DNA from: Natronococcus sp. A-GB7
Lineage (GTDB): Archaea > Halobacteriota > Halobacteria > Halobacteriales > Natrialbaceae
NCBI RefSeq assembly: GCF_029688865.1
Contig: NZ_JARUKV010000017.1
Location: 1 to 64,000 of the forward strand
Direction: 5' to 3'
DNA length: 64,000 bases
In this document: positions 1 to 64,000 of the stretch, one piece after another
How positions within the stretch are numbered: position 1 is the stretch's first letter
Layout: every line of letters starts with the position of its first letter
Notes under the pieces: generated by a model
Seen by the model: only the letters and a program-made list of their open reading frames with translations
The model's database searches: none
What the model was told of the DNA's origin: nothing
Translations under genes and position numbers: made by a program

Positions 1-2
1 TA

Positions 3-179
3 TACATCGTGGTGAGTCTGCTGTTGCAGAATATCTGGCGATATCTGCACTGGGAGTACGTGGCGACGCCCCGCTGTGGCGGGCATCGTCTCTAGTGGTG
101 GCTGTTCAAAGAGTTCACCAATATGGTTCGGCGAACTGTGTGGACGACCCTCGCGATATGTCAGGTAGCCAACAAATAG
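3..179 (+). pseudogene. 3' relic of ISH3-like (IS4-type) transposase
   Basis: Frame 3 from the window edge reads like the C-terminal end of a haloarchaeal ISH3/ISH8-type DDE transposase: a hydrophobic LLLQNIW stretch, then a CGGHRL segment and WWLFKEFTNMVRR. A TAG at 93-95 interrupts this reading, and a second stop lies at 177-179, so the gene is dead or the fragment is a decayed end. The left part lies outside the window. Family assignment rests on my recall of ISH3-type C-termini. Confidence 0.5.
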
Positions 180-431
180 ACTACCTGACGACCAGTTCTC
201 CCGATAGTCACCGTCAGAGTACACCTCCTTATAAGTGGCAACGCTGTCGAATCGCGGCTGATCGCCGCCGACAGCGATAACGCTCTCTTCGCTCAACCCT
301 GTTTACTTTCTGTCAACCATTCATCAAGATGGACGCATAGATTCAAATTAGCGTTGCTTTGTGAGGTACTGATACTACCGATGAAATGATAAAGCATATA
401 GTTTTGATAGATCAGTCTTAAATATAGACTC

Positions 432-1532
432 ATGGGATTTCGTACAGCAAAATCGATCTACAAAAGATCGAGTAACTCTCTCGAAGCGGTGCAACGAAAC
501 GCGTGGGCGGTGGGTTCTGTACTCAATGCCGACATCAAGAGTGATGCTGATCTCCCTATTTCAAAGCGTTTAGATGCTCTTCAAAGTGGCTTCACCAGCG
601 AATCATACGCCCTTTTTGAACTTGACCGGCGTGACCGCTCAGATTATCTTTCAGACTGGGAGCGAGCTCGTGGGGCCTCGAAAATCAATAAAGGGTATGA
701 AATAACCTTAGATGATAAGCTTCTATCACACCGGATCCTCTCGCCAGAGTATGGTGAGCTATTGCCGGATCTCTATGGATGTCTCCAAGATGGAGAGTTT
801 GTCGAGCCTTGGGAGGGTGCGACAGCAGATTGTGATAGTCTCATTGAATGTGTTCGCAAGCATAAGATAGTCGTTATCAAGCCCAGGGCCGGGACACGAG
901 GGAAGCGAATACTATTTCTTCAATATGATGATGGATTCTTGCTAGATGGCGAACCAATATCTGAAACACGCCTAACACAAATTTGCAGAAATCTTGATGG
1001 ATATCTTGCCACAGAGGTTTTCCATCCAGCACAGTATGCTAATGAGATCCATCCCAGCGGATTTAGTACAGTTCGAGCTATTACCATGGTGGATCCAGAT
1101 ACGGGCAAACCATTTATTGGTGGTGCAATGCACCGTTTCTCGACAGATAAATCTGCTCCTCTCGATAACTACGCTGCTGGAGGTGGCTCAGCAGGGATCG
1201 ACCGTGAGAGTGGCGAACTAAGTCATTTTGTTATCGTGAAAGACAATGGCCGTCCGGAGTACATGGAGACCCATCCAGATACGGGAACCCAAGTTCTGAA
1301 CGTTGAGATTCCAGCTTGGTCTAAGATTAGAACACAGATCTTGGAATTGGCTGATGCCGTATCCTCAATTACGCCTTACCTAGGCCTAGATTTAATCGTA
1401 CTTGATGATAAAGGAAGTGTTGGACTTATCGAAGCAAACTCACTTCCGGGTGTACAGGCTATGCAAGCACACAAACCATTACTCAGAGACGATAGAAACA
1501 GACGATTCTACGAATACCACGGCGCACTCTAA
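432..1532 (+). CDS. Sugar-transfer associated ATP-grasp family protein
   Basis: A 366-residue soluble protein of the ATP-grasp superfamily, close to the sugar-transfer-associated type (ATPgrasp_ST) found in exopolysaccharide loci. The nucleotide-binding lysine region is IKPRAGTRGKRI (about residues 149-160). A central strand region, TVRAITMVDPDTGKP, follows, and the metal-binding end is LDLIVLDDKGSVGLIEANS (about residues 319-337), supplying Asp, Glu and Asn. It probably ligates a carboxylate to an amine on a glycan or peptide intermediate, but the substrate is unknown. A TATA-like stretch lies about 40 bases before the ATG. Base composition is clearly lower in GC than the dehydrogenase at 3943, as for its two neighbours, which suggests a transferred glycan block. 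Confidence 0.75.
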   Translation: MGFRTAKSIYKRSSNSLEAVQRNAWAVGSVLNADIKSDADLPISKRLDALQSGFTSESYALFELDRRDRSDYLSDWERARGASKINKGYEITLDDKLLSHRILSPEYGELLPDLYGCLQDGEFVEPWEGATADCDSLIECVRKHKIVVIKPRAGTRGKRILFLQYDDGFLLDGEPISETRLTQICRNLDGYLATEVFHPAQYANEIHPSGFSTVRAITMVDPDTGKPFIGGAMHRFSTDKSAPLDNYAAGGGSAGIDRESGELSHFVIVKDNGRPEYMETHPDTGTQVLNVEIPAWSKIRTQILELADAVSSITPYLGLDLIVLDDKGSVGLIEANSLPGVQAMQAHKPLLRDDRNRRFYEYHGAL

Positions 1533-1644
1533 ATAACAGTCAATATTATTATTATTGTTATTTCGATCACTCTAAAGCCATAGTGAGAGGCTATGGTTTT
1601 CTTTCTCGATAGATTTATATCGCATAATTATCTCTATTACAAAC

Positions 1645-2271
1645 ATGATAGCTGGCCTTACGGCTATTGATATAATAGCAATTTCATCATTTATTGGATT
1701 TTTCTCCTTTACTGCATTAGCTTTCAAGTTACGGAACAGGTCAAATACAAAAGAGGTATATGTAGGAACTGTTCTCTCGGTGTTGTTAATCGTAAACCTA
1801 GTCGGTCTAGGTGCGCTCCCTTTTATAGACTATCATAAATACACCTACCCTGCTGAGCAAGAAAATACATATCAGGAAGTTTATCTTGTTGACAGTAATG
1901 GTAAAGAATTGAGGTATGACACTCGTGCAGTTCACCCAAACTCTATCGGACAGTTGCATTACCATCTGTCTGCAGACAACTATGATGAAGCAGGCGAGTT
2001 CTTTCTTGAGCAGGCACAAGAACATAGGTCGGAACTTATGACCGGTGGGCCGCCAGAAACATCTTGGTGGACCTTTCCTCTTCCTTCACGAAACTATGAG
2101 TGGAATGTCAATGAATTAAATGAGTACGACGATTTTGTTGCAGTGATATTTTATGAAGTAACAATGTATTATGAAAACAACTCACATGAAGTACAGCATT
2201 TAGACCGGGAGATATACCATGTAACAACAGAGGATCCTTCTGTTGTTTCGGAGGTTAATCATGTTTCGTAA
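1645..2271 (+). CDS. Two-TM membrane protein, unknown function
   Basis: 208 residues. Two hydrophobic segments near the N-terminus (about residues 8-28 and 40-60) are followed by an outside-facing domain of about 145 residues rich in Tyr, Glu and Trp, with no cysteine motif. I do not recognise the family. Its end overlaps the start of the HTTM-DCC gene by 11 bases, so the two are likely translated together and work together at the membrane. AT-rich codon use matches the genes on both sides. Confidence 0.7.
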   Translation: MIAGLTAIDIIAISSFIGFFSFTALAFKLRNRSNTKEVYVGTVLSVLLIVNLVGLGALPFIDYHKYTYPAEQENTYQEVYLVDSNGKELRYDTRAVHPNSIGQLHYHLSADNYDEAGEFFLEQAQEHRSELMTGGPPETSWWTFPLPSRNYEWNVNELNEYDDFVAVIFYEVTMYYENNSHEVQHLDREIYHVTTEDPSVVSEVNHVS

Positions 2272-3511
2272 CTATGTTCGAAACCCGAAATTAGATTCAC
2301 CATTAAATATCGCTTTGGTACGTATAGTACTAGGATTGTACCTTATCTGGAAGGTGGTTTCTATCAATTGGAACGCAGTCGGAGAATGGCCCCTATTCCC
2401 ATACGGCTACTACGAAATATTCGCATTTGATATTGGGCTTGCATCCTTACCATATCTGCAGTGGATCGTTGTTATCGGACTAGTTTGCTTCGTCCTTGGA
2501 TATCGACTTCGGCTTACTAGCTTCCTTACTTCCATTATATTGACATATATGTCAATTATACTGATGATGATTCAGTGGTCAGGTAATACTGAAGCGATCT
2601 TTATGAGTGTCTTCATTATGTTATTTTATGGTCTATATTCTGAACAAGATGTTCTCTCTGCTGATGGTGTTCGTCGAACGCGAAACCGAGATCTGAACGA
2701 ATTAAACTCGTTTCTCACGACTCGCAACTTGCCGTCTTATCGAGCAGATATGCTTCGTTCGGCGCTACTCCTCATTGCGATTCTCTATTTCGGATCTGGC
2801 TTCGCTAAAATCGTACACGGGAACCCAATCGAATGGGCGACTGCTACGAGTTTAGGGAGGCATATCCGGAGTTCTCACTATCGACTCGGAATAGAACCTG
2901 TTGCAGGTCAATTGCTGCTCGATATGCCAGATATACTTATCGCGCTTGGTGCACTGACAACTCTTATTTTAGAAGTAGGACTGCTTATTGTACTAATATT
3001 TGGATTACCACTTACAATAGTTGTTCTGGGTCTAATAGGGTTCCACGTAGGTGTTTATGCAACCCAGGGGCCAATATTCCTAGATATGATTATAGTGCTC
3101 TTATTTTTCATGTCGTGGGATAAAATCCATTCATATATTTCAACTGGGAAAAGTATCGATTTAGTCTACGATGAGCACTGCTACTTCTGTGCCCGTTCAC
3201 TCTATGCATTCAAATTACTCGATCTCAATAAAACTGTGAATTTCTACACCCAGTACAATACACCGGCCGAGTATCGAGAGCGCGAGAACGTCAATTTCGA
3301 CGACGAAATGTATGTGTTTGCCGATGGAAACGTATACAGGGGATATCACGCTTTCAGGAGACTATTCAAGCAATTCGCGGTCACGGCTCCGCTCTCTTGG
3401 TTTATGACATTCCCACCAGTAGCGGCCGTCGGTAAACGGATATACACATACATTGCAAAGAACCGGGATCGGCACTTTGTCTGCAGCTACGACCCCAGTG
3501 AGCAGTCCTGA
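2261..3511 (+). CDS. HTTM-DCC fusion membrane protein
   Basis: About 416 residues with two parts. The N-terminal 290 residues carry several membrane segments and resemble HTTM (horizontally transferred transmembrane, vitamin K-dependent carboxylase-like) proteins. The C-terminal part is a DCC domain, with VYDEHCYFCARSL giving the CxxC thiol-disulfide motif. The ATG at 2261 is preferred over the in-frame TTG at 2243 because GGAGGT ends five bases before it. It overlaps the preceding membrane protein gene. HTTM-DCC proteins are usually thought to act in membrane redox or modification chemistry; the substrate is not evident here. Confidence 0.8.
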   Translation: MFRNYVRNPKLDSPLNIALVRIVLGLYLIWKVVSINWNAVGEWPLFPYGYYEIFAFDIGLASLPYLQWIVVIGLVCFVLGYRLRLTSFLTSIILTYMSIILMMIQWSGNTEAIFMSVFIMLFYGLYSEQDVLSADGVRRTRNRDLNELNSFLTTRNLPSYRADMLRSALLLIAILYFGSGFAKIVHGNPIEWATATSLGRHIRSSHYRLGIEPVAGQLLLDMPDILIALGALTTLILEVGLLIVLIFGLPLTIVVLGLIGFHVGVYATQGPIFLDMIIVLLFFMSWDKIHSYISTGKSIDLVYDEHCYFCARSLYAFKLLDLNKTVNFYTQYNTPAEYRERENVNFDDEMYVFADGNVYRGYHAFRRLFKQFAVTAPLSWFMTFPPVAAVGKRIYTYIAKNRDRHFVCSYDPSEQS

Positions 3512-3659
3512 TCTCTTTCCAAATTCGGCCAATCGCTAATCCGGTTTTGATATCGAATTTGATAGACGGGCTAGAATAGCTACGATGACGAGCGGGTGGC
3601 AACCGGCGAATAGTCGTCTGACTCTCGTGTGCGGCATTGTTTTTAGTATAATCAGTACC

Positions 3660-3848
3660 ATGAGTGACAACGATACTTGACGATCAAAAGTATGGCACAC
3701 GATCAAGAACCTCGCGAATCGACGCGGCGAGGACGCCGAGGTCTCTGTTGTCGGAAGTGATCATAGCGGGTATCGGACGCGGAATCAACGCTTTTGCTTT
3801 GACCACGTCCGCCCTAGCTACGTTGACGGGGTTTCGTCAGTGTTATAA
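3660..3848 (+). pseudogene. Possible small gene broken by an in-frame TGA
   Basis: ATG at 3660 follows a TATA-like stretch (ttttagtataat) at leaderless distance. The frame reads MSDNDT, then TGA at 3678-3680, then another 55 codons (RSKVWHTIKNLANRRGEDAE and onward) to a stop at 3846. The post-stop segment looks protein-like, but I do not recognise it. It is either a recently disabled gene or chance. It sits between the HTTM-DCC and UDP-glucose dehydrogenase genes. Confidence 0.25.
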
Positions 3849-3942
3849 TATTGACGGTAACTGTAATGAATCTTGACTCAAAGAACTCTCGTCATACAGT
3901 ACCAAAATGCTCTTACAGATCCGCGTGAGCAATCAACCTATG

Positions 3943-5226
3943 CATATTTCCGTTATCGGCAGCGGCTACGTCGGGACGACGGTCGCGGCCTGTTTCGCAG
4001 ACCTCGGCCACCAGGTCACGGCGATCGACATCGATGAAGAGATCGTCAACACGCTCAACGAGGGGAAGGCCCCGATCGACGAGCCAGGTCTCGAGGACCT
4101 CCTCGAGAGACACGTCGGCGATCGACTCGAGGCGACCACGTCCTACGATGCGGTGCCCGAGTCAGATGTCACCTTCCTCGCGATCGGGACGCCCTCGAAC
4201 GCAGACGGCAGTATCGATCTCACCGCACTCGAGGCAGCCGCCGAGGCGACGGGTGAGGCCCTCGCCGACAAATCCGAGCGCCACCTCGTCGTCATCAAGA
4301 GTACGGTGACACCGATGAGTATCGGGGATGTCCTCGAACCAGCCGTCCACCGCGGAGCAAACGACAACAAGAACATCGAGGTCGGCATGAACCCCGAGTT
4401 CCTCCGTGAGGGCAGTGCGGTCTCGGATTTCATGCATCCCGACAAGGTCGTTTACGGAACGCGCTCCGAGTGGGCGACCGAACGACTACATGAAGTGTTC
4501 GAACCACTGCTTGAGGGACACGATGCCGACATCGTCGAGACCGATCCTGCGACGGCCTCGATGACCAAATACGCTAACAACGCCTTCCTTGCCTCGAAGA
4601 TCAGCCTCGTCAACGATCTTGGAAACATCTGCAAGGAGTTCGGCCTCGACGCTTACGAGGTAATGGAAGCGGTCGGTCTCGACGACCGCATCTCCGAACA
4701 GTTCCTCCGCAGCGGCGTCGGCTGGGGCGGGTCCTGTTTCCCGAAGGACGTCGACGCGATCATCGCAGCTGCACGAGAGGAGGGATACGATCCGGCGCTG
4801 CTCGAGGCCACCGTCGAGATCAACGATCGACAGCCCGAACGGCTGCTCGAACTGCTCGAGAACCACGTCAATCTCGACGGGTCCAGAGTCGCCGTTCTCG
4901 GTCTCTCGTTCAAACCCCAGACCGACGACATTCGGAACTCGAGAGCGATTCCGGTCATCGAGGCGCTCCTCGAGCAGGGAGCCGACGTCGTCGGATACGA
5001 TCCGGTTGCAGCCGACAACATGGCAGAGGAGTTCCCGAACATCGATTACGCCGAATCAGCTTCGGAGGCACTTCACGATGCCGACGGCACGCTCGTCGTC
5101 ACCGACTGGGACGAGTTCGCCGCACTCGACGAGGCGTTCGACGCGATGGCAAACCCCGTCGTCGTCGACGGGCGACGGATCATCCAGCGACGCGACGGAC
5201 TCACCTACGAAGGGCTGACCTGGTAG
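3943..5226 (+). CDS. aglM: UDP-glucose 6-dehydrogenase (AglM type)
   Basis: 427 residues. Oxidises UDP-glucose to UDP-glucuronate with two NAD, feeding N-glycan and exopolysaccharide synthesis in haloarchaea. The N-terminal Rossmann motif GSGYVG is at residues 7-12, the catalytic cysteine is Cys265 in GGSCFPKD, and the C-terminal UDP-binding domain carries the DIRNSRA motif. The start at 3943 (MHISVIGSGYVG) matches the family N-terminus, although an in-frame ATG at 3907 would add 12 residues. Its GC content is much higher than that of the genes at 432-3511, so this is probably the resident end of the glycan locus. The aglM symbol is by family resemblance to the Haloferax enzyme. Confidence 0.9.
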   Translation, partial: HISVIGSGYVGTTVAACFADLGHQVTAIDIDEEIVNTLNEGKAPIDEPGLEDLLERHVGDRLEATTSYDAVPESDVTFLAIGTPSNADGSIDLTALEAAAEATGEALADKSERHLVVIKSTVTPMSIGDVLEPAVHRGANDNKNIEVGMNPEFLREGSAVSDFMHPDKVVYGTRSEWATERLHEVFEPLLEGHDADIVETDPATASMTKYANNAFLASKISLVNDLGNICKEFGLDAYEVMEAVGLDDRISEQFLRSGVGWGGSCFPKDVDAIIAAAREEGYDPALLEATVEINDRQPERLLELLENHVNLDGSRVAVLGLSFKPQTDDIRNSRAIPVIEALLEQGADVVGYDPVAADNMAEEFPNIDYAESASEALHDADGTLVVTDWDEFAALDEAFDAMANPVVVDGRRIIQRRDGLTYEGLTW

Positions 5227-5280
5227 CAGCGACGTCTCTTTCGTTCGAACACTCAGAGGAGTTGTTCGCATATTTGTTGA

Positions 5281-5341
5281 CCGCCTCCACGAGCGCGTCG
5301 TGGAATCCCACCATGGGATTTCGAGTCTCCTCTTCGAGGTT
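5281..5341 (-). mobile_element. Right end / guide-RNA scaffold region of the TnpB element
   Basis: Just past the tnpB stop codon are two adjacent hairpins: CCACGA/TCGTGG (5287-5292 with 5298-5303) and AATCCCA/TGGGATT (5304-5310 with 5314-5320). IS200/IS605-family right ends carry such subterminal hairpins, and in TnpB systems the 3' end of tnpB plus this end form the guide RNA scaffold. The guide would read into the flank below about 5281. The exact element boundary cannot be fixed from one copy. Confidence 0.55.
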
Positions 5342-6577
5342 TCAAGACGCATTCGGTCTGCTCGTCGATGGACGGGTTTCATCCTCGGAGCGGCTGTCTT
5401 GTGGCCCGGCCAATGAGGCCCCATCCTCGCTCGAGTCATCGCCAGTCGCCTTCTGGTCGGTTCGGGACTGGCTCTCTCCAGCGAGGTAGCGATCTGCGAT
5501 ATTGAGTGCGGCATTGAGATCTGCCTGATACTCGGAGACCCAGCAGTCGTCGTTCGAACAGCGGAAGGTTGCCTGCTGGGGTCGCGTTCCTTCTTCTCCA
5601 CACGCGTGGCATCGTTTCGAGGTGTCTTGCGGATCCACTGTCGCAACTGGAATTCCCACCTCGTGAGCTTTGTAGCGAATCTGCTCGTGCAGTTTGGCGA
5701 ACGACCACTTGTGGAGTCGCCGGTTCATGAACGCATCAGCATCGATGCTGTCCTGGATTCCAGTGAGGTCTTCGAGTACAAGTATGGGGTTATCGACAGC
5801 CCGTGCGTGATCGACGATCTCTCTCGAGACACAACTAATGATGTGGCCGATTTGGTTCCAGGTGTCCTCTCCGTACTCCTTGCTGAGCCGTTCGCTCCCA
5901 CGTCGCTGGAGGCGACGGACTGCCGTGAAGTACGTCTTTCGGAGATCGCGAACCCACGAGGCTTCGTCGCTGAAGATGAGCGGTGACGTCGGAGCGCCGC
6001 ACTCGTCCCGGTGACACACCGTTGCCAGAGCGGCATCGCCAACGTCTACACCGATCGGGGTTTGGTCCTCGGAGTCGGCAAGCAGATAGTCCGTAGTATC
6101 AGTGCGGACAGTGATGTGTAGATACCACTCACCATCGCTGTGTATGAGCCGACTCTCGCCCATTTCGGTCTCGCCACTATAGACGGCCTCGATCCACGAC
6201 CGTTGTTCGGGATTGATAGCAGCGGGGAGCCAGAGATTGTAGTCCTCGTGATGTGGAATTTTGACGTACCACTCGATTCTGTTCTCCGGCTTTCGATCCA
6301 GACAGATTCCCTCGTTCGTGAAGCGAACGGGATGATCATCGCTGAGTGCCTTTGCGTTGTAGCTCCCGCCACACAGCTGTGGAACGTACTTTTTGAGCGC
6401 GTTCTTCGCGTAGCCACTGAGATCGTATTCGACGACGATGTCGTTGGTCGCCGACTTCGAGGTACAGTTTGCTTCGAACGCAGCCTCAAGTGCGCACTGG
6501 TACGCCTGCTTCGTTTCCCAGAGCTTCCGCTCTTTGTGCGCGTTCGGATCGACAAGCTTCAGCTCTACTGTTTTCAT
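5342..6577 (-). CDS. tnpB: RNA-guided endonuclease TnpB (IS1341-type lone orfB)
   Basis: 411 residues, of normal length for haloarchaeal TnpB. The RuvC-like catalytic triad is intact: Asp178 (GVDVG), Glu269 (LVLED) and Asp353 (ADLNAALNIA). The zinc finger uses Cys323, Cys326, Cys340 and Cys345. The C-terminal 50 residues are a Ser/Asp-rich tail. No tnpA lies nearby, so this is an IS1341-type element that would need TnpA in trans to move. In known systems TnpB cuts DNA matching its guide next to a short motif and helps the element persist. The nuclease looks intact. It abuts the zinc-protein cassette at 6645. Confidence 0.9.
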   Translation of the reverse strand: MKTVELKLVDPNAHKERKLWETKQAYQCALEAAFEANCTSKSATNDIVVEYDLSGYAKNALKKYVPQLCGGSYNAKALSDDHPVRFTNEGICLDRKPENRIEWYVKIPHHEDYNLWLPAAINPEQRSWIEAVYSGETEMGESRLIHSDGEWYLHITVRTDTTDYLLADSEDQTPIGVDVGDAALATVCHRDECGAPTSPLIFSDEASWVRDLRKTYFTAVRRLQRRGSERLSKEYGEDTWNQIGHIISCVSREIVDHARAVDNPILVLEDLTGIQDSIDADAFMNRRLHKWSFAKLHEQIRYKAHEVGIPVATVDPQDTSKRCHACGEEGTRPQQATFRCSNDDCWVSEYQADLNAALNIADRYLAGESQSRTDQKATGDDSSEDGASLAGPQDSRSEDETRPSTSRPNAS

Positions 6578-6644
6578 CTTTTTCGTCCTGTTGGTAGCTC
6601 AGCGTGCGATGTAACAGTCGGTTCAGTCTACTGCCCGCTGTTCT

Positions 6645-7037
6645 CTATGGCGCACAGCCCTCCGTCGGTGGACTGAACGCCCGCAGCGCGAGTTCGGTGA
6701 GACACAGCCGTGAACTGCGCGGCGTGGGCAGCGCGATCGAGCCGAGCCGACCGCCGACCAGCAGTTCGGTCGTGCCGAGCGTCGGCGACCGAATCCGGCC
6801 GGGCGCACAGCCGTGGCAGAACAATCGAGGGATGTCCCACTGTGCAGCGTCGGCACAGCGGTACGCGTACGCGAACACGATGTCGGTCTCGCGCAGCGGC
6901 GATCCACACCCGATGCAGACGGCTGCGTCGGGTTTCGGGCCGACCGGGTGACCGTGGAGGACCTGTGCTGGCGTCGCGGTGACGGTCGGCTCCTCGCGAT
7001 GTCCGGCCCGGTACCGACGGCAGTCGTCAGCGGCCAT
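6645..7037 (-). CDS. Zinc-ribbon protein, cassette A (long partner)
   Basis: 130 residues, paralogous to the protein at 9301-9705: both share HGHPVG or AGHPVG, CIGCG, TD[IL]VFAYAYRCAD, PRLFCHGCAP, RIRSPTLG or TIRSPTLG, GGRLGSIALPT and RAFS. The CxxC pairs at Cys41/Cys44 and Cys74/Cys77, plus Cys61, suggest one or two zinc sites. The start at 7037 is chosen because GGAGG lies five bases upstream, and a longer open frame upstream overlaps the small partner. It overlaps the 3' end of the 47-residue partner by 11 bases, implying coupled translation. Function unknown. The divergent winged-helix gene at 7367 and the leader suggest tight regulation. Confidence 0.7.
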   Translation of the reverse strand: MAADDCRRYRAGHREEPTVTATPAQVLHGHPVGPKPDAAVCIGCGSPLRETDIVFAYAYRCADAAQWDIPRLFCHGCAPGRIRSPTLGTTELLVGGRLGSIALPTPRSSRLCLTELALRAFSPPTEGCAP

Positions 7038-7170
7038 CTTCCTCCGCCGTGTTGCGGGCGCTGAAACACGCAAAGCAGGGCAACTGGTCGTCAGTCGGAC
7101 CGGCACACCAGTCATGGTCGCATACCTTTCTGTCGGTGCGTTTTTGATGAATCGCGGTTGTAGTTGGCAT
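7027..7170 (-). CDS. 47-aa CDHDWC mini zinc protein, cassette A
   Basis: Tiny gene of 47 codons. The motif CDHDWC at Cys17-His19-Cys22, then GP, LP, and FACF with Cys35, is shared residue for residue with the 49-aa gene at 9695-9844, at the same distance from the start and the same position before the longer zinc protein. The Cys/His spacing suggests a single zinc knuckle. Reading-frame conservation between two otherwise diverged loci is the evidence that it is real. The start codon lies beside a hairpin that displays GGAGG in its loop. Confidence 0.7.
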   Translation of the reverse strand: MPTTTAIHQKRTDRKVCDHDWCAGPTDDQLPCFACFSARNTAEEDGR

Positions 7171-7172
7171 TG

Positions 7173-7241
7173 CTTCTCGCCTCCCGAGAAGTGCGGGCGG
7201 TGTCCTAGCACCGTCCAGTTTTACTGGATACCCGCCTCCTC
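7173..7241 (-). ncRNA. Switch-like structured 5' leader, cassette A
   Basis: On the - strand the leader can fold as a three-way junction. P1 pairs 7186-7191 plus 7193-7197 with 7231-7241 (one bulge, one GU), P2 pairs CGGTG 7198-7202 with CACCG 7209-7213, and P3 pairs CCAG 7215-7218 with CTGG 7224-7227. The 3' strand of P1 can instead pair with 7173-7179 (CGAGAAG with CTTCTCG), forming a hairpin whose loop 7180-7184 is the Shine-Dalgarno GGAGG, just before the ATG at 7170. The two folds exclude each other. The same arrangement with different base pairs is present at 9846-9918. Confidence 0.6.
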
Positions 7242-7264
7242 ATCTGCATATAACACCTCCGTCC

Positions 7265-7285
7265 ACTTAATAGTTACATTGTAAC
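7265..7285 (-). promoter_or_regulatory. Cassette A promoter and palindromic operator
   Basis: A perfect 13-base palindrome GTTACA-T-TGTAAC (7273-7285) abuts a TATA-like element (about 7265-7273). That element lies roughly 28 bases from the 5' end of leader helix P1, the right distance for transcription to start at the leader. The divergent winged-helix gene at 7367 is the natural candidate to bind here. In cassette B an inverted repeat occupies the same position relative to its TATA box. Confidence 0.55.
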
Positions 7286-7366
7286 ATATTTCGTAACAAC
7301 ATTTGCAATCCAAAATAGAACTAGCACCGAAATGTTTAGTGTAATATCGATGTAGCCAATAGTAAG

Positions 7367-7603
7367 ATGGTGAACGAGGATTTCGAGCCTAATGACCGGC
7401 AAGATGCGATCCTTGAGGTGCTAAAGGAAGGCCGGGAGGAGGGCAAACCATGGGGATACGCGAATCCTAAACGGCTTGAAGAAGCACTTGATACACGACG
7501 CCAATATATCAATCGAGCCCTCCGGGGACTCGTTGACGCAGGTTGGGTAGAAAAAGTAAACCGTGGACTCTATCGATTTGTGCGTGATCCGCGAGAGAAC
7601 TAA
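7367..7603 (+). CDS. Winged-helix regulator, cassette A
   Basis: 78 residues. A compact winged-helix fold is suggested by RQDAILEVLKEGR (helix 1), ANPKRLEEAL and RRQYINRALRGLVDAGWV (helix 2 and recognition helix), then the wing VNRGLYRFV. Resembles the small PhiH1-like and MarR-like repressors of haloarchaeal viruses and plasmids. Its C-terminus (YRFVRDPREN) parallels that of the cassette B regulator (YELVSDPRDN). Divergent from the zinc-protein operon with the palindrome between them, so autoregulation and control of that operon are likely by inference. Confidence 0.7.
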   Translation: MVNEDFEPNDRQDAILEVLKEGREEGKPWGYANPKRLEEALDTRRQYINRALRGLVDAGWVEKVNRGLYRFVRDPREN

Positions 7604-7644
7604 CAATATAGACCACATTACCGGGTTTTCCTTATAGTCGCGTC

Positions 7645-7998
7645 GACTGACGGGTCGCCTCGCTCGAGCACCTCTCGCAGAACCTGCTGGTGGGAATCAG
7701 CTTTGCCGACACCGCCGAGGACCCCCACAACTCGTATATCTACCCGTTGCTCAACACGGGCATCATCGGCGGCAGCCTCTATCTCGGCGCGCTGTCTATG
7801 CACTGAGGCAGGGGCGCTGGACGCCCTGGACCGCGTTCGTCGTCGAGCTGGGAATGGTGATCTTCCCTCTATATGGGCTTCGAGTCGCTGTTCCTTGGCG
7901 GACTGAGCGTCTCCTCGATCATGCTCGCACTTCTCCTCTATTCGCCGGAAGCAGACGGTCCCGTCACCGACATTCGATCGAAATTCGAGATCCGATAA
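7645..7998 (+). pseudogene. Frameshifted C-terminal relic of the O-antigen-ligase-like gene
   Basis: The + strand preserves, across frameshifts, the last 110 residues of the ligase-like protein at 14193: a segment like FADTAEDPHNSYIYPLL, NTGIIGGSLYLGAL, RWTPWTAFVV, then SLFLGGLS and DGPVTDIRSKFEIR ending in TAA at 7996. There is no start or N-terminal half. It lies between cassette A and the HNH genes. Confidence 0.8.
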
Positions 7999-8005
7999 TA
8001 CGAGT

Positions 8006-8617
8006 TCAGCTCTCGGCGTCCATCGATTCCAAATCCACCTCCTCGAGCACACCCTCCAACGACCGACGCCGAGCCCGTTCCCGCTCCAACTCACTCCGCA
8101 GCTTCTCGAGAGCCGACCACGCTGTACCGGGACAGGCGGCTCGATACCGAACGTTCTCGCGAGTCCGCAGACAGTTCATGCGCTCGAGCTGTGACACCAG
8201 CGACCGAAGCCGTTCTTCCGGGAGATCGAGCTCGCGCTCGAGTGTGTACACCGTCTGTCCGCCCTCTTTCAACACCCGAAGCACGCGAAGCGCCTCGTCG
8301 CGATCGGTTTTGGCGAACTGCCGCTCGACGTGTGCTCCCTCGAGGCGATTGTGACAGGTCCCACAGACCGTAACGAGATTCAGGTCGAGACGCGCGTCGG
8401 CCTTCGGGAGGTACTTTCCCGGAACGATGTGGTGGGCCGCCATCGACAGCGGATAGTACTCGTCGTTCCCGTTGTGGTTCCCGCAGCGCTGACAGACGCT
8501 GTTGTCCCGCTTTCGAACCTCCGTCGCACGTTTCGTCCAGTCGCTTCCACGCTCTTCGGGGACGTCGAACTCCGGGCCGTCGGCGCTCGGCCCAGCGGAG
8601 TCCTCCTTGCGACTCAT
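8006..8617 (-). CDS. HNH endonuclease with C-terminal coiled coil
   Basis: About 203 residues from the ATG at 8617; an earlier in-frame start at 8746 would overlap the neighbouring HNH gene. The HNH core is CQRCG...AAHHIVPGKYL...NLVTVCGTCHNRLEG, with CxxC pairs for structural zinc and a His-His catalytic step. After it comes a helical region and an Arg/Glu-rich C-terminal coiled coil. Such HNH proteins are typical of mobile elements and proviruses. It sits directly downstream of another HNH gene on the same strand, with both lying between the two zinc-protein cassettes. Confidence 0.75.
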   Translation of the reverse strand: MSRKEDSAGPSADGPEFDVPEERGSDWTKRATEVRKRDNSVCQRCGNHNGNDEYYPLSMAAHHIVPGKYLPKADARLDLNLVTVCGTCHNRLEGAHVERQFAKTDRDEALRVLRVLKEGGQTVYTLERELDLPEERLRSLVSQLERMNCLRTRENVRYRAACPGTAWSALEKLRSELERERARRRSLEGVLEEVDLESMDAES

Positions 8618-8676
8618 CGATCTGTCCCCGCCAGTAGTGGCTTCGCTCCTCGGACTCCCGGGTGTGTTCTCATCGT

Positions 8677-9156
8677 TCAGTGTGGAATCCGCCAGTCGAT
8701 CGGTTCCGACCGGACGATCTCTTCGTCTTCGACTCCTGAACCGCACGTCGGGCAGAAGTTGGTGTTCTCACGTTTGGTTAACTGATTCGGAGTGCCACAC
8801 TCTCGACAGAGAATCTTGTACCCGGAGAGGTTGCGATACGTTTTCTGTGACTTTGCTCGGTGACTCGACGCATCGAGTAGTTCGTAGTTTTCCAGCCTGT
8901 TGTCGAACGGACAGCCGTTGACGTGGTGGACCTCCTTTTCGGCGAGTTCGCCGATATCGTCTACGAGCAGCGTCGCGTGAAGTCGGTGAACTTGGACGCG
9001 GTGACGAGCGCCGTTGTGTTTCGTATCGATCCCTCTGTGACCGTACGGGTCACATTGGATTGCCGGCACTCGAGCGAAATGAATCTGAGACGCATGAACC
9101 GACTTTGCTCTGTGCGAGTCGAACGTCCGATCACAGTGGGGACAGTCGACGCTCAT
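8677..9156 (-). CDS. C2H2 finger plus HNH endonuclease
   Basis: 159 residues from ATG 9156; a longer frame to 9225 is possible. Three parts: an N-terminal C2H2 finger (DCPHCDRTF...HASQIHF), an HNH core (EVHHVNGCPFDNRLENYELL followed by SSH), and a C-terminal zinc ribbon (CREC...CPTC). This layout resembles homing-type or phage HNH nucleases, where added fingers bring DNA specificity. It is encoded tandemly with the HNH gene at 8006 on the same strand. Confidence 0.75.
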   Translation of the reverse strand: MSVDCPHCDRTFDSHRAKSVHASQIHFARVPAIQCDPYGHRGIDTKHNGARHRVQVHRLHATLLVDDIGELAEKEVHHVNGCPFDNRLENYELLDASSHRAKSQKTYRNLSGYKILCRECGTPNQLTKRENTNFCPTCGSGVEDEEIVRSEPIDWRIPH

Positions 9157-9300
9157 CTCACAGCCCACCGCTCGTTGTATCGGCGACCCGACTCGGACCC
9201 TCGCCTTCGAAGCGAAGCCGATCACTTGGACGATTCCGCCCTCGCAATCGTCGGCCGGCCCTCCTGATCGGGGGTTCGAGTAAGTGCGTGTCGACGGCGT

Positions 9301-9705
9301 TCATGGTGAAAAGCCCTCCGTCGGTCCGCTGAACGCCCGAAGGGAGAGCTCTGCCAGACACAGCCGAGCGCGACGCGACGTCGGCAGCGCGATCGAGCCG
9401 AGACGACCCCCGACGAGAGCCTCGGTCGCTCCGAGGGTCGGCGAACGAATCGTGTCGGGCGCACAGCCGTGACAGAACAGCCGCGGAACGGTCCACGCTC
9501 TCGAATCGGCACAGCGATAGGCGTACGCGAACACGAGATCGGTCTCGCGGAGTGTCGCGCCGCAACCGATACAGACGGCGGCGTGGGGTTGTCGGCCGAC
9601 CGGATGGCCCGCCAGCGTCTGCGTCGGGGTCGCGACGACAGCCGATCCGTCCTCGAGCGACGCCGGCCGCTCGGTCAGACACCCCGAAGTCTCATCAACG
9701 GGCAT
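9301..9705 (-). CDS. Zinc-ribbon protein, cassette B (long partner)
   Basis: 134 residues, paralogue of the protein at 6645-7037 with the same CIGCG, FAYAYRCAD, FCHGCAP, SPTLG, GGRLGSIALPT and RAFSGPTEG blocks in the same order, and differences mainly in the N-terminal 25 residues. Its ATG overlaps the stop region of the 49-aa partner by 11 bases, as in cassette A. The product is probably a small cytoplasmic zinc protein; I cannot name a function. Confidence 0.7.
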   Translation of the reverse strand: MPVDETSGCLTERPASLEDGSAVVATPTQTLAGHPVGRQPHAAVCIGCGATLRETDLVFAYAYRCADSRAWTVPRLFCHGCAPDTIRSPTLGATEALVGGRLGSIALPTSRRARLCLAELSLRAFSGPTEGFSP

Positions 9706-9844
9706 CCGACTTTCCCTCCGTTCTGTGCGCTACCTGGAAACACGCAAAGTAGGGGAGCCTGTCTCCGTTGGGTCCCGGACACCAGTCGTGATCGCACGAT
9801 TCAACCTCGTCACGTTTTTCAACGGCGGAATTCGTAGCTAACAT
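9695..9844 (-). CDS. 49-aa CDHDWC mini zinc protein, cassette B
   Basis: 49 codons. Carries CDHDWC at Cys17-His19-Cys22, GP, LP and FACF with Cys35, in the same spacing as the cassette A product; a second cysteine at position 32 in A is Tyr here, so it is probably not an essential ligand. The ATG follows a hairpin with a GAGGT-like Shine-Dalgarno in its loop. Translationally overlapped with the longer zinc protein. Confidence 0.7.
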   Translation of the reverse strand: MLATNSAVEKRDEVESCDHDWCPGPNGDRLPYFACFQVAHRTEGKSDAR

Positions 9845-9845
9845 G

Positions 9846-9918
9846 CTTCTCGGACCTCGAGAAGCGCAGGCGGTGTCATCACCACCGCCTGATTCTACTC
9901 AGGAACCCTGCGCTTCTC
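9846..9918 (-). ncRNA. Switch-like structured 5' leader, cassette B
   Basis: P1 is a perfect 12-base helix (9859-9870 with 9907-9918). Inside it are P2 (CGGTG 9871-9875 with CACCG 9883-9887) and P3 (CCTGA 9888-9892 with TCAGG 9899-9903), making a three-way junction with almost no unpaired linker. The inner end of P1 overlaps a competing 7-base hairpin (9846-9852 with 9858-9864) whose loop holds the Shine-Dalgarno region two bases before the start codon. The TATA box at 9944-9949 predicts transcription starting near 9920, at the first base of P1. Confidence 0.65.
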
Positions 9919-9943
9919 CAGTCTCTACTATCACGCCCACCAC

Positions 9944-9964
9944 TATATAGTTTGCCTCTCAAAC
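9944..9964 (-). promoter_or_regulatory. Cassette B promoter and inverted-repeat operator
   Basis: A clear TATATA (9944-9949) is followed, on its upstream side in - orientation, by the inverted repeat GTTTG-N5-CAAAC (9950-9964). Its position relative to TATA and leader matches the 13-base palindrome of cassette A, although the sequence differs. That is what is expected if each cassette has its own cognate repressor. Confidence 0.55.
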
Positions 9965-10056
9965 TCGAGTTAGAAGCTTGCGGACAGTACTCAAAGAGAA
10001 CCCTGGTGGGATGAGATAGCACTAAGTATGTAATGCAAGTATGCGAATCAAACAGC

Positions 10057-10299
10057 ATGGCACTCTCTGATAACGATCTCCGCGACGTCGATCAGGAGCT
10101 CCTGGAGTATCTACTCGAGGGACGTGTAACGCCCGTCTATGCGCGTGAGCGGATGAACGACGAGGAACGCAGAGACGTGACGAGCACGTATCTCGGACAG
10201 CGCCTTCAACGTCTCGAGGAGCACGGTCACGTGCGAAATCTATACGATACCGGACTGTACGAACTTGTTAGCGACCCACGTGACAACGACAGCAATTAA
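10057..10299 (+). CDS. PhiH1-like winged-helix regulator, cassette B
   Basis: 80 residues from ATG 10057, which lies about 26 bases past a TATA-like stretch and so would be leaderless; an upstream in-frame ATG at 10033 would add eight residues. DVDQELLEYLLEGRVTPVYARERM, TSTYLGQRLQRLEEHGHV and LYDTGLYELV fit helix 1, the recognition helix and the wing of PhiH1-repressor-like proteins. Divergent from the zinc-protein operon, like the gene at 7367. Confidence 0.7.
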   Translation: MALSDNDLRDVDQELLEYLLEGRVTPVYARERMNDEERRDVTSTYLGQRLQRLEEHGHVRNLYDTGLYELVSDPRDNDSN

Positions 10300-10374
10300 T
10301 TCTAGGGCAGAACGATTAGACCAGCCCAAATAAAGGTGGAATAGGGAGCGGGGGGTTAGCTACCTCTGTTCGAC

Positions 10375-10610
10375 CTACTGCTCGGGCGTGGCCACCCCCA
10401 TCACGGCGTCGCGCAGCGCGTCGAGGCAGTGGTCGTCGGCGTTCGGCCCGCCGACGTGGTCGTCCGTGTCGCCGTCGAACGCCCGGATGAGCTCCTGGCA
10501 CCGCTCCGAGACCAACAGTCCGACCGCAGGTTCGCCGGTGTCGGTCTCGGAGGAGTCGGAGTCGGACTCGGACTCTGCGGTCTCGGTCTCGGTCTCCGTC
10601 GAGCGGGATC
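10375..10610 (-). pseudogene. C-terminal relic resembling a phage large terminase
   Basis: The - strand frame ends at TAG 10375-10377 and reads an acidic Ser/Glu/Asp linker, then LLVSERCQELIRAFDGDTD and GPNADDHCLDALRDAVMG. The DHxLDALR pattern near the end, after an L/I-rich helix, resembles the closing motif of large terminase nuclease domains. A second copy of the last 37 residues is at 15496-15610. No start or ATPase domain is present. The terminase reading is by motif only. Confidence 0.45.
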
Positions 10611-11080
10611 AATACCGTCTCGAGCGCGCCGGAGTCGGATCCGGAGCGCCTACAAACGACCGTCAAATCGTTCGCTTTCTGGGTCGCAGATCGGTCGAGA
10701 CCTCCAGGTTGCCGTCGGCCGCGAGGCGTGTGCGGACCTCGGCGATCCCCTCATCGATAGCCGTGACCGCAGTCTCAACAGCGAAGCCCGCGCGCTCGGA
10801 TGTGTCGTTATAGACAGTAGCGATCGGAGGAGATCGGCTGCGGGGACTGGTTCAAAAGGTACTGGCGGTGCGACCCGGTCGCGTAGTATCGTGATGACGG
10901 CGGTGTCTGCGGAGCGTCGCTCATCAAAAGCGACGATCCGACCTCCAACCCCGTCAAACTAGCTCGGCCGATCAAACGAACAGTGGTCGGCACCGTTCTC
11001 CACTCGTCGACGAACCGACCGTTCGTTCTGTCCCCCCCACGAGGACCGTCCAGGCCGGTCGTCGACCGACCACGGCGCGG
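10611..11080. other. Interval with no supportable gene
   Basis: Between the terminase-like relic and the 217-aa gene I see only short overlapping frames with Arg/Ser-rich translations typical of GC-rich non-coding or decayed DNA. No motif or paralogue elsewhere in the window was found. Confidence 0.5.
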
Positions 11081-11734
11081 TTATCCGCTGTATATCCCTG
11101 CTGACAGACGCTGGAACGCCGCAATCCGATGCTCGGCCCAGTTGTCGACGAGCGCATCGAGCGGGTCGTCGTCCGGCTCATCGGCGAACAGCTCCATCTC
11201 CTCGAGAACCCATTCCTCGGCGAGTCGCCGTCGAGATGAATCGGCGAGCGTGTCCTCGGCGAGATCGATCACCATCGATCCGTGTTTGTGGGGGGCCAGC
11301 CACGTCTCGAACTCGATGCCGAGCACGTCCTTGGCGAACCGACGGTTTCCGTGGTACGCGAGATACAGCGCGACGAACTGCGCCTGGGTGTCGTCGGCTC
11401 GGTCGGACGCTCGCTCGAGGGCCGCCTCCGAAGGACGGTCATCTCCTTCCGCGAAGATGCGGGCCCAGTTTCGTGTCTCGAACAGTTCGAGCTGCAGCGC
11501 GATCGTATGGAGGTCATACACCGTCTCGAACGCAAACTGAAGCGAGAGCTGGCCCAGGGCGATCGTTTCGCCCAGCTGGTCGGCCGGGCACGTGTCGTGC
11601 AACCGCTCGATCCAGTAGTCGTTGTCTTGCGCCTGTGCGATGAAGATGTACTGGTTGCGTTCTCCCGGGTCGAGCTCGGCGAGCACCTCGTCGCTGAGCG
11701 TCTCGAGATCGCGTTCGAGTCGGCGTTTCGTCAT
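11081..11734 (-). CDS. 217-aa helical protein, orc-linked pair, copy 1 (long)
   Basis: 217 residues, starting MTKRRLERDLETLSDE. Mostly helical and acidic. It is paralogous to the 218-aa protein at 22287-22943: both begin M(T/S)KRR(L/I)ER(D/E)LE, share a YDLHT helix, then a (L/I)Y..Y/H segment, (R)FA(K/E)DVLG(I/V)(E/S)(F/L)ETW and a basic-acidic C-terminus. Its start overlaps the upstream gene by ATGA coupling. I recognise no known family. The pair lies downstream of an orc1/cdc6 relic and before a terminase-like tail, so a replication or packaging role on a mobile element is possible but unproven. Confidence 0.7.
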   Translation of the reverse strand: MTKRRLERDLETLSDEVLAELDPGERNQYIFIAQAQDNDYWIERLHDTCPADQLGETIALGQLSLQFAFETVYDLHTIALQLELFETRNWARIFAEGDDRPSEAALERASDRADDTQAQFVALYLAYHGNRRFAKDVLGIEFETWLAPHKHGSMVIDLAEDTLADSSRRRLAEEWVLEEMELFADEPDDDPLDALVDNWAEHRIAAFQRLSAGIYSG

Positions 11735-11997
11735 CGCTTCTCGAGGCCGGAGACCGTCTTTAACAGACCGACCTCCTCTTCGAGGACGTCGAGATCCTCG
11801 TCTTTCAACAGCTTGCGGTACTGGCCGGCGAGATACCCCAGCGCACGGATCCACTTGATCTGAAGCGCTTGCTCCTCGGGCGAGTCAGCCGCCAGGGGAT
11901 CGATCCGGTCCTGCGTGTCGTCGATCGTTTCGGCGAGGGTCTCGAGGATCTTCTCGCGGTCAGTGCGACTGGGCTCGAAATCGACTTCGTCTCTCAT
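11731..11997 (-). CDS. 88-aa helical protein, orc-linked pair, copy 1 (short)
   Basis: 88 residues: an acidic N-terminus with DREKILETLAETI, then a strongly conserved stretch ALQIKWIRALGYLAGQYRKL and KDEDLDVLEEEVGLL. The paralogue at 22936-23208 has AIKWMRTLGSLGGQYRLL and KDTDLDEMESDLELL at the same place. Two long helices are predicted. Terminal ATGA overlap with the 217-aa gene indicates an operon. Function unknown. Confidence 0.7.
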   Translation of the reverse strand: MRDEVDFEPSRTDREKILETLAETIDDTQDRIDPLAADSPEEQALQIKWIRALGYLAGQYRKLLKDEDLDVLEEEVGLLKTVSGLEKR

Positions 11998-12104
11998 GGT
12001 GGGACGGAGTCGTCGGCGCCACCCCAGGGCCCTGCCCGGTATCGACCGGCAACTCGGCGCTCTCGTGACATGCGGGGACGACGACTCCTGCGGATAGGTT
12101 AGAG

Positions 12105-12144
12105 AGGACCCGGTATAAATTGCCGGAAAGCGGGCCGAAACTGG
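12105..12144 (-). promoter_or_regulatory. Promoter of orc-linked pair with GAAACTGG motif
   Basis: A TATA-like stretch (ttataccg read on -, about 12112-12120) precedes the 88-aa gene. Just upstream lies GAAACTGG (12137-12144). The same octamer, in similar GC-rich context, occurs at 23360-23367 and 57327-57334, each time shortly after the end of an orc1/cdc6 copy. It could be an operator or an initiator-binding site. Confidence 0.3.
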
Positions 12145-12229
12145 TCATCATAATCCCGGTACCGGAGCAGACGGATCGGAGAAGCCACGAGAAGCGATTT
12201 CAGCCTTGCCGACCCTATTTCCAGGACTG

Positions 12230-12771
12230 TTACGAATCGAAAACGGTAGCCAGATACGTCGAACCGGCGGCGTACGGGTCGATCGCCTCGCGGACCCAGC
12301 GCGGTTCGAACGTCGTTTCGATCTGTTTGACCCGGCCATCGTCACCACGGGAGTCGATCCAGGTCTCGACGACTCCCATTGTCTCGAGGTCGGTGACGAG
12401 GTTGCGGATCGTCCGTTCGCCGAGTTGCAGTTCGTCCGGGTACGCATCCTTCTGGACGAACTCGTGGACCGCGGCCGTCATCCGGGCTGTTCGATCGTTC
12501 CGCCTCGTGTCCACCCGGTAATACCCGTCAGGACTAGGAAGTGGCTGGTCGGCAGGTCGAGCAGCGTCTCGATCGTCACCTCCCGATCGGTCGTCTCGAG
12601 GGCCGCGCCGAGACAGTCCTTCGTGACTACCTCGCGTCGTGCTTCTGTGGCGGCTTCGAGCGGGATGTGGCCGAGAGCGATGGGCAGGTGACAGCCAGTG
12701 CGTGCGTGATCGAGTCGTTGTCGAAAGAGCGCTCTGCGATCGCGGCCGCCGACACGGTGACGGTGCGACAC
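12230..12771 (-). pseudogene. Orc1/Cdc6 C-terminal relic a (frameshifted)
   Basis: Carries only the lid/winged-helix part of the initiator: TTDREVTIETLLDLPTSHFL and LTGITGWTRGGTIEQP in one frame, then, after a frameshift near 12500, DELQLGERTIRNLVTDLETM and VKQIETTFEPRWVREAIDPY ending at 12230. Matches residues from about 275 onward of the intact copy at 15685. The AAA+ domain is missing. Confidence 0.8.
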
Positions 12772-12819
12772 GGCGGCTGACGCGACAAAAAAGATCGAAC
12801 TGCTGGACAGCCGGGCTGC

Positions 12820-13827
12820 TTACTCCGTGGTCGCGTCCCAGGGCCAGTCGCCAGCCTCACCGAAACCCGGACGATCCGGGATCTCCTCGACGCGGTCGGG
12901 GTCGCGCTCGAGGAGCGTCCCGTCAGCGGTCTCCTCGAGGATGGCGCGGTTCTCGTTGCGCATGATGCGAACCATCTGGCCCTCCATGCGCTCGCCGCGG
13001 TCTCCGGTCTGGCCGGTCATTTCGTTGAGGATGCTGCCAAAGCCGCGGGCACCGTAGGCGTTGCGGGCGATGTTTGTCCCCGTTCCGCCGGGATAGACCG
13101 AGAGCTGGGCGTTGGCCTTCCCCTCTGCCTGGTCCCACATCGAGACGTTGAGTCGCTGGGAGAGTTCGATCGCCTCGGGATCCGCCTCATCAGCGATCGG
13201 CCAGAAATTCGACGAATGATACATGTCGCCGGGGTTCTCATTCTCGTCGTGGTACATTCCGCTCTGGGTGTGGAGGTCGGCGACCCACAGCGGTTCGAGT
13301 GGAACGACGTAGTCGATCATCGCCTGCGTTTCGGGCGACGGGTTGTCGCTGGAACCGACCTCGTAGTCGTGTTGGCGGTTGGGATCGGTGCCGCCGGCGT
13401 TCGTACGCTGGTTGCGCATCGCGCCGTCGGGGTTGTGCATCGGGAGAACGTGGACGGTCAGCGCCTCGGTGACGGTTCTCGCGAACGGGCTCCCTGAGGT
13501 CGCGAGCTCACGCAGCTCCGCCAGAATGGCGTTGGTGCCGGTAGGCTCGTCGCCGTGCTGTTCGGCCGTGAAGAACACGTCCGTGTCCCCACTGCCGACG
13601 CGGGCGACCGTGAGTTCGCGTCCCTCGAGGCTCTCGCCGATCTCCTCGAGTTCGAACGGGCGGCGCGCCCGTCGGTCGAGGTCGTCGAGGAAGTCCTGGA
13701 CCTCCTGGTGGGTGTAGAACCGCTTCGTCTCCTCGCGGGGCAACGAATCGTCCGCGCTGACTGTCGCTGCGAACATCCCCGCTCCCGCGGCGCTGCCGAG
13801 TAACTTGAGTGCACTGCGTCGTCTCAT
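12820..13827 (-). CDS. Tat-exported M14 zinc carboxypeptidase
   Basis: 335 residues. The N-terminus MRRRSALKLLGSAAGAGMFA is a twin-arginine signal, so the enzyme is folded inside and exported. The M14 zinc site is visible as His91 and Glu94 (QHGDEPTGT) and His186 (VADLHTQSG), and the substrate-arginine region as NPDGAMRNQRTNAGGTDPNR. It removes C-terminal residues from peptides outside the cell. A TATA box (13855-13862) about 31 bases from the ATG implies a nearly leaderless transcript. It lies between an orc relic and the ligase-like gene, with no operon partners. Confidence 0.85.
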   Translation of the reverse strand: MRRRSALKLLGSAAGAGMFAATVSADDSLPREETKRFYTHQEVQDFLDDLDRRARRPFELEEIGESLEGRELTVARVGSGDTDVFFTAEQHGDEPTGTNAILAELRELATSGSPFARTVTEALTVHVLPMHNPDGAMRNQRTNAGGTDPNRQHDYEVGSSDNPSPETQAMIDYVVPLEPLWVADLHTQSGMYHDENENPGDMYHSSNFWPIADEADPEAIELSQRLNVSMWDQAEGKANAQLSVYPGGTGTNIARNAYGARGFGSILNEMTGQTGDRGERMEGQMVRIMRNENRAILEETADGTLLERDPDRVEEIPDRPGFGEAGDWPWDATTE

Positions 13828-13854
13828 AATACAGCTATAGTGAACGAATATAGA

Positions 13855-13862
13855 TTATATAA
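13855..13862 (-). promoter_or_regulatory. TATA box of the M14 peptidase gene
   Basis: TTATATAA on the - strand, centred about 31 bases upstream of the ATG at 13827, the usual spacing for a haloarchaeal transcript with a leader of only a few bases. The rest of 13863-14192 holds the 5' region of the ligase-like gene and nothing else I can support. Confidence 0.55.
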
Positions 13863-14192
13863 AGTTGCCTGTTAGTTTTGGCAATAAGGCCTATTATGAT
13901 TGTATATGCCCAACCTGTACCAATTACATCATCGGACCCGTCCCTCCGTGCAACGATCGCTTCTGACGAATTCGTGAGAGTATCTTTTCGGTAGATCGAG
14001 CTTATCGGCAGCTGACGCGACGCCGTTCGTCCGTCGGCTCGACGACTGGACACTGTATGCAGTACTCCAATGACCAAAGACCGCCTCAAGCGCTCAACGG
14101 AAACATGCCAGCCGAGGCGGTTCAGCACTAGACAGTTCCCCTAGTACTTATCTCTCAACACGACGAATATCCAGCTACTACGGGATTTCTGT

Positions 14193-15410
14193 ATGAATCT
14201 ACGTCAACATCTCTGGGGTATGTCGTCGGAGGAGTCGACGGTGCCGGTCTACGATCCGATCCTCGCGCTGTTGCCGCTCATCAGCAGTCTCGCAGTGACG
14301 AGCTGGGTGGTCTCTCAGCGAGCCGGCTACATCATGACCGGCACCCTGTTGGTCGTAGTGGCGGCGTACGGAGTGTTGATGCCCGATATCCGGCTGCAGT
14401 TTGACGCGACGTTTCTCGTCCTAATTGGGGGGTACTGGCTCGGGCTGCTCGTCCACTACTACTACGCACCCCACACCGAGCTGTTGCAGTATATCGCTGT
14501 CACGCCGCTGGCGGTGCTTGCGACCGTGGTCGTGCTGCCGGCGTTGATCGACGGCCGGCGCCAGACGTTCACGATGGGGTTGACGGTCGTGGCCACGCTG
14601 CTCGCGGTGATCGGCCTCGCGATGCTGTGGCATGAACATCAGACGAGCGAGACCCTCTACGAGTTCGTCGGTGACTCAGTGTTCGGGATCGACGGCATCC
14701 GCACGACGTCGATCTTCGCGAACCCGAACGGCTACGGCTTTGTGATGATGGTCGGCAGCCTCGCCGCGCTGTACACATTCTTGGCCCGGCGCGGGGCGGT
14801 GTGGTTCGGCGCGCTCATGCTCTGTCTGCTGGGCTTCGTGCTGAGCGAGGGGGATGCTGCCTTCGTCGGGTTTACCGCCGGTGCCGTCCTCCTGGTCTCG
14901 GGCTTCGACCGTCGGTTCGGCTTTCTCGGAATCGCGCTTGCGGCCGTCGGCGTTGCCGTCGCGATCCGACTCGGTCACGTCGGCGACGTGATGGAGGGGA
15001 CCCTGTTGACCCGCGTCGACCGGTGGGTGGCCTCGCTCGAGCGCCTCGCCGAGGATCCGATGCTCGGGATCGGGTTTGCGGACACCGCCGCGGAGATCGG
15101 TGAATCAAGTGGCCCGCACAACTCCTACGTCTACCCTTTGCTCAACACGGGAATCATCGCCGGTAGCCTCTACCTGGGCGCGCTCGTTTACGCGCTGGGC
15201 CAGGGAATCCGCACCCGGTGGACGCCGTGGACCGGGTTCGTCGTCGGGCTCACGGTGGCGATCTTCCTGTATATGGGCTTCGAGTCGCTGTTCCTCGGCG
15301 GGCTCAGTCCCTCGTCGATCACCCTCGGGCTGTGTCTCGGCCTCCTGTTGTACTCGCCCGAGGACGACGGGCCGGTCACCGATCTCCGATCGAAGTTCCA
15401 CGTTCGATGA
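14193..15410 (+). CDS. O-antigen-ligase-like (Wzy_C) membrane protein, copy 1
   Basis: 405 residues with about ten membrane helices. The O-antigen ligase signature region is present: TSIFANPNGYGFVMM, a large outside loop containing LTRVDRWVASLERLAEDPML, and GPHNSYVYPLLNTGIIAG with the conserved His. Family members join or polymerise lipid-linked glycans outside the cytoplasmic membrane, which fits the glycan genes at 432-5226. The near-identical paralogue at 35697 has the same length. Upstream, both share a promoter-like stretch with ttatctctc and ccagcta.cacgg. The end (DGPVTDLRSKF) recurs in at least seven fragments elsewhere in the window, always on this strand. Confidence 0.8.
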   Translation: MNLRQHLWGMSSEESTVPVYDPILALLPLISSLAVTSWVVSQRAGYIMTGTLLVVVAAYGVLMPDIRLQFDATFLVLIGGYWLGLLVHYYYAPHTELLQYIAVTPLAVLATVVVLPALIDGRRQTFTMGLTVVATLLAVIGLAMLWHEHQTSETLYEFVGDSVFGIDGIRTTSIFANPNGYGFVMMVGSLAALYTFLARRGAVWFGALMLCLLGFVLSEGDAAFVGFTAGAVLLVSGFDRRFGFLGIALAAVGVAVAIRLGHVGDVMEGTLLTRVDRWVASLERLAEDPMLGIGFADTAAEIGESSGPHNSYVYPLLNTGIIAGSLYLGALVYALGQGIRTRWTPWTGFVVGLTVAIFLYMGFESLFLGGLSPSSITLGLCLGLLLYSPEDDGPVTDLRSKFHVR

Positions 15411-15495
15411 TCACAGCGATCGCTTCCCCAAACAGTTGGACGACCGCGACGCTGGCGGCCACGACCACTCGTCTCGAACAGCTGCCGGACTCCCG

Positions 15496-15610
15496 TTACT
15501 GCTCGAGCGTGGCCACCCCCATCACGGCGTCGCGCAGCGTGTCGGGGCAGTGATCGGCGGCCTTCGGTGCCCCGACGTGGTCGTCCGTGGAGCCGTCGAA
15601 CGCCCGGTTA
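15496..15610 (-). pseudogene. Second terminase-like C-terminal relic
   Basis: The - strand reads RAFDGSTDDHVGAPKAADHC then PDTLRDAVMGVATLEQ and stops at TAA 15496-15498. It matches the last 37 residues of the relic at 10375-10610, including the final VMGVAT.EQ. It lies between the ligase-like gene and an intact orc1/cdc6, so the order ligase-terminase tail-orc may be ancestral. Confidence 0.45.
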
Positions 15611-15684
15611 CCGCCTCCCAGTGTGCTGCGATTACCGATCTTCGCTGGTACCGGCCGACAGCGCGTCATCCGCCCAGATTCCGA

Positions 15685-16914
15685 TCAGTCCTCTGTCTCC
15701 GCCGCCAACCCCTCCAGATACGTCGATTCGGTCACATACTGCTCCATCGTCTCGCGCACCCACTGTGGCTCGAACGTCGTCTCGATCTGCTTGACCCTCC
15801 CCTCCCGTCCGCGAGAGTCGATCCAGGTCTCGACTAACCCCATCGTCTCGAGGTCGGTCAGCACGCCCCGAACGGCACGCTCCCCGAGCTGGAGCTCCTC
15901 GGGAAACTCCTCGCCCTCGAGAATCGAGTGGACGTCGGCCGTCGTCACGGGCTGTTTGATCTCTCCTCTCCGATTCCACCCGGTGACGGCCGTCAGCACG
16001 ACGTAGTGATTCGTCGGGAGATCGAGCAGTTTCGAGACGGTCGCCTCCCGATCGGTCGCCTCGAGGTTCGTTTCAATGCAGTCGGTCGTCACCTGATCGA
16101 GGTCGCGCTCGCTGGCGGTCTCGCCGGCTTGCCGAAACAGGGTCAGCGCTTTCCGCGCATCCCCCCACCGTCGGGCGGCTTCCTGGACCCCATACTCGAA
16201 CGCCTCGTCGGTCATGGCCCCCGCCCGGAAGGCGCGCTCGAGCCGGGGCTCGAGGATCGCCGCCAGTGCGTCAGGCCCGTACGGCGGGAAAAACACCGCC
16301 TCGTCGCTCATCGCGCTCTCAACGCGGCTGTCCAACCGCAAGTCGACGTCGAGCAGCTCGTTACTGACGAGCCAGACCGAGAGATCGATCCCCCGTTTGA
16401 GCTTCCCCTCGCCGCGCAGCAGTCGGTAAAAGAAGTCGCTGGGCTCGTAGTTCGAGTCGTGCTGGACGTGATCGATCTCGTCCAGGATGAGCACCGTCCA
16501 GTCGGGGTAGGCCTCGAGGGCGGTCCAGATCGCCTCGAAGACGCCGTCGAGCCCCACGTAGGCGCCCTTCTTCTCGCCGGTCAGTTCGAACAGGATCTCG
16601 TTGGCGGCGCTGAACAGCGTTCGACACTCCTTCAGGTTCACGTACTCGACGGCAACGTCCTCGCTTCGACCGGCGAACTCCCGACAGACCCGCCGTGTCG
16701 ACAACGTTTTTCCGGTGCCCGGCGGGCCATAGATCGTCACCGTCGGCGGCAGATACCCCTCGTGTAACCCATTGAGAAGCGTTGCGAGCTCGCGCTCCTG
16801 GGCCTCGCGGGCGTGGATCTCGGCGGGTGTAGCGAGCGGGTCGAGCGCCCCTTTGTCGGCAAACAGGCTCGCGTCGGGCGCCGTCTCGTCGAAGAGGTCG
16901 TCGTACTTGCTCAT
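15685..16914 (-). CDS. Orc1/Cdc6 replication initiator, intact copy b
   Basis: 409 residues. An AAA+ ATPase that in archaea binds origin repeats and loads the helicase. Walker A GPPGTGKT is at 63-70, Walker B LILDEID around Asp145/Glu146, and the sensor region VWLVSNE around residue 183. The C-terminal third is the winged-helix DNA-binding domain (LQLGERAVRGVLTDLETMGL). The start at 16914 matches the paralogue at 58629 (MGKYDELFDE). It is shorter at the N-terminus than chromosomal oriC initiators, in line with plasmid- or element-borne types. A 120-base block upstream is shared with the copy at 22089. Confidence 0.85.
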   Translation of the reverse strand: MSKYDDLFDETAPDASLFADKGALDPLATPAEIHAREAQERELATLLNGLHEGYLPPTVTIYGPPGTGKTLSTRRVCREFAGRSEDVAVEYVNLKECRTLFSAANEILFELTGEKKGAYVGLDGVFEAIWTALEAYPDWTVLILDEIDHVQHDSNYEPSDFFYRLLRGEGKLKRGIDLSVWLVSNELLDVDLRLDSRVESAMSDEAVFFPPYGPDALAAILEPRLERAFRAGAMTDEAFEYGVQEAARRWGDARKALTLFRQAGETASERDLDQVTTDCIETNLEATDREATVSKLLDLPTNHYVVLTAVTGWNRRGEIKQPVTTADVHSILEGEEFPEELQLGERAVRGVLTDLETMGLVETWIDSRGREGRVKQIETTFEPQWVRETMEQYVTESTYLEGLAAETED

Positions 16915-17035
16915 GTGCGGCGGAACTACGTGTATCGTGTGGTAGCCGCCCACGGAATGTAACGGTTCGGGGACCGGACCCAACGCGGTTGCCCTCGGTG
17001 GGACCGAGTTGTCGGGCCCAGTAGGCTGTCCTCCA
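16915..17035. promoter_or_regulatory. Conserved orc upstream element, copy 1
   Basis: The 120 bases upstream of orc copy b share clear identity with those upstream of broken copy d (22090-22205), including GGCGGAACTACGTG, CACGGAATGTAACGG and the distal GGCTGTCCTC. Shorter derivatives occur at 35521-35573 and 51960-52010 with no orc beside them. It may hold the orc promoter, an autoregulatory operator, or part of an origin. I see no textbook origin recognition box. Confidence 0.5.
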
Positions 17036-17082
17036 TCTCGTCTGAAACGGGCGAGAAGCTGTCGGAGGCGGTCGGATTTTTG

Positions 17083-17251
17083 AAACCATCTCGCGCATCG
17101 ATACGGCGACGTCGACCACGATCTCGTCTACGACCTGTTGCAGGACGACCTCGAATGGATCGACCAACAAGAAATCGTAACGTGGTTTCGAGCACGGTAC
17201 CGCTCTCGCGTCGATGGAACCCATCTGTGTCCGATGGGGCCTCGACTTGTG
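17083..17251 (+). pseudogene. Short protein-like fragment of unknown origin
   Basis: After a stop, the + strand reads HRYGDVDHDLVYDLLQDDLE then WIDQQEIVTWFRARYRSRVD and ends at TAG near 17251. Acidic, well balanced composition suggests a genuine C-terminal fragment, but there is no start codon and no recognised family. The opposite strand in this stretch is also open, so the call is weak. Confidence 0.25.
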
Positions 17252-17309
17252 TAGGCAGGAACGTCACCAGCAGTCCGCTGAGAATCACCGGTATCCAGAG
17301 TGAAGGTCC

Positions 17310-17402
17310 TTGCATCGATGAACTCGTCGCAGATTTCGGTGGTGGAGCTACACAGCGTGTGACACTCCTCTAAGTTGACGTAGTCGACGGCGACCCGGGT
17401 GT
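17310..17402 (-). pseudogene. Orc1/Cdc6 relic c (Walker A-proximal helix only)
   Basis: About 28 residues on the - strand, VAVDYVNLEECHTLCSSTTE then ICDEF, align with VAVEYVNLKECRTLFSAANE of the intact initiator (residues 88-107). Nothing of the Walker motifs or the C-terminus remains adjacent. Confidence 0.55.
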
Positions 17403-17592
17403 AGCGTGTGGGGAATACCTGAAGCCCCGGGGCGTGGTGTGGGCGCTCGAGAGGGTGCACGCGTGGAACTCCGCGTAGCGGTATCCGAACACACGCTCGA
17501 GATCCGTGGCGTTCGACTCTTTCGACCCGGTCAGCTGTTGGTCATCTTCCCAACACCCTTATCCCGCTGTGCGGTGTCTGTAGACACACGGA

Positions 17593-17907
17593 ATGGGCCA
17601 GGAGCTAACCTTCCGGTACACCCACGTCGAAGCCGGCCTCGTCGAGAACGTCGTGATTCGGCGAACGACCGATACGGAGACGTACCCGTCGGGCTGGAAG
17701 TACACGCTTCATCTGGGCACCCTCGAGGATCTGACGCTTGTCCGGTACGATAACGCCCACGAGGACACGAAAGGCCACGAACACCACACTGCCGCTGGCG
17801 ACGTCGACGCCGACTTCCCGGGGATGGAGGAGGTACTCGTCGAGTTCTGGGCGAGTGCCGACGAGTACTGGGAGGCCGTCGATGGCGCTCCGCCGCGACC
17901 CTACTGA
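17593..17907 (+). CDS. TumE-like (DUF6516) putative toxin
   Basis: 104 residues. A small beta-rich protein with ENVVIRRTTDTETYPSGWKY, LVRYDNAHE and the histidine cluster KGHEHH, then a C-terminal helix region, as in the DUF6516/TumE family, whose members act as toxins beside small HTH antitoxins. The next gene, 28 bases on, encodes a HVO_A0114-like HTH protein, the usual partner. Activity is inferred from family and context. Confidence 0.65.
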   Translation: MGQELTFRYTHVEAGLVENVVIRRTTDTETYPSGWKYTLHLGTLEDLTLVRYDNAHEDTKGHEHHTAAGDVDADFPGMEEVLVEFWASADEYWEAVDGAPPRPY

Positions 17908-17935
17908 TCACACCCGAATCGACCCCATCACAACC

Positions 17936-18352
17936 ATGACAACACTCCATATCACTGTCGGCGACCGAGAACAGCTTCGCACGGACGCTCTCCAGTTCGT
18001 CCAGGCTGGTGAGACCGACTCACTCGAGACGGACGACGAGCAGGCGATCCTGCAGTTCGGAACGTATGACGATCTCGTTGCCAACCTTACGCCGCTGCGC
18101 CTGACGCTCCTTGAAGCGATCGCCGAACACGAACCCCAGAGCATGCGGGAGGCTGCCCGGCTCGTCGATCGTGACGTCTCCGATGTCCATTCGGATCTCA
18201 AACAGCTGGAAGTGCTCGGGATGCTCGACCTCGAGGCGGGCGGTCCCGGTGGTGCAATCCAGCCTGTTGTGTCGTTCGATCGCATCGAGATGCAGATCGA
18301 CTACCCGCTCGTGAGTGACCGGGATCCCGACGGGACCTCAGCCAGCGCGTAG
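17936..18352 (+). CDS. HTH protein, putative antitoxin (HVO_A0114-like)
   Basis: 138 residues from ATG 17936. The middle part, FGTYDDLVANLTPLRLTLLE, IAEHEPQSMREAARLVDRDV and DLKQLEVLGMLDL, is the winged-helix core typical of HVO_A0114-family DNA-binding proteins; the following VVSFDRIEMQIDYPL is the usual C-terminal strand. It is placed as antitoxin and autorepressor to the TumE-like gene upstream. It probably shares that gene's promoter. Confidence 0.7.
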   Translation: MTTLHITVGDREQLRTDALQFVQAGETDSLETDDEQAILQFGTYDDLVANLTPLRLTLLEAIAEHEPQSMREAARLVDRDVSDVHSDLKQLEVLGMLDLEAGGPGGAIQPVVSFDRIEMQIDYPLVSDRDPDGTSASA

Positions 18353-18656
18353 CGAGCGAGAGCCGGTGGCGCCATCCACTCCAGCTGGAGTGATCGATCA
18401 TCACGGTGTGAGAAGGGTTCTATGACGCCCTACCCACGGTCGTTGGAAGATCGGCGGTTGCTCGGACTCACCGATCAGTGAGCCGTCTTGCCGTCTGAGT
18501 TCGCCGAAGGATTGTGCGTTTTCTAAGCGATTTTATCAGGCGAGTTTTCATTTCTGAAATAGACAAGGGCCTGCTACCGAAGTAAAATAAGACAATCGGA
18601 TATTCACACATTCCTGGGAAGTTATTTGTACAGCTTAGCCTACTCGACGGTTGCAA
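18353..18656 (+). other. Intergenic region upstream of the amidase
   Basis: No coding signal. The last 100 bases turn AT-rich, with a TATA-like ttatttgtac about 30 bases before the amidase ATG. A run of gcgattttatcaggcgagttttc precedes it and could include the end of the antitoxin transcript. Confidence 0.4.
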
Positions 18657-20420
18657 ATGTCGAGAACAAGCGGAGAAGAGAAAAAGAGCGAAGGTATAGA
18701 GACGAACGAAGGAACAGGTTCGCTGCTCGGCTCAGTGGGCAGACGGACAGTGATGAAGGGCATCGGTGCTGCTGGACTCGTTGGGGTCGGGGCATCCTCC
18801 GCTAGTGCCGAGACGGGTGACTACGAGGGGTTCGACCCGATCGAGGCCACGATTTCAGATGTTTGTACCGCAATCGTTGACGGAGAACTCACGGCCCGAG
18901 CGGTAACTGAACTATACCTTGACCGAATCAAGGCGTACGACAAGGCATTAAACACAGTAATCACGCTCAATGAGGCGGCCCTCGAGCGGGCTGATGAACT
19001 TGATGCCGCTCTCGCGGAATCCGGGCCAGTGGGACCGCTACACGGTGTTCCAATCGTTGTCAAAGACATCTACAACACGGGAGATCTGCCAACGACAGCC
19101 GGCTCGCTGTCGCTCGAAGACTCTCAGCCGGATGAAGACGCCTACTACGTCAAGCAACTTCGTGAAGCAGGGGCGGTCGTCCTTGCCAAAGTGAATACTC
19201 ACGAGTACGCCCGGGGTGGAACGACGGTCAGTTCCCTGGGTGGACAGACGTACAATCCGTACGATCTCGAGCGGATTCCCGGTGGTTCAAGTGGCGGGAC
19301 TGCAGCCGCCGTCGCAGCAAATCTTTGCGTTTTCGGGACCGCCTCCGACACCGGTGGGTCAACTCGCGGGCCGGCGACGTTCACCAACCTCGTCGGCCTT
19401 CGTCCGACGGTTGGGTTAGTGAGTCTCGACGGTATCGTCCCGATCGCGGGGACCTACGACACGCCAGGAGTTAACACGAAGACGGTCGAAGAAACGGCCT
19501 TGATCTTTGACCTGACCGCCGGATACGATCCAGCGAATCCGATCACCTCTCGCTCGCGCGGCAACGTCCCGACCGAAGACTCACACCACGAGGCAGACAG
19601 TTATGTTGACGCCCTAACCGAGGACGGACTAGAGGGGGCCCGAATCGGCGTCTACCGCGACTTCTTTGGAACGGCGTACGAGGAAGCAGATGGCGTGGAG
19701 ATCGATGATGCGGCCGAACACAGTGCGAACCAAGTGACAGCAGTCGTCGAGGACGCTATTACGGAGATGGAGTCGCTTGGAGCAACCATTGTGGATCCCA
19801 TCTCCATTGCCCCACTTGAGGACGTCGTTCAATTGGATGATGAGGGGTACTACGTCCAAGGAGAGGTTCGAACGTCGTTGAACGAGTACTTTGATTCTCT
19901 TGGCGACGACTCGCCGATTGGGTCAGTAACCGAGTTGTTTGAATCGGGGCTCTACGCGTGTGACATTGCCGGTTCAATCGAGGCCGCGGCAGAGGCAAAT
20001 CTGGATACCTTCGAGGAAGACTTTCGGGAGAACGCGGGCCTCCGGGTCGAAATACGCGATCGTGTCCTCGAAACGATGGCAGACTGCGATCTGGACGCGA
20101 TTCTGTATCCGTCACGGGCCCAACCCCCGGAACCCGTTGATGAATCTGGAATTGGGAGCAGAGCGAGGCTGAGTCCGAACGCCGACCTGCCAGCGATTTC
20201 CGTTCCGGCTGGCTTCACCGAAGACGAACACCTCCCGGTCGGTGTTGAACTACTCGGGCGGGAATTCGACGAGGTCACACTCCTAAAACTCGCTTACGCC
20301 TTCGAACAGGGTTCTACTCATCGGGAACCGCCAGAAGGGTTCGATCAACTCCCCAACGAACCGCCGCAACCACCCGAAGAAATGGATATACCGATCGCTG
20401 CAGACGGAGACTGTCCATAA
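18657..20420 (+). CDS. Tat-exported amidase-signature enzyme
   Basis: 587 residues from ATG 18657. After an unusually long polar N-terminus comes the twin-arginine signal RRTVMKGIGAAGLVGVGASS, so the enzyme works outside the membrane. The amidase-signature catalytic triad is intact: Lys136 (VVKDIYNTG), cis-Ser212 (GGSSGGTAAAVAA) and nucleophile Ser235 (SDTGGSTRGPA). It hydrolyses an amide to acid plus ammonia; the substrate is unknown. It is longer than the usual 470-500 residues because of the N-terminal extension and an insertion near residues 300-380. Possibly linked to the amide-related genes from 23728 on. Confidence 0.85.
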   Translation: MSRTSGEEKKSEGIETNEGTGSLLGSVGRRTVMKGIGAAGLVGVGASSASAETGDYEGFDPIEATISDVCTAIVDGELTARAVTELYLDRIKAYDKALNTVITLNEAALERADELDAALAESGPVGPLHGVPIVVKDIYNTGDLPTTAGSLSLEDSQPDEDAYYVKQLREAGAVVLAKVNTHEYARGGTTVSSLGGQTYNPYDLERIPGGSSGGTAAAVAANLCVFGTASDTGGSTRGPATFTNLVGLRPTVGLVSLDGIVPIAGTYDTPGVNTKTVEETALIFDLTAGYDPANPITSRSRGNVPTEDSHHEADSYVDALTEDGLEGARIGVYRDFFGTAYEEADGVEIDDAAEHSANQVTAVVEDAITEMESLGATIVDPISIAPLEDVVQLDDEGYYVQGEVRTSLNEYFDSLGDDSPIGSVTELFESGLYACDIAGSIEAAAEANLDTFEEDFRENAGLRVEIRDRVLETMADCDLDAILYPSRAQPPEPVDESGIGSRARLSPNADLPAISVPAGFTEDEHLPVGVELLGREFDEVTLLKLAYAFEQGSTHREPPEGFDQLPNEPPQPPEEMDIPIAADGDCP

Positions 20421-20444
20421 CCGAAAGCCGCAAAGAACTGCCGA

Positions 20445-20626
20445 TTATTGGGGGGTAACGTTGAGCTCCTCGAGTTCGATTGGCAGCATCTGAGAGACGT
20501 ATGCCTCTCTGACGCCGTCACACCCCACCTTCAGGATACGGAAGACCGTCCGACGTAGGATAGGCCCGCTCGCCGAGTACGATCGGTACGGGAACCCGAC
20601 CGGCAAGTATTGCGTTCGGTGCGAGA
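20445..20626 (-). pseudogene. C-terminal fragment of an unrecognised gene
   Basis: The - strand is open from about 20626 to TAA 20445-20447 and reads QYLPVGFPYRSYSASGPILR, TVFRILKVGCDGVREAYVSQ then MLPIELEELNVTPQ. It has protein-like composition without a start codon. I do not recognise the family. It lies between the amidase and a broken orc gene. Confidence 0.35.
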
Positions 20627-20871
20627 GCCGAGTTTACCGAGCGTGTCAATACCGGACACGCCGGCGGGTACCGACGCGAGGGGTGGTCTGATGCCGAAGC
20701 CGGGAGAAAAACACGGCGTGACAGCGAGAGCGCCGAGGAATAGTCTCTGTTCTAGTAGATACCTCGAGCCACCACCCATCGGAGACACCCCGCTCATCCG
20801 CGGGGACTCGAGACTACCGTCGAGCCACGACGCCTCTAGTGACGGAGTCGTCGTCGCCTTCTCCGTCCCGT

Positions 20872-22089
20872 TCACGGCTCATTCTTTGGCCCCAGATCCG
20901 TCGACTCGGTTGCGTAGCGGTCTCTGCTGTCGCGGACCCACCGTGGCTCGAACCGCGTTTCGATCCGGGCGAGCCGGCTTCACGCCCTCGAGGGCCGATC
21001 TCCATCTCGACTAATCCTCTCCTCTCGAGATCGCTCAGTACACCTCGAACGGCACGCTTCCTGCGGTCGAGGTCGGCGGGAACCGTCTCCCCCTCGAGAA
21101 CCGAGTGCACGTCGGCCGTCGTTACGGGCTGTTCGATCTCTCTCCCTTGATTCCAAGATGAGGCCGTCAGCACCAGAAAGTGACTCACCGGCAGCTCGAG
21201 CAGCTTCGAGACGGTCGCCTCGCGATCAGTCGTCTCGAGGGTTGCCTCGAGAGACGACGTCGTGAGCTGGCCCTTGATTCCGTTGGCCCGCGCGCTCGCC
21301 CGCCTGGCGAAACAGGGAGAGGACCTTTTGGGCGTCACTCCACCGGCGGGCCGCCTTGCAGACGCCGTACGTACGGACGTCGTCGGGGACTGCCCCCGCA
21401 CGGAACGCCCGCGCGAAGCGGGGCTCGAGGATCGTCCGCAACCTCGGCTTCGCCGTACGACGCAAAAAAGACCACGTCGTCGCTCATCGCGCTCTCGACA
21501 CGACTATCTAACCGCAGATCGACCTCGAGCAGCTCGTTGCTCACCAACCAAACCGACAGCGAAATCTCGCGGGCGAGTTTGCCCTCGCCGCGCAGCAGTC
21601 GGTAGAAGAACTCGCTTGGGTCGTAGTTCGTGTCCTGTCTGACGTGGTCGATCGCATCCAGGACGAGCACGGTCCACTCGGGATAGGCCTCGAGGGGGCC
21701 CAGATCGCCTCGAAGACGCCATCGAGCCCCTCGTAGGCCTTCTATTTCTCGCCCGACAGCTCATAGCAGATCTCGTTGGCCGCACTAAAGAGGGTTCGAC
21801 ACTCCTTCAAATTCACGTATTCGACGGTGATCGACTCGTTCCGAGTAGCGAACTCCCGGCAGACCCGTCTCGTGGTGAGGGTCTTCCCGGTGCCCGGCGG
21901 GCCGTAGATCGAGACCGTCGGCGGGAGATAGCCGTCGTGAACCCCGTTGAGAATCGTCGCCAGCTCGCGCTCCTGGGCGTCGCGGGCGTAGATCTCCGCG
22001 GGTGTGGCGAGCGGGTCGAGCGCCCCCTTGTCGGCAAAAAGGCTCGCGTCGGGCGCCGTCTCGTCGAAGAGGTCGTCGGACGTGCTCAT
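20872..22089 (-). pseudogene. Orc1/Cdc6 copy d, full length but broken
   Basis: The whole initiator is present in pieces. The N-terminal 115 residues are intact from ATG 22089 with Walker A GPPGTGKT. A TAG at 21742-21744 replaces a lysine codon, a frameshift follows near 21690, then the middle (DAIDHVRQDTNYDPSEFFYR) carries Ala in place of the Walker B Glu. Further frameshifts near 21340-21400 and 21000 split the winged-helix part, which ends at TGA 20872. It is a recent but clearly dead copy. Confidence 0.85.
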
Positions 22090-22205
22090 GTGCGGCGGAA
22101 CTACGTGTATCGTGTGGTAGCCACCCACGGAATGTAACGGTTCGGGGATCGGACCCGACGCGGTCGCTCCCGGTGGGACCCAGTTATTGGGACCGATGGG
22201 CTGTC
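22090..22205. promoter_or_regulatory. Conserved orc upstream element, copy 2
   Basis: Nearly base-for-base match to 16915-17035, starting at the orc start codon and running through CACGGAATGTAACGGTTCGG to GGCTGTCCTCG. Conservation continues although the gene it served is dead, so either the copy is recent or the element has a function of its own. Confidence 0.5.
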
Positions 22206-22286
22206 CTCGCGGCGAGCCACGCCATGGTGCTGTCGGAACGGCGTCCGGTGCTCTGCCGACGCGTGTGAAGCCACCGAGACCGCCAG

Positions 22287-22943
22287 CTACAGATCGGGGA
22301 CTGCCTCTTCCCACGTCATCCGGAGGGTCTCGTACCGAACCTCGACAACGTCCTCGAGGGTCACCCAGCTGTCGCCACCGGGCTCGGCCTCGCTGTCGGT
22401 GCGTTCCTCGGCGGCATGCCGCTTCCAGCGACCGTCATCGAGGACCTCCCGAACATCCTCGAGCGCCCGTCCGCCGACCTGCTGGTTCCCGAACCACGTC
22501 TCGAGCGACACGCCAAGCACGTCCTCGGCGAAGCGCTCGGAGGCGTGGTACAGCGTGTACAGATCGCGGAACAGCCGACGAAGCTCCTCGGCCAGCTCGG
22601 CGGCCTCCTCGAGGGTCTCGTCGGATGGCGTCTCGTCGCTATGGAGATCGAGGAGCCATCGCGTGTCTTGACACTGGCGGCCCAGCTCGACCGACAGCAG
22701 GGTCGTATGGAGGTCGTACAGCGCATGGTGGCAAAACAGCAGCGCGACCCGCCCGCGCTTGGTGTACGCAGGGTCGGGTATCTGATACTGGCGTCGGGGA
22801 CAGGTCTCGCGGAGGGCCTCGAGCCAGTCGTCTCGGTCGTCGGCGACGCTCTCCAGGAACAGCTCGAGGCGCTCGTCGGGCGAGAGCTCCTCGAGCATCG
22901 GGCGGAGTTCCTCGAGCTCGCGTTCGATGCGGCGTTTACTCAT
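22287..22943 (-). CDS. 218-aa helical protein, orc-linked pair, copy 2 (long)
   Basis: 218 residues starting MSKRRIERELEEL. Alpha-helical, acidic, and paralogous along its length to 11081-11734 (the YDLHT and RFAEDVLGVSLETW segments are the clearest). The N-terminal third contains RDDWLEALRETCPRRQ versus DNDYWIERLHDTCPADQ in the paralogue, so a TCP segment may matter. It overlaps the 90-aa gene by eight bases. The open frame is intact while neighbouring orc copies are dead. Function not recognised. Confidence 0.7.
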   Translation of the reverse strand: MSKRRIERELEELRPMLEELSPDERLELFLESVADDRDDWLEALRETCPRRQYQIPDPAYTKRGRVALLFCHHALYDLHTTLLSVELGRQCQDTRWLLDLHSDETPSDETLEEAAELAEELRRLFRDLYTLYHASERFAEDVLGVSLETWFGNQQVGGRALEDVREVLDDGRWKRHAAEERTDSEAEPGGDSWVTLEDVVEVRYETLRMTWEEAVPDL

Positions 22944-23208
22944 CGAACTGGACCTCCCTGGCGGCCTGGAGCAACTCGAGATCCGACTCCATCTCGTCTA
23001 GATCGGTGTCCTTCGTCAGCAGGCGGTACTGCCCGCCGAGCGAGCCGAGCGTCCGCATCCACTTGATCGCGAGCTCCTGGTCCTCGCGTGAGTCCAGGTC
23101 CATCGCCTCGAGATGACCGTGGATGAACTGGATGTTCTGGGAGAGAATCGCAAGGATTTCGTCCCGATCGCTCCGGTCGGCGTCGTCAGCATCGACCGGG
23201 CTGAGCAT
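22936..23208 (-). CDS. 90-aa helical protein, orc-linked pair, copy 2 (short)
   Basis: 90 residues with SDRDEILAILSQNIQFIHGH then LAIKWMRTLGSLGGQYRLL and KDTDLDEMESDLELLQAA. Paralogue of 11731-11997, with highest identity in the IKW.R.LG.L.GQYR helix. It is the first gene of the operon; the next overlaps its end. A GAAACTGG octamer sits about 150 bases upstream. Confidence 0.7.
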   Translation of the reverse strand: MLSPVDADDADRSDRDEILAILSQNIQFIHGHLEAMDLDSREDQELAIKWMRTLGSLGGQYRLLTKDTDLDEMESDLELLQAAREVQFDE

Positions 23209-23397
23209 CGAAATCCCTCACGAAACCGCCCGGACCTCTGGAGCCGCTTCGACAGGAGAGGAGTGACGTCGGCGATGCGATCGTAGAGAGAACATACGTC
23301 CGGTGCATATCTGGAGGCAAGTAATTCCGGGACCGAAACAAGGGCTCGCAAAGCGGAGCGAAACTGGTCACCTCGAGGGTGTTCAAAAGCCCGTGAC

Positions 23398-23640
23398 TCA
23401 CTCCGGAGCCATTACAGCCGCGAGAGACGACGACTCGCTGGCGTAGTCATCGATCGTCTCCTGTGCCCTCCGTGGCTCGAACGTCGTCTCGATCCGTTTC
23501 TGTCCGCACTTGTGGCCCTTCGATTCGATCCAGGTCTCGACGAGTCCCGTCGGCTTGGCGACATCGCTCGAGGAATGTCCGAGACGACGGCTGTCCACGG
23601 ACCCTGTCCCGCTCCGCTCGAATCCTCGAACTCATAAAAG
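23398..23640 (-). pseudogene. Orc1/Cdc6 relic e (C-terminal end)
   Basis: The - strand keeps only the end of the winged-helix domain: TGLVETWIESKGHKCGQKRI and ETTFEPRRAQETIDDYASES to the stop at 23398, with a decayed, frameshifted segment before it. It matches GLVETWIDSRG...IETTFEPQWVRE of the intact copies. It stands in the same place before the orc-linked pair as relic a does at 12230. Confidence 0.75.
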
Positions 23641-23727
23641 AACCAGTTAGTGCCGAACGGTTACACCCACCGGCTCTAAGCAGTCGACGACCGGAGTGCA
23701 TCAAGCAGTCAGCGAACTACATACTCG

Positions 23728-24363
23728 TCATACACTATCAGAAAGGGAGACGAGTACGTCGTCAGTTGTAACGACATCACCGTACTTCGCGTCGATGTCG
23801 AAGAGGTTGGCCCTGTGCGGTCCGTCTGCACGGTCGCCGACCGCATTGGCAGGCACGATAGTTCGGTAACCGTGCTGAAGGCTGTCGACGGCCGTTGCAC
23901 GGACACAGCCACTCGTTGTAACGCCAGTGAGAACGAGTGTATCCACGCGGTTAGTCGTCAACTCCGCTTGGAGGTCAGTCCCAAAAAAGGCGCTAGCATA
24001 CTTTTTCAGGATAACTCGCTCGTCGTCAGTGGGTGCAAGTTGGCTATCAATTTCGACTGCTTCGGTCCCAAGCCGTAACTCTTGTAATGCGGGGATCTTC
24101 TTGATGAATTGCCCGGCGTCACCGTAGGAATTTTCGAACGCAACCGTCGTGAAATATCGTGGCAAATCGTGTTCACGGAAGGCCGTGAGGAGTCTTTCAG
24201 TCTGATCGAGAACGCTTGTGACGTCCGAACCAAGACGAGTGTCCGGGTCGGTGAAGGCATTTATTAGGTCAATGATGATCAACGCAGGGCGATCACCGAA
24301 GCCGATGTCCCCCCCGAAGTCCTCTTCGTCGTAATTAGCCGCGATGTCGTGTGGTGAATCCAT
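23728..24363 (-). CDS. Isochorismatase-fold cysteine amidohydrolase
   Basis: 211 residues. The catalytic triad of the isochorismatase-like hydrolases is visible: Asp32 (IIIDLINAFTD), Lys121 (ILKKYASAFFGT) and Cys153 (GVTTSGCVRATAVDS). It is closest in feel to N-carbamoylsarcosine or maleamate amidohydrolase-type members that release ammonia from an amide or carbamoyl group. It is transcribed alone on the - strand, next to a NitT/TauT-type importer and opposite a hydratase/CoA-transferase set, so it may process the imported compound. The exact substrate cannot be read from the sequence. Confidence 0.85.
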   Translation of the reverse strand: MDSPHDIAANYDEEDFGGDIGFGDRPALIIIDLINAFTDPDTRLGSDVTSVLDQTERLLTAFREHDLPRYFTTVAFENSYGDAGQFIKKIPALQELRLGTEAVEIDSQLAPTDDERVILKKYASAFFGTDLQAELTTNRVDTLVLTGVTTSGCVRATAVDSLQHGYRTIVPANAVGDRADGPHRANLFDIDAKYGDVVTTDDVLVSLSDSV

Positions 24364-24497
24364 AATTTACTAATTTCGAAGTTTCTTATATAGTACTCTT
24401 GATACCTTCTGAGTATTCTACCGAGGCGCGTTCCAAGAACTCTCTCGTATAGTGTGAATCATAGTCGGCGGAGCTGAGAGAGCTGTGGCGGTCGTGA

Positions 24498-25562
24498 TTA
24501 GATATCATCGAAATCTATTCGCTCGTCCTCAGCAACGAATGACTGGTCAAATATCTCCTCCCACTCGATTTCCTCCTCATCATCAAGGAGGTCTGTTATG
24601 TACATCGCCTCCTCAACAAGACGTAGTCCCTCTGCATCAAATGCCCCGGATGAATAGTACTCGTCCGGATCCACGGTTTCAAGCGCGTTTCGCATGACGT
24701 CTGTGCTGAACCCCTCAGTTCCTTCACTGAATATCTCCGCTGCTTCGTCGAGATCAGTCCGGAGATCGTCGATACCTTGAGCACGCGCAGCAAGATAGCT
24801 TTCAACAACGTCTGGGTGATCTTCAACAATCTCGGGATCGGCGATAATCACGGTCTGTTGGTATTGATCGAGATAATCCCCTGCCCAAAACACTACTTGC
24901 CATGGTTCGTCGTCCGCCTGTTGGTCCGAGAAAGTCGGATCCATGTTTGCTGCTACATCAACCGCACCATCTTCTACAGCAGTCAACCCTTCACCAACTC
25001 CCCCCAAATCTTGGAACTCGACGTCGGCAGAGTCGAGTTCGTCGGAGGCAGCAACAGCAAGTGATGACGTTGTTTCTGTCACTGACCCTGCACCTACGTA
25101 TCCTATCGTTCCCCCTTCCAGGTCTGCCATTGACTCAATGTCGGATCCCGACGGCGCTACCCAGTTCAATTCGTTTACCCTCTGTGTCCCGCCTGCAACT
25201 GCTACGATCGGTGACCCGGCGAGATACCCGTTGATAGCCGCTGGTGTAGCGACTTCGCCAAACGGTAAGCCACCGTCGACAACGTTACGAACGGTCGTTC
25301 CGCCTCCTTCTGATCCAACGACCTCGATATCGAGTCCGTTTTCCGCAAAGTATTCTTGTTCGAGTGCAACGTGATACGGTGCGTTATACATCAGGTCTGG
25401 CCAATGTGTAACAGTCACGTCACCACTGTACGTGTTGTCGTCTAAATCGCCACTGTCCCCGGTACAGCCAGCAATGACTCCCACGCTGGCTACAGTTCCA
25501 CCCGCCACGAACCCTCTTCTGGATAGTCTGCCGGTATTTTGATGGTTGTTATCCATACCCAT
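24498..25562 (-). CDS. NitT/TauT-type ABC substrate-binding lipoprotein 1
   Basis: 354 residues with a Tat lipoprotein signal (SRRGFVAGGTVASVGVIAGC, lipobox Cys near residue 33) and an acidic mature protein. The SsuA/ThiY-like fold is marked by DLMYNAPYHVALEQEYFAEN, the ligand loop GSEGGGTTVRN and a TP-AAINGYLAGSP segment. It is paralogous at about 60 percent or more to the protein at 29017. The codon bias is slightly more AT-rich than that of the second copy. Divergent from the HTH_10 regulator at 25789. Confidence 0.85.
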   Translation of the reverse strand: MGMDNNHQNTGRLSRRGFVAGGTVASVGVIAGCTGDSGDLDDNTYSGDVTVTHWPDLMYNAPYHVALEQEYFAENGLDIEVVGSEGGGTTVRNVVDGGLPFGEVATPAAINGYLAGSPIVAVAGGTQRVNELNWVAPSGSDIESMADLEGGTIGYVGAGSVTETTSSLAVAASDELDSADVEFQDLGGVGEGLTAVEDGAVDVAANMDPTFSDQQADDEPWQVVFWAGDYLDQYQQTVIIADPEIVEDHPDVVESYLAARAQGIDDLRTDLDEAAEIFSEGTEGFSTDVMRNALETVDPDEYYSSGAFDAEGLRLVEEAMYITDLLDDEEEIEWEEIFDQSFVAEDERIDFDDI

Positions 25563-25788
25563 ACAGAGGCCGTATCAGTGCGTAGTCATTCCCCCAACAG
25601 TGGTAGGTCATTTATCAAAGGTGTACTGGAGGACAGTGAGGCAAGCTCCCCGGCTAAACAATGAGTAACAGCTGTGAGGGAAGTTACACTGAAAAGAAAA
25701 ACAGTCTTCTGATCCGTGATGCGGAATTATTTGCCATGGCAACAATGGCCATGGGTGTGTATAAGGATTAAACAAACAAACACAACCA

Positions 25789-26460
25789 ATGTACCAGGCA
25801 GAGCTCCACCTCCAGCAGGACAAAGAGTGTGTGCTTAGCCGGCTTGCGCGTGAAACGCACGAGCCGCTACAACTCGATATTCAGGAACTCCATGATAACA
25901 GGGTAACCTTCATCCTTGACGTAAGTCCGGACCCCGAACGCTGGACGGAGGAGCTCCGCGCGGAACCAAGCGTCCATCACGTTGATACACTCGATGACGA
26001 GTACCTCGCTGTCACGAAGACGTCCTGTTGTGCATACTCGGCGATCCACCAGAACCAGGCCGTGATCCGTCGGCACCCGAACTATATCCGAGAGCATAGC
26101 CGTGTGTACAACGTCCTCGTGTTCAGCCGTGAGGACCTCCAGTCGGTCGTCGCCGATCTCCAGTCAGTGGGCTCCGTCTCGCTGGCGAACCTAACCCAGT
26201 TCGGCGGCCGCTCAACGTTCCTTACCGAGCGCCAGACAGAGGTGTTGCGGACGGCTGTCAACCGCGGCTATTTCGAGTGGCCTCGTGATGTCTCGAGCGA
26301 GGAACTCGCGGACGATCTCGGGATTACGCGGGCGACGTTTCTCGAACACCTTCGGAAGGCCCAGGAGAAGGTCTTCATGGAGCTGTTCGCCGAGGACCAA
26401 CCACAGTCGATGTCGGTCCCTCCGGGAGAGACCGCTTGCTCGCACGCAGCACACGAATAG
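25789..26460 (+). CDS. HTH_10 (bacterio-opsin activator type) regulator
   Basis: 223 residues. The N-terminal 140 residues form a ligand- or partner-binding domain of the Bat family, with CC at residues 82-83 that could be redox- or metal-sensitive. The C-terminal HTH_10 is LTERQTEVLRTAVNRGYFEW, ELADDLGITRATFLEHLRKA. It is transcribed away from the binding-protein gene and toward the permease genes, and is placed to control import and breakdown in this island. An AT-rich promoter region lies at 25563-25788. Confidence 0.85.
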   Translation: MYQAELHLQQDKECVLSRLARETHEPLQLDIQELHDNRVTFILDVSPDPERWTEELRAEPSVHHVDTLDDEYLAVTKTSCCAYSAIHQNQAVIRRHPNYIREHSRVYNVLVFSREDLQSVVADLQSVGSVSLANLTQFGGRSTFLTERQTEVLRTAVNRGYFEWPRDVSSEELADDLGITRATFLEHLRKAQEKVFMELFAEDQPQSMSVPPGETACSHAAHE

Positions 26461-26563
26461 GGCCGACGTCTACTGGATGCTGCGGGAACAGTCAGCACAC
26501 TAGTTCTAACGGAGCCGGCCGAACAGTAAAAGTACAAAGAAGGGAAACCCGAACTGCTGGCAG

Positions 26564-27364
26564 CTACATCGCCGCCACGTCGCCGCTCGAACCGGCACGG
26601 CGGCGGAGCCGAGCTTCGATGATGTAGAAAGCCGCGTTTATCACCGCGGCAATGAGTACCAGAACGGTAATAATGGCCAGCATTCGATCGACCTGTACGG
26701 TCTCCATGTAGAGCATCAGCGAGTGACCAAGACCGGCGCGAGCCGCAAACATCTCGCCGATGACGATTCCGAGGAACGTCAGGCTAAAGCCGAGTCGGAG
26801 CCCGATGACGAGACCGGGGAGTATCGAGGGGACGATCACTTCCTTGAATCGCTGCCACTGCGAGAGGCCAAGCGATTGCGCGACGTTCATGTGTGTGTCG
26901 TCGATCGTCGTCATCGCGCTCATAGTGAGGATCAACACGGGGAACACGCCGTGGAACCAGCCGAACGCGACCATCGAATCCATTCCCAGCCCGAAAATCA
27001 GCAGGAAGATTGGAAACAGCGTGATCTTCGGGATGGAGTAGGTGCCAAGAATCACCGGTTCGAACACTTCCTGCCAGAAGCGGCTCAGTCCCAGCATGAT
27101 CCCGACCCAGACGCCCGAGACGACCGCGATGAGGTAGGCGACGATCAGCGTCGTAACCGTCACCAGCAGGTCCTCGACCATCCAGCCGTCCTGGAAACCA
27201 TCGACCATCGTTTCGAACGTCTCGAGTGGCGTGGCCAGAGCGAACTGGCCGTACACCTCCGCGCCGAGCTGCCAGAGAGCGAGGATGATCAGCGGGACGG
27301 CGATCCGGCCGATCCGAACGATACTCCAGTTGCCAGGCAGTGACGTTTCAGATCTCGTACTCAT
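26564..27364 (-). CDS. ABC transporter permease (SsuC/TauC-like) 1
   Basis: 266 residues with six membrane helices. The cytoplasmic EAA loop, which contacts the ATPase, reads AQSLGLSQWQRFKEVIVPSI (residues about 163-182). Family members import sulfonates, nitrate, thiamine precursors or related small molecules. Its start overlaps the stop of the second permease (27361) by four bases, so the two permeases are likely made together as a heterodimer. Confidence 0.88.
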   Translation of the reverse strand: MSTRSETSLPGNWSIVRIGRIAVPLIILALWQLGAEVYGQFALATPLETFETMVDGFQDGWMVEDLLVTVTTLIVAYLIAVVSGVWVGIMLGLSRFWQEVFEPVILGTYSIPKITLFPIFLLIFGLGMDSMVAFGWFHGVFPVLILTMSAMTTIDDTHMNVAQSLGLSQWQRFKEVIVPSILPGLVIGLRLGFSLTFLGIVIGEMFAARAGLGHSLMLYMETVQVDRMLAIITVLVLIAAVINAAFYIIEARLRRRAGSSGDVAAM

Positions 27365-28161
27365 GTTCTGGCCCTCCGGTAGAGACGACGCTCGATCATG
27401 ATCAGCGCGATGTTGACTGCCAGCGAGACGAGGATCACGAACAGCATCGACGCATACATCGTCTGGACGTCGAAGCTGTCGTAACTGAACGAAATCAGCC
27501 AGCCGAGTCCGTTTTCAGCGAGAATGAACTCACTTGCGACGGTCCCGATGAGCGCGTAGATGAACCCCAATTTGAACCCGGTGAACACGTAGGGGGTCGC
27601 TGCTGGGAGGTAGATATGGCGGAACATCTGTGCCGACGTAAGGTTGAGGTTTTTCCCGACTTCTGGGTAAATATCAGGGATCTCCTTGAGACCCGACGCC
27701 GTGTTCGTGATGATGATGACGACGCTAAACAGCCACGCGATCGTGATGATCGGCATGATATTGAGCCCGAAGATAGCGATCAACAGCGGGTAGAACGCGA
27801 ATACGGGAATCGCGTAGTACGTCAGCAGATACGGGTCGAGTACGTCTTTCAGCGACTCGTATCGCCAAAGTAAGACCCCGGTTGGAATGCCGGTTAGGAT
27901 ACCGAGCGCGAAGGCTGCGAAGATCGCGGTGAACGTCTGGATGATGTGTGGCGTCAGCTCGCCGCTCAGCGTGAGCGAGACGATCTCGCTCAGCATCTCG
28001 GTGAGCGGGATCAACGTGGTCGGTTCGACGAGCCCGAACCGGGGCAGGAACTCGATGAGACCGAGCAGCCCGACGACGACGAGGGTCTGGTAGATTCGGA
28101 TCCGGTTGGCTCGGTCGCCGAGATCAACCGATCCGATACCATGACCCGATTCGACGGCCAT
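27361..28161 (-). CDS. ABC transporter permease (SsuC/TauC-like) 2
   Basis: 266 residues from ATG 28161; an upstream extension would run into the ATPase gene. Six membrane helices. The EAA-loop region is EVGKNLNLTSAQMFRHIYLP. Begins one base after the ATPase gene ends, so gene order in the operon is binding protein 2, ATPase, permease 2, permease 1. Confidence 0.88.
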   Translation of the reverse strand: MAVESGHGIGSVDLGDRANRIRIYQTLVVVGLLGLIEFLPRFGLVEPTTLIPLTEMLSEIVSLTLSGELTPHIIQTFTAIFAAFALGILTGIPTGVLLWRYESLKDVLDPYLLTYYAIPVFAFYPLLIAIFGLNIMPIITIAWLFSVVIIITNTASGLKEIPDIYPEVGKNLNLTSAQMFRHIYLPAATPYVFTGFKLGFIYALIGTVASEFILAENGLGWLISFSYDSFDVQTMYASMLFVILVSLAVNIALIMIERRLYRRART

Positions 28162-28162
28162 T

Positions 28163-29014
28163 CTACGCGCCCTCCGGTGCTCCGTGCTCCTGGACTCCCT
28201 CCGGCGCTCCGTGTTCCTGGGCCTCTTCTTCCATCTTCTGTTGGAGACCTTTCTTACTCTCCGACCGGAGTTCGTCCCAGAGGCGGTTGACGATCTCGTT
28301 GTACTCGTCCTTTCCGAGCACCTCGTCGGTTCGAGGGCGCGGCAGCGGATTCTCGACAACTTCCTTGAACCGGCCCGGACGGGCGCTCATCACGGCGATC
28401 CGATCGGAGAGGTGTACCGCCTCGTTGATACTGTGGGTGACAAAGAGGATCGTCGCCCCGGTCTCCCGCCAGATGCGCAACAGTTCCTCGCCGAGGATCA
28501 GCCGCGTCTGTTCGTCGAGCGCACCGAAGGGTTCGTCCATCAGGATGATATCGGGGTTCATTACCAGCGTCCGTGCGATAGCCACTCGCTGGTTCATTCC
28601 GCCCGAAAGTTCGGTTGGACTCGCGTCCTCGAATCCCTTCAGGCCGACGAGCTCGATCATCTCTCGAGCTCGCTCCCGTCGCTCCGTCTTGTCGACACCG
28701 TTCATCTTGAGTCCGAACTCGACGTTTTCGATCACGGAGAGCCAGGGGAACGTACTGGTGTCCTGAAACACCATTCCGATCCGCTCGTCCGGTTCGGTAA
28801 TGGTATCACCGTCGATCCGTACCTCACCGTCCGTCGGTTCGATTAACCTGCCGATGAGCTCGAACAGCGTACTCTTCCCACAGCCGGTTGGACCGATGAT
28901 CGACACGAACTCGCCCTCTTCGATCGTAAGGTCGATCCCATCGACTGCGTTCACTGTGCTCACGCTGCTATCGTTCAATCCGTACGTTTTCGAAAGGTCG
29001 TGTAGTTCGAGCAT
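28163..29014 (-). CDS. ABC transporter ATP-binding protein (SsuB/TauB-like)
   Basis: 283 residues. Walker A is GPTGCGKST (about 41-49), Q-loop VFQDTSTFPW, signature ELSGGMNQR, Walker B IILMDEPFGALDEQT and switch His in THSINEAV. The C-terminal 35 residues contain the tandem repeat EHGAPEGVQ/EHGAPEGA, which is not part of the standard fold. It powers the two permeases that follow. It is separated by two bases from the binding-protein gene upstream. Confidence 0.9.
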   Translation of the reverse strand: MLELHDLSKTYGLNDSSVSTVNAVDGIDLTIEEGEFVSIIGPTGCGKSTLFELIGRLIEPTDGEVRIDGDTITEPDERIGMVFQDTSTFPWLSVIENVEFGLKMNGVDKTERRERAREMIELVGLKGFEDASPTELSGGMNQRVAIARTLVMNPDIILMDEPFGALDEQTRLILGEELLRIWRETGATILFVTHSINEAVHLSDRIAVMSARPGRFKEVVENPLPRPRTDEVLGKDEYNEIVNRLWDELRSESKKGLQQKMEEEAQEHGAPEGVQEHGAPEGA

Positions 29015-29016
29015 GG

Positions 29017-30099
29017 TTAGATCTCGTCGAAATCGATATGATCGTCGTCGGAGAGGAACGACTGGTCGAAGATTTCGTTCCAGGGTATCTCTTCGTCCTC
29101 GTCGAGGAGCTCGGTCGCGTACATTGCCTCCTCGACGTTGCGAAGCCCCTCGACGTCGAACGCGCCGGTCGTGTAGTACTCCTCCGGATCGACGTTCTCG
29201 ATCGCGTTTCGCATGACGTCACTGCTGAACCCTTCCGCACCGGCGCTGAAGATCTCGGCTGCCTCGTCGGGGTCCTCGCGGAGGGTTTCGACTCCCTGGG
29301 ATCGAGCCTCGAGATACGCTTCGACGGCGTCCGGGTTCTCTTCGACGACGTCCGGATCGACGATGATCGACGTCTGCTGGAAGCGATCGACGTAGTCGCC
29401 GGCCCAGAACACGACTTGCCAGGTCTCTTCTTCCTCCTGTTGATCCGAATAGATCGGATCCATGTTCGCTGCTGCATCGATCGCGCCGTCGTCAACAGCC
29501 GTCAGACCCTCACCGACACCGCCCATCTCCTGGAACTCAACGCTGTCCGTATCGATCTCGTCGGCGCTTGCGGAGACGAGCGCCGCCGTCGTCTCAGTCA
29601 CGGAGCCGGCACTCGTGAATCCCATCGAGCCGCCCTCGAGATCTTCGATCGATTCGATATCCGATCCCTGTGGTGCGACCCAGTTGATTTCGTCGACCGT
29701 CTGTGTCGCGGCGGCGACTACCACGATCGGCGTCCCGGCGAGATAGGCATTGATCGCCGCCGGGGTCGCGACCTCGCCGAACGGCAGGCCGCCGTCAACG
29801 ACGTTGCGAACGGTCGTTCCGCCACCTTCCGATCCAACGATGTCGATTTCGATCCCCCCTTCCTGAAAGTAGCCGTTCTCCAATCCAACGTGGTACGGAG
29901 CGTTGTACATCAGATCCGGCCAGTGTGTCACAGTTGCTTCGCCGCTGAACGTGCCGTCATCACCGAACCCACCCTCACCACTGACAGTCTCCTCGAGGTC
30001 ATCGAGGCAGCCGGCAGTTGCACCGATCCCGACCACCGTACTACTCGCTACGAAGGTCCGTCTGGACACCTCCGAGGTACCATGTTGTTCGTTACCCAT
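29017..30099 (-). CDS. NitT/TauT-type ABC substrate-binding lipoprotein 2
   Basis: 360 residues from ATG 30099 (MGNEQHG). Tat lipoprotein signal SRRTFVASSTVVGIGATAGC. Paralogue of 24498-25562, with the same THWPDLMYNAPYHV, GSEGGGTTVRNVVDGGLPFG and LLDEDEEIPWNEIFDQSFL ends. First gene of the transporter operon. Having two close binding proteins beside one transporter suggests a broadened substrate range or differential regulation. Confidence 0.87.
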   Translation of the reverse strand: MGNEQHGTSEVSRRTFVASSTVVGIGATAGCLDDLEETVSGEGGFGDDGTFSGEATVTHWPDLMYNAPYHVGLENGYFQEGGIEIDIVGSEGGGTTVRNVVDGGLPFGEVATPAAINAYLAGTPIVVVAAATQTVDEINWVAPQGSDIESIEDLEGGSMGFTSAGSVTETTAALVSASADEIDTDSVEFQEMGGVGEGLTAVDDGAIDAAANMDPIYSDQQEEEETWQVVFWAGDYVDRFQQTSIIVDPDVVEENPDAVEAYLEARSQGVETLREDPDEAAEIFSAGAEGFSSDVMRNAIENVDPEEYYTTGAFDVEGLRNVEEAMYATELLDEDEEIPWNEIFDQSFLSDDDHIDFDEI

Positions 30100-30328
30100 G
30101 TTCGGTTGGAACAGTCTTTCCGTGTATATCGATTGCCCCAATTGAGGTGGGCCCTTTATATCAAGACGGTATATTCGACCGTAGACCCATTGCAACAATA
30201 CTGAAGACGTCCGTAGACAAGCCGGGGGCGCTGATCCTGATCGACGATCAGTGGACGCGCGGTGACTACATGAATGGCCAATTCGCGTTGGCCAAACGCT
30301 AACCCCACAGACTGAAGACGCAGTTGGT

Positions 30329-31609
30329 ATGGGAACTATTGCCGAACAGATACTCCAAGAGGCGACGGGTACCGACGTCACGCCCGGTGAGACGATCAAA
30401 GCGCCGGTCGATTTGGCGTTCGGACACGATATGACGCTCCCACCGGCGATAGACGCCTTCGAGCGACTCGATGTTGGGACCGTGTTCGATCCCGACCGGA
30501 CGGTCGTGATTCCCGATCATCTCGTTCCACCACCGGACGAACAGTCCGTGGAACTCTATGCAGCGTGCGAAGAGTTTGCAAACCGACATGATCTCGAGTT
30601 CTATCCGCAGGGTGAACAGGGACAAGAGCACGTCGTTCTTCCCGAAGACGGCTACATCCGTCCGGGAGAGATCGTCGTCGGTGCCGACAGTCACTCGTGT
30701 ACGCACGGCGCCCTTGGCGCGTACGCGACCGGCGTTGGCAGTACCGATCTCGCGTTCGCGATGGCGTTCGGCTGGCTCTGGTTGCGCGTCCCGAAGACGA
30801 CCCGGATCGATTACACCGGGACACCGGCTCGATGGGTGACCGGGAAGGATCTCGTTCTCGCAACGCTCGCCGAGCTCGGTGCCGACGGCGCGGTGTATCA
30901 TGCACTCGAGTTCGGGGGGAGCGCTCTCGCCGACCTGCCGATGGATGCACGGTTCTCAATCGCCAACATGGCGGTCGAAGCGGGTGCGGCGACCGGGCTT
31001 GTCGAGCCGGACGACCGCACCAAACGGTACGTTCGCGACCGCGTCGACGAGGCGGACCGCCCGTGTACGTACTACACGCCGACAGCCGATGCGACCTACG
31101 CGAACGAACTCACGATCGACTGTGGCGGGCTTGAACCGCAAGTTGCCGTTCCCGAACAGCCGGATAACGTCGTCTCGGTGTCGACCCTCGAGGACGTGGC
31201 GATCGATCAAGTCGTTATCGGCTCGTGTACGAACGGCCGACGGCGTGATATGGAACTCGCAGCGGCAGTACTCGAGGATCGGCCCGTGGCGGACGACGTA
31301 CGACTAATCGTTACGCCCGGCTCGCAAGCCGTTAAACGGACGTGTCTCGAGGAGGGGTGGCTCGAGACGTTTCTCGACGCAGGGGCAACAGTCGAAAGTC
31401 CCGGCTGCGGCGCATGTTTCGGCAAGCGGACGGGGGTGCTCGGCGAAGATGAGGTCGCGATTTCGACGACGAACCGAAACTTCCCTGGCCGGATGGGACA
31501 TCCGACGAGTGCGGTCTACCTTGCGAACCCAGCCGTTGCAGCCGCCAGCGCGACTACCGGTACAATCACGGCACCCGGGACGCTCGCGGGAGCCGCGGAG
31601 GTGAGCTGA
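30329..31609 (+). CDS. Aconitase-family hydratase large subunit (LeuC-like)
   Basis: 426 residues. Binds a 4Fe-4S cluster through Cys300 (GSCTNG), Cys360 and Cys363 (GCGACFG). Substrate-site motifs include GADSHSCTHGALGA. Length and motifs match the archaeal LeuC/homoaconitase group, which also includes maleate, citraconate and dimethylmalate hydratases. The small subunit begins two bases after its stop. Given no leuB nearby, a catabolic hydratase is as likely as isopropylmalate isomerase. Confidence 0.85.
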   Translation: MGTIAEQILQEATGTDVTPGETIKAPVDLAFGHDMTLPPAIDAFERLDVGTVFDPDRTVVIPDHLVPPPDEQSVELYAACEEFANRHDLEFYPQGEQGQEHVVLPEDGYIRPGEIVVGADSHSCTHGALGAYATGVGSTDLAFAMAFGWLWLRVPKTTRIDYTGTPARWVTGKDLVLATLAELGADGAVYHALEFGGSALADLPMDARFSIANMAVEAGAATGLVEPDDRTKRYVRDRVDEADRPCTYYTPTADATYANELTIDCGGLEPQVAVPEQPDNVVSVSTLEDVAIDQVVIGSCTNGRRRDMELAAAVLEDRPVADDVRLIVTPGSQAVKRTCLEEGWLETFLDAGATVESPGCGACFGKRTGVLGEDEVAISTTNRNFPGRMGHPTSAVYLANPAVAAASATTGTITAPGTLAGAAEVS

Positions 31610-31610
31610 C

Positions 31611-32102
31611 GTGGGTCGTGCGCACGTCTTCGGCGACGATATCGACACCGACCAGATCATCCCGGCACAGCACACCACGTCGAGCGAGCCCGACCACCTC
31701 GCAACGCACGCGATGGCCGGAATCGATACCTCGTTCTCCGATCGGTTCGAGGAAGGAGATATCGTCGTCGCGGGAACGAACTTCGGCTGTGGCTCGAGCC
31801 GTGAACACGCAGCTATTGCCCTTCAGGCGGTCGGAGCGGAGGCGGTAGTCGCCGAGTCGTTCGCCCGAATCTTCTATCGGAACGCGATCAATATCGGCCT
31901 TCCCGTCCTTCACGTCCCAACTGTTCTCGACCACGTCGACGCGGACGACGAGCTGTCAATCGACGTCGAAGACGGGGTCGTTACGAACACGTCGACGGAT
32001 GACATCCTCGTCGCCGAATCCCTCCCCCCGTTCGTCCGTCACATTCTGGATTCGGGCGGCCTGATCGAGTACGGACGATCTAACGGCCACCGGAGTCAGT
32101 AA
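31611..32102 (+). CDS. Aconitase-family hydratase small subunit (LeuD-like)
   Basis: 163 residues from a GTG start at 31611. The swivelling domain motifs are GDDIDTDQIIPAQH, then NFGCGSSREHAAIALQAVGA and IFYRNAINIGLPVL. Pairs with the large subunit just upstream to form a two-subunit hydratase. The YRNA segment and the DTDQI loop set substrate choice in this family but do not identify the substrate here. Confidence 0.87.
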   Translation: MGRAHVFGDDIDTDQIIPAQHTTSSEPDHLATHAMAGIDTSFSDRFEEGDIVVAGTNFGCGSSREHAAIALQAVGAEAVVAESFARIFYRNAINIGLPVLHVPTVLDHVDADDELSIDVEDGVVTNTSTDDILVAESLPPFVRHILDSGGLIEYGRSNGHRSQ

Positions 32103-32155
32103 CACTATCGCTGGGACGTTTTAGTCGACCGGTGTAGCTGTGAACCACGCCCCTT

Positions 32156-33247
32156 TCACGAATCGAACAGTTCTTCTGCAACCGAGACCGCTTGCTGCGT
32201 CTCGAGCGGGCCGCGCTCTTCGAACGCCGCGAGCAGCGTGTCGATTCGCTCGTCGGTCGGCGCGACCCCGGCGCGCTCGAGGATCCCCTTCGCACCGCCC
32301 GTTCCGGTTCCGGCGCCGAACAATAGCCGTCGTTCTCCACCGAACCGGGCAGGGTCAAACGGTTCGAAGACTGCAGGCTCCTCGAGCATAACGGCAGTAT
32401 GGATCCCCGATTCGTGTTCCATCACCTCGTCGCCGAGCAGCGCCTTCCGGCTGTGGACGTCCTCCTCAAGCGTCGACAGCACGGACTGACAGCTCGGCAG
32501 GAGGTCGTCGGCACGGACGTCAAACGGCGCCTCGTACTCGAGGTTGCCGATCGCGACGACCTCCTCGAGTGCCGGATTGCCGGCTCGCTCGCCCAAGGAG
32601 GCGACGCTGACGTCCGCTTTGCCGACGCCTGCTTCGTAGGCGGCGAATACGTTCGCCGTCGCCACGCCGAGATCGTCGTGAAGATGGACGCCGAGGCGAG
32701 CGGGATCGATACGCTGACCGACGGTGTCGAGATACTCCGTTACGGAGGTGGGTGTCGCAGCTCCAACCGTATCTGCAAGCGTTACTATCTCGGCATCAGC
32801 AAACCTCGACGCCGCGTCGATAACGCGTTGTGGTTCGGTTCGGAACGCGTCGACGAGCGTGACGTGAGCCGTTGCTCCGTGGTCATTGATCAGGCCGAGG
32901 ACTCGCTCGAAGCGCTCGAGCATCTCGTCGCGACTGGCACCGATCGCGTGCTCGAGTTGTAGCTCCGAAAGAGGGCCGAAGACCTCGACGACGTCGGCGT
33001 CGGCCTCGAGTGCCAGTTCGACGTCCCGTTCGACGGCTCGCGCGATGCCGACGACATCGGCGGTCGTCTCCGAGGCGAGCGTCCGAATCACCTCTTGATC
33101 CTTCTCGCCGGTGGCTGGAAACCCGACCTGTAGGTACGAAATTCCCAACTCGTCGAGCGTGAGCCCGGCGTCGATCTTCTGGTCGGCATCGTACGATCGG
33201 CCGGGCATCTGGTCACCTTCGCGAAGCGTTACGTCGAGAAGTTCCAT
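32156..33247 (-). CDS. LeuA/homocitrate-synthase-family enzyme (DRE-TIM)
   Basis: 363 residues. DRE-TIM metallolyase barrel: DVTLREGDQMPG (metal Asp and catalytic Arg), HLHDDLGVATAN (metal His pair) and HESGIHTA, all typical of LeuA, homocitrate and citramalate synthases. No C-terminal leucine-regulatory domain; length is near 375 as in homocitrate synthases. Would join acetyl-CoA to a 2-oxo acid or run the reverse cleavage. Its start shares one base with the stop of the CoA-transferase gene (TAATG), so the two are coupled. Confidence 0.8.
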   Translation of the reverse strand: MELLDVTLREGDQMPGRSYDADQKIDAGLTLDELGISYLQVGFPATGEKDQEVIRTLASETTADVVGIARAVERDVELALEADADVVEVFGPLSELQLEHAIGASRDEMLERFERVLGLINDHGATAHVTLVDAFRTEPQRVIDAASRFADAEIVTLADTVGAATPTSVTEYLDTVGQRIDPARLGVHLHDDLGVATANVFAAYEAGVGKADVSVASLGERAGNPALEEVVAIGNLEYEAPFDVRADDLLPSCQSVLSTLEEDVHSRKALLGDEVMEHESGIHTAVMLEEPAVFEPFDPARFGGERRLLFGAGTGTGGAKGILERAGVAPTDERIDTLLAAFEERGPLETQQAVSVAEELFDS

Positions 33248-34452
33248 TAGATGACACCCTCCTCGATGAGGGTGTCGTACTCTTCGGGTGGGAGATCGAG
33301 CTCCTCAAGGTAGACCTCCTCGTTGTGCTCGCCGTGTCTCGGCCCCATGTGTGTGACCTCGCCGGGAGTTCTAGAGAACTTCGGGACGGGGCCGGCGGTA
33401 CGTACGTCGCCGACATCGTCGTCCTCAACGGATACGATATCATTTCGAGCCTCGTACTGTTCGTCCTCGAAGATATCCGCCATCGTATAGACCGGGCCGA
33501 CGATCGCATCCGCCGCCTCCATCTCTGTGATCGCCTCGTCGGTAGACCGCTGACGCGTCCACTCCTCGATGACCGCATCGAGTTCGGTAGCGTTGTCGAC
33601 GCGCTTTTCGTTCGTTTCGAACCGCGGATCGGATATCAGGTCCGCTCGGCCGATCGCGTCCATGACGTTTTCGAAGATACGCTGTGAGGACGCCGACAGC
33701 GTCATATAGCCGTCAGCCGTCTCGTAGACGTTTCGCGGAGCCGTGTTTGGGTGTTGGTTCCCGGTACGCTCTCTGATTTCGCCGGTGCGATCGTACGACT
33801 CGACGTCCCCGAGAAAGAGCCGGAACAGCGGTTCGTAAAGGCTCACGTCGATCGTCTGTCCGACGCCCGAACCGGTAACGTCGCGTTCGAAGATCGCAAA
33901 CATTGCGGCTTGAATCGCAAACTGTGCGGCGGAGAGATCAGCAAGACTGATCGGCGGCAGGAGTGGTTCCCGGTCCGGAAAGCCGTTAGCGTGGGCCCAT
34001 CCGGACAGACCTTCGGCGACGGTTCCGAACCCCGGCTTCTCCGACCGAGGGCCCGTCTGTCCGTACCCCGAGAGTCGAACGACGATCAGCTCCTCGTTGA
34101 CGGAACGGAGCTGCTTAGGCCCGATCCCCCACCCCTCGAGCGTTCCTGGGCGAAAGTTCTCGAAGAAGATGTCGGCACCCTCGATCAGCTCTAATAACAG
34201 TGCAGCACCCCGATCACTGCTCAAATCGAGCGTAACACAGCGCTTGTTCCTCCCGATCGATTTCCACCAGAGCGACACGTCGTCTTGAAACGGCGGCCAG
34301 GCGCGAATTGGGTCGCCGTGCTTCGGATGTTCGACCATAATAACATCCGCACCGAAATCAGCGAGCTGTGTCGTTGCGAATCCACCGCTGATCATTCCCG
34401 AACAGTCGATCACACGTAGGCCCGAAAGGGGCCCATCCGTTGTGTTAGTCAT
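33247..34452 (-). CDS. CaiB/BaiF class III CoA-transferase
   Basis: 401 residues from ATG 34452; a long upstream extension lacks family similarity. Family motifs: LSGLRVIDCSGMISGGFATT, LADFGADVIMVEHPKHGDPI, RNKRCVTLDL and RPGTLEGWGIG, with the linker region GVGQTIDVSLYEPLF. Moves CoA from one carboxylic acid to another through an aspartyl-CoA intermediate. Coupled to the LeuA-like gene downstream, so the CoA ester it makes or uses is probably that enzyme's substrate or product. Confidence 0.88.
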   Translation of the reverse strand: MTNTTDGPLSGLRVIDCSGMISGGFATTQLADFGADVIMVEHPKHGDPIRAWPPFQDDVSLWWKSIGRNKRCVTLDLSSDRGAALLLELIEGADIFFENFRPGTLEGWGIGPKQLRSVNEELIVVRLSGYGQTGPRSEKPGFGTVAEGLSGWAHANGFPDREPLLPPISLADLSAAQFAIQAAMFAIFERDVTGSGVGQTIDVSLYEPLFRLFLGDVESYDRTGEIRERTGNQHPNTAPRNVYETADGYMTLSASSQRIFENVMDAIGRADLISDPRFETNEKRVDNATELDAVIEEWTRQRSTDEAITEMEAADAIVGPVYTMADIFEDEQYEARNDIVSVEDDDVGDVRTAGPVPKFSRTPGEVTHMGPRHGEHNEEVYLEELDLPPEEYDTLIEEGVI

Positions 34453-34620
34453 CGGTCTCTCTGCATAGACCGACCGGACAACTAGGGAAGTATGTTGTAC
34501 CATCTTCGGTTGGTGATTCATAAGCACCCCACGTCCGGCGATGCGTGTGCGTTCGAAAACCGGTGCAGCGATCCACGATCCCAAACACGGAGATGCTAGG
34601 AACGCATAGCCACCCGGACG

Positions 34621-35403
34621 ATGACTCCACCGCGAGACGACTCTTGGGACGCGGCCGCCTACGACGACGATCACTCGTTCGTCTACGAGTACGGGGCAGA
34701 GCTCCTCGACGTTCTCGAACCGACTGCGGACGAGCGCGTGCTCGATGTCGGCTGTGGCACGGGACAGCTGACGAACGCGGTCGCCGACCGCGGCGCGACC
34801 GCCATCGGGCTCGATCAGTCTATGGAGATGATCGAAACCGCCCGCGAGGCCCACCCAGACTGTTCGTTCGTCCACGCCGATGCAACGGATTTTGCTCCCG
34901 AGGAGTCGTTTGACGCAGTCCTCTCGAATGCGGCCTTACACTGGATCGATGACCAGGACGCCGTCCTCGAGACGGTCCGGGACGCGCTCCGCCCGGGCGG
35001 GCGGTTCGTCGCCGAACTCGGGGGTACGGGTAACGTTCGGACGGTTGTCGATACTCTGCAAGCCGAACTCGCCGACCGTGGGTACGACGTCGACCACCCG
35101 TGGTATTTCCCCTCGGTCGGCGAATATACGCCATGCCTCGAGTCACACGGGTTCGAGGTACGGTCCGCACGACTGTTCGATCGACCGACGGAACTCGAGA
35201 ACGGCGCGGAGGGTCTAGCAAATTGGATCGAGATGTTCGGCGGCGAGTTCTTCGACGGGATTCCGGACGCCGAGCGTGAGGCCATCATCGAGGCGGTCGA
35301 AAACCAGCTCCGACCGGAGTTGTTTCAGGAGGGGTCGTGGGCCGTTGACTATCGGCGACTTCGATTCGTGGCGGTTGCAGACCCAACACGGAGCGACCGA
35401 TAG
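34621..35403 (+). CDS. Class I SAM-dependent methyltransferase
   Basis: 260 residues. Motif I LDVGCGTGQL, then GLDQSMEMIE, the HADATDF strand and the post-motif LSNAALHWIDD. The closest recalled relatives are trans-aconitate-type methyltransferases, which protect aconitase from an inhibitory by-product; that fits the LeuC/LeuD-like hydratase nearby, but is inference. Divergent from the CoA-transferase. Confidence 0.8.
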   Translation: MTPPRDDSWDAAAYDDDHSFVYEYGAELLDVLEPTADERVLDVGCGTGQLTNAVADRGATAIGLDQSMEMIETAREAHPDCSFVHADATDFAPEESFDAVLSNAALHWIDDQDAVLETVRDALRPGGRFVAELGGTGNVRTVVDTLQAELADRGYDVDHPWYFPSVGEYTPCLESHGFEVRSARLFDRPTELENGAEGLANWIEMFGGEFFDGIPDAEREAIIEAVENQLRPELFQEGSWAVDYRRLRFVAVADPTRSDR

Positions 35404-35696
35404 CTAGATCCGTTTCCTCCCAATAAAAGGACAGCAACAAGCACCCCTTCGACGGTTATCCCTGTAGTGGTCTGGGACGATGGGCATCTCAGCCACCTCC
35501 GTGGTGGCCGCTTAGATACTCGGCGGAACTACGTGTGTCTGTGTGGGAGCCGTCCACGGAATGTAACGGTTCGGGACCACACGTCACGGTCGCTCGAAAG
35601 TGAATCACGCGTTCCTCTCGATCGATCGACGCGCCGGCAGTTCCCCGGTATTTATCTCTCGATACGATGGATGTCCAGCTACCACGGGAGTTCAGG
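35404..35696 (+). promoter_or_regulatory. Upstream region of ligase copy 2 with isolated orc upstream element
   Basis: 35521-35573 repeats the orc upstream element (GGCGGAACTACGTGT, CACGGAATGTAACGGTTCGGG) without any orc coding sequence on its left. Closer to the ligase, a tttatctctcgatac promoter-like stretch and ccagctaccacggg match the region before copy 1 (14150-14185). Confidence 0.5.
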
Positions 35697-36914
35697 ATGA
35701 ATATACGTCACTATATTTTGGGTACGTCGACGGAGGAGCCGACGGTGCCCGTCTACGACCCGATCCTCGCGCTGTTGCCGCTCATCAGCAGTCTCGCGGT
35801 GACGAGCTGGCTGGTCTCCCAGCGAGTCGGCTACATCATGACGGGCGCGCTGTTGGTCTCGGTGGCGGCGTACGGAGTGTTGATGCCCGATATCCGGCTG
35901 CAGTTCGACGCGGCGTTTCTCGTGCTTATCGGCGGCTACTGGCTGGGACTGCTCGTCCACTACTACTACGCGCCCCACACCGAACTCCTGCAGTATATCG
36001 CCGTCACGCCACTGGCGGTGCTTGCGACCGTGGTCGTGCTGCCGGCGTTGATCGATGGCCGACGTCAGACGTTCACGATGGGGCTGACGCTCGTGGCCAC
36101 CTTGATTGCGCTGATTGGCCTCGCGATGCTCTGGCAGGAACATCAGACAAGTGAAGAGTTATACCGGATTGTTGGCAGCTCTGTGTTCGGAATCGACGGC
36201 ATCCGCACGACCTCGATCTTCTACAATCCGAACGGCTACGGCTTCGTGATGATGGTCGGCAGCCTCGCGGCGCTGTACACGTTTCTGGCCCGGCGCGGGG
36301 CGGTGTGGCTCGGTGCGCTCATGATCTGTTTGCTCGGGTTCGTCCTAAGCGAGGGTGACGCTGCGTTCGTCGGGTTCACCGCTGGCTCGGTGCTCGTTCT
36401 CTCGGGATTCGACCGCCGCGTCGGTTTTCTCGGGGTCGCGGTCGCCGCCCTCGGCGTCTACGTGGCGATCCGGCTCGGCCACGTCGGCGAGGTGATGGAG
36501 AGCACACTCCTGACCCGTGTCGACCGGTGGGTCGCTTCGCTCGAGCGCCTCGCCGAGGATCCGATGCTCGGGATCGGTTTCGCGGACACAGCTGAGCAGA
36601 TCGGCGAGTCCAGAGGCCCGCACAACTCCTACATCTACCCCCTGTTGAACACGGGCATCATCGCCGGCAGCCTGTATCTGGGCGCGCTCGTCTACGCGCT
36701 GGGCCAGGGGATCCGTACCCGGTGGACGCCCTGGACCGGGTTCGTGGTCGGACTCACCGTCGCGATTTTCCTGTATATGGGGTTCGAATCGCTGTTCCTC
36801 GGTGGGCTCAGCCCCTCGTCGATCACCCTGGGGCTGTGTCTGGGCCTCCTGTTGTACTCGCCCGAGGACGACGGGCCGGTCACGGATCTGCGATCGAAGT
36901 TTGTTATCCGCTAG
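35697..36914 (+). CDS. O-antigen-ligase-like (Wzy_C) membrane protein, copy 2
   Basis: 405 residues from ATG 35697 (MNIRHYILGTSTEE), equal in length to copy 1, to which it is roughly 90 percent identical. About ten membrane helices. RTTSIFYNPNGYGFVMM, LTRVDRWVASLERLAEDPML and GPHNSYIYPLLNTGIIAG are intact. Differences cluster at residues 1-15, around HEHQTSE-(E/T)LY and in the segment 225-255. Start upstream at 35667 is possible but not shared with copy 1. It probably acts on lipid-linked glycan at the outer face. Confidence 0.8.
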   Translation: MNIRHYILGTSTEEPTVPVYDPILALLPLISSLAVTSWLVSQRVGYIMTGALLVSVAAYGVLMPDIRLQFDAAFLVLIGGYWLGLLVHYYYAPHTELLQYIAVTPLAVLATVVVLPALIDGRRQTFTMGLTLVATLIALIGLAMLWQEHQTSEELYRIVGSSVFGIDGIRTTSIFYNPNGYGFVMMVGSLAALYTFLARRGAVWLGALMICLLGFVLSEGDAAFVGFTAGSVLVLSGFDRRVGFLGVAVAALGVYVAIRLGHVGEVMESTLLTRVDRWVASLERLAEDPMLGIGFADTAEQIGESRGPHNSYIYPLLNTGIIAGSLYLGALVYALGQGIRTRWTPWTGFVVGLTVAIFLYMGFESLFLGGLSPSSITLGLCLGLLLYSPEDDGPVTDLRSKFVIR

Positions 36915-37224
36915 ACTCCTTTTCGAGTCAGTTGCGGCAAGCGCCGTGACCGCTCGAGTCTTCGACACTGAACACCGCTGGCCACGTTCTCCGCCCCCTC
37001 TTTGACCGACGCGGATACGTCGTCCGACCGAGGGCGCCAACCCAGGATCGGTAGCCCGAGCGACGCCCTTCGCGACCGCAAAGTCATCACGTTCGATTCG
37101 CTCGAGGACGAGCAACGAGGGCAACCTGTGTAGTGTCACGGTCGTCGACTCACCAGTCGGGACGACACGTCCGATCCAAAACACGACGGGAGAGATTGTT
37201 ATGAGTGTCGCGATCAAGAATGTG

Positions 37225-37382
37225 TCAGAACGGCTCAACCGATTCCCTCACAGTGTCCCGAATGTGGCGCCCTGGATATCCACGTGGCGACAGTCTCGCC
37301 AAACGACCACGACCGGGGCGAGGCATGGGTGACGCGTGCGGCCTGTGAGGGCTGCGAGGAGTACGTCGAGTGGTTCGACTGA
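37225..37382 (+). pseudogene. Small zinc-ribbon gene relic, start lost
   Basis: Reads PSQCPECGALDIHVATVSPN then DHDRGEAWVTRAACEGCEEY to TGA at 37380-37382. It matches the intact gene at 54459, but the base triplet that is the ATG there is ACG here, and no in-frame start lies upstream before a stop. All four zinc cysteines are kept. Confidence 0.65.
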
Positions 37383-37724
37383 GCACCGACACGCTGCGTG
37401 CGCACCACACAGAGAAGTGATCACCTGTCAAGAGAGCCCTCGAGAACCAAACCGGAGAGACGCTGGGCCCCCGTGCGCCTCGCCTCCGAATTGAGGGAGA
37501 GTCTCGGAGAGACCGACACCGAGCGCACGCCTACCTCTTCGTCCGGACCCGGGGCGAGTCGAGCCGCTGTAGTTTGGGGCTCAGCCCCGCCTCGATCCTG
37601 CTGGGGTGTGTCTCGTTGTTGTACTCGCCTGACGCCCAATCACTGATCGCCACTCACCGTTCGCCAGTCGGTGATCGCAGCGAGCACCGCCAGGTGATCC
37701 GAAGCCGTCTACCAAATCCTGCGC
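37383..37724 (+). pseudogene. Linker with a short ligase-like relic
   Basis: 37383-37560 is homologous to 54615-54790 (GACCGACACCGAGCGCAC is shared). Around 37568-37650 the + strand reads a shortened ligase end, GLSPASILLGC then SLLYSPDAQSLIAT, matching GGLSPSSITLGLCLGLLLYS. No other gene. Confidence 0.55.
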
Positions 37725-38501
37725 TCACTTCGCCGCGCTGAAAAACAGTGCCGCGCCGTAGCGCTCGAACTGGACCCTCCGAAAGCCACTCTCTAAAAGA
37801 AGGTCGCGAAGCGCCTCGCGCTCGAACACGTGCGCGCCGAGCGTCTGCTTCAGTCCGTACTGCGTGGCGGGCAGGGCCAGGGGCCCGTCCGCGCTGAGCG
37901 TGGTGCCGGCAACCCGCCCGTCGGGGACCAGCACGCGGTGGATCTCCGCGACGGTCGTTGGAATATCCGCGAACAGGTGGAGCGCCCAGCCACAGGCGAC
38001 GCCCTCGAACGCCTCGTCCTCGAAGCAGAGCTCCTCGGCGTTCATTCGCGCAACGACCACGTTGTCACGCCCGTCTCGTGTGGCGTCCCGCCGGGCGCGT
38101 CGTAACATCTCCAGCGAGAGGTCGATCCCCCAGACGGCGGCCGCGTCGGCGGCGAGCACGCGCGTCAATCGCCCGGTGCCACAGGCCACGTCGAGGACGT
38201 CGGCCCCGGCGACGTCCAGCGCCTCAACGATCGTCGCCCGGTCATCGATGGGGGCGCGTGGGCCGCCGGTCAGACGATACAGCGCGGGAAACCACAGCGG
38301 CGTTTCGTAGATCGACGCCAGCGCGTCGAACACCGAGGGGGAGGCTGGCTGCTCGACGGGGGCCGGAAAGCGGGGGATCCCGTCGACGACCGGTACCGTT
38401 TCGCTACAGGCCGGACAGTGGAGCGCGTCGGCCCGGGACGCCAGTGGCGCCTCACAGGCGGGGCAGGTGGGTGTCACCCCGGTCTGGGTCGGATCGACCA
38501 T
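37725..38501 (-). CDS. Methyltransferase with N-terminal zinc ribbon
   Basis: 258 residues. The N-terminal ribbon CPAC...CPAC with VVDGIPRF is like the Trm112-type or RlmA-type head found on many methyltransferases. The catalytic domain follows: VLDVACGTGRLTRVL, WGIDLSLEMLRRAR, the post-I MNAEELCFEDEAF and CGWALHLFADI. Probably methylates a small molecule or lipid precursor. Start at 38501 gives MVDPTQTG; 38525 is an alternative. Confidence 0.8.
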   Translation of the reverse strand: MVDPTQTGVTPTCPACEAPLASRADALHCPACSETVPVVDGIPRFPAPVEQPASPSVFDALASIYETPLWFPALYRLTGGPRAPIDDRATIVEALDVAGADVLDVACGTGRLTRVLAADAAAVWGIDLSLEMLRRARRDATRDGRDNVVVARMNAEELCFEDEAFEGVACGWALHLFADIPTTVAEIHRVLVPDGRVAGTTLSADGPLALPATQYGLKQTLGAHVFEREALRDLLLESGFRRVQFERYGAALFFSAAK

Positions 38502-38890
38502 AGCTGCTGTACGGGCGGCAGGCACTAAACGCTCGACCCCGAGACCGACGGGTCAGCGTGGACTGGCCCGCTTCGTCTCGAGGACCGGAGTGAGGGCACA
38601 CGGCGCACACACCGAGGCTGTCCTGGGATCAGCCTCCCGATCGTGGTGACCTCGGCGAGCGGTACAGACAGGTGGAGTCGGAAACGGCGTCGCAATCGGT
38701 CTCACCGATAGCTGGCAAGAACTGTGTGCGAAAGCCAGCGCCTGAGTTCGACACGCCAGCTCCGTCTGTGTCACGCAGAAGCCAGTGACCCAGCCGTTCG
38801 GGAGAGCTGCGAGCTGCCCGTCGTCTCTGGCCTACACGCCGTTGCAACTGATCGAACCGCAGGTCGTTCAAATGAGGGGGCTGAACGAGC
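38502..38890. other. Interval with no supportable gene
   Basis: Short frames only, none with a family motif or a paralogue in the window. The 3' part next to 38891 may carry the end of that transcript. Confidence 0.4.
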
Positions 38891-39250
38891 TCACAGTGTA
38901 ATCGGTGGTTCGAGATCGGGATCAGCATCAATGATGGCTGCAAGCTGGGGCTGTAACTGATCGAACTGGGGCGTTGGCTCCACCAGTTGCTGTTCCTGAT
39001 CGTAGTGGACGACCGATTGGGCCGCTAACTTCGGGAGATGCACGTGGTGTAGCGCCAGCCGAATCTGTCTTGATTCCGCTTCGGGAACCTCCCTAAGAGG
39101 CGTGTGATGGTTGTGTTTGGAGATCAGCTTCGTGAGATCGGTTACCGTTACCGACCGCGTCTCGTGAGCGAGTGTTGCGAGGACGATGCGACGGTGTTGC
39201 TTTTGACACAGGTCGAGAACCGTGTCGAACTCGGTAGTAGGCCCAACCAC
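38891..39250 (-). CDS. DUF7344-type winged-helix protein
   Basis: 119 residues. LDLCQKQHRRIVLATLAHET, VTVTDLTKLISKHNH and RLALHHVHLPKLAAQSVV followed by VHYDQEQQLVEPT form the winged-helix pattern typical of abundant haloarchaeal DUF7344 regulators. AT-rich stretch with tatataagagg-like TATA upstream (about 39270-39280) suggests a leaderless start. It may be regulated together with the neighbouring HTH_10 gene on the same strand. Confidence 0.75.
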   Translation of the reverse strand: MVGPTTEFDTVLDLCQKQHRRIVLATLAHETRSVTVTDLTKLISKHNHHTPLREVPEAESRQIRLALHHVHLPKLAAQSVVHYDQEQQLVEPTPQFDQLQPQLAAIIDADPDLEPPITL

Positions 39251-39333
39251 GAACGAACAACTGGCCCCCCATATAAGAGGATGAGTACTGTATAGTACTA
39301 CCTCGGGTGGGGGCGCCCAGACAGTACTAAGGG

Positions 39334-40008
39334 TTACTCCTCAGTATCGTCCTCATCCGGGTGGCTGATCGTCAACGTACTCGTGATGAGGTTGTTGTGT
39401 GCAGCGCGAAATCGGTTCGAGAGTGTCTGCTGGGCCACCCCCATCTGGTCTGCCAGGTCACGCATCGTCACCGCTCGTGGGGACTCGTAGTAGCCTGCCT
39501 CGAGCGCAGTGACCAGCGTCTCGCGTTGTGTCGGTGTGAGATCGTACTGGGCGCTCGCTATCGGCTGTTCCTGTTCCTGGATCGATTTGAGTTCGTACGA
39601 GATGTCGTTTTCAGTGCAGTACTCCTGAAACTCCGAGAGAGAGTCCTGATTGTCGAATCGCATCCGCAGTTCCCAGTCCTCGGCTTTCCCGGTTGCTTGT
39701 ATGATCGTCGTCCCGAGTTCGACGTATGCATAGACGATGGTCTCGACGTTTTCGGTCCACTCGCCGCGGTACAGTTTCGCCCCGTCTACTTCGTCAATAC
39801 TGGTCGTGTTCGTCACGGAGTCATCGTCCTGAAACGCCGCTTCGAACGCCGCGAGGTCGTCGCCACTCACCCAGAAGTACGGCATAACCCGATCTTCCAT
39901 CGTCGCCACAACCTGCTCGATCTCGACGACCATCTCTGGCGCCGCTGTGAGTGCGTGGTGCAATGCGAAATCATCCGATTTGACGGAGAACTCGGCAATA
40001 ATACTCAT
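39334..40008 (-). CDS. HTH_10 (Bat-type) regulator
   Basis: 224 residues from ATG 40008 (MSIIAEFSVKSDDF). An N-terminal Bat-type sensor domain of about 150 residues is followed by HTH_10 LTPTQRETLVTALEAGYYES, MRDLADQMGVAQQTLSNRFR. The open frame continues far upstream, but the added sequence is Arg/Ser-rich and overlaps a candidate small RNA on the other strand, so it is not included. No obvious target operon next to it. Confidence 0.85.
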   Translation of the reverse strand: MSIIAEFSVKSDDFALHHALTAAPEMVVEIEQVVATMEDRVMPYFWVSGDDLAAFEAAFQDDDSVTNTTSIDEVDGAKLYRGEWTENVETIVYAYVELGTTIIQATGKAEDWELRMRFDNQDSLSEFQEYCTENDISYELKSIQEQEQPIASAQYDLTPTQRETLVTALEAGYYESPRAVTMRDLADQMGVAQQTLSNRFRAAHNNLITSTLTISHPDEDDTEE

Positions 40009-40255
40009 GCCGTCAACTGGTGGCCAGCCATAATAAGTCGCCGTCAACGCACCTGTGCGATCCGGCCGAGTGGTGGTCGTCAGTCCGGCGTCGAGGCAGG
40101 ACTCGGCAGCCAGTTCGTCCCGCCCGTACAGCCGGTGTGTCCTCAATCCGACTATCCAAGCGGGGATCGGCCTCGAGACGCCCTCACCGGCCGCTGCTCG
40201 CCGGAGTGACCGCCCCGCGGCCCGGGGCCGGCCTCGCACCCACGGCGAACCCCAT

Positions 40256-40400
40256 CCAGAGCGAAAATACACGCTTATATGCCGTGCGACGCCTGCGTAA
40301 AGCGTCGGGAGAAGCAGGACGGAGCGCCAGAGTCTTCCGTGACACACCATATCGGTCCATCGATCCGTCCTCTCGCTTTTCCCGACTTCCTGGGAGAACC
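40256..40400 (+). ncRNA. Candidate small RNA with promoter, copy 1
   Basis: About 135 bases are shared with 63866-63990. The pattern is promoter-like: CGAAAATACACG then TTATAT (40275-40280) conserved, the next 20 bases diverged, then strong identity again from about 40302 (GTCGG, GCAGGACGGAG, CCAGAGTCTTCCGTGACACA). ACGGA/TCCGT can form a hairpin. Both copies end in a pyrimidine-rich, T-containing stretch. Substitutions show no codon bias in any frame, which favours RNA or DNA function over protein. Confidence 0.45.
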
Positions 40401-40559
40401 ACGTAGTGGGTCGGGTAGAACGCACATCGTGCCCGGAGGTGCTCGACGACCGGTGACGGACCAGCACGGTTGTGCGCCGGTGTCAGCGGGTGAGATGCGG
40501 ATAGGCGCCCACGCGTTCACGATCGCCGGCGGTCGGTCTCTGGGTGCGCTCGTCTGCGT

Positions 40560-40951
40560 GCTGGGAGAGAGCATCAAAAAACGGTGGCTACCATGAAACG
40601 TCGTTGTCGTTGCGCTCACGGTGACGGCCTTTTGTTACAGGGGTTCGGGTCGCTTTTTTGGGTGGACTTAGCCCGCCTTGATCCGCCTCGGGCTGTTGCT
40701 GTACTCGCCTACAGCCGATGGCTCGATCGCCACAAGCGCCGCAACTGCTCTTGCCGACTACGACTGAATCGGAACGGAGACTCGCCGAGCAACAGACCCC
40801 CCTGGGTACTTGACGTCGGCCCTGCGGTCGATCAGTTCGAGTGCTTCGACTGTAAAACGGTGGCTCATATGAAACGATCGCCAACGGATCCATGATCTCT
40901 GAACCGTCACGTGCGGTGATGGCTTGCTGGCCCGGACGAGACGTCTCGTTC
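40560..40951 (+). pseudogene. Relic stretch with ligase-like end fragment
   Basis: At about 40648-40735 a frameshifted ligase end is recognisable on the + strand (GGLSP, LIRLGLLLYSPTADGS). On each side lies a short imperfect repeat, AAAACGGTGGCT followed by ATGAAACG (40575-40600 and 40853-40878). No complete gene. Confidence 0.45.
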
Positions 40952-41716
40952 TCAGTCCGGCGTCTCGGGTACAGTGTGCTCGGACGCGATCCGGTCGGCG
41001 GCGTTGAGCAGCCGGGTACAATACTGCCGTCGATCGTCGCCGTGGATCGGATGCCCGTGAATCGGTGCGATGAACGAGACGTCGTACCTGGCAAAGATCT
41101 CGTCGAGCGCATCGCGTAGCTTCGGTGGATCGACGTATCGGAGCCAGACGAGGTTGTGACGGTGATACTCGTAGATCGCGGTCTCGGTGATCCCGTCGTC
41201 GAAGCCACTGGAGACCGTGTCGCAGTCGCCCGGCTCGTGATAGCTGCCGAACCCGTCGGCGGTAAACAGGACCTCGGATCCGTGATCGTAGATCCACGTC
41301 GTGTGTGACCGATCGGCCAGCGGCGGATCGATGAAGCTGAACCGCCGTCCACAGACCTCGAGCGACCCGCCGATCGTACACCGACGCGCATCGGCGAGTC
41401 CCTGGAGCTCGGGTGAGCCCGACGACGCGACGAGTTCGACCTCTCCCCACTCGTCACGGAACGCCGAAATGTTCCCGGAGTGGGGATAGTCGGAATGCGA
41501 GAGAACGATCGCATCGATTCCATCGCCGCCAGTCGCCCTCTCGAGGCGGGTTCTGATATCCGTCCGGTGGTAGAACGATCCCGAATCGATCAGGATCGAT
41601 CGGTCGCCGTGCTCGATGAGATACACCGAGACGTGTTCGTGGCGCTCCTCGTGTGGGTAACACACATTGATCCAGCGGACGTCGTCAGTGAGTTCGATCG
41701 TGGTGGTGTCTGTCAT
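40952..41716 (-). CDS. MBL-fold metallohydrolase 1
   Basis: 254 residues. The metallo-beta-lactamase fold is recognisable, with GDRSILIDSGSF, then SHSDYPHSGNI in place of the canonical HxHxDH, a later FTADGFGSYHEP and the HGHPIHG motif. Metal ligation is atypical, resembling diiron flavoprotein-type members without the flavodoxin domain. It begins two bases after the end of the second MBL gene, in the peptide/amide operon. Oxidoreductase or hydrolase activity is open. Confidence 0.75.
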   Translation of the reverse strand: MTDTTTIELTDDVRWINVCYPHEERHEHVSVYLIEHGDRSILIDSGSFYHRTDIRTRLERATGGDGIDAIVLSHSDYPHSGNISAFRDEWGEVELVASSGSPELQGLADARRCTIGGSLEVCGRRFSFIDPPLADRSHTTWIYDHGSEVLFTADGFGSYHEPGDCDTVSSGFDDGITETAIYEYHRHNLVWLRYVDPPKLRDALDEIFARYDVSFIAPIHGHPIHGDDRRQYCTRLLNAADRIASEHTVPETPD

Positions 41717-41718
41717 AG

Positions 41719-42525
41719 TCAGCCGAGGGTACCGATGCGTTCCCGTCGCTGGATCTCTTCGACGACGCCTTTCAGTTGGTCCATGTACGCAAGTGCATCG
41801 TCGCGGATCACGAGCCCGTGGGACGGGAGGATCCATGCGGGGTCGTAATAGCGTTTCAGCCGGTCGATCTCGCGCTGGACCTTGTCGACATCGACGTACT
41901 GGTGCCAGAACAGCACGCGGCCGTGAAACTGCAGGAGCCGCGTCCCATCGAGGTCGTGCTCGAGTTCGTCGACGAACCGAAGCTGCTCGCTCGCGTGGTG
42001 GGGAAAGCCGAGCCAGTCGACCGGGAAGAGCATCTCCTCGGTCCGTTCGCTCATCCACAGGGAGACGGGCGCGTCGAGAAACGTCGCCTCGTGAAAGTCG
42101 ACGACGAAGGAGCCGAGATCGATCGAATCACCCTCGCCGACGAGAAGAGCGTCGTCCAGGCGGTAGAGCTCGTGGTCGTCGCCGTACCGCGGCGCGACGA
42201 GCTCGGCCCCGTGCTCGGCCATGATCGCGGGCGCGTTGCCGGCGTGTGGGACGTCGGGATGTGAGACGACGAGGTACTCGAGGGGCTCGTCCAGGAGGGC
42301 GTCGAGTTCGGCGAGGACGTGCTCCGTGCTCGCTGGCGAGAGCGTGTCGAACAGGAGGCTGTGCTCGGCGCCGTCGATCAGGTACGCACACTGCGGGATG
42401 TACACCGGGTCGTCCGGATCGTACCAGTCAGGGATCGGCTCCATCGCCTCGATCATCCCGCTGCGATCCGGCCCCTCCTCGTACAGCCAGTACACGTCCG
42501 GCAGTATCTCTCGTGAGTTCGTCAT
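41719..42525 (-). CDS. MBL-fold metallohydrolase 2
   Basis: 268 residues, distant paralogue of the preceding product. HSLLFDTLSP, SHPDVPHAGNAPAI (degenerate metal motif), FPVDWLGFPHH and ILPSHGLVI occupy the MBL metal positions. Its start overlaps the M20 peptidase stop by four bases. Degenerate in the same way as its neighbour, so the pair may form a heteromer or use two different metals. Confidence 0.75.
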   Translation of the reverse strand: MTNSREILPDVYWLYEEGPDRSGMIEAMEPIPDWYDPDDPVYIPQCAYLIDGAEHSLLFDTLSPASTEHVLAELDALLDEPLEYLVVSHPDVPHAGNAPAIMAEHGAELVAPRYGDDHELYRLDDALLVGEGDSIDLGSFVVDFHEATFLDAPVSLWMSERTEEMLFPVDWLGFPHHASEQLRFVDELEHDLDGTRLLQFHGRVLFWHQYVDVDKVQREIDRLKRYYDPAWILPSHGLVIRDDALAYMDQLKGVVEEIQRRERIGTLG

Positions 42526-43880
42526 GAGCTAGTCAGGTCGTACTCCGGAAGCAGTTGGAGGAAGCGCGCCGTTGTCTCGATCCCGTTGCGGAAACAGTCG
42601 AGGTCGAGGTGTTCATCGGGCGCGTGGTTGCTCTCGTCGGGGTTTGCGTACGGGACGACGAGGACCGGGACGTCGAGCTCGGATCGGAAGTACGACGCCG
42701 GCAGGCTGCCACCGAGCAGCGGCATCTCGACCGGCTCGCGCTCCCAGACCGTCTGCAACGCGTTCGCAAGCGGCGCCGCGGCCGGCGTCCCGAGTGGCGT
42801 TTTCATCGGCGGGAACGTCCCCATCTTCGTCACCTCGACGTCCGGGTTTCGGGCGGTGACATGAGAGACGATGCGCTCGAACACCCGGTCGGGATCCTGG
42901 TCGGGGACGAGCCGGCAGTCGAGCTTCGCGGTCGCCTGGTGTGGGATAATCGTTTTCTTCCCCTCGCCGTCGTAGCCGCTCGAGAGCCCGTTGATCGTCA
43001 GCGTGGGTTCGAGCAGGAGCCGCTCGTAGTAGGGGTTGTCGGTGGCGAACCGGTCGATCCCGATCTCCGCGGTCAGGGCCGCCTCGTCGAACGGGACAGC
43101 GGCTGCGAGCTCGCGGTCCTCCGGCGAGATCGCGACGTGCTCGTGAAAGCCGTCGATGGTGACTGTATCCCCGTCGTACATCGACGCGAGCAGTTCGACG
43201 AGTTCGTTGGCGGCGTTCGGAACGGGACCGCCGAAGTTCCCGGAATGGAGGTCGTCAGCGGCCGTCTCGAGATCGAGCTGTGCCGAGAGGATACCTCGGT
43301 TCCCGTAGATGATCGTCGGCCGACGGGAGGGATGCATCGGTCCGTCCGCGACGTAGACGAGGTCCACGTCCGCGAGTTCAGCCGGCTCGTCGGTGAGATA
43401 GTCGATGAGCCCGACGCTGCCGTTCTCCTCGTCCCCTTCGAACAGCAGTTTGACGTTCACCGGCGGGCCGTCGGTGACCGCGTCGAGCGCGTCGACCGCG
43501 AAGACGTGTGTGAGGAGTTGCCCCTTATTATCGCCACTCCCGCGAGCGTAGATGGAGCCGTCGCGTACGGTCGGCTCGAACGGCGGGGACGTCCACCGCT
43601 CCCGCGCGCCCGGCGGCTGGACGTCGTAATGTCCGTAGAACGCGACCGTGGGAAGAGACTCGTCGTGGACACGCTCGGCGTACACGATCGGGTGGCCGTC
43701 GGTTTCGATGCGTCTCGGCTCGTCGAACCCACGCGCTTCGAGGATCGATGCGAGCAGTGTCGCACAGGTGTCCATCCCGTTGCCGGTGACGCTGATACTC
43801 GGCTGGGCGAGCAGGTCGAACAGCTCCCCGCGATAGTCCGCCAGCCGCTCGTCGATCGTCGCTTCGAGCGCATCAGTCAT
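42522..43880 (-). CDS. M20 family dipeptidase/deacylase
   Basis: 452 residues from ATG 43880. Zinc-site motifs: FYGHYDVQPPG (His and Asp), GSGDNKGQ (bridging Asp), LLFEGDEENGS (catalytic Glu and metal Glu) and DLHSGNFGG; a C-terminal metal His is in ESNHAPDEHL. Related to ArgE/DapE/CPG2 and especially to the long M20 dipeptidases. It hydrolyses an N-acyl or dipeptide bond inside the cell. Overlaps the creatininase-family gene by eight bases. Confidence 0.88.
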   Translation of the reverse strand: MTDALEATIDERLADYRGELFDLLAQPSISVTGNGMDTCATLLASILEARGFDEPRRIETDGHPIVYAERVHDESLPTVAFYGHYDVQPPGARERWTSPPFEPTVRDGSIYARGSGDNKGQLLTHVFAVDALDAVTDGPPVNVKLLFEGDEENGSVGLIDYLTDEPAELADVDLVYVADGPMHPSRRPTIIYGNRGILSAQLDLETAADDLHSGNFGGPVPNAANELVELLASMYDGDTVTIDGFHEHVAISPEDRELAAAVPFDEAALTAEIGIDRFATDNPYYERLLLEPTLTINGLSSGYDGEGKKTIIPHQATAKLDCRLVPDQDPDRVFERIVSHVTARNPDVEVTKMGTFPPMKTPLGTPAAAPLANALQTVWEREPVEMPLLGGSLPASYFRSELDVPVLVVPYANPDESNHAPDEHLDLDCFRNGIETTARFLQLLPEYDLTSS

Positions 43881-44634
43881 GGCGATCACCTTGCTCGCTG
43901 CGGATCCGATCGGCGAAGCCGGCCACGAGACGTCCGGTGACGTCCTCGCCGAGCTCGCGGGTGGCGTAGGTCGGATCACCCATGTGGCCCAGCTCCGTGA
44001 ACTCGTCGAGCCCGTGGGTTGTCAGCGCCGATGTCGAGACGTCGCCCGTATATCCCTCCACGAACTCCGTTTCGTCGACGAGATCGGGGCGTAAGTCGAG
44101 TACCGACGCGGTGACAGCGGCACCACCGTGCCCTCTGGCGGTTTCGGGGATATCGAACGCCTCGAGGCTCTCTAAGAGCGGCTCGATCAGCAACTCCTTG
44201 TCGAGAAGGGTGATGAGCTCGGCGTCGAGTTCGTCGGCGAGCCGGGGGAGAATAGCGTTCAACGCCGGGAAGTTTCCGCCGTGCATCGAGAAGACGGCGA
44301 TATACTCGAACCCGTGTTCGTCGAGGCTGTAACAGTAATCCTCGAAGACGCGCATCAGTGTCTCGGGGCGGTAGCTGATCGTCCCGGCAAACCCCATATG
44401 GTGGTCCGAGCAGCCCGGTCTGATCACGGGGGCGACGAGCGCGTTGCCGAGTTCTCTGGCGACCTCCATCCCGATCGCCTCCGCCCAGCCGGCGTCTTTC
44501 AGGATCCCGAGGTGGGGTCCGTGTTGCTCGACGGATCCTGCGGGGACGAGGGCCGTCGTCACGTCGTTTTCCAGCGCCGATTCGATTTCCGTCCATGTGA
44601 GCTGCTCGAGCAGCACTGATCTGGGTGTCGTCAT
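43873..44634 (-). CDS. Creatininase-family amidohydrolase
   Basis: 253 residues from ATG 44634. The metal-binding signature of the family is visible: VPAGSVEQHGPHLGI with Glu and His, then DAGW, SDHHMGFAGTIS, and SMHGGNFPALN. Members open cyclic amides such as creatinine, or deformylate or hydrolyse amides in cofactor pathways. In an operon with an M20 peptidase and a Dpp-type importer it probably acts on an imported cyclic or N-substituted amide. Confidence 0.85.
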   Translation of the reverse strand: MTTPRSVLLEQLTWTEIESALENDVTTALVPAGSVEQHGPHLGILKDAGWAEAIGMEVARELGNALVAPVIRPGCSDHHMGFAGTISYRPETLMRVFEDYCYSLDEHGFEYIAVFSMHGGNFPALNAILPRLADELDAELITLLDKELLIEPLLESLEAFDIPETARGHGGAAVTASVLDLRPDLVDETEFVEGYTGDVSTSALTTHGLDEFTELGHMGDPTYATRELGEDVTGRLVAGFADRIRSEQGDRHD

Positions 44635-44635
44635 A

Positions 44636-45697
44636 CTAGTTGTAGAGTTCGTGGTCGGTTGTGTCGGTCTCGTCATACAGCACGCAGCGGGCCTGGTGGC
44701 CGTGGCCGTCCGCAGTCTCGTACATCGGAGGTTCCCCGTCTTGACAACGCGGCATCGCTGCCGGACAGCGATCATAAAAGCGACACTGCGACGGAACCTC
44801 GACGAGGTCCGGCACCTCGCCCGAGAGTTCGACGGGCTCGCGCTCGACGTCCGGATCGATGATCGGCATCGAGCCCACCAGCGCCTTTGTGTACGGGTGT
44901 TTCGGGTTGTTGATGATGTCGTCGGCCGTGCCGACCTCGACGATCTTTCCGGCGTACATGATCCCGATCCGATCGCAGATGTGTTTCAACAAGGAAAGGT
45001 CGTGACTGATGTAGACGGCCGTGAGGCCGAACTCCGCCTGCAGCTCCTTGAAGAGATCGAGAAGGCTTGCTCGGATGCTGACGTCTAACATGCTCGCAGG
45101 CTCGTCGGCCAGCAGGAACGACGGATCGAGCACGAGCGCTCGTGCAATGCCGACGCGCTGTCGCTCGCCGCCGCTGAGTTCCGAGGGATACTCGTCGGCG
45201 TAGGCTTGAGCTGGCTGCAAGCCGGCCCGCTCCAGCGTCTCGTACACCTTGCTCTCCCGCTCTTCAGCCGATCCGATACCGTGGATGTCGAGGGGTTCTT
45301 TCACCCAGTTGAATACCTTCCAGCGCGGGTTGAGTGACTGATAGGGGTCCTGGTGAATGATCTGTGCCTCGCGGCGAAACGCCATGAGCTCCGCCTTGTC
45401 GAGATCGGTGATCTCGTCGCCGTCGAACCAGATGCGGCCGTTCGTCGGCTCGTGGAGACGGATCGCGGTTTTGCCGAGCGTCGTCTTCCCGCATCCTGAC
45501 TCCCCCGCAAGTCCGAAGGCCTCGCCGTCGCGGATCGTCAACGAGACGCCGTCGACCGCGTGGACGTGCTCTTGGTCACCCGGATTAAGCACTCGCGAGA
45601 CGAGGCCGGTGTTGACCGGGAAGTGTTGTTCGAGCCCCTCGATCGCCAACTTCGCGTCGGGGTGTGAGGGGTCGAGCCGTCGTGACGGCTCAGTCAT
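44636..45697 (-). CDS. Dpp/Opp-type ABC ATP-binding protein (DppF-like)
   Basis: 353 residues. Walker A GESGCGKTT, Q-loop IIHQDPYQSLNP, signature ELSGGERQR, Walker B LLADEPASMLDVS, His switch in YISHDLSLLKHI. C-terminal oligopeptide-transporter extension with a CRFYDRCPAAMPRC iron-sulfur-like cysteine cluster. One base before the creatininase-family gene, so in the same operon. Confidence 0.9.
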   Translation of the reverse strand: MTEPSRRLDPSHPDAKLAIEGLEQHFPVNTGLVSRVLNPGDQEHVHAVDGVSLTIRDGEAFGLAGESGCGKTTLGKTAIRLHEPTNGRIWFDGDEITDLDKAELMAFRREAQIIHQDPYQSLNPRWKVFNWVKEPLDIHGIGSAEERESKVYETLERAGLQPAQAYADEYPSELSGGERQRVGIARALVLDPSFLLADEPASMLDVSIRASLLDLFKELQAEFGLTAVYISHDLSLLKHICDRIGIMYAGKIVEVGTADDIINNPKHPYTKALVGSMPIIDPDVEREPVELSGEVPDLVEVPSQCRFYDRCPAAMPRCQDGEPPMYETADGHGHQARCVLYDETDTTDHELYN

Positions 45698-46754
45698 CGC
45701 TGGCACCTCCGGCAGGCGACTGGGCCGGCTCCTCCGTCTCTGCGACCTGCTGCCACGTCTCTTTTCTCGCGGCCTCCTCCCGAAGCAACGGTGCCTCGTC
45801 GGCACGATGGCATTCGACGATGTGCCCGTCGTCGAACTCTCGCGGCTCGGGCGTCTCCTCCCAGCACTCCTCTTCGGCGAACGGACACCGCGGCGCAAAC
45901 CGGCAGCCTTCGTCTGGGTCGACGACGTCCGGTGGCGTGCCCGGGATCGAAATCAGCTCCTGATCGTCTGCTGTGATATCCGGGAACGCGTTCCGAAGGC
46001 CCAGCGTGTAGGGATGCCGCGGATTCTTGATGATCGTGTCCGCGTCAGCGTACTCGACGAGCCGCCCGCCGTACATCACGGCGATCGTATCGCACGACTC
46101 CGAGACGACCGACATGTCGTGTGTGATCATGATCATCGCGGTATCGAACTCGTCCTGCAGTTCCTCGATCGTCCGGAGGATACGATCCTGGATTACGACG
46201 TCGAGCGCCGTCGTCGGCTCGTCCGCGAGGATGAGCGACGGCTTCACGGCGAGCGCCAGTGCGATCATCGCTCGCTGTGCCATCCCACCTGAAAACTGGT
46301 GGGGATAGTCGTCGACGCGATCCTCGTCAAGGCCGAGTTCGTCGAACAGGTCGCGTGCTCGCCCCCAGGCCTCGGCATCGCTCGTCTCGGGTTCGTGGAC
46401 CTGAATGGCTTCGACGATCTGGTTGCCGACCGTATACACCGGATCGAAGCCGTTCATCGCGTTCTGCGGGACCATCGAGATCTCCTTCCAGCGGATCCGG
46501 TTGCGGATCTCTCGCATCGAGAGGTCGGTGAGATCCGCGCCTTTGTACCGGATCTCGCCGTCAACGATTTCCGCGTTGTCCGGCAGTAGCTTGATCAGCG
46601 ACTTTGCGACGGTCGTCTTTCCGCTTCCGCTCTCACCGACCAAGCCCAACGTCTCGTTCTCGTCCAACTCGAGGTTGATGCCGTCGGCAGCCTGAACCCA
46701 GCCGTCTTCCGTTCGATAATACGTTTTGAGGTCGTCGAGTTCGAGTAGTGTCAT
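45690..46754 (-). CDS. Dpp/Opp-type ABC ATP-binding protein (DppD-like)
   Basis: 354 residues. Walker A GESGSGKTT, signature QFSGGMAQR, Walker B LILADEPTTALDVV and the cysteine cluster CRFAPRCPFAEEEC at the end. Overlaps the DppF-like gene by eight bases. The two ATPases would form the motor heterodimer for the permeases at 46941 and 47973. Confidence 0.9.
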   Translation of the reverse strand: MTLLELDDLKTYYRTEDGWVQAADGINLELDENETLGLVGESGSGKTTVAKSLIKLLPDNAEIVDGEIRYKGADLTDLSMREIRNRIRWKEISMVPQNAMNGFDPVYTVGNQIVEAIQVHEPETSDAEAWGRARDLFDELGLDEDRVDDYPHQFSGGMAQRAMIALALAVKPSLILADEPTTALDVVIQDRILRTIEELQDEFDTAMIMITHDMSVVSESCDTIAVMYGGRLVEYADADTIIKNPRHPYTLGLRNAFPDITADDQELISIPGTPPDVVDPDEGCRFAPRCPFAEEECWEETPEPREFDDGHIVECHRADEAPLLREEAARKETWQQVAETEEPAQSPAGGASDD

Positions 46755-46940
46755 AGGTTATGCAGTTCTCCGGGGGTGTGTGGGGTCCGAATCAGTTGTT
46801 TCGGGACGATACCACTGGCGGCCCGCTCGAGCGGCGGGCAAGCCCGGCTCTGGACTCGCACGGAAACGCACCGTGAGAGACCGAAGAGAGTGACCGGCCG
46901 CGGAACCCACACGGGTTGGGAGCCGCCCGATCGGCTGTGA

Positions 46941-47885
46941 TCACTCGGCATGGCGTAGTTCAGGGTTGGTAACCCGTTCGAGCGTTCGGCCGATGAAGAA
47001 CACCGACATCACCATGATCATGATCGAGACACCTGGCGGAACGACCCACCACCACGCGAACCGGATCGCGTCGGCGGTGTACGCCTCGAACAGCATCTGG
47101 CCCCACGACATCATCGCCGGGTCGCCGAAGCCGAGGAACGCAATACTCGCCTCCGCGATGACTGCCCAGGCGACCGAGAATGCTCCGTAGAGGAACGCTA
47201 ACGGCAACACGTTCGGCAGGATGTGTCGGTACATGATTCGAAGATTGCTCGCCCCGACCGCCTGTGCGGATTCGACGTACGGCCGTTGCTTGTGTGAGAG
47301 GACCTGGGACCGGATGACCCGCGCGGTGGATCGCCACAATAGCAGGGCGATCACGATGATGATCGAGAGGAGGCTCGGCCCCATCAAGAAGACGAGCACG
47401 ATCACGAACGGGAGGAACGGTAACCCATACGCGATATCGGTGATTCGCATCAGGAGATCGTCGACCCATCCGCCGTAGTAGCCGCTTATCAGTCCGACGT
47501 TCACGCCGATAGTCACCGCCATGAACGCGGCCAGGAAGCCGACGATCAAGGAGACGCGCGCACCGACCATAAGCTGCGAGAGGACGTCACGGCCCATGTT
47601 CGTCGTCCCGAGCGGGTGTTCGGCCGACGGCGCATCGAGGCGGAGCGTCGTCCCGTCGTCACCGCGGTTGATTTCCGTGGGCTCGTGGGGAACGACAAGC
47701 GGGGCGAACAGTCCCGTGAGGGCGAAGACGAGCAAGATCGCGAGCCCGGCTTGCCCCATGCGGTCGTCCCGAAAGACGTCGACCAGCATCGAACCGGTTC
47801 GTTTCCCGGACTCGATCAGGCGGGACCGGGCGCTCGCTTGATCGGTCGCATCCAGCGTCTCTGCGTTTCGATCGAGTTCTGCCAC
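46941..47885 (-). CDS. Dpp/Opp-type ABC permease (DppC-like)
   Basis: 314 residues from a GTG at 47885, chosen because GGAGGTGAT lies a few bases upstream; an in-frame start at 47921 is also possible. The N-terminal helix is preceded by a cytoplasmic tail. The EAA loop reads ESAQAVGASNLRIMYRHILP. Standard DppC topology of about six helices. Confidence 0.88.
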   Translation of the reverse strand: MAELDRNAETLDATDQASARSRLIESGKRTGSMLVDVFRDDRMGQAGLAILLVFALTGLFAPLVVPHEPTEINRGDDGTTLRLDAPSAEHPLGTTNMGRDVLSQLMVGARVSLIVGFLAAFMAVTIGVNVGLISGYYGGWVDDLLMRITDIAYGLPFLPFVIVLVFLMGPSLLSIIIVIALLLWRSTARVIRSQVLSHKQRPYVESAQAVGASNLRIMYRHILPNVLPLAFLYGAFSVAWAVIAEASIAFLGFGDPAMMSWGQMLFEAYTADAIRFAWWWVVPPGVSIMIMVMSVFFIGRTLERVTNPELRHAE

Positions 47886-47972
47886 GGTCAGATCACCTCC
47901 GTCTCCGAGCGACGGCTCCACTGTCCGTCCGCACGCAGGTTCCGAATCATATCTTGTTGTCGTCTTATTTGA

Positions 47973-48950
47973 TCAATCATACTGCACCCTCGGATCGAGG
48001 TATACATACGCCAAGTCTGCGATGAAATTCATGAAGATCACAACCGACCCCATGAGGAAGAACGTCCCCATCGCCATCGGATAATCGTTGTACGTGACCG
48101 ATTCGATCATCTCTCGTCCCATACCGGGCCAGTTGAAGACGGTCTCGATGATTAGCGAGCCGCCGATCGCCGTGCCCGAGACGATAGCCGCGACGGTAAC
48201 GATCGGTAGAATCGAGTTCCGTGCGGCGTGTCTGTAAAGGATACGACGCTCGGGTAGGCCTTCGGCCTTCTTGACCTCGATGAAGTCGGCCTTCAGGATG
48301 TCCATCATCGTGTTCCGCATCAGGAGCAACGGGGTTGCCATGTAGTAGATCGCTCCCGCGAGCACCGGTAACACCATGTGATAGACGAAGTCCGCCGAGA
48401 AGTACCGCTCACCGAACGAGCCGATCTCCGCACCGACAGAGCGCATGCCACCCGACGGGAACCAGCCGAGCCAGAACGCGAAGATCGACAGTAACACGAT
48501 CCCGGTCCAGAACTCCGGCGACGAGCGTGCAACGAGGCCAGCGACGATTCCGACCTTCTCGACCTTCTTTCCGCGGTACCACCCGAGGAGCGCACCGAAG
48601 GTGATTCCGAGGATGTACGCAACGATCAGGGCAGTCCCCATCAGTAGGATCGTATTCCAGAACTTCACGACCAGAACGTCCCAGACCGGCTCACTGTATC
48701 GAAACGAGGTTCCGAAATTACCGCTCAATAACTGCGTTATATACTCGACGTACTGAACGTGGAGGGGTTGGTCGAGTCCAAGTCGTGCGATCTCCCGTTC
48801 GCGTTGCTCGCCGGTGAGCCCGTCCATCACGAACATGGACGTCGGATCACCGGGTGCGACCCGAAACAGGACGAAGATTATCGTAAGAAACGCCCAGTAG
48901 GTGACGAGAAGCTGGAATATTCGCCGAACGATGTATTCTCGTAGTCCCAT
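47973..48950 (-). CDS. Dpp/Opp-type ABC permease (DppB-like)
   Basis: 325 residues starting MGLREYIVRRIFQLLVTYWA, the usual DppB N-terminus. Long periplasm-type loop GDPTSMFVMDGLTGEQRERE, EAA-type loop VKKAEGLPERRILYRHAARN, six helices. Precedes the DppC-like gene by 87 bases. Confidence 0.9.
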   Translation of the reverse strand: MGLREYIVRRIFQLLVTYWAFLTIIFVLFRVAPGDPTSMFVMDGLTGEQREREIARLGLDQPLHVQYVEYITQLLSGNFGTSFRYSEPVWDVLVVKFWNTILLMGTALIVAYILGITFGALLGWYRGKKVEKVGIVAGLVARSSPEFWTGIVLLSIFAFWLGWFPSGGMRSVGAEIGSFGERYFSADFVYHMVLPVLAGAIYYMATPLLLMRNTMMDILKADFIEVKKAEGLPERRILYRHAARNSILPIVTVAAIVSGTAIGGSLIIETVFNWPGMGREMIESVTYNDYPMAMGTFFLMGSVVIFMNFIADLAYVYLDPRVQYD

Positions 48951-49023
48951 TGTTGATTACTCTATAGTAGGGGTTGATCGCTGCTACTGGCTGGCGACCG
49001 ACTGGCCAACCGCACACTCCCGT

Positions 49024-50685
49024 TCATTCTTCTGGATAGTGGAGACGGCCGTCTGCTAAGACGTATCCGGCTTCCTCAAGCCGCTGCTGGGCGCCCCCGA
49101 GGTCATCTCCGTACTCGGTGACGTCCGGATTGTGCCAGAACTCGTTGACTTCCGCAATCGGGGAGTGGGTCACGGTCCCCATCCCGTCGAGTACGACGTC
49201 TACGATGTCCTGTTTGGGAATCGCATCCGCCAGCGCCCGCCGGAATTCTGGGTCGGTGAACGGCTCGCGTTCATTATGGTAGTTGATGTGATACCACCCA
49301 GGATCATCGACCGCACTGATATCGACGTGGTCGACGTCGTCGTCGAGACGGTTCACCGTATCCGGGCCCGGAACCCAGCCGATCATATCGATCTCCTCGT
49401 CCTCGAGGAGCCGAACGAGTCCGGAGACGTCGGCACCCGGGACCTTGATTAGCTCGTCGACTTCCGGCGGTGAGAAGTGGTCGTCGAACGCCTCGAGTCG
49501 CATCTCCTCGTCACGACGCCACTCGACGAACTCGAACGGTCCGCTCCCGACCGGTTCGGGGTTCTCCCAGTCCGCGGGTCGTTCGACATCGTCCAGCTCG
49601 TCCGGGACGTCCTCCCAGATATGCTGAGGAATGATAAACACCTGTCCCAGCGTAACGGCTTCGAACGGTGCGTACGGTTCCTCGAGCACGAACTCGACGG
49701 TCCAGTCGTCGATCGCTTCGACCGATTCGATCGGGTCGGTGACTGCCCCCAGAACCGGTGAGTGTTCGTCGAGGTACTCGAACGAAAACACGACGTCATC
49801 GATCGTGAGGTCTTCTCCGTCGTGCCACTGCTGGTCGTCACGGATCGTCACTTCGTAGGTCGTCTCGTCTACCGCCTCGATCTCCGTTGCGAGCCAGGGT
49901 TCCGGGAAACCGTCCTGATCGATCCGGGCCAATCGATCGTAAATCAGCCGCATCGTCTGCTGGTCGTGGGTTGCAGAGCCATCGTTTGGATTGAGGTTGT
50001 TGACGTCCGATGGGTACCCGAGGCGCAGAGTATCGACACCGTCGGCCGGAACGGTCTCGACAGCCGTCCAGAACGACATCAGCCCCTCACCCATCATCGT
50101 TACGACCTCGTCGAACCGCTCGGCGTGATACGGCATCGCCTGGGTCTGATTCGCGATCGGTGTTCGTGGCTGATCCTCAGCAAAGATCTCCTGGCAGCGA
50201 TGGACGGCCTCCTGCCGTTCGTCCTCGTCAAGGGCTCTTCGTTGTGCTTCCGCGTACTCGTCGTACTCCTCGCTCACGTAGTTTACGTTGTTCCGTTGGC
50301 CCTCATCGGTCTGCGAGGAGTGGTGAAGGTCGTAACAAAAGACGTCGGGGTCGAGGCGCTCGGCCCGTCCGGCCCAGTTGAGCGTGAACGTGTCGAAATC
50401 CTGCCCGTCCATGGCAGTGTCGACGATCTGGTTCCACGCCATCGGGTTGACTTCCACGTCAAGTCCGAGCTCTTCCCAGTGTTCGGCAATCAGTTGTCCG
50501 AACTCGTATCGAACTGGATCGTAGTCAGCCGTTGTAACGATCAGCTCGATCGTATCGATCGGCTCTCCAGCACCCTCTGTTCCGGAATCACCCATACAGC
50601 CTGCCAGTCCGGCGATGACACCTACGCTTGCCGTCCCACCAGCTATCTGTAATACGTCACGACGGGACTTGTTATCTGCACCCAT
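49024..50685 (-). CDS. Dpp/Opp-type ABC substrate-binding lipoprotein
   Basis: 553 residues. Tat lipoprotein signal (SRRDVLQIAGG and VGVIAGLAGC). The SBP_bac_5 fold shows only its C-terminal two thirds in the usual order (NPNDGSATHDQQTMRLIYDR, WHDGEDLTIDDVVFSFEYL); the first 215 residues look like a permuted or duplicated substrate-domain end, since HNVNYVSEEYDEYAEAQRRA and IFAEDQPRTPIANQTQAMPY usually sit near the C-terminus of such proteins. First gene of the operon. Confidence 0.85.
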   Translation of the reverse strand: MGADNKSRRDVLQIAGGTASVGVIAGLAGCMGDSGTEGAGEPIDTIELIVTTADYDPVRYEFGQLIAEHWEELGLDVEVNPMAWNQIVDTAMDGQDFDTFTLNWAGRAERLDPDVFCYDLHHSSQTDEGQRNNVNYVSEEYDEYAEAQRRALDEDERQEAVHRCQEIFAEDQPRTPIANQTQAMPYHAERFDEVVTMMGEGLMSFWTAVETVPADGVDTLRLGYPSDVNNLNPNDGSATHDQQTMRLIYDRLARIDQDGFPEPWLATEIEAVDETTYEVTIRDDQQWHDGEDLTIDDVVFSFEYLDEHSPVLGAVTDPIESVEAIDDWTVEFVLEEPYAPFEAVTLGQVFIIPQHIWEDVPDELDDVERPADWENPEPVGSGPFEFVEWRRDEEMRLEAFDDHFSPPEVDELIKVPGADVSGLVRLLEDEEIDMIGWVPGPDTVNRLDDDVDHVDISAVDDPGWYHINYHNEREPFTDPEFRRALADAIPKQDIVDVVLDGMGTVTHSPIAEVNEFWHNPDVTEYGDDLGGAQQRLEEAGYVLADGRLHYPEE

Positions 50686-50911
50686 GGATATGTCTCTCTA
50701 CCAATCAGATATAAATCTATTGTAACCCAAGGGACCATTTCACTATTACAACTCCAGCACCGGTCGAATAAGGGGAAAATCGAAGTTCTATATGTGGAAA
50801 TAGGAATCTCGATTTGGATTTTAACTCTGATCTCCCTTGCTCGGGATCCGGTCAGTGTAAATATCGATTGATGCTGGTAAGGTTTACAGGTTCGTCTCAC
50901 GGAAAGCAGGT

Positions 50912-51415
50912 ATGACAGAGTCGGGCCCACAGTTCGAATCGTTCGACGCAATCGATGGTGAGATCCTCCAGATACTCACGGAGGATCCACGCACTCCCTA
51001 CTCCGAGATCACGGACCAACTCGCAGACGCAGGGTATGAGATGAGTACCGAAGGAGTTCGGTACCGTGTTAGTAAAATCCTCGATACGACGACCGTGTTT
51101 TTTCTGCTCGATCCTCGCGAAATGACGTGGGAGATCGTCCGAATTACCGTTATCGCCGCTAATAGACCGAACGCCAAGCAAGAGGCGTTCGATCTGCTGA
51201 ATGAGATGCCGTTCTGGCACGTCTCCAAGGGAATCGGAACTGCGGATGTGTTCGCCGTTGGTAGTATGCCGTCGAACAAGGACGTGGATGCTGCCGTGAC
51301 GGCGATCCGCGAACACGATTGTGTCGATCGAGTTGAGTATCTGATCGTAACCGACCGTAACAGAGACATGCACAGCTATCTCAACCTCGACTACTTGGAC
51401 GTAGATGACAAGTAA
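50912..51415 (+). CDS. Lrp/AsnC-family regulator
   Basis: 167 residues. N-terminal HTH: FDAIDGEILQILTEDPRTPY, SEITDQLADAGYEMSTEGVR. C-terminal ligand-binding RAM-like domain with VIAANRPNAKQEAFDLL and GIGTADVFAVGS. Divergent from the binding-protein gene at 50685, separated by 226 AT-rich bases with a TATA-like element, so it probably controls that operon in response to an amino-acid-like ligand. Confidence 0.87.
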   Translation: MTESGPQFESFDAIDGEILQILTEDPRTPYSEITDQLADAGYEMSTEGVRYRVSKILDTTTVFFLLDPREMTWEIVRITVIAANRPNAKQEAFDLLNEMPFWHVSKGIGTADVFAVGSMPSNKDVDAAVTAIREHDCVDRVEYLIVTDRNRDMHSYLNLDYLDVDDK

Positions 51416-51687
51416 CGCATTTATCCAAGGTATGCACAGAAGGCCGTTACGCTGAGTGATTTGGATCTGATTTTGAATAGGTCGTCCCGGTAAGAGGAAT
51501 CGCGACTAGCAGAGAAGACGTCGGGTATCTCGTTCATGATCGTTTGGAAGTTGCTAAGGATGTTGCTTCGTTAAGCGTGAGAGGTGAGGCGAAACGGTTG
51601 TGTGGTGCTCTATGCCGAAAACCGAACGCCTGAGTGGGTGTGTCGACTGGACCGATTTCGGTGGTCGAGGGGCTTGCTGGTCACGTC

Positions 51688-51960
51688 CTAGCGCTGGACG
51701 AGGATCTCCCAAGCGTCAGTGACCCCGGTGCCGATCAGCGTCCAGCACTGGGTCTTCGGGCCCGCAACGCCGCGCAGCCGGCCGTCAAGCATCTCCAGCA
51801 GGTGGCGAGTTTGCTCTCCGGGATCTCGATCGGCATCTCGGCGGACTTGACGTGCCACTTCTGTTGCCTGACCGCCTCGAGCAGGTCGTGTTGACGTACC
51901 AGACCGACGGGTCGGGTCCTCATCTCGGCTTCCCTTTGCCGTCGTCCCTGCTCATGCTCG
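51688..51960 (-). pseudogene. Decayed gene fragment, phage-like
   Basis: One - strand frame gives RTRPVGLVRQHDLLEAVRQQ and KWHVKSAEMPIEIPESK, and a shifted frame continues with HLLEMLDGRLRGVAGPKTQ then GTGVTDAWEILVQR to TAG 51688-51690. The two halves are consistent with one gene split by a frameshift. Composition is protein-like, but I cannot name the family. Confidence 0.4.
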
Positions 51961-52010
51961 GCCGAACGACGTGTGTCTGTGTGGGCATTACCGACGGATC
52001 GTACCACTTG
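51960..52010. promoter_or_regulatory. Diverged orc upstream element, copy 4
   Basis: GGCCGAACGACGTGTGTCTG then CGACGGATCGTACCACTTGG resembles the element at 35521 in order and spacing, though it is clearly decayed. It is placed just before the ligase C-terminal relic at 52060. Confidence 0.35.
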
Positions 52011-52059
52011 GAGGCTCACGTCGTGGTCGCTCAAACGCTAAGACCCCGCTGGCATACTG

Positions 52060-52446
52060 AATTACTTGTCGCTCGAGCGCCTTGCCGAGGACCCGATGCT
52101 CGGCATCGGCTTTGCGGACACCGCCGCGGAGATCGGCGCCTCGAGGGGCCCGCACAACTCCTATATTTATCCACTGCTGAACACGGGGCTCATCGCGGGT
52201 GGTCTCTATTTGGGCGCGCTCGTTTACGCACTCGGCCAGGGGATTCGCACGCGCTGGACACCCTGGACCGCGTTCGTCGTCGGGCTCACCGTCGCGATCT
52301 TCCTGTATATGGGGTTCGAATCGCTGTTCCTCGGTGGGCTCAGCCCCTCGTCGATCATGCTGGGGATCTGTCTCGGCCTCCTGCTCTACTCGCCCGCGGA
52401 CGACGGTCCGGTTACGGATCTGCGCTCGAAGTTCCACGTTCGGTAG
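52060..52446 (+). pseudogene. O-antigen-ligase-like C-terminal relic (126 aa, open)
   Basis: An uninterrupted frame of 126 codons, SLERLAEDPMLGIGFADTAA to DLRSKFHVR, is 85-90 percent identical to the last third of both full ligase-like proteins. It starts mid-gene at a TTG without Shine-Dalgarno. It lacks the N-terminal helices, so it is probably not functional alone, but its open frame could act as a donor for gene conversion. Confidence 0.8.
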
Positions 52447-53065
52447 GCGCCCTGCTTCGAGCCAGTTGCCACGATCGTTGTGACTGCGGTCCTAGCGGTA
52501 AAGCCCACCCGCTCGAGTGTATCGCTGTGAGCGGGTCGCGGTCGCAGTCGCTCACCCCGGAGGGCCGCTCCGCGAGCCACGCGAGGATGGCCACGATGGG
52601 GACGCCAGGCTCGGCGACCGCGTCCACCACGACGAACTACTCAAGTGAGGTCGTGCCGAGTTCACGTGCAACGACCGACTCGCTTGCGGCTGTGTCGTGT
52701 TGACCGGGCCGTCCTCGAGTCGTTCGACCGCGCGATCACCACCCCGCCACTCGGAGCGGCCTCACAGGTTGCCGTCCTCGGAGTCGGTCAGCAGGGACTC
52801 CACGGCGAGCTGTTGAAACCCGGATTGTTCGCGACCGGAACTCATGTGTGGTGACAGATCGGCGCCACGCACCGATCCCGGGTTCACGTCGGTGGGTCGC
52901 TGGGGCTGTGTGGGGAGTCGAGGGCTGTCAGATCCGTGCCGATCACACCCCACTTCATCCGCCACCCGTGAATCTGGAGATGAGCCGCCGCTCCAACGCC
53001 GGGCTGTTTCTCATCGCGTGCGTCGCCCCGTACCATTTAATATCGAAACGGAACACTCTAATTGT
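52447..53065. other. Interval with no supportable gene
   Basis: About 620 bases with only short Arg/Ser-rich frames. The first 40 bases after the ligase relic are related to those after the other ligase copies. The end becomes AT-rich (tttaatatcgaaacggaac) and holds the promoter of the PRC-barrel gene at 53066. Confidence 0.45.
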
Positions 53066-53323
53066 ATGGGTGAAATTCTGTTTCGTAATCTTCAGGGGAA
53101 GGTCATCGTCGGCACCGACGGCACGACCTTCGGAACGCTGGATACCGTCACGACCGATCCCACCGCCGGCACGCTTGATAACCTGCTGGTCCATCCGGAC
53201 GACCAGCCCTCGTCAAGCGCCGCTGTGGACACAGACGGCCGGCTTCGGATTCCGACCAGTACGGTGCAGACGGTGAGCGATCAGATCATCATCGAGACCG
53301 ACTCAGGGACCGATCCACACTGA
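53066..53323 (+). CDS. PRC-barrel domain protein
   Basis: 85 residues from ATG 53066, about 26 bases past a TATA-like tttaatat. A single PRC-barrel: KVIVGTDGTTFGTLDTVTTD, LLVHPDDQPSS, then a strand ending SDQIIIETDS. Small PRC-barrel proteins are widespread in haloarchaea, with links to RNA metabolism or cell division (CdpB-type). This one is single-domain and unassigned. Confidence 0.75.
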   Translation: MGEILFRNLQGKVIVGTDGTTFGTLDTVTTDPTAGTLDNLLVHPDDQPSSSAAVDTDGRLRIPTSTVQTVSDQIIIETDSGTDPH

Positions 53324-53639
53324 TCGCGGTCGGTGTCACGTACTAGGGCGTCGGCTCGCTCCTGCCGCCAGCGAATCAGCGCGAACCCCACCCGTTCGGG
53401 ATGGCCGACTCCGCCCTGTCGTTTATGCGGCAGGCGCTGCGCTGCAACGCGCTGGGCTTCCAGCAGCGTCGCGACGACGACGAACTGATCGACACTGGGG
53501 CGAAGTGCGGTACCGGCCCGAGCCAGCCCGCACCTGTTGGCCACCGTCCGATTTCGCTAGACGGCGATCGACGGGGACCGATGTCTGGGACTAACTACTC
53601 GAGCTCTCGAAACCCTGCCTCGCGGTCCACCGAAACACC
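53324..53639. other. Interval with no supportable gene
   Basis: Roughly 316 bases between the PRC-barrel gene and the coiled-coil gene relic. Short frames, no motif. Confidence 0.4.
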
Positions 53640-53765
53640 CCCGGAGAACGGGCTCTCCTCCACCGAACGGCGGCTCGTCTTTCCGACCGACGCTATCGTC
53701 CCTGGCGAAAGCTCTACGACACCGGAGATCGCCGACGTCCACGGGGAGAGCTCGCTCGCTCCCCA
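53640..53765 (+). pseudogene. C-terminal tip of the coiled-coil gene
   Basis: ENGLSSTERRLVFPTDAIVP then GESSTTPEIADVHGES on the + strand matches the end of the 324-aa protein at 60363 (NGLSYTERRVVLPTDADIPG...TPETADVHGGS). It is fused at about 53766 to a ligase relic, so the junction marks a recombination point between two repeat families. Confidence 0.7.
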
Positions 53766-54145
53766 GCGAGACGCTCGAGCGCCTCGCCCAGGATCCGCTG
53801 CTCGGGATCGGCTTTGCGGACACCGCCGCGGAGATCGATGGTCCAGAGGGCCGCACAACGCCTCCAGCTCCCCCTGCTGAGCACGGGCATCATCGCCGGC
53901 AGTCTCTATCTGGGCGCGCCCGTCGACGCGCTGGGCCAGGGGATTCGCAGGCGGTGGACGCCCTGGACCGCTTCGTCGTCGGGCTCACGGTGGCGATCTT
54001 CCTGTATATGGGGTTCGAGTCGCTGTTTCTCGGCGGGCTCAGCCCCTCGTCGATCAGGCTGGGGATCTGTCTCGGCCTCCTGCTGTACTCGCCCGCGGAG
54101 GACGGGCCGGTCACCGATCTGCGATCGAAGTTCGTCATCCGGTAG
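53766..54145 (+). pseudogene. O-antigen-ligase-like C-terminal relic, frameshifted
   Basis: Begins in the LERLAQDPLLGIGFADTAAE segment, is frameshifted near 53850 and 53970, then runs open through VAIFLYMGFESLFLGGLSPS to VTDLRSKFVIR. The final residues match copy 2 (35697). Downstream, 54146-54458 is homologous to 36915-37224. Confidence 0.8.
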
Positions 54146-54458
54146 TTCTTTTTGAACCAGTTGTCACGAGTGTCATGACCGCTCGAGCGGTCGACACTGA
54201 ACATCGCCGGCCACAACCCTCTCTCACCGACATGGGCGGATCGTCCCACCGATGCCACCCGAACCAGGATCGCTGACTCCGAGCGACGCCCGTCGCGACG
54301 GCGGGGGTCAGCACATCCGATTCGCTCGAGTCCGCAAACGACGGCCGAACTGTGCCGATCGGGACGCTGGCCGTCCGCTCGACGGTCGCTGCGACAGGTT
54401 CGAGCCAACACATGATCGGAGATACAGTTATGACAGTCGCACCCAAAGACATGTCAGT

Positions 54459-54614
54459 ATGTCCCAGCCGGTTCCCTCACAGTGTCCCGAATGTGGCGCC
54501 GTGGAGATCCACGTGGCGAAAGTCTCGCCAAACGACCACGACCGGGGCGAGGCGTGGGCGACGCGTGCGGCCTGTGAGGCCTGCGAGGAGTACGTCGAGT
54601 CGACTGAGTCCTGA
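54459..54614 (+). CDS. 51-aa zinc-ribbon protein
   Basis: 51 residues: CPECG near the start and CEACEEY near the end give two CxxC pairs for one zinc, with a conserved HVAKVSPNDHDRGEAWATR middle. Typical of the small CPxCG-related zinc proteins of haloarchaea. ATG at 54459. Relics lie at 37225 and 63370. It follows ligase-like copies at two of the three places, so the pair ligase then ribbon seems ancestral. Confidence 0.65.
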   Translation: MSQPVPSQCPECGAVEIHVAKVSPNDHDRGEAWATRAACEACEEYVESTES

Positions 54615-55836
54615 CCCTCCGAGTCCATCAGGGCCGGAAGCTGATCGCCTGTCTCACCGTCAGGTAGGCGCCCAAGAGCCGGACGAAGGTGGAGCCTCAG
54701 GCCCCTGCCCGCCGCACCCACGAGCCGAGAGAGATCAGTAGCGGGACCGACACCGAGCGCACACTCACCTCATTGTTCGGGTCCTCCGGCCGAGTTTCGC
54801 ATCGCCGTGTTTCGGCGGATCCTGCCTCGCCTCGATCACACCGGGCCTGCTATTGTCCGCATCCGATGCCGATAGGCCTCGAGGACGGCGTTCGTCGATC
54901 ACCGCGCTCGCAGTGCGCGACTTCGAGGAGCCTGTCCGCCTCGAGTCGGCAGCCACGAGTGGGTGTCTCGCAACCGGTCGACGTGGCGCCCCCTTCTTTC
55001 CAGTGTCCGACGGCCCCTCGCTTGCGGCGGGCACCACGCCGAGTGGAGTTCTCGTGAGTTCCCCTCGAGCGGGCGCCCTCCCGTCGCATGTCACGGGACC
55101 GAGCCCCCGAGTCGGTCCACCGCGGGCTCGAGTACCAACACGGCGTTATATACCACTTCCACACCACTTTCACACCGGCATCTCTCTCCCCCTCGAGACT
55201 GCGAACTCAAGGCCCACGACCCGAGAACGGAGTCGAGAGCTGACATCGCATACGGTCACGCCTCGCCCGTCAGCGCACGTCACGACTCGAGTCCCACGGA
55301 ACTCGAGGCAACACCAACACGATCGTCGCTCGAGGCGAGCACACGGGAAGCCGCCGTGGCGCAGGGTCCGATGGGGTCCGCGGGGACGCCTCCGCCAGCC
55401 GAGACGGGGGCCGACGACTCGTCCAACTCGGGGATGAGCCACACTCGACGGTCGCGACGACCGCCTCGATCTCTCACACCGCGAGCGCCGCTGGGATGCG
55501 GACAGCCCGTTTCGAGCGCACAGGCAGCAACCGAGCCGCCGCTGGGTGGGTTCGTCCCTCGCGCTCGTTTTCGCTCACGTCGACGATGCGGGCCGCGAAC
55601 CAGGCGCGGAGACGGCGTTCCTGAATCGGACGCGTGGCCGGCGCATCGTAGTTGATCGCGCGACTTTCGAGGGCCCGGTTGACCGCTTCCTACCCGCCGG
55701 CCGGTGTGGCCGCACGGAACCCCATACCGCGAGGCACTGGCGCGGACTCGATGGCGGGCCTCCTCGCCCGGCTCCACGACGACCCCCGTCACCCGGGCGG
55801 AACCTTCTTGTAATACGCTGTAGTACGTTGTATACG
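54615..55836. other. Long interval without a supportable gene
   Basis: About 1.2 kb. The first 250 bases are homologous to 37383-37650, including a faint ligase-end relic near 54800-54865. The rest has several long open frames on both strands, all with Arg/Ser/Pro-rich translations and no motif, as expected from stop-poor GC-rich DNA. A short GVIYHFHTTF segment near 55140 looked protein-like but has no support. Confidence 0.45.
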
Positions 55837-56139
55837 ATGCCCTCGATCAGCGCCCGCGTACCCGACGACGACGAGGAGACCCTGGAGGAAGTCGCCGAGC
55901 TGCTGGACGAGGACAAGAGCACGGTCATCCGCAAAGCGCTCCGCGAAGGGCTTGCGGAGCTCCGGATTCGACGCGCCGTCGAGCAGTATCAGACCGGCGA
56001 GATCTCGACGAACCAGGCGGCCCGGATCGCGGGTGTGAGCGTTGCCGACTGGCTCGAAATCGCCCGTGACCGGAATCTGACGAGCCAGCTCTCGCCCGAC
56101 GATCTCGCCGCCGACGTCGACAGCGCGCGCGAGCTATGA
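55837..56139 (+). CDS. RHH-type antitoxin (UPF0175-like)
   Basis: 100 residues from ATG 55837. The N-terminal ISARVPDDDEETLEEVAELL, EDKSTVIRKALREGLAEL is a ribbon-helix-helix DNA-binding domain. The middle, AVEQYQTGEISTNQAARIAG and VSVADWLEIAR, is the UPF0175 helical repeat. It ends in an ATGA overlap with the PIN gene, forming a type II toxin-antitoxin pair and probably repressing its own promoter. Confidence 0.8.
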   Translation: MPSISARVPDDDEETLEEVAELLDEDKSTVIRKALREGLAELRIRRAVEQYQTGEISTNQAARIAGVSVADWLEIARDRNLTSQLSPDDLAADVDSAREL

Positions 56140-56654
56140 CGCACATCTACGTCGATGCAACGACGCTCATTGCGCTCGGAACGGTCGGTGAACTCGACCT
56201 GCTCACGTCTCTCACTGGACCGCTTGTCGTTCTGCCCGCGATTCGAGACGAAGTCACGACCGAACCGGCCAGGACGACCCTCGAGCGACTGTGCGATCGG
56301 GACACGGTCGAGACGACGTTTCCGACGGACGCAAGCGATGACGAGCAGGCCCAAGCGATCCTGGATGAGCCCGCAGTGAACGGCGACGTCCGCCTGATCG
56401 CGGCGGTGCTTGCTCACACCGACGCGGACGAGCCGGTCGCGGTCGTCTCCGATGATCGTCGCGTGCGAACCGTCGCCCGTGGCCTCGGGGCAACGGTGAC
56501 CGGCACGATTGGCGTGCTCGTCAGGGCGGTTGAGGAGGGTCTGTCCGAAGATGACGCGAAGACGATCGTTCGTCGGCTCGACGACCACGGCCTGCACATG
56601 ACCGCCGAACTGCGAGCGACGGCGATCGACCTCATCGAATCTGCCGCCGAGTGA
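56136..56654 (+). CDS. PIN-like domain putative toxin
   Basis: 172 residues. A PIN fold is supported by IYVDATTLIALGTVGELDLL (first acidic residue), PAIRDEVTT, and VAVVSDDRRVRTVARGLGAT with the Asp pair that would bind metal. C-terminal helices follow. Probably an endoribonuclease neutralised by the UPF0175-like protein just upstream. Length is greater than most VapC proteins (about 130) because of a helical insertion at residues 55-80. Confidence 0.75.
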   Translation: MTHIYVDATTLIALGTVGELDLLTSLTGPLVVLPAIRDEVTTEPARTTLERLCDRDTVETTFPTDASDDEQAQAILDEPAVNGDVRLIAAVLAHTDADEPVAVVSDDRRVRTVARGLGATVTGTIGVLVRAVEEGLSEDDAKTIVRRLDDHGLHMTAELRATAIDLIESAAE

Positions 56655-56689
56655 CGATGCAGCGGCGTTAGACACCAGCGCGCTGGCTG

Positions 56690-56890
56690 ACTTCCTCGTC
56701 GCTATCGGACGGCAGAACACGACCTCGTCGCCTCTCGCGCTCTGGACCCGGCTATCGAGCCGGAGGTCGACCTCCAATAATTCGTTGCTGACGAGCCAGA
56801 CCGACAGCGAGATCCCGCGTCGGAGCTTTCCCTCGCCGCGCAGCAGTCGGTAGAAAAAGTCGCTGGGGTCGTCGTTCGAATCGTGGGCGA
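56690..56890 (-). pseudogene. Orc1/Cdc6 relic f (middle part)
   Basis: The - strand reads DDPSDFFYRLLRGEGKLRRG, SLSVWLVSNELLEVDLRLDS then VQSARGDEVVF. This is the sensor 1 to arginine-finger stretch of the initiator. Both ends are lost. It lies directly after the PIN gene. Confidence 0.75.
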
Positions 56891-56984
56891 AAGAGAAACG
56901 TCGTCGGGGGCCGGGTCCGATCCGTTCAGATTCGAGACTAGCGTCGGATCACGCCCCCGTGCGGGTAGGACCCCCAGGTCTCTT

Positions 56985-57085
56985 TACTCCTCACTGTTTG
57001 CCCCCAGCCACGTCGACTCGTTCGCGGAGCGTTTTACGATGTCGCGCGCCCACTGTGGCTCGAGCGTGACCGACCCCTTCTCGAG
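56985..57085 (-). pseudogene. Orc1/Cdc6 relic g (C-terminal tip)
   Basis: VTLEPQWARDIVKRSANEST then WLGANSEE and a stop, aligned to FEPQWVRDNIDPYIDKSTST...NNEE of the intact copy 300 bases away. It is on the opposite side of relic f from what a single gene would need, so f and g derive from two different copies. Confidence 0.65.
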
Positions 57086-57378
57086 CACGACGGACGGGAT
57101 CGGAAAGCCCGACGAACAACCGCCAACCGTTTTGGCTCCCGGTTTGCTGTCGCTCGAGAAATCGGCAGAGGTCGGAGAGACCCGCGATCACGGCCTCCAG
57201 AGCGAAGCCCACATGCGGATCCGCATATCGGTATGAACGGATTCGTTTCCGGCGGGAAAACCCTCGAATCGGTCGACTCCACTGATCGGAGACGGTAGAG
57301 AGAACCCGCGCCTCCAACCGGGCCCCGAAACTGGCGCCAGACTGCGACGCGTCGTACGGGCAGACTCTCAAACCCCGT

Positions 57379-58629
57379 TCACTCCTCGTTGTTTTCATCC
57401 GTAGATGTCGACTTGTCGATATAGGGGTCGATATTATCACGCACCCACTGTGGCTCGAACGTCGTCTTGATCTGCTTGACCCGGCCCTCCCGGCCTCGAG
57501 AGTCGATCCAGGTCTCGACTAACCCCATCGTCTCGAGGTCGGTCACCACGCCTCGAACGGCACGCTCCCCGAGATCGAGGTTATCGGAAAACGTCTGGCT
57601 TTGGAGAAACACGTTGACGTCGGCCGTCGTTACGGGCTGTTTGATCGATGTTTCTTCAGCCCACGTGAGAGCATCCGTCTTCTCTTCATCAAACCCGGTA
57701 ACGGCCATCAGCACCAGAAAATGATTAATTGGCAGATCGAGCAGTTTCGAGACGGTCGCCTCGCGGTCGGTCTCCTCAAGGTTCGCGTCGACACACTCCC
57801 GCGTAACCTGGTCGAGGTCCCGTTCGCTCGCGGTCTCGCCGGCTTGACGAAACAGCGTCAGTGCTTTCCTGGCGTCTCCCCAGCGCTGGGCTGCCTTCGC
57901 TATGCCGTACGCACAGACGTCGTTGGAGATCGCTCCCGGCCGAAAGGCCCGCTCGAGCCTCGGCTCGAGAATCGTAGCCAGTTCATCCGACCCATACGGT
58001 GGGAAAAAGACCGCCTCGTCACTCATCGCGCTCTCGACACGGCTGTCCAAGCGCAGATCGACCTCGACTAGCTCGTTGCTCACCAACCAAACGGAGAGAT
58101 TAATCCCCCGTTTGAGCTTCCCCTCGCCGCGCAGCAGTCGGTAGAAAAAGTCGCTGGGCTCGTAGTTCGAGTCGTGCTGGACGTGATCGATCTCGTCCAG
58201 AATCAGGACCGTCCACTCCGGATACCCCTCGAGGGCATCCCAGATTCCCTCGAACACGCCGTCCAACCCTTCGTAGGCGCCTTTCTTTTCGCCGGTGAGT
58301 TCGAACAGGATCTCGTTGGCGGCGCTAAACAGCGTTCGACACTCCTTCAGATTCACGTACTCGACGGCAACCGCGTCGGTTCGACTGGCGAACTCTTGAC
58401 AGACCCGCCGCGTCGACAGCGTCTTGCCGGTGCCGGGCGGGCCGTGGATCGTCACCGTCGGCGGTAAATACCCCTCATGGACGCCGGCGAGCAGCGACGC
58501 CAGCTCGCGTTCCTGGGCGTCGCGGGCGTGGATCTCGTCGGGTTCGGCGAGGGGATCGAGCGCGCCCTTCTCACGAAAGAGGCTCTCGTCGGCTGTCACC
58601 TCGTCGAAGAGCTCATCATACTTGCCCAT
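57379..58629 (-). CDS. Orc1/Cdc6 replication initiator, intact copy h
   Basis: 416 residues, full length. Walker A GPPGTGKT, Walker B LILDEIDHV, sensor VWLVSNE, then the C-terminal winged helix (LDLGERAVRGVVTDLETMGL, VKQIKTTFEPQWVRD). About 85 percent identical to copy b, differing chiefly in an insertion DEEKTDALTWAEETSIK in the lid region. Not preceded by the conserved upstream element of copies b and d. Could act on a local origin or only on its own promoter. Confidence 0.87.
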   Translation of the reverse strand: MGKYDELFDEVTADESLFREKGALDPLAEPDEIHARDAQERELASLLAGVHEGYLPPTVTIHGPPGTGKTLSTRRVCQEFASRTDAVAVEYVNLKECRTLFSAANEILFELTGEKKGAYEGLDGVFEGIWDALEGYPEWTVLILDEIDHVQHDSNYEPSDFFYRLLRGEGKLKRGINLSVWLVSNELVEVDLRLDSRVESAMSDEAVFFPPYGSDELATILEPRLERAFRPGAISNDVCAYGIAKAAQRWGDARKALTLFRQAGETASERDLDQVTRECVDANLEETDREATVSKLLDLPINHFLVLMAVTGFDEEKTDALTWAEETSIKQPVTTADVNVFLQSQTFSDNLDLGERAVRGVVTDLETMGLVETWIDSRGREGRVKQIKTTFEPQWVRDNIDPYIDKSTSTDENNEE

Positions 58630-58938
58630 CGGGTGTCCGTGCTCGTACTAACTGTGTAACCACAATGAACGTATCGCCCGCACGACGGTTGATATGAGCC
58701 TACCGCAGTGCTGGGAGCTGCGGGCAGTGGCAGATGTTCGTTCTCACTGGCAACTCGAGCTAAGTGGCCGTTCGTACTGCGTGTTGGAACTGATACACTC
58801 AAGACAGGGAACGATCTAGTTACGCTCTTGTGCCGTCGAAGGGCATTTGAGCGACTGGAGAGCAACTAGTGCTGAACTGTATGATCAGTACGCGTCAAGG
58901 GGATCGTGCTGACGCAGCCGAATTTCCGCCGCTCGTCC
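58630..58938. other. Interval upstream of orc copy h
   Basis: About 309 bases. It lacks the GGCGGAACTACGTG element seen at other orc copies. No gene. It contains the promoter of orc copy h; a TATA-like ttacacagtt lies a little upstream of its ATG. Confidence 0.4.
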
Positions 58939-59340
58939 TCATCTCTGGTCCATCTCTTCGAGAAGGGCGCCCATTCGATCCTGTTCGGGCGTGAAATCGA
59001 CTTCGGGGGTGAGTTCCTCCTCGCGGTTGAGCGTCCGCGTGAGTTCCTTTCGGATCCGAAGCTCGAGGTCCAGCGCCTCGGCCTCCCGGGCCTCCCCCGC
59101 CATCTGCTGTAACCGGTGGCGGTTCTCCTGGAGTGCGAGCAAGGCCGACGCCTCGTGGACCTCCCGCGCCCGATAGAGCTTCGGCAGCCACTCCTCTATC
59201 GTCGTGAGGTCGTTACGAATCGTGTCTTCGGTCACCTCGTACTCGTCGGCCAGTTCGGTGCTGACTTCTGAGTAGGTGTCTCCCTCGAGGATGTAGCGTT
59301 TCCAGAGCGTATGCCGTCGAACGCGGAGTTCCGAGTGCAT
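58939..59340 (-). CDS. HTH plus helical protein, small-terminase-like
   Basis: 133 residues. N-terminal part RRHTLWKRYILEGDTYSEVS, ADEYEVTEDTIRNDLTTIEE is an HTH, and the C-terminal half is a long helix ending in EQDRMGALLEEMDQR. The layout (HTH then oligomerising helices) is like haloarchaeal phage small terminase or replication-linked proteins, but I cannot distinguish these. Same strand and upstream of orc copy h. Confidence 0.55.
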   Translation of the reverse strand: MHSELRVRRHTLWKRYILEGDTYSEVSTELADEYEVTEDTIRNDLTTIEEWLPKLYRAREVHEASALLALQENRHRLQQMAGEAREAEALDLELRIRKELTRTLNREEELTPEVDFTPEQDRMGALLEEMDQR

Positions 59341-59837
59341 GTGATCTCACCGTGGGACTCGCCGTTGGCTCCCTCTGTTGTGGCCCCACGGCCGACGGGA
59401 GCGGGCCACGATCCTGTTGGCGAGCCACCACGACGCGCTACACCAATCACACAGAAAAAGCTTCCATCGAATCGGTAGCTCCGTCGTACAGTCACCTGCC
59501 GTGAGTGACCGCCCGCTCGAACCGCTGTGGAGAACGGCGGCTGGGGAATCGCTTCGAGCCGAACCGGAGCCGGGCACCGGCTCCCATCCGAGACGACACC
59601 ATCGTTCATACCGGGGGATGGCCGGCCCAGTACCTCCAGTACTCGAGCGTAGAAGCCGACATGGCTGGTCGATTCGCAGCAGCGATCGCTGTGGCCGGAA
59701 CGGTGGTCTCCCGATGGGACGGCAGTGGCGTCGCTTCTCGGGCCGCTCAAACGGGCGGTCGACTGGTACCGACAGCACTGCTCAGCCGACGGTGCTCTCT
59801 CTTGTCCCACCATGGGGGAGCACTGAACAGACTCGAG
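59341..59837. other. Interval with no supportable gene
   Basis: About 500 bases with overlapping frames on both strands but only Arg/Gly/Ser-rich translations. No paralogue in the window. Confidence 0.45.
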
Positions 59838-60137
59838 TCAGTTTTCGAGTTCGCTCACGTCGAGTTCACCCTCGAGGTAGGCGATTCCCAGATCGGTCAC
59901 ACGATAGTAGCCGCGTTTCGCATCGGTTTTTTCGAGCAGCCCAGCCTCAGCGAGGACGTTCATTCGCCGCGAAATCGTGTTCTGGCTCCGATCCAACACA
60001 GCCAACTCTTCAACCAAATTATACCAGACTGCGGTCGGCGGGAGCGAGATCCGGTGGCCCGTGCTCGTCTCGAGTTCCTGTAGGTACTCCAGAATTGCAT
60101 CGTCAGCCTCGTTCATCCACGAGACACGGGCTCGCAT
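59838..60137 (-). CDS. PhiH1-like winged-helix repressor
   Basis: 99 residues from ATG 60137 (MRARVSWMNEADDAILEYLQ), the typical start of PhiH1-repressor-like proteins. SQNTISRRMNVLAEAGLLEK is the recognition region and GYYRVTDLGIAYLEGELD the wing and C-terminal helix. Divergent from the coiled-coil gene at 60363, with 225 bases between them, so control of that gene is likely. Confidence 0.8.
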   Translation of the reverse strand: MRARVSWMNEADDAILEYLQELETSTGHRISLPPTAVWYNLVEELAVLDRSQNTISRRMNVLAEAGLLEKTDAKRGYYRVTDLGIAYLEGELDVSELEN

Positions 60138-60362
60138 ACTCCGGATCTCTCTCGTCCGGCGATTAACTGCACCGACTCGATCCGAACCTGAGCTATCTGG
60201 CCCAGCAATGAGCCATACAATCCAGAGTACTAAGTGGGTAGACGAGAACTCTCCTGTAAGGGACGCTATACGCGGATCCAACGCTCGCGCGTTTTGGAAG
60301 ATAGCGGATCGGTGCTGGAGACACCGAGTCCGCGAGAAGCTCCCGTATCCACCTACGGAAGC

Positions 60363-61337
60363 ATGAGTACGGACGATTCACGGGGTAATCAAACTCCCGA
60401 CCGACAGCACGCAGCGACCGACCAGCCAACCCTCGAGACGGTCCTCGCGGAACTCCGCGAGCTTCGAGCGGACAACGACCGCCTCGCCGATCGTGTGACC
60501 GAACTCGAGGAGCACGTCGACGACCTCGAGACCGAACGCGATCGACTGACCGAGCGCCTCGAGCGCCACGAGTCCACGCTCAACGAACAGCAGTCGACCC
60601 TCGAGACACACGACTTAACCCTCGAGCGACTGGAGACGACCACCGACGAACTCGAGACGACCACCGACAACGTCAAAGCCCTCACCGAAGCCACCAGAAA
60701 CCGCACGGGTGCGAACAAAACTCGAATCGAGGAGCTCCAGGCACGCGAACTCGAGAAGGGTGCCCATCTTCGTGACTCGAACGTCGACGAACACGACCTC
60801 GACCTCGAGGACGACTACCTCGAGCGACTCACCAAATCCGACGGTCACGCCTACTTTCGACTTCCTGATTCGGACGACCCCCTCGATCGGACCGACACCA
60901 CACTTGCCCACGGCGATCTCCTCCCGATTCAACAACTTGCCCGATTGGACGAGGACATGCGTCGATCGACCACCAACTCACTCCCCACGCGACTCGCCGC
61001 GAAGCTCTGGACGGCTCGGACCGACTCGACCGTCGGCGACGATCCCTGGGAGACGGGCTGCAAGACCGTCCGCGAGTACGTCACCGCCGGCGACCTGAAA
61101 CACTGGATCCGGCGCCAGGAGGACGGCGTCAGCGACAGCTACGCCAAGAAATTGGTCTCGCGGACGATCGACGCCGTGCTCGAGCTCTCGAAGCACCGCC
61201 TCGCGGTCCACCGGAAGAGCCAGCGCAAGAACGGGCTCTCATACACCGAACGGCGGGTGGTCCTGCCAACCGACGCCGACATCCCAGGCGAAAGCACCGC
61301 CACACCGGAGACAGCCGACGTCCACGGAGGGAGCTAG
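60363..61337 (+). CDS. Coiled-coil protein of mobile-element type
   Basis: 324 residues from ATG 60363. Residues 25-130 form a long Glu/Arg/Leu coiled coil (LADRVTELEEHVDDLETERD and the ETTTDEL repeats), followed by a folded region of about 150 residues with YFRLPDSDDPL, LPIQQLARLDEDMRRSTTNS, REYVTAGDLKHWIRRQEDGV and AKKLVSRTIDAVLELS. The same fold region survives in a truncated copy at 62655. I do not recognise a function; a DNA-binding or partition role would fit a coiled coil plus a basic domain. Confidence 0.75.
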   Translation: MSTDDSRGNQTPDRQHAATDQPTLETVLAELRELRADNDRLADRVTELEEHVDDLETERDRLTERLERHESTLNEQQSTLETHDLTLERLETTTDELETTTDNVKALTEATRNRTGANKTRIEELQARELEKGAHLRDSNVDEHDLDLEDDYLERLTKSDGHAYFRLPDSDDPLDRTDTTLAHGDLLPIQQLARLDEDMRRSTTNSLPTRLAAKLWTARTDSTVGDDPWETGCKTVREYVTAGDLKHWIRRQEDGVSDSYAKKLVSRTIDAVLELSKHRLAVHRKSQRKNGLSYTERRVVLPTDADIPGESTATPETADVHGGS

Positions 61338-61826
61338 CCGCGCCTCGAGCACACACACTCGACGCCCGACGACCACGCTTGAGCGAGCACGCACACGCTC
61401 AGGACATCACACTCCCACACCGAACGCCGTTCGTACGACGGGACGAGTAGCCGAGGGACCGTCCTCGATCGGTCGTCGTCGGTCCACACTCGAGACGTTC
61501 CCCACACGGTCGTCCGAGGACACCAGCTGTCACCGGACGAGCTCCCCCACACGCGTTGCAGTCGACTCGCGGCTCCGCGTGCGGCTCAACTCGAGGCGCC
61601 GTTCCGGGCTAACTCATGATGTCGGCGTCCAGTCTTGGCGACCCGTCTCGAGACACCCGACCGTCGTCCGAGAACGTCGGCCCGGTCATCGATCTGTGAT
61701 CGAGGTGCCACGTTCCGGGGCCGGGACGACCAGCCGCGAGCATGGCGATTCCGCACTCGCACGTAGGAACGGAACCGACGCTCCCGGCGCCGATCGCGTT
61801 CGCTACGCGAAACGAGAGTGAGCGGT
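61338..61826. other. Interval after the coiled-coil gene, with a faint ligase relic
   Basis: The first 100 bases are homologous to those after the truncated copy (63260-63340; shared GAGCACGC and AGCACGCACACGCTCA). Near 61670-61725, GTCGGCCCGGTCATCGATC resembles the ligase end GPVTDLRS. Otherwise nothing. Confidence 0.35.
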
Positions 61827-62138
61827 TCAGGACCGGAGATACACGACGAGTGAGTCGACTGACCTGGTGACGAGAGAGCGTTCGAGTCGTCCTTGCCAGT
61901 GACTGACGTCCTCGCTGCTCAGCGACTGCACTCCCCAGGGAATGATGTGACTGTCCTCGGGCGTCCCGCCACGAATCCAGTCGTCTTGTTCAATGTCGAG
62001 AAGACCATCCATCCACGTTCGAGTCGTCAGTGAGAGTGCAATATACTGGTCACCGTGGAACGGACGGCCGTCGTGGTTCGAGATGATGAGCCACGGACGC
62101 GCTGTGTCATCGCTTTTGTACGGATCGACGCCGTACAC
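61827..62138 (-). CDS. MazF/PemK-like toxin, start codon probably altered
   Basis: At least 103 residues. SDDTARPWLIISNHDGRPFH then QYIALSLTTRTW is the MazF/PemK beta barrel. The usual PGDVV opening (YVPGDVVYGVDPYK) lies upstream of the first legal start here (GTG 62138). The codon where translation would naturally begin, overlapping the antitoxin stop, is GTA instead of GTG (GTGA changed to GTAA). The toxin may therefore be silenced or start internally. Paired with the MarR-like gene upstream. Confidence 0.65.
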   Translation of the reverse strand: MYGVDPYKSDDTARPWLIISNHDGRPFHGDQYIALSLTTRTWMDGLLDIEQDDWIRGGTPEDSHIIPWGVQSLSSEDVSHWQGRLERSLVTRSVDSLVVYLRS

Positions 62139-62176
62139 GACGTCGCCCGGGACGTAAATCGGGGTCTCCTGCTCGG

Positions 62177-62551
62177 TTACGTCTCATCATCCGTGAGACT
62201 CGGATGTGGCTCGTCGGGTGCATGCTCCCGCCACGCCTCGCGGTTCTCCTCGCCGAACTGCTCGTTGAACAGCGCTGTCGCGCGAGCGTATCCGTCGTGA
62301 TCCGCGAGTCGCTGCTCGTCGGTCGTAATCGCCCAGTACTGTCCCTTGTGCTCGACGAGATTACGACGCTTCAGACGGGAGAGGGCAGTGCTCACGACAC
62401 CGTCGTCCAGTTCGGTTCGGCGCGCGATTTCGGACGCCTTGAACGCCCGCTCATCGTTCGCGGCGAGAAAGCCGAGGACGTGGTCGGTGCTCGAGAGTTC
62501 CTGGAGTTCGTCCTCGCTCGATCGCTCGAACGTCTCCCTATCGATCGACAT
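62177..62551 (-). CDS. MarR-like winged-helix putative antitoxin
   Basis: 124 residues from ATG 62551. VLGFLAANDERAFKASEIAR, DGVVSTALSRLKRRNLVEHK and YWAITTDEQRLADHD give a winged helix followed by a toxin-binding tail (FNEQFGEENREAWREHAP). Such MarR-plus-MazF pairs are common in haloarchaea. The stop is TAA at 62177, part of the altered overlap with the toxin start. Confidence 0.75.
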   Translation of the reverse strand: MSIDRETFERSSEDELQELSSTDHVLGFLAANDERAFKASEIARRTELDDGVVSTALSRLKRRNLVEHKGQYWAITTDEQRLADHDGYARATALFNEQFGEENREAWREHAPDEPHPSLTDDET

Positions 62552-62654
62552 ACCTGCAGATAGTGTACGAGCCGTTATACATGTTACTGCTGAAAGTACT
62601 GTTACTGCGGAACGGAGCAGGTAATCGCCGACACGAGTTTCGTTCTCGACGGCA

Positions 62655-63259
62655 GCAACGTCTCCCGCGAACTCGAGAAGGGTGCCCACTGCCGCGAGGC
62701 CAACGTCGACGAACACGAACTCGACGCCGACTACCTCGAGCGCCTCACCAAATCCGGCGGCCACACCTACTACCGACTTCCGGATGCGGACGATCCACTC
62801 GACCGCACCAATACAAAACTCGCGCATGGCGACTTGCTCCCGATCCAGCAACTCGCTCGCCTCGGCGAGGACATGCGTCGCTCAACCACGAACGCCCTTC
62901 CCACGCGACTCGCCGCGAAGCTCTGGAAGGCCCACACCGACTCGACGGTCGGCGACAATCCCCGGGAGCCGGGCTGTAAGAACGTCCGCGAGTACGTTAC
63001 CGCCGGCGACCTGAAACACTGGACCCGTCGCCAGGAAGACGGCATCAGCGACGCCTATGCGAAAAAGCTCGTCTCGCGGACGATCGACGCCCTCCTCGAG
63101 CTCTCGAAGAACCGCCTGGCGGTCCACCGGAAGATCCAGCGCAAGAACGGCCTCTCCTATATGGAACGACGAGTCGTCCCGGCCGACGCCGACATCCCGG
63201 GTGAAAGCGCGACGAACAACAGCACACCGGAGACAGCCGACGTCCACGGCGAGCACTAG
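62655..63259 (+). pseudogene. Truncated copy of the coiled-coil gene
   Basis: Starts inside the gene (RELEKGAHCREANVDEHELD) and runs open to the stop at 63257. It is about 85 percent identical to residues 150-324 of the protein at 60363, but lacks the start and the whole coiled coil. The break lies about 100 bases from the start of the MarR-like antitoxin gene, so this TA pair probably inserted into or replaced the 5' half. Confidence 0.75.
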
Positions 63260-63369
63260 TCCCCTCTCCGACGAGCACGCTCGAGCAAGCACGCACACGC
63301 TCAACGCCCACCCTACACCCACCGAACCCAGCGAGCACGCACGGATGAGTAGCACTCGAGATCCAGATC

Positions 63370-63465
63370 ACGAAACTCCCGCCGGACGACCACGACCGGG
63401 GTGAGGACTGGGCAACGCGTGTCACATGCGAGGCCTGTGAGGAGTACGTCGAGTGGTTCGGTTGA
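63370..63465 (+). pseudogene. Zinc-ribbon gene relic (3' half)
   Basis: PPDDHDRGEDWATRVTCEAC then EEYVEWFG and a stop match residues 22-51 of the gene at 54459 and share the VEWF end with the relic at 37225. The first CxxC is lost. Confidence 0.65.
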
Positions 63466-63865
63466 GACACAGTCGCTGCTGTCGACTCACTGAACGGCTA
63501 TACACAGACCGAGGCGTTCGATGCCCCAATGCCCGTTTGAGGCGGAACTCGGCAGTCCACCCGCGCAGACGGTGTGCGCTCGATCCGACCGTCCAAACGG
63601 CAATTGTCCTCGAGACACACGTCACCGATGCGGTCTCTGTTCGCCCGAGTAGCGCTGGAGACGCGAACCGTGCAGACAGCGACGTCGAACGTATCGAAAC
63701 CAAGGGCGCCAACCAGAGAGCGACCGCGATCGGTTCGGGTTCACGGTCGCCAAGGGGTAACCAATGATCGGCCGGCTTGACACCCGTCGTTGGGTAAGGG
63801 CACGAGCACCGATCAGACTCTGCTGTCCGGGTCAGTCTCGAACCTGCAGCGAATACCAGCCGGAC

Positions 63866-63990
63866 CGAAAATACACGTTTATATAATACGGTTCGTCTTC
63901 TCAGAACGTCGGAAGGAGCAGGACGGAGTACCAGAGTCTTCCGTGACACACCACTCCGGTCTATCGATCTGTCGGCCCTTCTCCTTCTGA
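63866..63990 (+). ncRNA. Candidate small RNA with promoter, copy 2
   Basis: Second copy of the element at 40256-40400. CCGAAAATACACGTTTATAT places the TATA box at 63878-63886 and a predicted start near 63905-63908; from there GTCGG, GAGCAGGACGGAG, CCAGAGTCTTCCGTGACACA and TATCGATC match copy 1. The ACGGA/TCCGT hairpin is kept. Ends in a pyrimidine-rich CCCTTCTCCTTC stretch near the window edge. Confidence 0.45.
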
Positions 63991-64000
63991 CAATTTCTAG

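Follow-up and report, generated by a model that had tools for sequence, protein, structure and literature searches.

To our knowledge, few structured regulatory leaders have been described in archaea. PhiH is a long-standing model of archaeal virus regulation, and leaderless mRNAs form a well-translated class in haloarchaea. A 2021 paper counted one experimentally determined natural archaeal riboswitch, the only natural precedent cited being the fluoride riboswitch of Thermococcus, and showed for a synthetic case that masking of the AUG (and of the Shine-Dalgarno sequence, SD) by secondary structure controls translation in Haloferax (PMC8241225). The leader RNA described here resembles translational riboswitches and the synthetic theophylline riboswitch of Haloferax (PMC8241225) in having exclusive folds that would mask or expose the initiation region, but it has no known ligand and precedes viral early genes rather than a pathway. 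Like the put RNA of phage HK022 (PMC9378689), it is a folded RNA with which early viral transcripts begin, although its fold is a different one and has a rival in a hairpin at the start codon. Ribosomal-protein leaders of Halobacteria (S15 and others, PMC7247131) are likewise structured haloarchaeal leaders, some with three-stem junctions, whereas the new leader is not located upstream of ribosomal genes and has no Rfam match. The leader appears to work like a translational riboswitch or a phage leader RNA, yet to fit neither class, as it comes with no known ligand, no coherent set of metabolic genes and no Rfam match.

The leader was found in two copies, A and B, in the window, the 64,000-nucleotide stretch of the genome of Natronococcus sp. 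A-GB7 that was analysed. The features of the two cassettes are as follows.

9907 to 9918, minus strand: P1 5' strand of copy B, GAGAAGCGCAGG, with the predicted transcript start at 9918; covaries in the family, and the homologous T4 start of PhiH1 is base 1 of P1
9859 to 9870, minus strand: P1 3' strand, CCTGCGCTTCTC, common to the P4 5' arm
9888 to 9903, minus strand: P2 hairpin, CCTGA-GTAGAA-TCAGG, arms 9903-9899/9892-9888; covaries in the family
9871 to 9887, minus strand: P3 hairpin, CGGTG-GTGATGA-CACCG, arms 9887-9883/9875-9871; the most sequence-conserved part of the family
9845 to 9865, minus strand: P4 alternative hairpin, GCTTCTCG-AGGTC-CGAGAAGC, arms 9865-9858/9852-9845, 8 bp
9943 to 9949, minus strand: TATA box TATATAG of the copy B leader promoter, identified by its sequence and by the AT-rich peak at -31 to -25 across the leader set
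9949 to 9965, no strand: inverted repeat AGTTTGCCTCTCAAACT over the BRE/TATA region, candidate repressor operator
9695 to 9844, minus strand: first ORF, a small CxxC-type protein of 49 aa (CDHDWC...FACF); same family in 21 of 92 operons
9301 to 9705, minus strand: second ORF, a Zn-binding-type protein of 134 aa (CxxC...CxxC...PTLG) without a Pfam family
10033 to 10299, plus strand: divergent gene of the winged-helix repressor type, a homologue of BJ1 ORF6 (phrog_38164)
7170 to 7241, minus strand: copy A leader, 47 bits and E 2e-11 with the covariance model
6645 to 7170, minus strand: copy A genes, a 47 aa CxxC protein (7170-7027) and a Zn-type protein (7031-6645)
7367 to 7603, plus strand: divergent MarR-like winged-helix gene of copy A, of a different family from the divergent gene of copy B

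Read on the minus strand from 9918 to 9842, the leader of cassette B consists of GAGAAGCGCAGG GTT CCTGAGTAGAATCAGG CGGTGGTGATGACACCG CCTGCGCTTCTC GAGGTCCGAGAAGC ATG. P1 is a perfect 12-bp helix in which GAGAAGCGCAGG (9918-9907) pairs with CCTGCGCTTCTC (9870-9859), and it encloses P2 and P3 with no linker between the two, bearing out the preliminary description of a perfect 12-base helix that closes two inner hairpins. That description had also placed a 7-base hairpin two nucleotides before the start codon, with an SD in its loop. The hairpin exists and shares a strand with P1, but it has 8 bp and its 3' arm directly adjoins the ATG at 9844 (in the 7-bp form, 1 nt would remain between them); an SD-like GAGGT is present, but the loop is AGGTC and the first G lies in the stem. 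Because P4 reuses the P1 3' strand, P1 and P4 are mutually exclusive. Folding of the transcript strand as RNA gave -39 kcal/mol (z = -4.4), with none of 200 shuffles equally good, and a chance origin of the fold is disfavoured far more by the covarying homologues than by the folding energy. As TATATAG (9949-9943) lies about 25-28 nt upstream of 9918, transcription in the window is predicted to start near 9918. The proposal that the transcript and the long helix begin at one and the same base agrees with this spacing and with the annotated T4 start of the homologous PhiH1 leader at P1 +1.

Copy A has the same architecture, with P1 at 7241-7231/7197-7186 (A7192 bulged), P2 at 7228-7223/7219-7214, P3 at 7213-7209/7202-7198, P4 at 7191-7185/7179-7173 with loop GGAGG, and the ATG at 7170; it also has a compensatory change of A-T to G-C. 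A gene for a TnpB-type transposon protein (5342-6577) directly follows cassette A on the same strand. Beside the cassette, 7639-7998 is a decayed partial copy of the membrane protein gene at 14193-15410 (part 15012-15327), with blocks that are 77-86% identical.

A search with a covariance model had been set beforehand as the test of the leader, and it returned covarying homologues far beyond the two copies. Model R1, built from eight leaders, identified the element in 114 of 293 Halobacteriales genomes; model R2, built from 82 leaders and applied with a cut-off of E ≤ 1e-4 for the genome count, identified it in 168 of the 293 genomes and in 63 of 87 genera. Matches with R2 numbered up to eight per genome, and six in that of Natronococcus sp. 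A-GB7. In a sample of 247 genomes across the phylum there were 18 positives, all of them Halobacteriales, and none in the sampled genomes outside the order. One genome (L121) carries three leaders inside 1.4 kb (3929-4022, 5001-5087 and 5184-5277), two of them mutually divergent. An exact-pattern search of genome contigs gave many bacterial matches (Mesorhizobium, Bradyrhizobium); these were set aside after seven loci had been checked with R2, none of which exceeded 20 bits or had an E-value better than 0.008. Pattern scans located the leader in six IMG/VR contigs, one of which has two copies. A leader of H. salinarum lies on pHSAL1 (NZ_CP038632, 129977-129892).

Rfam 15, searched gathering-free with a limit of E = 1, gave no match in window positions 6500-10200. 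For seven relatives it returned tRNA and chance matches only, and at the leaders just a sub-threshold MIR851 match over the leader pair of L121. No report of a structured leader in an archaeal virus was found in the open-access literature searched, the older subscription literature on PhiH lying outside it. Judged against Rfam 15 and the open-access literature, the leader RNA is well supported as a previously undescribed family of cis-acting leader RNAs with members in archaeal viruses.

The evidence for two alternative folds comes from the alignment of 82 leaders and from 92 distinct leaders. In the alignment, P1-P3 were paired in 94% of cells, and none of 500 shuffles was as high on all five measures. 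Two-sided changes occurred in 23 of the 24 P1-P3 pairs and in 297 cells, against 70±8 in shuffles, and the covariation signal was lost on shifting the partner by 1-3 columns. P4, to which this alignment was not fitted, was paired in 89.7%, with 39 two-sided cells compared with 9±3 in shuffles. P1 had at least 8 bp in 91 of the 92 leaders and P4 at least 5 contiguous bp in 88, while an overlap of at least 4 nt between the P1 3' strand and the P4 5' arm was present in 85. The P4 3' arm ended 0 nt from the ATG in 56 leaders and 1 nt from it in 27 (83 of 92). With the strict GCTTC class excluded, the three strands were mostly matched in the remaining 28 leaders, that is, they usually change together; examples of such triplets are AGACCGAGG / CCTCGGTCT / CAAGACC and TGAGCACGG / CCGTGCTGG / CCAGCA. 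A P4 of at least 5 bp formed in 89% of these 28 leaders with their own tails and in 24% with tails of the GCTTC class. The mutually exclusive folds at the start codon anticipated from the two window copies are therefore seen as covariation of both P1 and P4.

P1-P3 contained 116 G·U pairs against 39 A·C mismatches. This excess points to transcript-strand RNA, subject to the caveat that the alignment had been fitted with a model. P4 taken by itself had no G·U signature (4 G·U and 24 A·C, mostly loop-closing pairs). The A-T content of the promoter in the leader set was highest at -31 to -25 upstream of the first P1 base, and the BRE/TATA regions of different copies contained palindromes of unrelated sequence, which we infer to be repressor operators. 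The P3 and P2 loops were partly conserved across the family. When L009, L018, L021, L023 and others are compared with the window copies, the P3 hairpin loop occurs in both orientations (CTGGAA/TTCCAG, CTAGGA/TCCTAG), that is, with small inversions between the arms. These inversions suggest strand switching at a hairpin in DNA and a loop function tolerant of inversion.

The leader was also present in Humcor1 (27284-27369, E 9e-9), PhiCh1 (34047-34134, E 4.6e-4) and BJ1 (3502-3600, E 0.0036), the assignment in BJ1 being weak by score and leaning on position. The same applies to PhiH1, which gave no match in a filtered whole-record search and 14.6 bits unfiltered. These four are temperate haloarchaeal tailed viruses, Humcor1 being an induced provirus of Halorubrum coriense (PMC7911831), and in all of them the leader separates the early operon, which it heads, from the repressor-side gene and is divergent from the repressor. 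With R2, no leader was detected in HF2, HRTV-5, HCTV-1, HGTV-1, HFTV1, Hardycor1, Humcor2 or Harhisp1, and Halfgib1 had only a match at 0.16.

Lytic growth of PhiH requires T4, which Rep represses (PMC4284463). The PhiH1 record places the start of this early lytic transcript at 34556, which is the first base of P1, and RNA from 34556 forms P1 from GACGAAGGTAATCGCA/TGCGGTTGCCTTCGTC (16 bp), followed by P2 and P3. Relative to PhiH1, PhiCh1 has a compensatory P1, GTCGAAGG/CCTTCGAC, and a C-G/G-C exchange in P3. The PhiH T4 leader and the PhiCh1 ORF48/ORF49 intergenic region share with the other leaders the divergent repressor, the three-way junction, a P1 that begins at the annotated start (PhiH1) and a similar P3 (GTGCTGGTATCAC), but they are longer and contain extra hairpins, and with the AUG 70-100 nt further downstream their P4 equivalent is weaker and less clear. 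The PhiH and PhiCh1 literature searched describes transcripts and repression but not the RNA structure. An unannotated ORF of PhiCh1 (MARFNRHPKSNV...; L306:1710, NC_004084 about 34209), located upstream of ORF49 and related to PhiH1_275, has a hairpin, GTCTTC...GAAGAC, directly before its ATG.

The genes on either side of the leader vary. A divergent ORF of one of three regulator-type families was present at 81 of the 92 leaders, 38 like the window gene and BJ1 ORF6, 16 MarR-like and 27 like Humcor1 gene 155 (phrog_26393), and PhiH RepR represents a fourth repressor family (phrog_2440). The phrog_26393-type family, small and without a winged helix (RALLTDTEREQIAG...; Humcor1 gene 155, L080, L096, L143), occupies the repressor position in about 30% of leaders and is likely to be an unrecognised regulator. 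Downstream genes of the 92 leaders encoded the PTLG-type Zn protein in 36 cases, SWIM proteins in 24 and small CxxC proteins of two families in 21 and 10, while 20 leaders had none of the searched gene families downstream. The first genes after the leader were diverse and mostly coded for viral-type proteins of unknown function; they did not form a coherent metabolic or transport gene set. The 134 aa protein, which belongs to a haloarchaeal protein family of about 36 relatives without a Pfam model, defined by two CxxC pairs and the motif PTLG(A/T)(T/S)E, had matches in 42 of 125 genomes of the taxonomic family, and nearly all close relatives had the same leader upstream. Neither it nor the SWIM protein matched phage records in tblastn searches, and a scan of IMG/VR with the 134 aa protein found nothing. 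The term cassette understates what is, as a whole, the repressor/early-operon control region found in temperate viruses of haloarchaea and in their remnants.

The interpretation that we favour, and hold to be probable, is that of a bistable 5' leader governing access to the start codon in early, lytic-side operons of haloarchaeal temperate tailed viruses, the window copy being a leader kept in a provirus-derived remnant. Transcription would start at P1 base 1, and P1, P2 and P3 would form first as the RNA is made, closing the 5' end as a three-way junction. In this P1 state the segment before the AUG would be single-stranded, the proposed ON state. The stretch that immediately precedes the AUG repeats the P1 5' strand and could capture the P1 3' strand to form P4, a hairpin whose end lies 0-1 nt from the AUG; this is the proposed OFF state. 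The energies of the P1 and P4 states, computed for 37 °C and about 1 M salt, had a median difference of 0.5 kcal/mol (IQR -2.9 to 3.6), and with values so nearly equal even a slight input could shift the balance and thereby fix how strongly the first early gene is translated. Such an input might be ions, a ligand, helicase or ribosome loading, or the binding of a factor to the conserved P3/P2 loops. None of the viral genes is found with every leader, so that an intrinsic trigger or a factor of the host is probable. The preliminary description had regarded the SD as the displayed element; an SD-like motif occurs in just 33 of the 92 leaders and SD sequences are not used in 5' UTRs of H. volcanii (PMC3986360), so SD display was rejected as a general explanation and the start codon is the likely target.

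The leader could also act before translation initiation or after it. The main rival, which we regard as unlikely, is a processing element in which P4 marks a cleavage just before the AUG, yielding a leaderless mRNA, and P1 prevents or delays this cleavage. The 0-1 nt spacing between P4 and the ATG in 83 of 92 leaders is tighter than occlusion alone needs; in addition, PhiH1 transcript T5 begins 8 nt before an ATG, the PhiH1 annotation includes cleavage of T4', a larger transcript of the T4 region, and RNase processing of PhiH early transcripts is documented (PMC4284463). However, T5 is annotated as a transcription start, and processing leaves the conservation of a competing P1 unexplained. Counting further against it, we know of no RNase that recognises a P4-like hairpin. 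It is improbable that the folded 5' end is a put-like or stability element, acting on RNA polymerase (antitermination) or protecting the mRNA, with the P4 overlap secondary: like HK022 put RNA (PMC9378689) it sits at +1 of early viral operons whose transcripts are long, and the P3/P2 loops are conserved, but the alternative helix at the AUG covaries, something put-type RNAs have no need of, and the distance from the leader start to the AUG hardly varies.

The preliminary description had suggested a riboswitch for zinc or another metal, or autoregulation by the operon's own zinc proteins; both now appear quite improbable. At least one CxxC or SWIM-type family lies within 3 kb of 62 of the 92 leaders, but 30 leaders have no searched Zn family within that distance, and as not even the PTLG-type or SWIM families are universal, a zinc ligand was rejected as a general explanation. 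The repressor families vary as well, and no metal homeostasis gene was seen near the leaders. More generally, an operon-encoded ligand is disfavoured because the RNA stays constant while repressors and operon genes vary. Very improbable, finally, is a DNA-level element in which the repressor binds the repeats, or the repeats serve in recombination or replication, while the RNA fold is incidental. The divergent repressor genes, the mobile context and the two orientations of the P3 loop, suggesting that the hairpin at times forms in DNA, are in keeping with such an element, but the GAAGC triplet stays the same where both the repressors and the promoter palindromes are unrelated, P2 and P3 covary without sharing the GAAGC repeat, and both the G·U excess on the transcript strand and the fixed position relative to TATA and ATG argue for RNA.

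More than half of the Halobacteriales genomes sampled contain the leader, as do isolated temperate viruses and PhiH. The covariance model is also of use in annotating provirus control regions and correcting first-gene starts. More tentatively, and with some doubt, we suggest that the leader is an RNA switch complete in itself and widespread, placed on the lytic side of the circuit that decides between lysis and lysogeny in archaeal viruses. The module is paired with no fewer than four unrelated repressor families and numerous early genes, and it would respond to a host-derived or physical signal in gating the first lytic protein. If bistable control of the start codon holds true, a post-transcriptional layer would be added to Rep/T4 repression in haloarchaeal viruses, and a hairpin docked at the AUG would control translation in a group that largely ignores Shine-Dalgarno sequences; the leader may then give these viruses a hidden point of control over whether infection is dormant or lytic.
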